Of a stretch of 9,441 nucleotides of DNA, positions 1-9,441 are shown piece by piece. Numbering within the stretch: position 1 is the stretch's first letter; the number at the start of each line of letters is the position of its first letter. Where the stretch lies: NCBI GenBank assembly GCA_003235605.1, contig QJVU01000736.1, positions 1-9,441 on the forward strand, given 5' to 3'. The stretch comes from Planctomycetota bacterium (GTDB lineage Bacteria > Planctomycetota > UBA1135 > UBA2386). The translations under genes and the position numbers were made by a program. A model generated the notes under the pieces. The model did no database searches and was not told where the DNA came from. It saw only the letters and a list, made by a program, of their open reading frames with translations.

Positions 1-736
1 CCGGGTAGATCAGGTGCTGGCACAGCTCCCGCGCTGGTTGGCGAAGCCGGTAGTACTCGCCGCGGAAGGGAATCACCCGGATCCGCGGGCGGTGGCCCGC
101 CAGCATGGCCAGACGGTCGGCGTGGAGGCCCGCGCAGTTGATGCCCAGGCGCGCGGTGAAGTCTCCGGCGGTGGTCTCGGCCACGACCTCGCGAGCTCCG
201 TCCCGCAGTCCCACGACCCGGGCCCTCAGGATCACCGTGCCTCCGGCCGCCTCCACCAGGCGGTGAAGCGTGCTCACCACTGCCCGGAAGTCCACGACAC
301 CTGTGTCAGGCACATGGATGGCGCCGACGCCGCGGGCGTGGGGCTCCAGGTCGAGGAGCCGGTCGGGTCCGATACGCTCGCAACGCACCCCGTTGGCCCT
401 GCCACGCGCCAGCAGCGCATCCAGCCGCGGCACCTCGTCCTTGGTCACGGCAACGATCACCTTGCCGCAGGTATGGTGGCGGACACCGTGCTCCCGGCAG
501 AACGCCTCCATCGCCTGCCGGCCGGCGGTGCAGGTTCTGGCCTTGAGGGAACCGGGGCGGTAGTAGATCCCCGAGTGCAGCACGCCGGAGTTGCGACCCG
601 ACTGGTGCCGGCCGGGGGCCGCTTCCTTCTCGAGGACAGTGACCCTGATGCCCGGGTGGCGGCGCTGCAGCTGCCACGCGGTGGCGAGACCCAGGATGCC
701 TCCCCCCACGACAAGTACGTCAGAGGCGTTCGTCAC
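1..736 (-). CDS. lhgO: L-2-hydroxyglutarate oxidase LhgO, N-terminal 245 codons (runs off left edge)
   Basis: FAD-dependent oxidoreductase of the DAO fold. In this family it oxidises L-2-hydroxyglutarate to 2-oxoglutarate and feeds electrons to the quinone pool at the inner face of the membrane. Seen here: a Rossmann dinucleotide motif GGGILG at residues 11-16, then HQSGRNSGVLHSGIYYRPGS at about 44-63, which is the family signature, then CGKVIVAV, a GVVDFRAV segment and NCAGLHADR followed by IPFRGEYYRLR. The translation stops at LIYP at the window edge. The family is usually about 400 residues, so roughly the last 150 are missing. The start is GTG at 734-736, directly before the Rossmann strand (TNASDVLVVGGG); I see no in-frame ATG and no clear Shine-Dalgarno sequence. 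It lies 45 nt after the TlpA-like gene on the same strand and is probably co-transcribed with it, although the two products have no obvious metabolic link. Confidence 0.9.
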   Translation of the reverse strand, partial: MTNASDVLVVGGGILGLATAWQLQRRHPGIRVTVLEKEAAPGRHQSGRNSGVLHSGIYYRPGSLKARTCTAGRQAMEAFCREHGVRHHTCGKVIVAVTKDEVPRLDALLARGRANGVRCERIGPDRLLDLEPHARGVGAIHVPDTGVVDFRAVVSTLHRLVEAAGGTVILRARVVGLRDGAREVVAETTAGDFTARLGINCAGLHADRLAMLAGHRPRIRVIPFRGEYYRLRQPARELCQHLIYP

Positions 737-781
737 TGGAAGGTCTCGACAGGGCACACCTGCAGCACGTGACCGCCGCCG

Positions 782-1921
782 TCAGAACCGTCGCTGCTGC
801 TGGCCCTCGTCGAGAAGCTCCTGGACGCGTTGTTCGAGGTCGTCCCCCAGGTTGCTGTAGCGCACCTTGCCCTTGCGATCGATCAGGAACGTCGCCGGAA
901 TCGCGCGAATGCCGTTTTCCTTGGCCAGGCGGGTGTCCCAGCCACCTCCTTCGTAGACGACCGGCCAGTCCATGCCGAGCTTCTTCATCGTGGCACGGAC
1001 CTTCTTCATGGTCTCGCCGGCAGGGTCCGGCGGGACCAACTCGCCCCCGCGCTTCTGGCCGGGCTCCCGGTCGAGGCTGACCCCGATCACGACCAGGCCC
1101 CTGTCCTTGAGCTTGCTGTGGACACCCACGATCGTGGGCATCTTGCGAATACAAGGGGCGCACCAGGTGGCCCAGAAGTCGACCAGCACCACCTTGCCCG
1201 TGAGATCCCGGATGTCGATCCCCTCGCCGTCGATGCTCTTGGCCCGGAAGGGTTGAATCGTGCTGGCCCGGCCTCGAACCCTGGCCGCTGCGACGCGCCC
1301 GCCAGCCGACCGGTCTCTGGCCCCCGACCGGCCTCTCGTCCCATAGAGGGCGGCGAGCAGTTCCTGCTTGGCGCTGTCGGAGAGCCCGCTGTCTGCGAGC
1401 ATGGCGGCCAACAGTTCGTTCAGGTAGCGGGTATTGGCCTTCTTCGTGGGGTCGCGCATGAGGCTGCTGGCCATCACCCGGTAGACCCGCGTCGGATCGG
1501 AGGAGAGCCTGAGGGCGAGGGGCACGACCTTGCGGGCCAAGTCCAGGTTGTCGTCCTGGACTGCGCCCCATGCGTACGCCATCAGGATGCGCCCGACGTG
1601 CTCGTTGAACTTGTCCGTCGGCAGCGTCGGCTGCTTCGAAAGGCTCCCGAACAGCTCCTCGCCTGCGCGATCCCGGTGACCATTCAGGTAGAGCGGAATC
1701 GCCTTGGTGAACGCATAGTCACCCAGGTCGATCTTGGTCTTCTCCACCCGCTCGAGCCATGCCATCATCCTGGCGTTGCGCTCAGGCCATTGCTCCCGCG
1801 GGAACCGGGTGGTGGTCAGCTCGGTGATTTCCCGGACTGCTTGGTCCCGGCTCCACTCCTGGGCCGAGAGAAGCGCAGAGGTGACGACAAACGCAAAGGC
1901 GACAATGAGTTGGGGCTTCAT
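782..1921 (-). CDS. Secreted TlpA/ResA-like thioredoxin-fold protein with extra N-terminal helical domain
   Basis: A 379-residue exported thiol-disulfide oxidoreductase-type protein. Residues 1-20 form a Sec signal peptide (Lys near the N-terminus, hydrophobic core, cleavage probably at LLSA/QEW). Residues about 21-192 are a helix-rich region I do not recognise. Residues 193-219 are an Arg/Gly/Ala-rich linker. Residues about 221-379 are the thioredoxin domain: KVVLVDFWATWCAPC with the redox pair C254/C257, and the cis-proline in AIPATF at P342. The segment between them is extended by a charged insertion, as is common in TlpA/ResA proteins. Family members reduce or isomerise disulfides outside the cytoplasm, for example in cytochrome c maturation, but no cytochrome genes are nearby, so the substrate is unknown. 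The start is ATG 1919-1921: it opens the signal peptide and has GGAG five bases upstream. The frame stays open further upstream to 2191, but that stretch runs through the hairpin array and is non-coding in character. Confidence 0.88.
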   Translation of the reverse strand: MKPQLIVAFAFVVTSALLSAQEWSRDQAVREITELTTTRFPREQWPERNARMMAWLERVEKTKIDLGDYAFTKAIPLYLNGHRDRAGEELFGSLSKQPTLPTDKFNEHVGRILMAYAWGAVQDDNLDLARKVVPLALRLSSDPTRVYRVMASSLMRDPTKKANTRYLNELLAAMLADSGLSDSAKQELLAALYGTRGRSGARDRSAGGRVAAARVRGRASTIQPFRAKSIDGEGIDIRDLTGKVVLVDFWATWCAPCIRKMPTIVGVHSKLKDRGLVVIGVSLDREPGQKRGGELVPPDPAGETMKKVRATMKKLGMDWPVVYEGGGWDTRLAKENGIRAIPATFLIDRKGKVRYSNLGDDLEQRVQELLDEGQQQRRF

Positions 1922-2067
1922 GGGGTCTCCATGGGGGGCCACTGGGTCACGGCTGGGGGGGGCATTATCCGACCCACGTGCAGGTTCGTGGCGCGTTATC
2001 TCCCGACCGGGGGTCGGTTCGATGGCGATGCCCGCAGGAATCGTTACCATCGGAAAGTGGAACGCGA

Positions 2068-2102
2068 GGGCTGCTCCTGCCTGCCCCATATCGAAGCAGC
2101 CC
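2068..2102 (-). repeat. Conserved-loop hairpin A
   Basis: First of three hairpins (in plus coordinates) sharing one loop. The outer stem GGGCTGCT (2068-2075) pairs perfectly with AGCAGCCC (2095-2102). Inside it are a C/A mismatch (2076/2094) and a closing C-G pair (2077/2093). The loop TGCCTGCCCCATATC (2078-2092) is identical to that of hairpin B. It is the shortest copy and the nearest to the TlpA-like gene, ending 146 nt upstream of its start codon. In minus-strand RNA the loop reads GAUAUGGGGCAGGCA. No T-run follows in either direction. Confidence 0.75.
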
Positions 2103-2125
2103 CCGGTTCCGGATCCCAGAAGGGT

Positions 2126-2156
2126 GCGCGGCCCCGGCGAGTAGCCGGGGCCGCGC
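2126..2156 (-). terminator. Perfect 13-bp GC hairpin with GAGTA/TACTC loop, possible terminator
   Basis: GCGCGGCCCCGGC (2126-2138) and GCCGGGGCCGCGC (2144-2156) pair without mismatch around a 5-nt loop, GAGTA. It lies between conserved-loop hairpins A and B but lacks their loop, so it is a different element. Its strength suggests a transcription stop for the secreted-protein gene upstream. However, minus-strand transcription would continue into ACCCTTCTGG, which is not a U-tract; the plus-strand exit (TGTTTAGTT) is slightly T-richer. The terminator role is inferred from the hairpin alone. Confidence 0.4.
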
Positions 2157-2166
2157 TGTTTAGTTC

Positions 2167-2207
2167 CGGGAGCCGCCCCTGCCTGCCCCATATCGGGGCG
2201 GCTCCCG
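2167..2207 (-). repeat. Conserved-loop hairpin B
   Basis: A perfect 13-bp stem: CGGGAGCCGCCCC (2167-2179) pairs with GGGGCGGCTCCCG (2195-2207). The 15-nt loop TGCCTGCCCCATATC (2180-2194) is base-for-base the loop of hairpin A, although apart from the loop-closing C-rich bases the stems are unrelated in sequence. It is the cleanest copy, with no mismatch. Confidence 0.78.
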
Positions 2208-2224
2208 TCACAGAAAGCGAATGA

Positions 2225-2274
2225 GAACCGCGGGCCGCCCCTGCCTGCCCCATATTCGGGACGGCCCGCGGTTC
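2225..2274 (-). repeat. Conserved-loop hairpin C
   Basis: The outer 13-bp stem GAACCGCGGGCCG (2225-2237) pairs perfectly with CGGCCCGCGGTTC (2262-2274). Then comes one C/A mismatch (2238/2261) and three inner pairs, CCC (2239-2241) with GGG (2258-2260). The loop TGCCTGCCCCATATTC (2242-2257) matches the other two except for one extra T. It is the first hairpin after the secreted-protein gene, starting 48 nt past its stop codon in the direction of transcription. It could form the transcript's 3' end, though no U-tract follows. Confidence 0.78.
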
Positions 2275-2322
2275 AGGAAGTCGATTTGTCTGAGAGCAGG
2301 TCGCGAAAGAGAGAAACGGGCG

Positions 2323-4086
2323 TCACCGGGGCGAGAACACCTCCAACCGGACGAGTTCCTGTTCCAGGGTGATATAACCCGCGTGCATCCCGAACAGACC
2401 GGGTCTGGTCGGGTCAGTGTCTGGTTTTTCTGACACCCGGTGGGCCAGAGTGCTGAGGTCGGCGGCAAAAACCCCGGCCACCTTCCGGTCCCAGACGCCC
2501 AGATGCTTGAGGAACTGGCGCACCGTGGTGTCGTGCTGGGTGCGGGCCTGACGCCCCTTCACGCGGGACGCCTGCGGGGCCTCCGCGATGATCTGCTCCA
2601 TGGTGCTTTGGTCGAAGGTGAAGTAGACCGCATCGCCCACCGCAGCCAGCAGGGCATAGTCCCGGCCGCCAAACCGGCCCCGGTAGCTATGGCCGCCGAA
2701 ACCCGGGCTTGCGATCTCGAGCACCTCCCTTCCGGACTCCAGCTGCCGGCTCCGGGCCCGACCGCTGGTGGCCAAGGCTTTCTTGAGATCCGCAATCAGC
2801 TCCCGGGCCTGCTTTCCGGTCCTGGCCTGGAAGGAATAGGCCACGCGGGGCTTCACGCCGTCGCCGGACAACAAGAGGACCTGGGCACTGCCGACCTTGC
2901 CCAACCGGCGGATGATCTGGCCGCGGACATCCACTCCCGCTTGGAACGCGTGGCCGAAGATCCACGCCTGCAACTGCAGCATCCGTGGACTTCTGGCAGC
3001 TGGCCCAAGGAGCTTGTTGGGGTCCACCGCCACAGCCAGGCAGCCCAGCGCACCGGGTTGCAGACCCGCAAGCAGTTGCTGAGGCTTGGCTGCCTCCACC
3101 GCCTGCAACCAGCCGTCGTGCTCGGGCTCCGGCCAGTGAGGCGGCTGCCAATGGGGCAGGTGCCTCTTCGGCCTCCGACCCAACAACACGCTGGTCACGA
3201 AGCCGTCAACGCCCTTCTTCGCGGGTCGGACCACCAGCAGCAACCGGTCCGTGTCGCCCAGGCCCGACCAGAAGAAGGGCAAACCGAGCTCCTTCTCCAC
3301 CAGGGTGGAGAGCTGTGGCCGCCTTGGTCCCAGCCTTGCCCAATGGGCGTAGAGCATCACCGCGCCCTCGGGTACGTCGATGCGTTTGCGCAGGTCCTTG
3401 TAGCGAGTGTTCTGGGAGAGCACCGGGGCGCTTGCCGCCGTCTCGGGGCTGATGGCCTGGTCGAGCGCCTGGGGATCGTTGCTGACCACCAGGTTGTCTT
3501 CGACCAGCGCCACCTCCACTGCGTTCTGGGGGTCTTGCGGGAGAGGTTGGCGGCTGCTGGAGGCCTTCAGTTGGTAGACCTGCCGACCGTGGAGCGTGCG
3601 GGCGGGTACTGCGAGGTCCTGGTCGTGCAGCACCTTGGCCACCTGTTCGGCGCTGGCCTTGGGTAGCTGGCAGCGGAAGATCAGGGACGCCGTCTCGGTG
3701 GGCGCGTTGATCCCCGGCACCATCTTGGTCAGAGCGAGCTCCAGGTCCTCGGACCTGTTGGAAAGCAGCCGTGCCAGGGGGCGCAGCAGGGCACCCGAGC
3801 CCTGGGCGCCAAACCCCCCGGGAGTTCGCGGTCCCAAGAGCTTCTGCAGGACGGGATCGTCCAGCAGCGGCAGCGGGTCCACGAGCGCTGGCCCCAGGCG
3901 AGAAAGATAGATCAGGGGGTTCTCGAGCCGGTTCTCCAGGCGCCACCTGCCATCCGTCGCGGTGCGTGTGGTCGCGACCTCAGCGGACGTGCCCGGCTCC
4001 TGGCCCAACGCCAGCGGAGCAAGGGGCAGTACCGCCGACAGGACGAGGGCTGGGCTGCGCAGGGGAGAGGGGGACCCAGAGGGCAT
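2323..4086 (-). CDS. Secreted protein of unknown function (587 aa), putative sigma-54-driven target
   Basis: I do not recognise the family. Residues 1-28 look like a Sec signal peptide (Arg10, hydrophobic stretch ALVLSAVLPLAPLAL, cleavage probably after ALG). The remaining roughly 560 residues have no further membrane segment, no lipobox and no catalytic motif I can name. They alternate strand-like and helix-like stretches, as in the large exported proteins of the DUF3352 kind found in Planctomycetota and cyanobacteria; that comparison is an impression, not a match. The mature part appears to contain no cysteine and is rich in Arg, Gln, Leu and Pro. I chose ATG 4084-4086 because GGAG sits four bases upstream. 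An in-frame TTG four codons earlier (4098) has no ribosome site. A -24/-12 promoter lies immediately upstream, and the sigma-54 activator gene is the next gene upstream, which suggests conditional expression. Hairpin C follows the stop. Confidence 0.8.
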   Translation of the reverse strand: MPSGSPSPLRSPALVLSAVLPLAPLALGQEPGTSAEVATTRTATDGRWRLENRLENPLIYLSRLGPALVDPLPLLDDPVLQKLLGPRTPGGFGAQGSGALLRPLARLLSNRSEDLELALTKMVPGINAPTETASLIFRCQLPKASAEQVAKVLHDQDLAVPARTLHGRQVYQLKASSSRQPLPQDPQNAVEVALVEDNLVVSNDPQALDQAISPETAASAPVLSQNTRYKDLRKRIDVPEGAVMLYAHWARLGPRRPQLSTLVEKELGLPFFWSGLGDTDRLLLVVRPAKKGVDGFVTSVLLGRRPKRHLPHWQPPHWPEPEHDGWLQAVEAAKPQQLLAGLQPGALGCLAVAVDPNKLLGPAARSPRMLQLQAWIFGHAFQAGVDVRGQIIRRLGKVGSAQVLLLSGDGVKPRVAYSFQARTGKQARELIADLKKALATSGRARSRQLESGREVLEIASPGFGGHSYRGRFGGRDYALLAAVGDAVYFTFDQSTMEQIIAEAPQASRVKGRQARTQHDTTVRQFLKHLGVWDRKVAGVFAADLSTLAHRVSEKPDTDPTRPGLFGMHAGYITLEQELVRLEVFSPR

Positions 4087-4099
4087 CGGGCTCCGCAAG

Positions 4100-4113
4100 G
4101 CAACCCACGTGCC
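4100..4113 (-). promoter_or_regulatory. Putative sigma-54 (-24/-12) promoter of the 587-aa secreted protein
   Basis: On the minus strand the sequence reads GGCACG-TGGG-TTGC. It matches all ten core positions of the sigma-54 consensus (T)GGCACG-N4-TTGC with exact spacing; the flanking bases (C before GG, C after TTGC) differ from the preferred T and A/T. It lies 14 bases upstream of the chosen ATG, in a 136-nt gap directly downstream of a gene for a sigma-54 activator. Counting 12 bases on from the -12 C puts the predicted transcript start at about 4088, only two bases before the ATG. Confidence 0.65.
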
Positions 4114-4196
4114 GCAGGTGGCAAAGCCCTAACTCACTTCCAGAACGCCGCTTGGGTTCTCCGCAACCCTCGCCGGAGCGTGCTCTGGGCACACAC

Positions 4197-4215
4197 CTGT
4201 GCAGCTCCTGCACAG
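4197..4215. promoter_or_regulatory. Perfect inverted repeat, putative enhancer (UAS) for the sigma-54 activator
   Basis: CTGTGCAG-CTC-CTGCACAG is a perfect 8-bp dyad with a 3-bp centre. Its centre is about 118 bp upstream of the predicted sigma-54 start, inside the usual range for an activator enhancer site, and it begins just past the activator's stop codon. The half-sites give TGT-N11-ACA, close to but not the same as the NifA pattern TGT-N10-ACA. A weaker dyad, GTGC-TCTGG-GCAC (4180-4192), lies beside it and could be a second site, although its spacing differs. The alternative is a short terminator hairpin for the activator gene, but no U-tract follows. Confidence 0.5.
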
Positions 4216-4222
4216 CCATGGC

Positions 4223-5806
4223 TCACCGGTCCAGTTTGTTGTACAGCGCCCGCCGGCTGATCCCCAGGAGCCTCGCCGCCTCCGACTTGTTGCCTCCGCT
4301 GCCCTTCAGCGCCTCCTGGATCGCCCAGCGTTCCAGCCGGTCCAGGTTCAGGTCCTTCATGGCCACCTTGGGGGGAGGCTCCGACAACAGCTCCGGGGTC
4401 AGGACCGGGCCGTCCGCCAGGGCATCCAGGCGCAGCATCTCGTTGCGCAGCTGGCGCAGGTTGCCACTCCAGGGACGTGCCACGATCGCTTGGATCAGGG
4501 CGTCGCTGGCGATCTTGGGCTGGTCGCGGCCCGCGCTGCGGGCGGCCTCGGCGAGGAAGTGCTGCACCAGCTCGCGGATGTCGCTGAGCCGATCCCGCAG
4601 CGGTGGCAGGTGCACCGACACCACCGCAAGGCGGTAGTAGAGGTCCTTGCGGAACCGGTTGCAGGCGACTTCCTCCAGGGGGTCCCGGTTGGTTGCTGCC
4701 ACGATGCGCAGCCGCACCGGCTGGCTCCGGTCGGCACCCACCGGACGAACCTGCGAGTCCTCGAGGAACCGCAGCAGCTTCACCTGCACCTCGGGGTCCA
4801 TCTCGGTGACTTCGTCCAGGAACAGGATCCCGCCCTCGGCCTCTCGCAGCAGGCCCAGACGGTCCCGGTCAGCACCAGTGAAAGCCCCCCGGACATGGCC
4901 GAACAGCTCGCTCTCCAGGAGTCCGGGGCTGATGGCGGCGACGTTGACGGGAACGAACGAGCCTTTGGCCCAGGGTCCGTGTTGGTGCAAGGCCCGCGCC
5001 GCCAACTCCTTCCCAGTGCCGCTCTCTCCAACGATCAGGATCGGGAAGTCGTTGTCGACCACCCGGTCCAGCAGGTGCAGGCTCTTCAGCAGCGCAGGCG
5101 ATGTGCCGACGATCTTCGGGTAATCGTGGCGGAGCTGATCACGCCCGAGACTCTGGGTCAGCTGGCTGAGCTCCTCGGCCTGGCTGGCCACCTTGGCCGC
5201 AAGGTCCTGGTTGCGCTGGGCCACCTCCCGGGCGTGAGCGAGGTTCTCCTCGAGCAGCTGGTGCAGGTGCAGGACGATCGCGCCCTGATCGGCGAAGGCC
5301 TGAAACCACGGGAGGTCCTCGGCATCGAATGCCCTGGCCTGGAAGCGGTGGTCCAGGTAGATGCACCCGAGGGTGCGCTCGCCCACCAGCAGCGGCATGC
5401 ACAGCACGGACCGCAGCTGCAGGTCGGCGATGCTGCTGGCGGCGCCCAGGTCCCCCTCCTGAGCGTCCTGGCTGAACACCCCCTCACCACTCTGAAGACA
5501 CCGTCGAACCACGGTGGCGGACACCTTCTGCTGAGGGTTCCGGACAGGCTCCCGGTCCAGGTTGCGGGCCACCGCAACCTCGAAGCCACGCTCCACCTCG
5601 GGCCTGCAGAGGATGATGAAGCCACGCTCGGCACCGAACAGCTGCACCGCTTCGTTCAGCAGTAGGACCAGCAGGTCGTTGCGGTCACGGGCTGCGGCCA
5701 GGGCACGGTTCAGCTCGAGGATGGCTGCCAGGCGCGCGCGGTCCTGCTCCTGTACACCCTTTCGGAGACGGGACAGGAAGTCCGTGAACCGCCGGCCGAT
5801 CACCAT
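4223..5806 (-). CDS. Sigma-54-dependent transcriptional activator, GAF-AAA+-Fis HTH
   Basis: A 527-residue enhancer-binding protein that remodels sigma-54 RNA polymerase using ATP. Domains in order: N-terminal helix (1-30); GAF sensory domain (about 35-185); predicted coiled coil (about 183-222, ending AEELSQLTQSL); AAA+ domain (about 230-460) with Walker A GESGTGKE (260-267), the sigma-54 contact loop GAFTGA (307-312), Walker B GGILFLDE (325-332), FRKDLYYRL (385-392) and WSGNLRQLRN (446-455); and a Fis-type helix-turn-helix at the C-terminus (about 506-524, NKSEAARLLGISRRALYNKL). There is no receiver domain, so the signal is probably a small ligand or partner bound by GAF, as in NifA-like regulators. 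I see no NifA-type cysteine motif in the linker. The start is ATG 5804-5806, seven bases after the IscU-like gene; the frame is open upstream, but that part overlaps the neighbouring gene. The likely target is the secreted protein gene just downstream. Confidence 0.93.
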   Translation of the reverse strand: MVIGRRFTDFLSRLRKGVQEQDRARLAAILELNRALAAARDRNDLLVLLLNEAVQLFGAERGFIILCRPEVERGFEVAVARNLDREPVRNPQQKVSATVVRRCLQSGEGVFSQDAQEGDLGAASSIADLQLRSVLCMPLLVGERTLGCIYLDHRFQARAFDAEDLPWFQAFADQGAIVLHLHQLLEENLAHAREVAQRNQDLAAKVASQAEELSQLTQSLGRDQLRHDYPKIVGTSPALLKSLHLLDRVVDNDFPILIVGESGTGKELAARALHQHGPWAKGSFVPVNVAAISPGLLESELFGHVRGAFTGADRDRLGLLREAEGGILFLDEVTEMDPEVQVKLLRFLEDSQVRPVGADRSQPVRLRIVAATNRDPLEEVACNRFRKDLYYRLAVVSVHLPPLRDRLSDIRELVQHFLAEAARSAGRDQPKIASDALIQAIVARPWSGNLRQLRNEMLRLDALADGPVLTPELLSEPPPKVAMKDLNLDRLERWAIQEALKGSGGNKSEAARLLGISRRALYNKLDR

Positions 5807-5813
5807 GTTCCCG

Positions 5814-6176
5814 TCAGGGTGCCGGGGCGCCCTCGACCGCCGCTCGGGACAGCGCCAGCAGGAACAAACGCTGGGCATGGTTCTCGCCCGGGTCGAGACC
5901 GCCGAGGAGCGTGAGTCGCTGAGACAGCAGTCCGGACGCATCCTGGGGACGCGCGCCGGGCAGGGCCTTCGACGCCGCCGCCGCCACCGCCAGGATCGCT
6001 GGGCACCCCTCGGCACGCCAGGCCAGATCCTGGATCCTCCCCTCGGCGAGTTGGCAGTCCACCTCGATGACGTCGCCGCACACCAGGTGCTCCGCAGTTC
6101 CGGTACGAACCGTAGCGCCAGTCAACTCCCCCGCTCCGTCCCCTCGGATCATCACCTCGCGCAACGCCGCCTTCAT
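5814..6176 (-). CDS. IscU/NifU-N-like Fe-S scaffold homologue with altered third ligand (120 aa)
   Basis: The pattern CGDVIEVDCQLAEGRI ... WRAEGCPAIL ... GENHAQRLFLLAL follows IscU/SufU/NifU-N scaffolds, which build Fe-S clusters on three cysteines plus an Asp and, in IscU, a His. Present here: C33-G-D35, the GC motif with C58, and H100. The residue after this His, normally the third cysteine (HCS in IscU), is alanine (A101). An additional cysteine, C41, lies outside the canonical positions. At 120 residues it is about the length of IscU. The protein may therefore bind a cluster differently, or act as a regulator or binding partner rather than a working scaffold. It starts at ATG 6174-6176, which overlaps the lipoprotein stop as ATGA, so translation is probably coupled, and it ends seven bases before the sigma-54 activator. 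The fold assignment is moderately sure; the function is not. Confidence 0.68.
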   Translation of the reverse strand: MKAALREVMIRGDGAGELTGATVRTGTAEHLVCGDVIEVDCQLAEGRIQDLAWRAEGCPAILAVAAAASKALPGARPQDASGLLSQRLTLLGGLDPGENHAQRLFLLALSRAAVEGAPAP

Positions 6177-6364
6177 GGAGTCTGCCGATCTCGAAGCCCG
6201 CTGTCCTGGTCTTGCTGAGCCGGGGTCTTCGGGGTCGGGCACAGGTAGAAGAACTCGTTCTGCAGAAACTGGCACCCGGAGGCAACCGTGGCCAGCAACA
6301 CCAATGCAAGCAGCGCCCAGGTCCTCGAGAGCCCCCGGTCCTTCGTGAACTCACGAACCTTCAT
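6173..6364 (-). CDS. Small lipoprotein next to lysA (63 aa)
   Basis: A short exported lipoprotein: basic N-terminus (KVREFTKDRGLSR), hydrophobic segment TWALLALVLLATVA at about 15-28, and a lipobox-like VASGC with acylation cysteine C31. The mature part is only 33 residues, CQFLQNEFFYLCPTPK followed by a polar Gln/Asp-rich tail, with a second cysteine at position 42. The start ATG (6362-6364) overlaps the lysA stop as ATGA and has a very strong ribosome site, GAGGAGGG (6368-6375), inside the last lysA codons. The end overlaps the IscU-like gene the same way. A tiny lipoprotein beside lysA recalls LptM (YifL/LppL) of Proteobacteria, which is often encoded next to lysA/dapF and has a short C...YFP-type segment. 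The resemblance here is positional and faint, so I assign no symbol. Confidence 0.72.
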   Translation of the reverse strand: MKVREFTKDRGLSRTWALLALVLLATVASGCQFLQNEFFYLCPTPKTPAQQDQDSGLRDRQTP

Positions 6365-7629
6365 GCACCCTCCTCGTGTGCCCAGAGGTCCGGGAAGGTC
6401 TCCCGCCGGCGGATCAGTCGTGCCTCGATGCCGTCGACCAACACCTCCGCCGGACGCCTACGGGTGTTGTAGTTGCTCGCCATGGAGAAACCGTAAGCGC
6501 CGGCTGCGCAGACCGCCAGCAGGTCCCCCCGTTGCAGCTCGGGGAGCTCCACCTGTCTCGCCAGGAAGTCACCGCTCTCGCAGATCGGCCCTACGACGCT
6601 CTGGGTCCGCAGCCGGCCAGAACTCTGCAAGACCGGCGCAAGGGGGTGCCCCGCACCATAGAGGGCGGGACGGATGAGATCGTTCATGCCGGCGTCCACC
6701 ACAAGGAAGCCATGGCTTCCCCGGCGCTTGGTCCCCAGCACCCGAGTCACCAGGATGCCGGCATCGGCGGTGAGATAGCGACCTGGCTCCAGGACCGGAA
6801 TCAGACCCAGCGCTTCGAGCTTGGGCACCAGTCGCTTACCCAGGTCCTGCACGTCCATCGCCCCGCCGCTGTCGCCATAGCTGGTCCCGAAGCCACCGCC
6901 CAGGTCATAGAAGCGCAGGCCTGCCTGCCGCTGGTCCGCCCCGTTCAGGAAGGCCGTCACCCGCTCGAATGCGGCCAGGTAGGGCTCGCTGCTGCGCAGG
7001 TTGGAGCCCAGGTGCACGTGGTAGCCAACGAGGGAGAGGTGGTCGTCCGCGGCGATTTCCGCAACGACTTCGCCGGCGGTGACCAGGTCGAGACCAAACT
7101 TGTCCTGTTGGCGCCCCGTGGCGATGTAGTCGTGGGTGCCGGCATCCACGTCGGGATTGAGGCGAACCGCCACGGGCACCTGCCTTCGGAGGTCACGACC
7201 CACGGACCGCAGCAGCCCCATCTCGTGTTCGGACTCCAGGTTGAAGAACAGGATGCCGCACTTCAGCGCGGCGCGGATCTCCCACTCTTCCTTGCCCACT
7301 CCCGCGAACACCACCCTGTCGGTCGGGACACCGGCGGCTTGAAGCCGCATCAGCTCACCGCCGCTGACCACGTCGAACCCGGCACCCAGGCCGTGGAACA
7401 ACCGCAGCAGGGACAGGTTGCTGTTGGCCTTGAGGGCGTAGCAGATGTGGGCCCGTCCCCCGAACGCTTGGCGCAGGGTCTGGAACCGCTCTGTGATAGC
7501 CGCCTGGCTGTAGACGTAGAGAGGGGTATCGTATTGCTCACACAGACGGGCCACGTCCACCTGCTCGCAGAACAGGCGACCATCCAGATAGTGGTACTGG
7601 GCGCAGTCCGGGACGGGAGATGGGGCCAT
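6361..7629 (-). CDS. lysA: Diaminopimelate decarboxylase LysA
   Basis: PLP enzyme that decarboxylates meso-2,6-diaminopimelate to L-lysine, the last step of lysine synthesis, in the cytoplasm. It is an alanine-racemase-type TIM barrel plus beta domain, 422 residues, the normal length. Visible motifs: YALKAN with the PLP lysine K67, HVHLGSN, the phosphate-binding GGGFG, EPGRYLTADAGIL, CESGDFLA with the active-site cysteine contributed across the dimer, and GAYGFSMASNYN. I chose ATG 7627-7629, where the protein begins a few residues before the conserved YLDGRLFCE. The frame stays open to a GTG at 7728, only 14 nt after the sigma-factor gene. That 33-residue Ala-rich extension has clearly more A/T at third codon positions (12 of 33) than is expected in this GC-rich window and has no ribosome site, but I cannot exclude it. 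The gene overlaps the lipoprotein at its 3' end (ATGA). Confidence 0.93.
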   Translation of the reverse strand: MAPSPVPDCAQYHYLDGRLFCEQVDVARLCEQYDTPLYVYSQAAITERFQTLRQAFGGRAHICYALKANSNLSLLRLFHGLGAGFDVVSGGELMRLQAAGVPTDRVVFAGVGKEEWEIRAALKCGILFFNLESEHEMGLLRSVGRDLRRQVPVAVRLNPDVDAGTHDYIATGRQQDKFGLDLVTAGEVVAEIAADDHLSLVGYHVHLGSNLRSSEPYLAAFERVTAFLNGADQRQAGLRFYDLGGGFGTSYGDSGGAMDVQDLGKRLVPKLEALGLIPVLEPGRYLTADAGILVTRVLGTKRRGSHGFLVVDAGMNDLIRPALYGAGHPLAPVLQSSGRLRTQSVVGPICESGDFLARQVELPELQRGDLLAVCAAGAYGFSMASNYNTRRRPAEVLVDGIEARLIRRRETFPDLWAHEEGA

Positions 7630-7742
7630 CTGGAGAACACTAGCGAGTTTGTTCCCGGCTGCCAGCTCTGCACCGAACGGTCGCGCGGCCTCTGCCGCCG
7701 GCCCCACAGCCGCCGCTGTCTCAGCCACGGGTCGCGCAGCTG

Positions 7743-8549
7743 CTAGTCCCGCAGCCTGTTCTTCAACCGCGACAACACCCGCATGTGGATCTGACAGATC
7801 CGCGCTTGGGACAGTCGGAGCTTGCGGGCCACCTCCTTGCCGCTCAAGCCCTCAAGGTAGTGCAGCCGCAGCACCTGCCACTCCACAGGTTCCAAGGATG
7901 CCTCGATCTTCGCCAGCAGCTCGCGGCGGTTGATCGCCTCCAGGGGCTCCTCCTGCTCGTGGTCGGCAAGGGAAGCGATGATGTCAGAGGGTCCCGCCTC
8001 CCCCCCCTCGTCGCCCTGCAAGCCATTGTGTGAACCTGCCTTGTGGATGATGCCCAGGGACGAGAACTGCTCCCGGTAGCGCTCCTCGCTCATCCCCAGC
8101 TCCCGCGCCAGCTCGGCGTCCGTGGGGGCCCGCATCAGCTCGCCCTTGAGGCGCTCGCGGGCTTCCTCCCGGGCCCGCACCCGCGCACGGTAGAGCCGCG
8201 GCAGGTAGTCCATGTTCCGGAGTTCGTCCAACATGGCGCCGCGCACGCGGATGCGCATGAAGCCCAAGAAACCAGCGCCTCGCCCCGGCCGGTAGTTCTC
8301 GATTGCCTGGATGAGGCCCCACATGCCAGCGTGGGTGAGGTCCTGCACGTCCACGGAGCGCGGCAGGCGCGCACTGAGCCCTCGCGCCATGTCTTCGACA
8401 TGCGAGCGGTAGCGCTCCACCAGCCGGTTGCGGAGCTTCACGCTGGCGACATCGTGGTAGCGCGACAGCAGGGCTTCCCCGCCCGAGCCACGCTTGCCAG
8501 GGGCGCCGTTCAACCGACGCCCACCCGCGTTTGATCCACGTCGATGCAC
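7743..8549 (-). CDS. RNA polymerase sigma factor, FliA/WhiG (sigma-28) family
   Basis: Alternative sigma-70-family factor. Region 2 starts at LLSRYHDVASVKLRNRLV and contains LPRSVDVQDLTHAGMWGL and the hallmark RIRVRGAMLDELRNMDYLPR of FliA/SigD/WhiG proteins. Region 3 has APTDAELARELGMSEE. Region 4 is LEPVEWQVLRLHYLEGLSGKEVARKL followed by the DNA-binding LSQARICQIH helix. Between regions 3 and 4 is an acidic loop (DEGGEAGPSD...). Family members drive motility, chemotaxis, sporulation or envelope genes; no flagellar gene or anti-sigma (FlgM) gene lies in this window. The start is uncertain. I chose GTG 8547-8549 (268 aa), which leaves a basic 25-residue lead before region 2; in-frame TTG codons at 8561, 8588 and 8624 are alternatives, and no candidate has a good ribosome site. 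A weak TTGCAC-N16-TAGACT pair (8572-8599) upstream could be a promoter. The gene ends with TAG 113 nt before the lysA ATG. Confidence 0.87.
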   Translation of the reverse strand: MHRRGSNAGGRRLNGAPGKRGSGGEALLSRYHDVASVKLRNRLVERYRSHVEDMARGLSARLPRSVDVQDLTHAGMWGLIQAIENYRPGRGAGFLGFMRIRVRGAMLDELRNMDYLPRLYRARVRAREEARERLKGELMRAPTDAELARELGMSEERYREQFSSLGIIHKAGSHNGLQGDEGGEAGPSDIIASLADHEQEEPLEAINRRELLAKIEASLEPVEWQVLRLHYLEGLSGKEVARKLRLSQARICQIHMRVLSRLKNRLRD

Positions 8550-8663
8550 GGTTCTCGTCAACGGGTACGAGAGTCTAGTGAACTCCAAGAGATGTGCAAC
8601 CCCGTCGCGAGATCTGTGGGTCAAGCACCGCGACGAAGGGACCGCTGTGGCGTTGGTCGAGTA

Positions 8664-9107
8664 CTACTCCAAAGGCGCAACCCGAAGGTCGAGGAGTTCG
8701 AGAACATCCTGCTCCGCCTTGCGCATGCGCGCTCGGTCGACATCGTTGCCGTCGTCGTAACCACAGGCGTGGAGCAATCCGTGGATCACGTAGAGTCCCA
8801 GCTCGGCCTTGATGGTGTGGCCTCTGGACTTGGCTTCTCGCCGTGCCCGTTCCACGTTGACGACCACGTCCACGCCATCGTCCATGGGGAACGACAGCAC
8901 GTCCGTGGGGCTGGGGTCGTTCAGGAATCTGTCGTGCAGGCGGGCGATCTCAGCGTCGTCGGTGAGCAGCACGGTCACCTGCAGGTCGGGACTCCGGACA
9001 AAGGCCAGGGTCGTCTCCACCACGTTGGCCACGAAGCGGCGGTCGCTCCGCGGGCGACCACGGTCCACCACCTCCACCCGGGCGCGGCGGCCAGACGCCA
9101 TCGTCAT
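8664..9107 (-). CDS. ybeY: Endoribonuclease / 16S rRNA maturation factor YbeY
   Basis: UPF0054-family metal-dependent RNase used in 16S rRNA 3' processing and ribosome quality control; 147 residues, normal length. Seen: [12 protein letters not shown] (63-74), the family's conserved central motif, and the metal motif [12 protein letters not shown] (109-120). The usual pattern is H-x3-H-x5-H. Here H109 and H113 are present, but the third position is Asp (D119). Asp at this site also occurs in some other bacterial lineages as I recall them, so it need not mean loss of function. The ATG (9105-9107) overlaps the phoH stop as ATGA, which fixes the start and suggests translational coupling in the common phoH-ybeY pair. 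A second ATG two codons later (9099-9101) is an alternative. Confidence 0.93.
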
Positions 9108-9441
9108 TCTGGCTGACTCGGGGGCTTGCCGCCGCCGCGACCAACGTCGCCATAGGCCTTGAGGATCCTCTGAACCACCTCGTGGCGTACGATGTCCTCG
9201 GCTCGCAGGCGCACGACCTTGATGCCCGGGACCTTTTCCAGTCGCTGCACCGCGTCGGCCAGGCCGGAGCGGACGTTTTGCGGCAGATCCACCTGGCTGG
9301 GGTCGCCCGTGACCACCATCTTCGAGCCCTCCCCCAGCCGCGACAGGAACATCAGCATTTGCGGCACCGTGGTGTTCTGGGCCTCGTCCAGGATCACAAA
9401 GGAATGGTTGAGGGTGCGACCCCGCATGTAGGCCAGGGGGC
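9104..9441 (-). CDS. phoH: PhoH-like ATPase, C-terminal 112 codons (5' end outside window)
   Basis: P-loop NTPase of the PhoH/PhoL (YbeZ) family, thought to act with YbeY in RNA or ribosome metabolism. The visible part begins [20 protein letters not shown], the conserved segment containing Walker B ([10 protein letters not shown]), followed by [26 protein letters not shown] with the sensor-like TGDPSQ, and ends with a Gly/Pro-rich tail, [10 protein letters not shown]. The Walker A region must lie beyond position 9441. The ATG at 9427 is internal, not the start, because the conserved APLAY motif continues upstream of it. The stop overlaps the ybeY start as ATGA. Confidence 0.94.

What the first reader, a model, noticed from the sequence alone, without database searches (positions are those of the whole stretch)
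2068..2274. Three hairpins with an invariant loop and unrelated but fully paired stems
Hairpins at 2068-2102, 2167-2207 and 2225-2274 carry the same loop, TGCCTGCCCCATATC (one extra T in the last), in the same orientation. Their stems (GGGCTGCT, CGGGAGCCGCCCC, GAACCGCGGGCCG) differ in sequence but pair perfectly over 8, 13 and 13 bp. Ordinary duplication would keep the stems, and ordinary terminators would not keep a 15-nt loop, so selection appears to act on loop sequence plus stem pairing. This is the covariation pattern of a structured RNA family or of hairpins recognised by a protein. Minus-strand RNA shows GAUAUGGGGCAGGCA in each loop. They could mark the 3' end of the secreted-protein transcript, a leader element of the TlpA-like gene, or a separate small RNA. 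I know of no named element with this loop; novelty is inference.
Basis: partly seen in the sequence, partly recalled or inferred. Interest (0 to 1): 0.82.

Follow-up and report, generated by a model that had tools for sequence, protein, structure and literature searches.

The report
New repeated-loop RNA in Planctomycetota
A stretch between two genes of an uncultured planctomycete most likely makes an undescribed RNA whose hairpins show the same ten-letter loop several times on stems that change but keep pairing; relatives keep it at the same place in the genome, which suggests a regulator that works through that loop.

Summary
The three hairpins are real, but their stems are not unrelated: registered on the closing pair they are copies of one repeat that differ by compensatory changes. 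A covariance model of the three found the element in relatives, downstream of lysA. A three-way-junction model (R2) matched 24 of 154 genomes of one Planctomycetota class, one locus each; two more genomes have simple hairpins seen only by R1. Across 27 loci there are 55 loop copies, 49 exactly GGGGCAGGCA, on stems of very different sequence. In 23 of those loci the hairpin is arm P2 of a three-way junction, often two in tandem, the last followed by a T-rich tract. G.U outnumber A.C mismatches 116 to 36, which fixes the strand. Neighbouring genes vary (lon, glpK or TlpA-like downstream; DUF3352 or nifU upstream), so it is no leader of TlpA. No Rfam family matched. Best reading: a structured noncoding RNA whose repeated loops dock a conserved partner, probably a protein (CsrB-like logic, other motif). 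The family is strongly supported; transcript ends, partner and function are inferred.

The parts
2059..2110 (-). Hairpin H1: core 2065-2105 (13 pairs counting G.U), outer GGAAC/GUUCC beyond a bulge
2167..2207 (-). Hairpin H2, 13 perfect pairs
2225..2274 (-). Hairpin H3, 17 pairs counting one G.U
2078..2087 (-). Loop motif GGGGCAGGCA of H1
   Evidence: conserved across relatives
2180..2189 (-). Loop motif GGGGCAGGCA of H2
2242..2251 (-). Loop motif GGGGCAGGCA of H3
2126..2156 (.). Fourth hairpin, 13 perfect pairs, 5-nt loop without the motif; belongs to the region, role unknown
2323..4098 (-). Gene upstream of the RNA (secreted protein, called DUF3352-like after a relative; no Pfam hit of its own); a relative of it is upstream in 22 of 27 loci, window included
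782..1921 (-). Gene downstream in the window: TlpA/thioredoxin-like (AhpC-TSA, Redoxin); not conserved at this place (start at 1921 chosen by me)

Best explanation
The region encodes a structured RNA, read on the minus strand, that displays the loop GGGGCAGGCA three times on rigid hairpins. SHOWN by comparison: one locus per genome in a clade of one Planctomycetota class, one strand, a near-invariant loop on covarying stems, 1-4 loop copies per locus, and in most relatives a three-way-junction scaffold (P1, P2 with the loop, P3) with a T-rich tract after the last P1. INFERRED: it is a trans-acting noncoding RNA that ends at that tract; the loops are docking sites for a conserved sequence-specific partner, most likely an RNA-binding protein, and the copies give avidity or titrate the partner (the logic of CsrB/CsrC with CsrA, with another motif and presumably another protein). 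I put the RNA family at about 0.93; the confidence below is for the docking or titration mechanism.
For: 55 loop copies in 27 loci, 49 GGGGCAGGCA, 2 GGGGCAGGTA, 2 CGGGCAGGCG, 1 AGGGCAGGCA, 1 CGGGCAGGCA. 44 of 48 motif copies in the first scan lie at RNA loci, with stems of 5-19 pairs; the 4 others have 2-4. Stem pairs change type at every position. Second units: 13 of 27 pairs changed on both sides, 0 of 500 shuffles; 96.5% of cells paired against 32-44% when slid. First units: 7 of 26 RNAalifold pairs changed on both sides. Strand: 116 G.U against 36 A.C with both scored alike, more G.U in 20 loci, more A.C in 1. T-rich tract: 5.9 T in 12 nt after the last P1 against 1.9 per 12 further on, 23 loci. 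Outside the locus, 37 of 58 occurrences of the motif complement in 10 genomes showed no such hairpin (best contiguous stem 7 pairs once, otherwise 5 or fewer). Multiple copies of one loop on unlike stems point to recognition of the loop itself. Hfq was not found in 12 of 12 genomes, which speaks a little against ordinary antisense pairing.
Against: No transcript, protein partner or phenotype is known; the host is uncultured. No promoter was found: the upstream alignment shows no clear conserved motif, and a terminator-like site between DUF3352 and the RNA was seen in 6 of 18 loci against 1.5 expected from mononucleotide shuffles (inconclusive). In the window itself no minus-strand terminator-like site was found and R2 matched none of its three copies at E 0.05. 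Only 35 of 55 loop copies have a stem better than 95% of stems made with the 3' flank of another locus (medians 20.9 and 9.9); swapped flanks share conserved inner pairs, so this control is strict. Sense frames are often open: only 2 of 27 loci have a stop in all three, so coding is not excluded by stops, though the loops lie in different phases in 15 of 21 loci with two or more. Units in A2 and A3 were picked after folding, which favours pairing. The excess of the complement elsewhere (37 against 14 for the reversed pattern) is unexplained. Nothing tells a protein from a small-molecule or RNA partner.
Confidence: 0.45

Rival explanations
1. Trans-acting antisense small RNA with several copies of one seed: the GGGGCAGGCA loops pair with C-rich stretches in mRNAs.
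For: Repeated identical loops are known from antisense RNAs (recalled: RNAIII, 6C, cuckoo RNAs). The loop complement TGCCTGCCCCA occurs 37 times outside the RNA loci in 10 genomes against 14 for the reversed pattern.
Against: The 37 places show no shared target: pairwise comparison of 800-nt stretches gave two weak tblastx pairs (E 3e-6, 9e-6) and two short blastn matches (22 and 29 nt), not pursued. Hfq not found in 12 of 12 genomes; control rings in 5 of 14 known genomes; genome completeness is not told. Shorter seeds were not tested.
Confidence: 0.25
2. Cis-acting 3' UTR or terminator element of the operon that ends in DUF3352 or nifU: it ends transcription and protects the mRNA.
For: It lies right after the last gene in the same direction, and the last P1 is followed by a T-rich tract.
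Against: A terminator does not need an invariant 10-nt loop or three-way junctions (inference). The upstream gene changes while the RNA stays (DUF3352 in 22 of 27 loci, nifU in 4, sigma in 1).
Confidence: 0.15
3. Leader or riboswitch of the gene downstream.
For: lon lies downstream in 22 of 27 loci.
Against: glpK comes next in 8 loci, TlpA-like in the window, and no lon was found downstream in L057. The T-rich tract separates the RNA from the gene.
Confidence: 0.06
4. DNA element or mobile repeat (REP-like palindromes, protein-binding hairpins in DNA).
For: Simple repeated hairpins in an intergenic region.
Against: One locus per genome at the thresholds used, no loop hairpin at 37 other places, conserved neighbourhood, and strand-biased wobble pairs, not expected of DNA.
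Confidence: 0.05

Closest known systems
CsrB/RsmB (RF00018) and CsrC
   Same: Noncoding RNA with one short motif repeated in hairpin loops; works by titrating a protein (abstract start, PMC5027483).
   Different: Motif there is GGA; the conserved loop here has no GGA. No Rfam match. Far fewer copies (1-4 against many, recalled).
6C RNA (actinobacteria) and cuckoo/CcsR-type RNAs (alphaproteobacteria)
   Same: Conserved loop sequence shown on hairpins (recalled; only search listings seen).
   Different: Their loops are C-rich or anti-Shine-Dalgarno (recalled); this one is G-rich and occurs in another phylum.
pan and STAXI motifs
   Same: Repeated structured units in tandem; pan is thought to bind a protein (passages, PMC2864571).
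   Different: Stems with bulged A, or pseudoknots; upstream of pan genes or near DNA-handling genes. Neither is reported by Rfam here.
Rhodopirellula-1 motif
   Same: A candidate RNA listed for Planctomycetes and Proteobacteria (table row, PMC2864571).
   Different: Its consensus could not be seen, so identity is not formally excluded; no Rfam number stands in that table row.

Membership tests
Any Rfam 15 family | Match at or above the family's gathering score | tested here: not met
   Window: 4 sub-threshold matches, best over the hairpins sucA-II 22.5 bits against 70. 13 relative loci: none at gathering score. L064 4400-4900: two sub-threshold matches. Other loci were not scanned.
CsrB/RsmB/RsmY-type RNA | GGA in the hairpin loops | tested here: not met
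   Loop letters: no GGA within the motif; GGA arises only where a stem arm follows.
CsrB/RsmB/RsmY-type RNA | Titrates CsrA | not testable with these tools
   CsrA genes were not searched for.
Hfq-dependent antisense sRNA | Hfq in the host | tested here: not met
   0 of 12 genomes; completeness unknown.
Hfq-dependent antisense sRNA | Conserved complementary target | tested here: inconclusive
   Full 11-nt complement only, 10 genomes; no shared target seen.
Intrinsic terminator | GC-rich stem followed by a U-tract on the sense strand | tested here: inconclusive
   T-rich after the last P1 in relatives; none on the minus strand of the window region.
REP/RAYT-type mobile palindromes | Many dispersed copies per genome | tested here: not met
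   One locus in each of 24 matched genomes; the window's own genome is not held.
Rhodopirellula-1 motif | Published consensus | not testable with these tools
   Only a table row seen.

The most novel reading that the evidence does not exclude
An unreported, clade-specific regulatory RNA, one locus to a genome, that titrates an unknown sequence-specific RNA-binding protein through repeated GGGGCAGGCA loops in bacteria where Hfq was not detected; its loops sat on plain tandem hairpins first and were later built into tandem three-way junctions in one sub-clade.
Probability: 0.35. Interest if true: 0.85.

Novelty: new variant of a known kind. Interest (0 to 1): 0.72.

Why it matters
Few small RNAs are catalogued for the Planctomycetes-Verrucomicrobia-Chlamydiae group: a table passage of one review lists 8 for it against 345 for Proteobacteria (PMC9029176, passage; the column head was not in view). 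A strongly structured RNA with a near-invariant loop, kept at one locus in a clade, is a ready bait for finding its partner, and so a way into post-transcriptional control in a phylum where little is known. The step from plain hairpins to three-way junctions around a fixed loop would be a natural case of a scaffold evolving around a binding motif.

Tried and rejected
Exact 18-mer in genome contigs: 17 hits in scattered taxa, no complementary flanks on inspection, i.e. chance; the pattern held letters (ATAT and stem) that vary in relatives. DUF3352 protein in a phylum sample: 0 of 392; relatives' versions are only 24-31% identical, so lysA was used. Viral contigs: no relative of the DUF3352 protein. 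Non-syntenic low R1 hits such as L083, L087 and L091 score about alike on both strands and were set aside as GC hairpins. No conserved promoter seen. Leader of TlpA: rejected. CsrA: rejected by motif. Kissing between loops: the loop is not self-complementary (sequence). Paper searches gave no description of the element; the library holds open-licence papers only, and the 2017 set of 224 candidate RNAs was not read (only papers that cite it were listed).

Caveats on counts. One search covers 52 hairpins chosen for 7 or more pairs, 4 of them outside the RNA loci, so its pairing rates are biased; one search is unfiltered. The total of 26 genomes is 24 by R2 plus G398 and G457, seen by R1 only. 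R2 misses the simple-hairpin form (0 in G398), so the phylum sample (2 of 274, both in that class) does not test for that form outside the 154 genomes, where alone R1 was run. Searches over 40 genomes use stricter filters and score few of the first-look candidates. G384, G431, G437 and G451 of the lysA clade gave no R2 hit; for the first three the contig ends soon after lysA or DUF3352. The four hairpin-only labels in the tree are mine; the first copy in L078 also folds with P1- and P3-like stems, and R2 matched L078 weakly. The routine named dinuc_shuffle shuffles single letters. The binomial p ignores relatedness.

Full report
The three hairpins exist. The 16-mer CCTGCCTGCCCCATAT occurs three times; 0.10 matches are expected with up to three mismatches and none of 200 shuffles reaches three. 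The stems were mis-registered: aligned on the closing pair they are copies of one 41-42-nt repeat. On the minus strand all 13 pairs form in all three copies (39 of 39 cells), and 4 of 13 pairs have changed on both sides. The plus-strand mismatches in that alignment are A.C, which is G.U on the minus strand.

WHERE IT SITS. The genes assigned by Pfam all lie on the minus strand: ybeY, a sigma factor, lysA, a NifU-like gene, a sigma54 activator, then a secreted gene without Pfam hit (called DUF3352-like after a relative), the hairpins, and a thioredoxin/TlpA-like gene. Protein relatives that bear a name are from Planctomycetes. No own genome is held.

RELATIVES. An 18-mer scan of genome contigs gave 17 chance hits. 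Relatives were located by lysA (53-62% identity for the 25 of 154 genomes at E 1e-130). R1, the model of the three window hairpins, run on the 154 held genomes of that order, matched 38 at E 1 or better; the five best genomes (G409, G443, G457, G455, G398) have it downstream of lysA or beside a DUF3352 gene, while some weaker hits (e.g. G260, G489) lie elsewhere. The order and the class hold the same 154 genomes. R2, built from 13 second units, matches 24 of 154 at E 0.1, one or two units at a single locus each. In a phylum sample it matches 2 of 274, both in that class, but R2 misses the simple-hairpin form, so that form was not sought outside the 154.

ANATOMY. 27 loci, window included, hold 55 loop copies, 49 of them GGGGCAGGCA. 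In the first scan 44 of 48 motif copies lay at RNA loci with stems of 5-19 pairs; the other 4 had 2-4. The loop letters before the motif vary. In 23 loci the hairpin is arm P2 of a three-way junction with an outer P1 (10-19 pairs in the 32 units kept) and a short P3. L064 folds to -131.8 kcal/mol, z -6.6. Both-side changes are found in 13 of 30 RNAalifold pairs of the second units and 7 of 26 of the first units. With the intraloop pairs left out, 13 of 27 pairs of the second units are changed on both sides, which 0 of 500 shuffles reach, and sliding the partner drops pairing from 96.5% to 32-44%; P2 as aligned there pairs in 88.5% of cells. Twelve letters after the last P1 hold 5.9 T on average against 1.9 per 12 further on, 23 loci. 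A strict control, pairing each 5' flank with a 3' flank of another locus, leaves 35 of 55 copies above its 95% point.

STRAND. With G.U and A.C scored alike, the stems hold 116 G.U and 36 A.C; G.U is commoner in 20 loci, A.C in 1. The RNA is thus most likely read in the direction of its neighbours. Coding is not excluded by stop codons (2 of 27 loci have one in every sense frame), but the loops lie in different phases in 15 of 21 loci with two or more.

CONTEXT. Upstream is DUF3352 in 22 of 27 loci, nifU in four (L070, L071, L072, L077), sigma in L125. Downstream, lon is present in 22 of 27 and glpK comes next in 8; L065, L123 and L125 end before lon could be seen; L057 and the window lack it (Pfam for four lon and one glpK). 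In L082 and L122 the RNA lies with DUF3352 and lon in another neighbourhood. A leader of one gene is therefore unlikely.

HISTORY. In a lysA tree of 34 rows the four lineages I labelled hairpin-only (window, G398, G457, G409) lie outside the three-way-junction rows, one change, support 86/88; the window groups with G398, 96/95. Plain tandem hairpins are the likely older form, though the root is a midpoint.

MECHANISM. Selection holds the loop letters and, for the stems, mainly the pairing. The loop complement occurs 58 times in 10 genomes: 21 are the RNA's own loops and 37 lie elsewhere, against 14 for the reversed pattern. Those 37 show no clear shared gene (two weak tblastx pairs, two short blastn matches) and no comparable hairpin. 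Hfq was not found in 12 of 12 genomes. I favour a protein partner, with antisense pairing as main rival; nothing experimental decides.

KNOWN OR NEW. No Rfam family reached its cut-off in the window or in the 13 relative loci scanned. Paper searches found no description; Rhodopirellula-1 could not be compared. It works like repeated-loop regulatory RNAs such as CsrB, but is not a member of that family by the tests made.

Noticed in passing
window 2126-2156: A fourth, perfect 13-bp hairpin with a 5-nt loop (GAGTA on the plus strand) lies between H1 and H2; it lacks the loop motif and is followed by TGTTTAG on the plus strand.
   Followed up: partly
first units in L058, L061-L066, L069, L070, L073-L075, L080, L081: In first units P1 (CGGATGCA/TGCATCCG) and P3 (near GTGTGTTGCGCGG) are nearly invariant in sequence in the 14 aligned units, unlike P2 and unlike second units, so unit 1 may have a further sequence-specific role.
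   Followed up: no
L082, L122: The second copy has a plain long hairpin with the variant loop CGGGCAGGC and no three-way junction, next to a first copy with one.
   Followed up: no
ten genomes: The loop complement TGCCTGCCCCA occurs 37 times outside the RNA locus against 14 for the reversed pattern; composition or real targets, not settled.
   Followed up: partly
relatives' loci: The order ybeY-sigma-lysA-nifU-(sigma54 activator-DUF3352)-RNA-(glpK)-lon recurs across the clade although the proteins are only about 60% identical or less.
   Followed up: partly
window 2-757 (-): An open frame running off the window looks by eye like an FAD-dependent oxidoreductase (recalled resemblance, not searched).
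   Followed up: no
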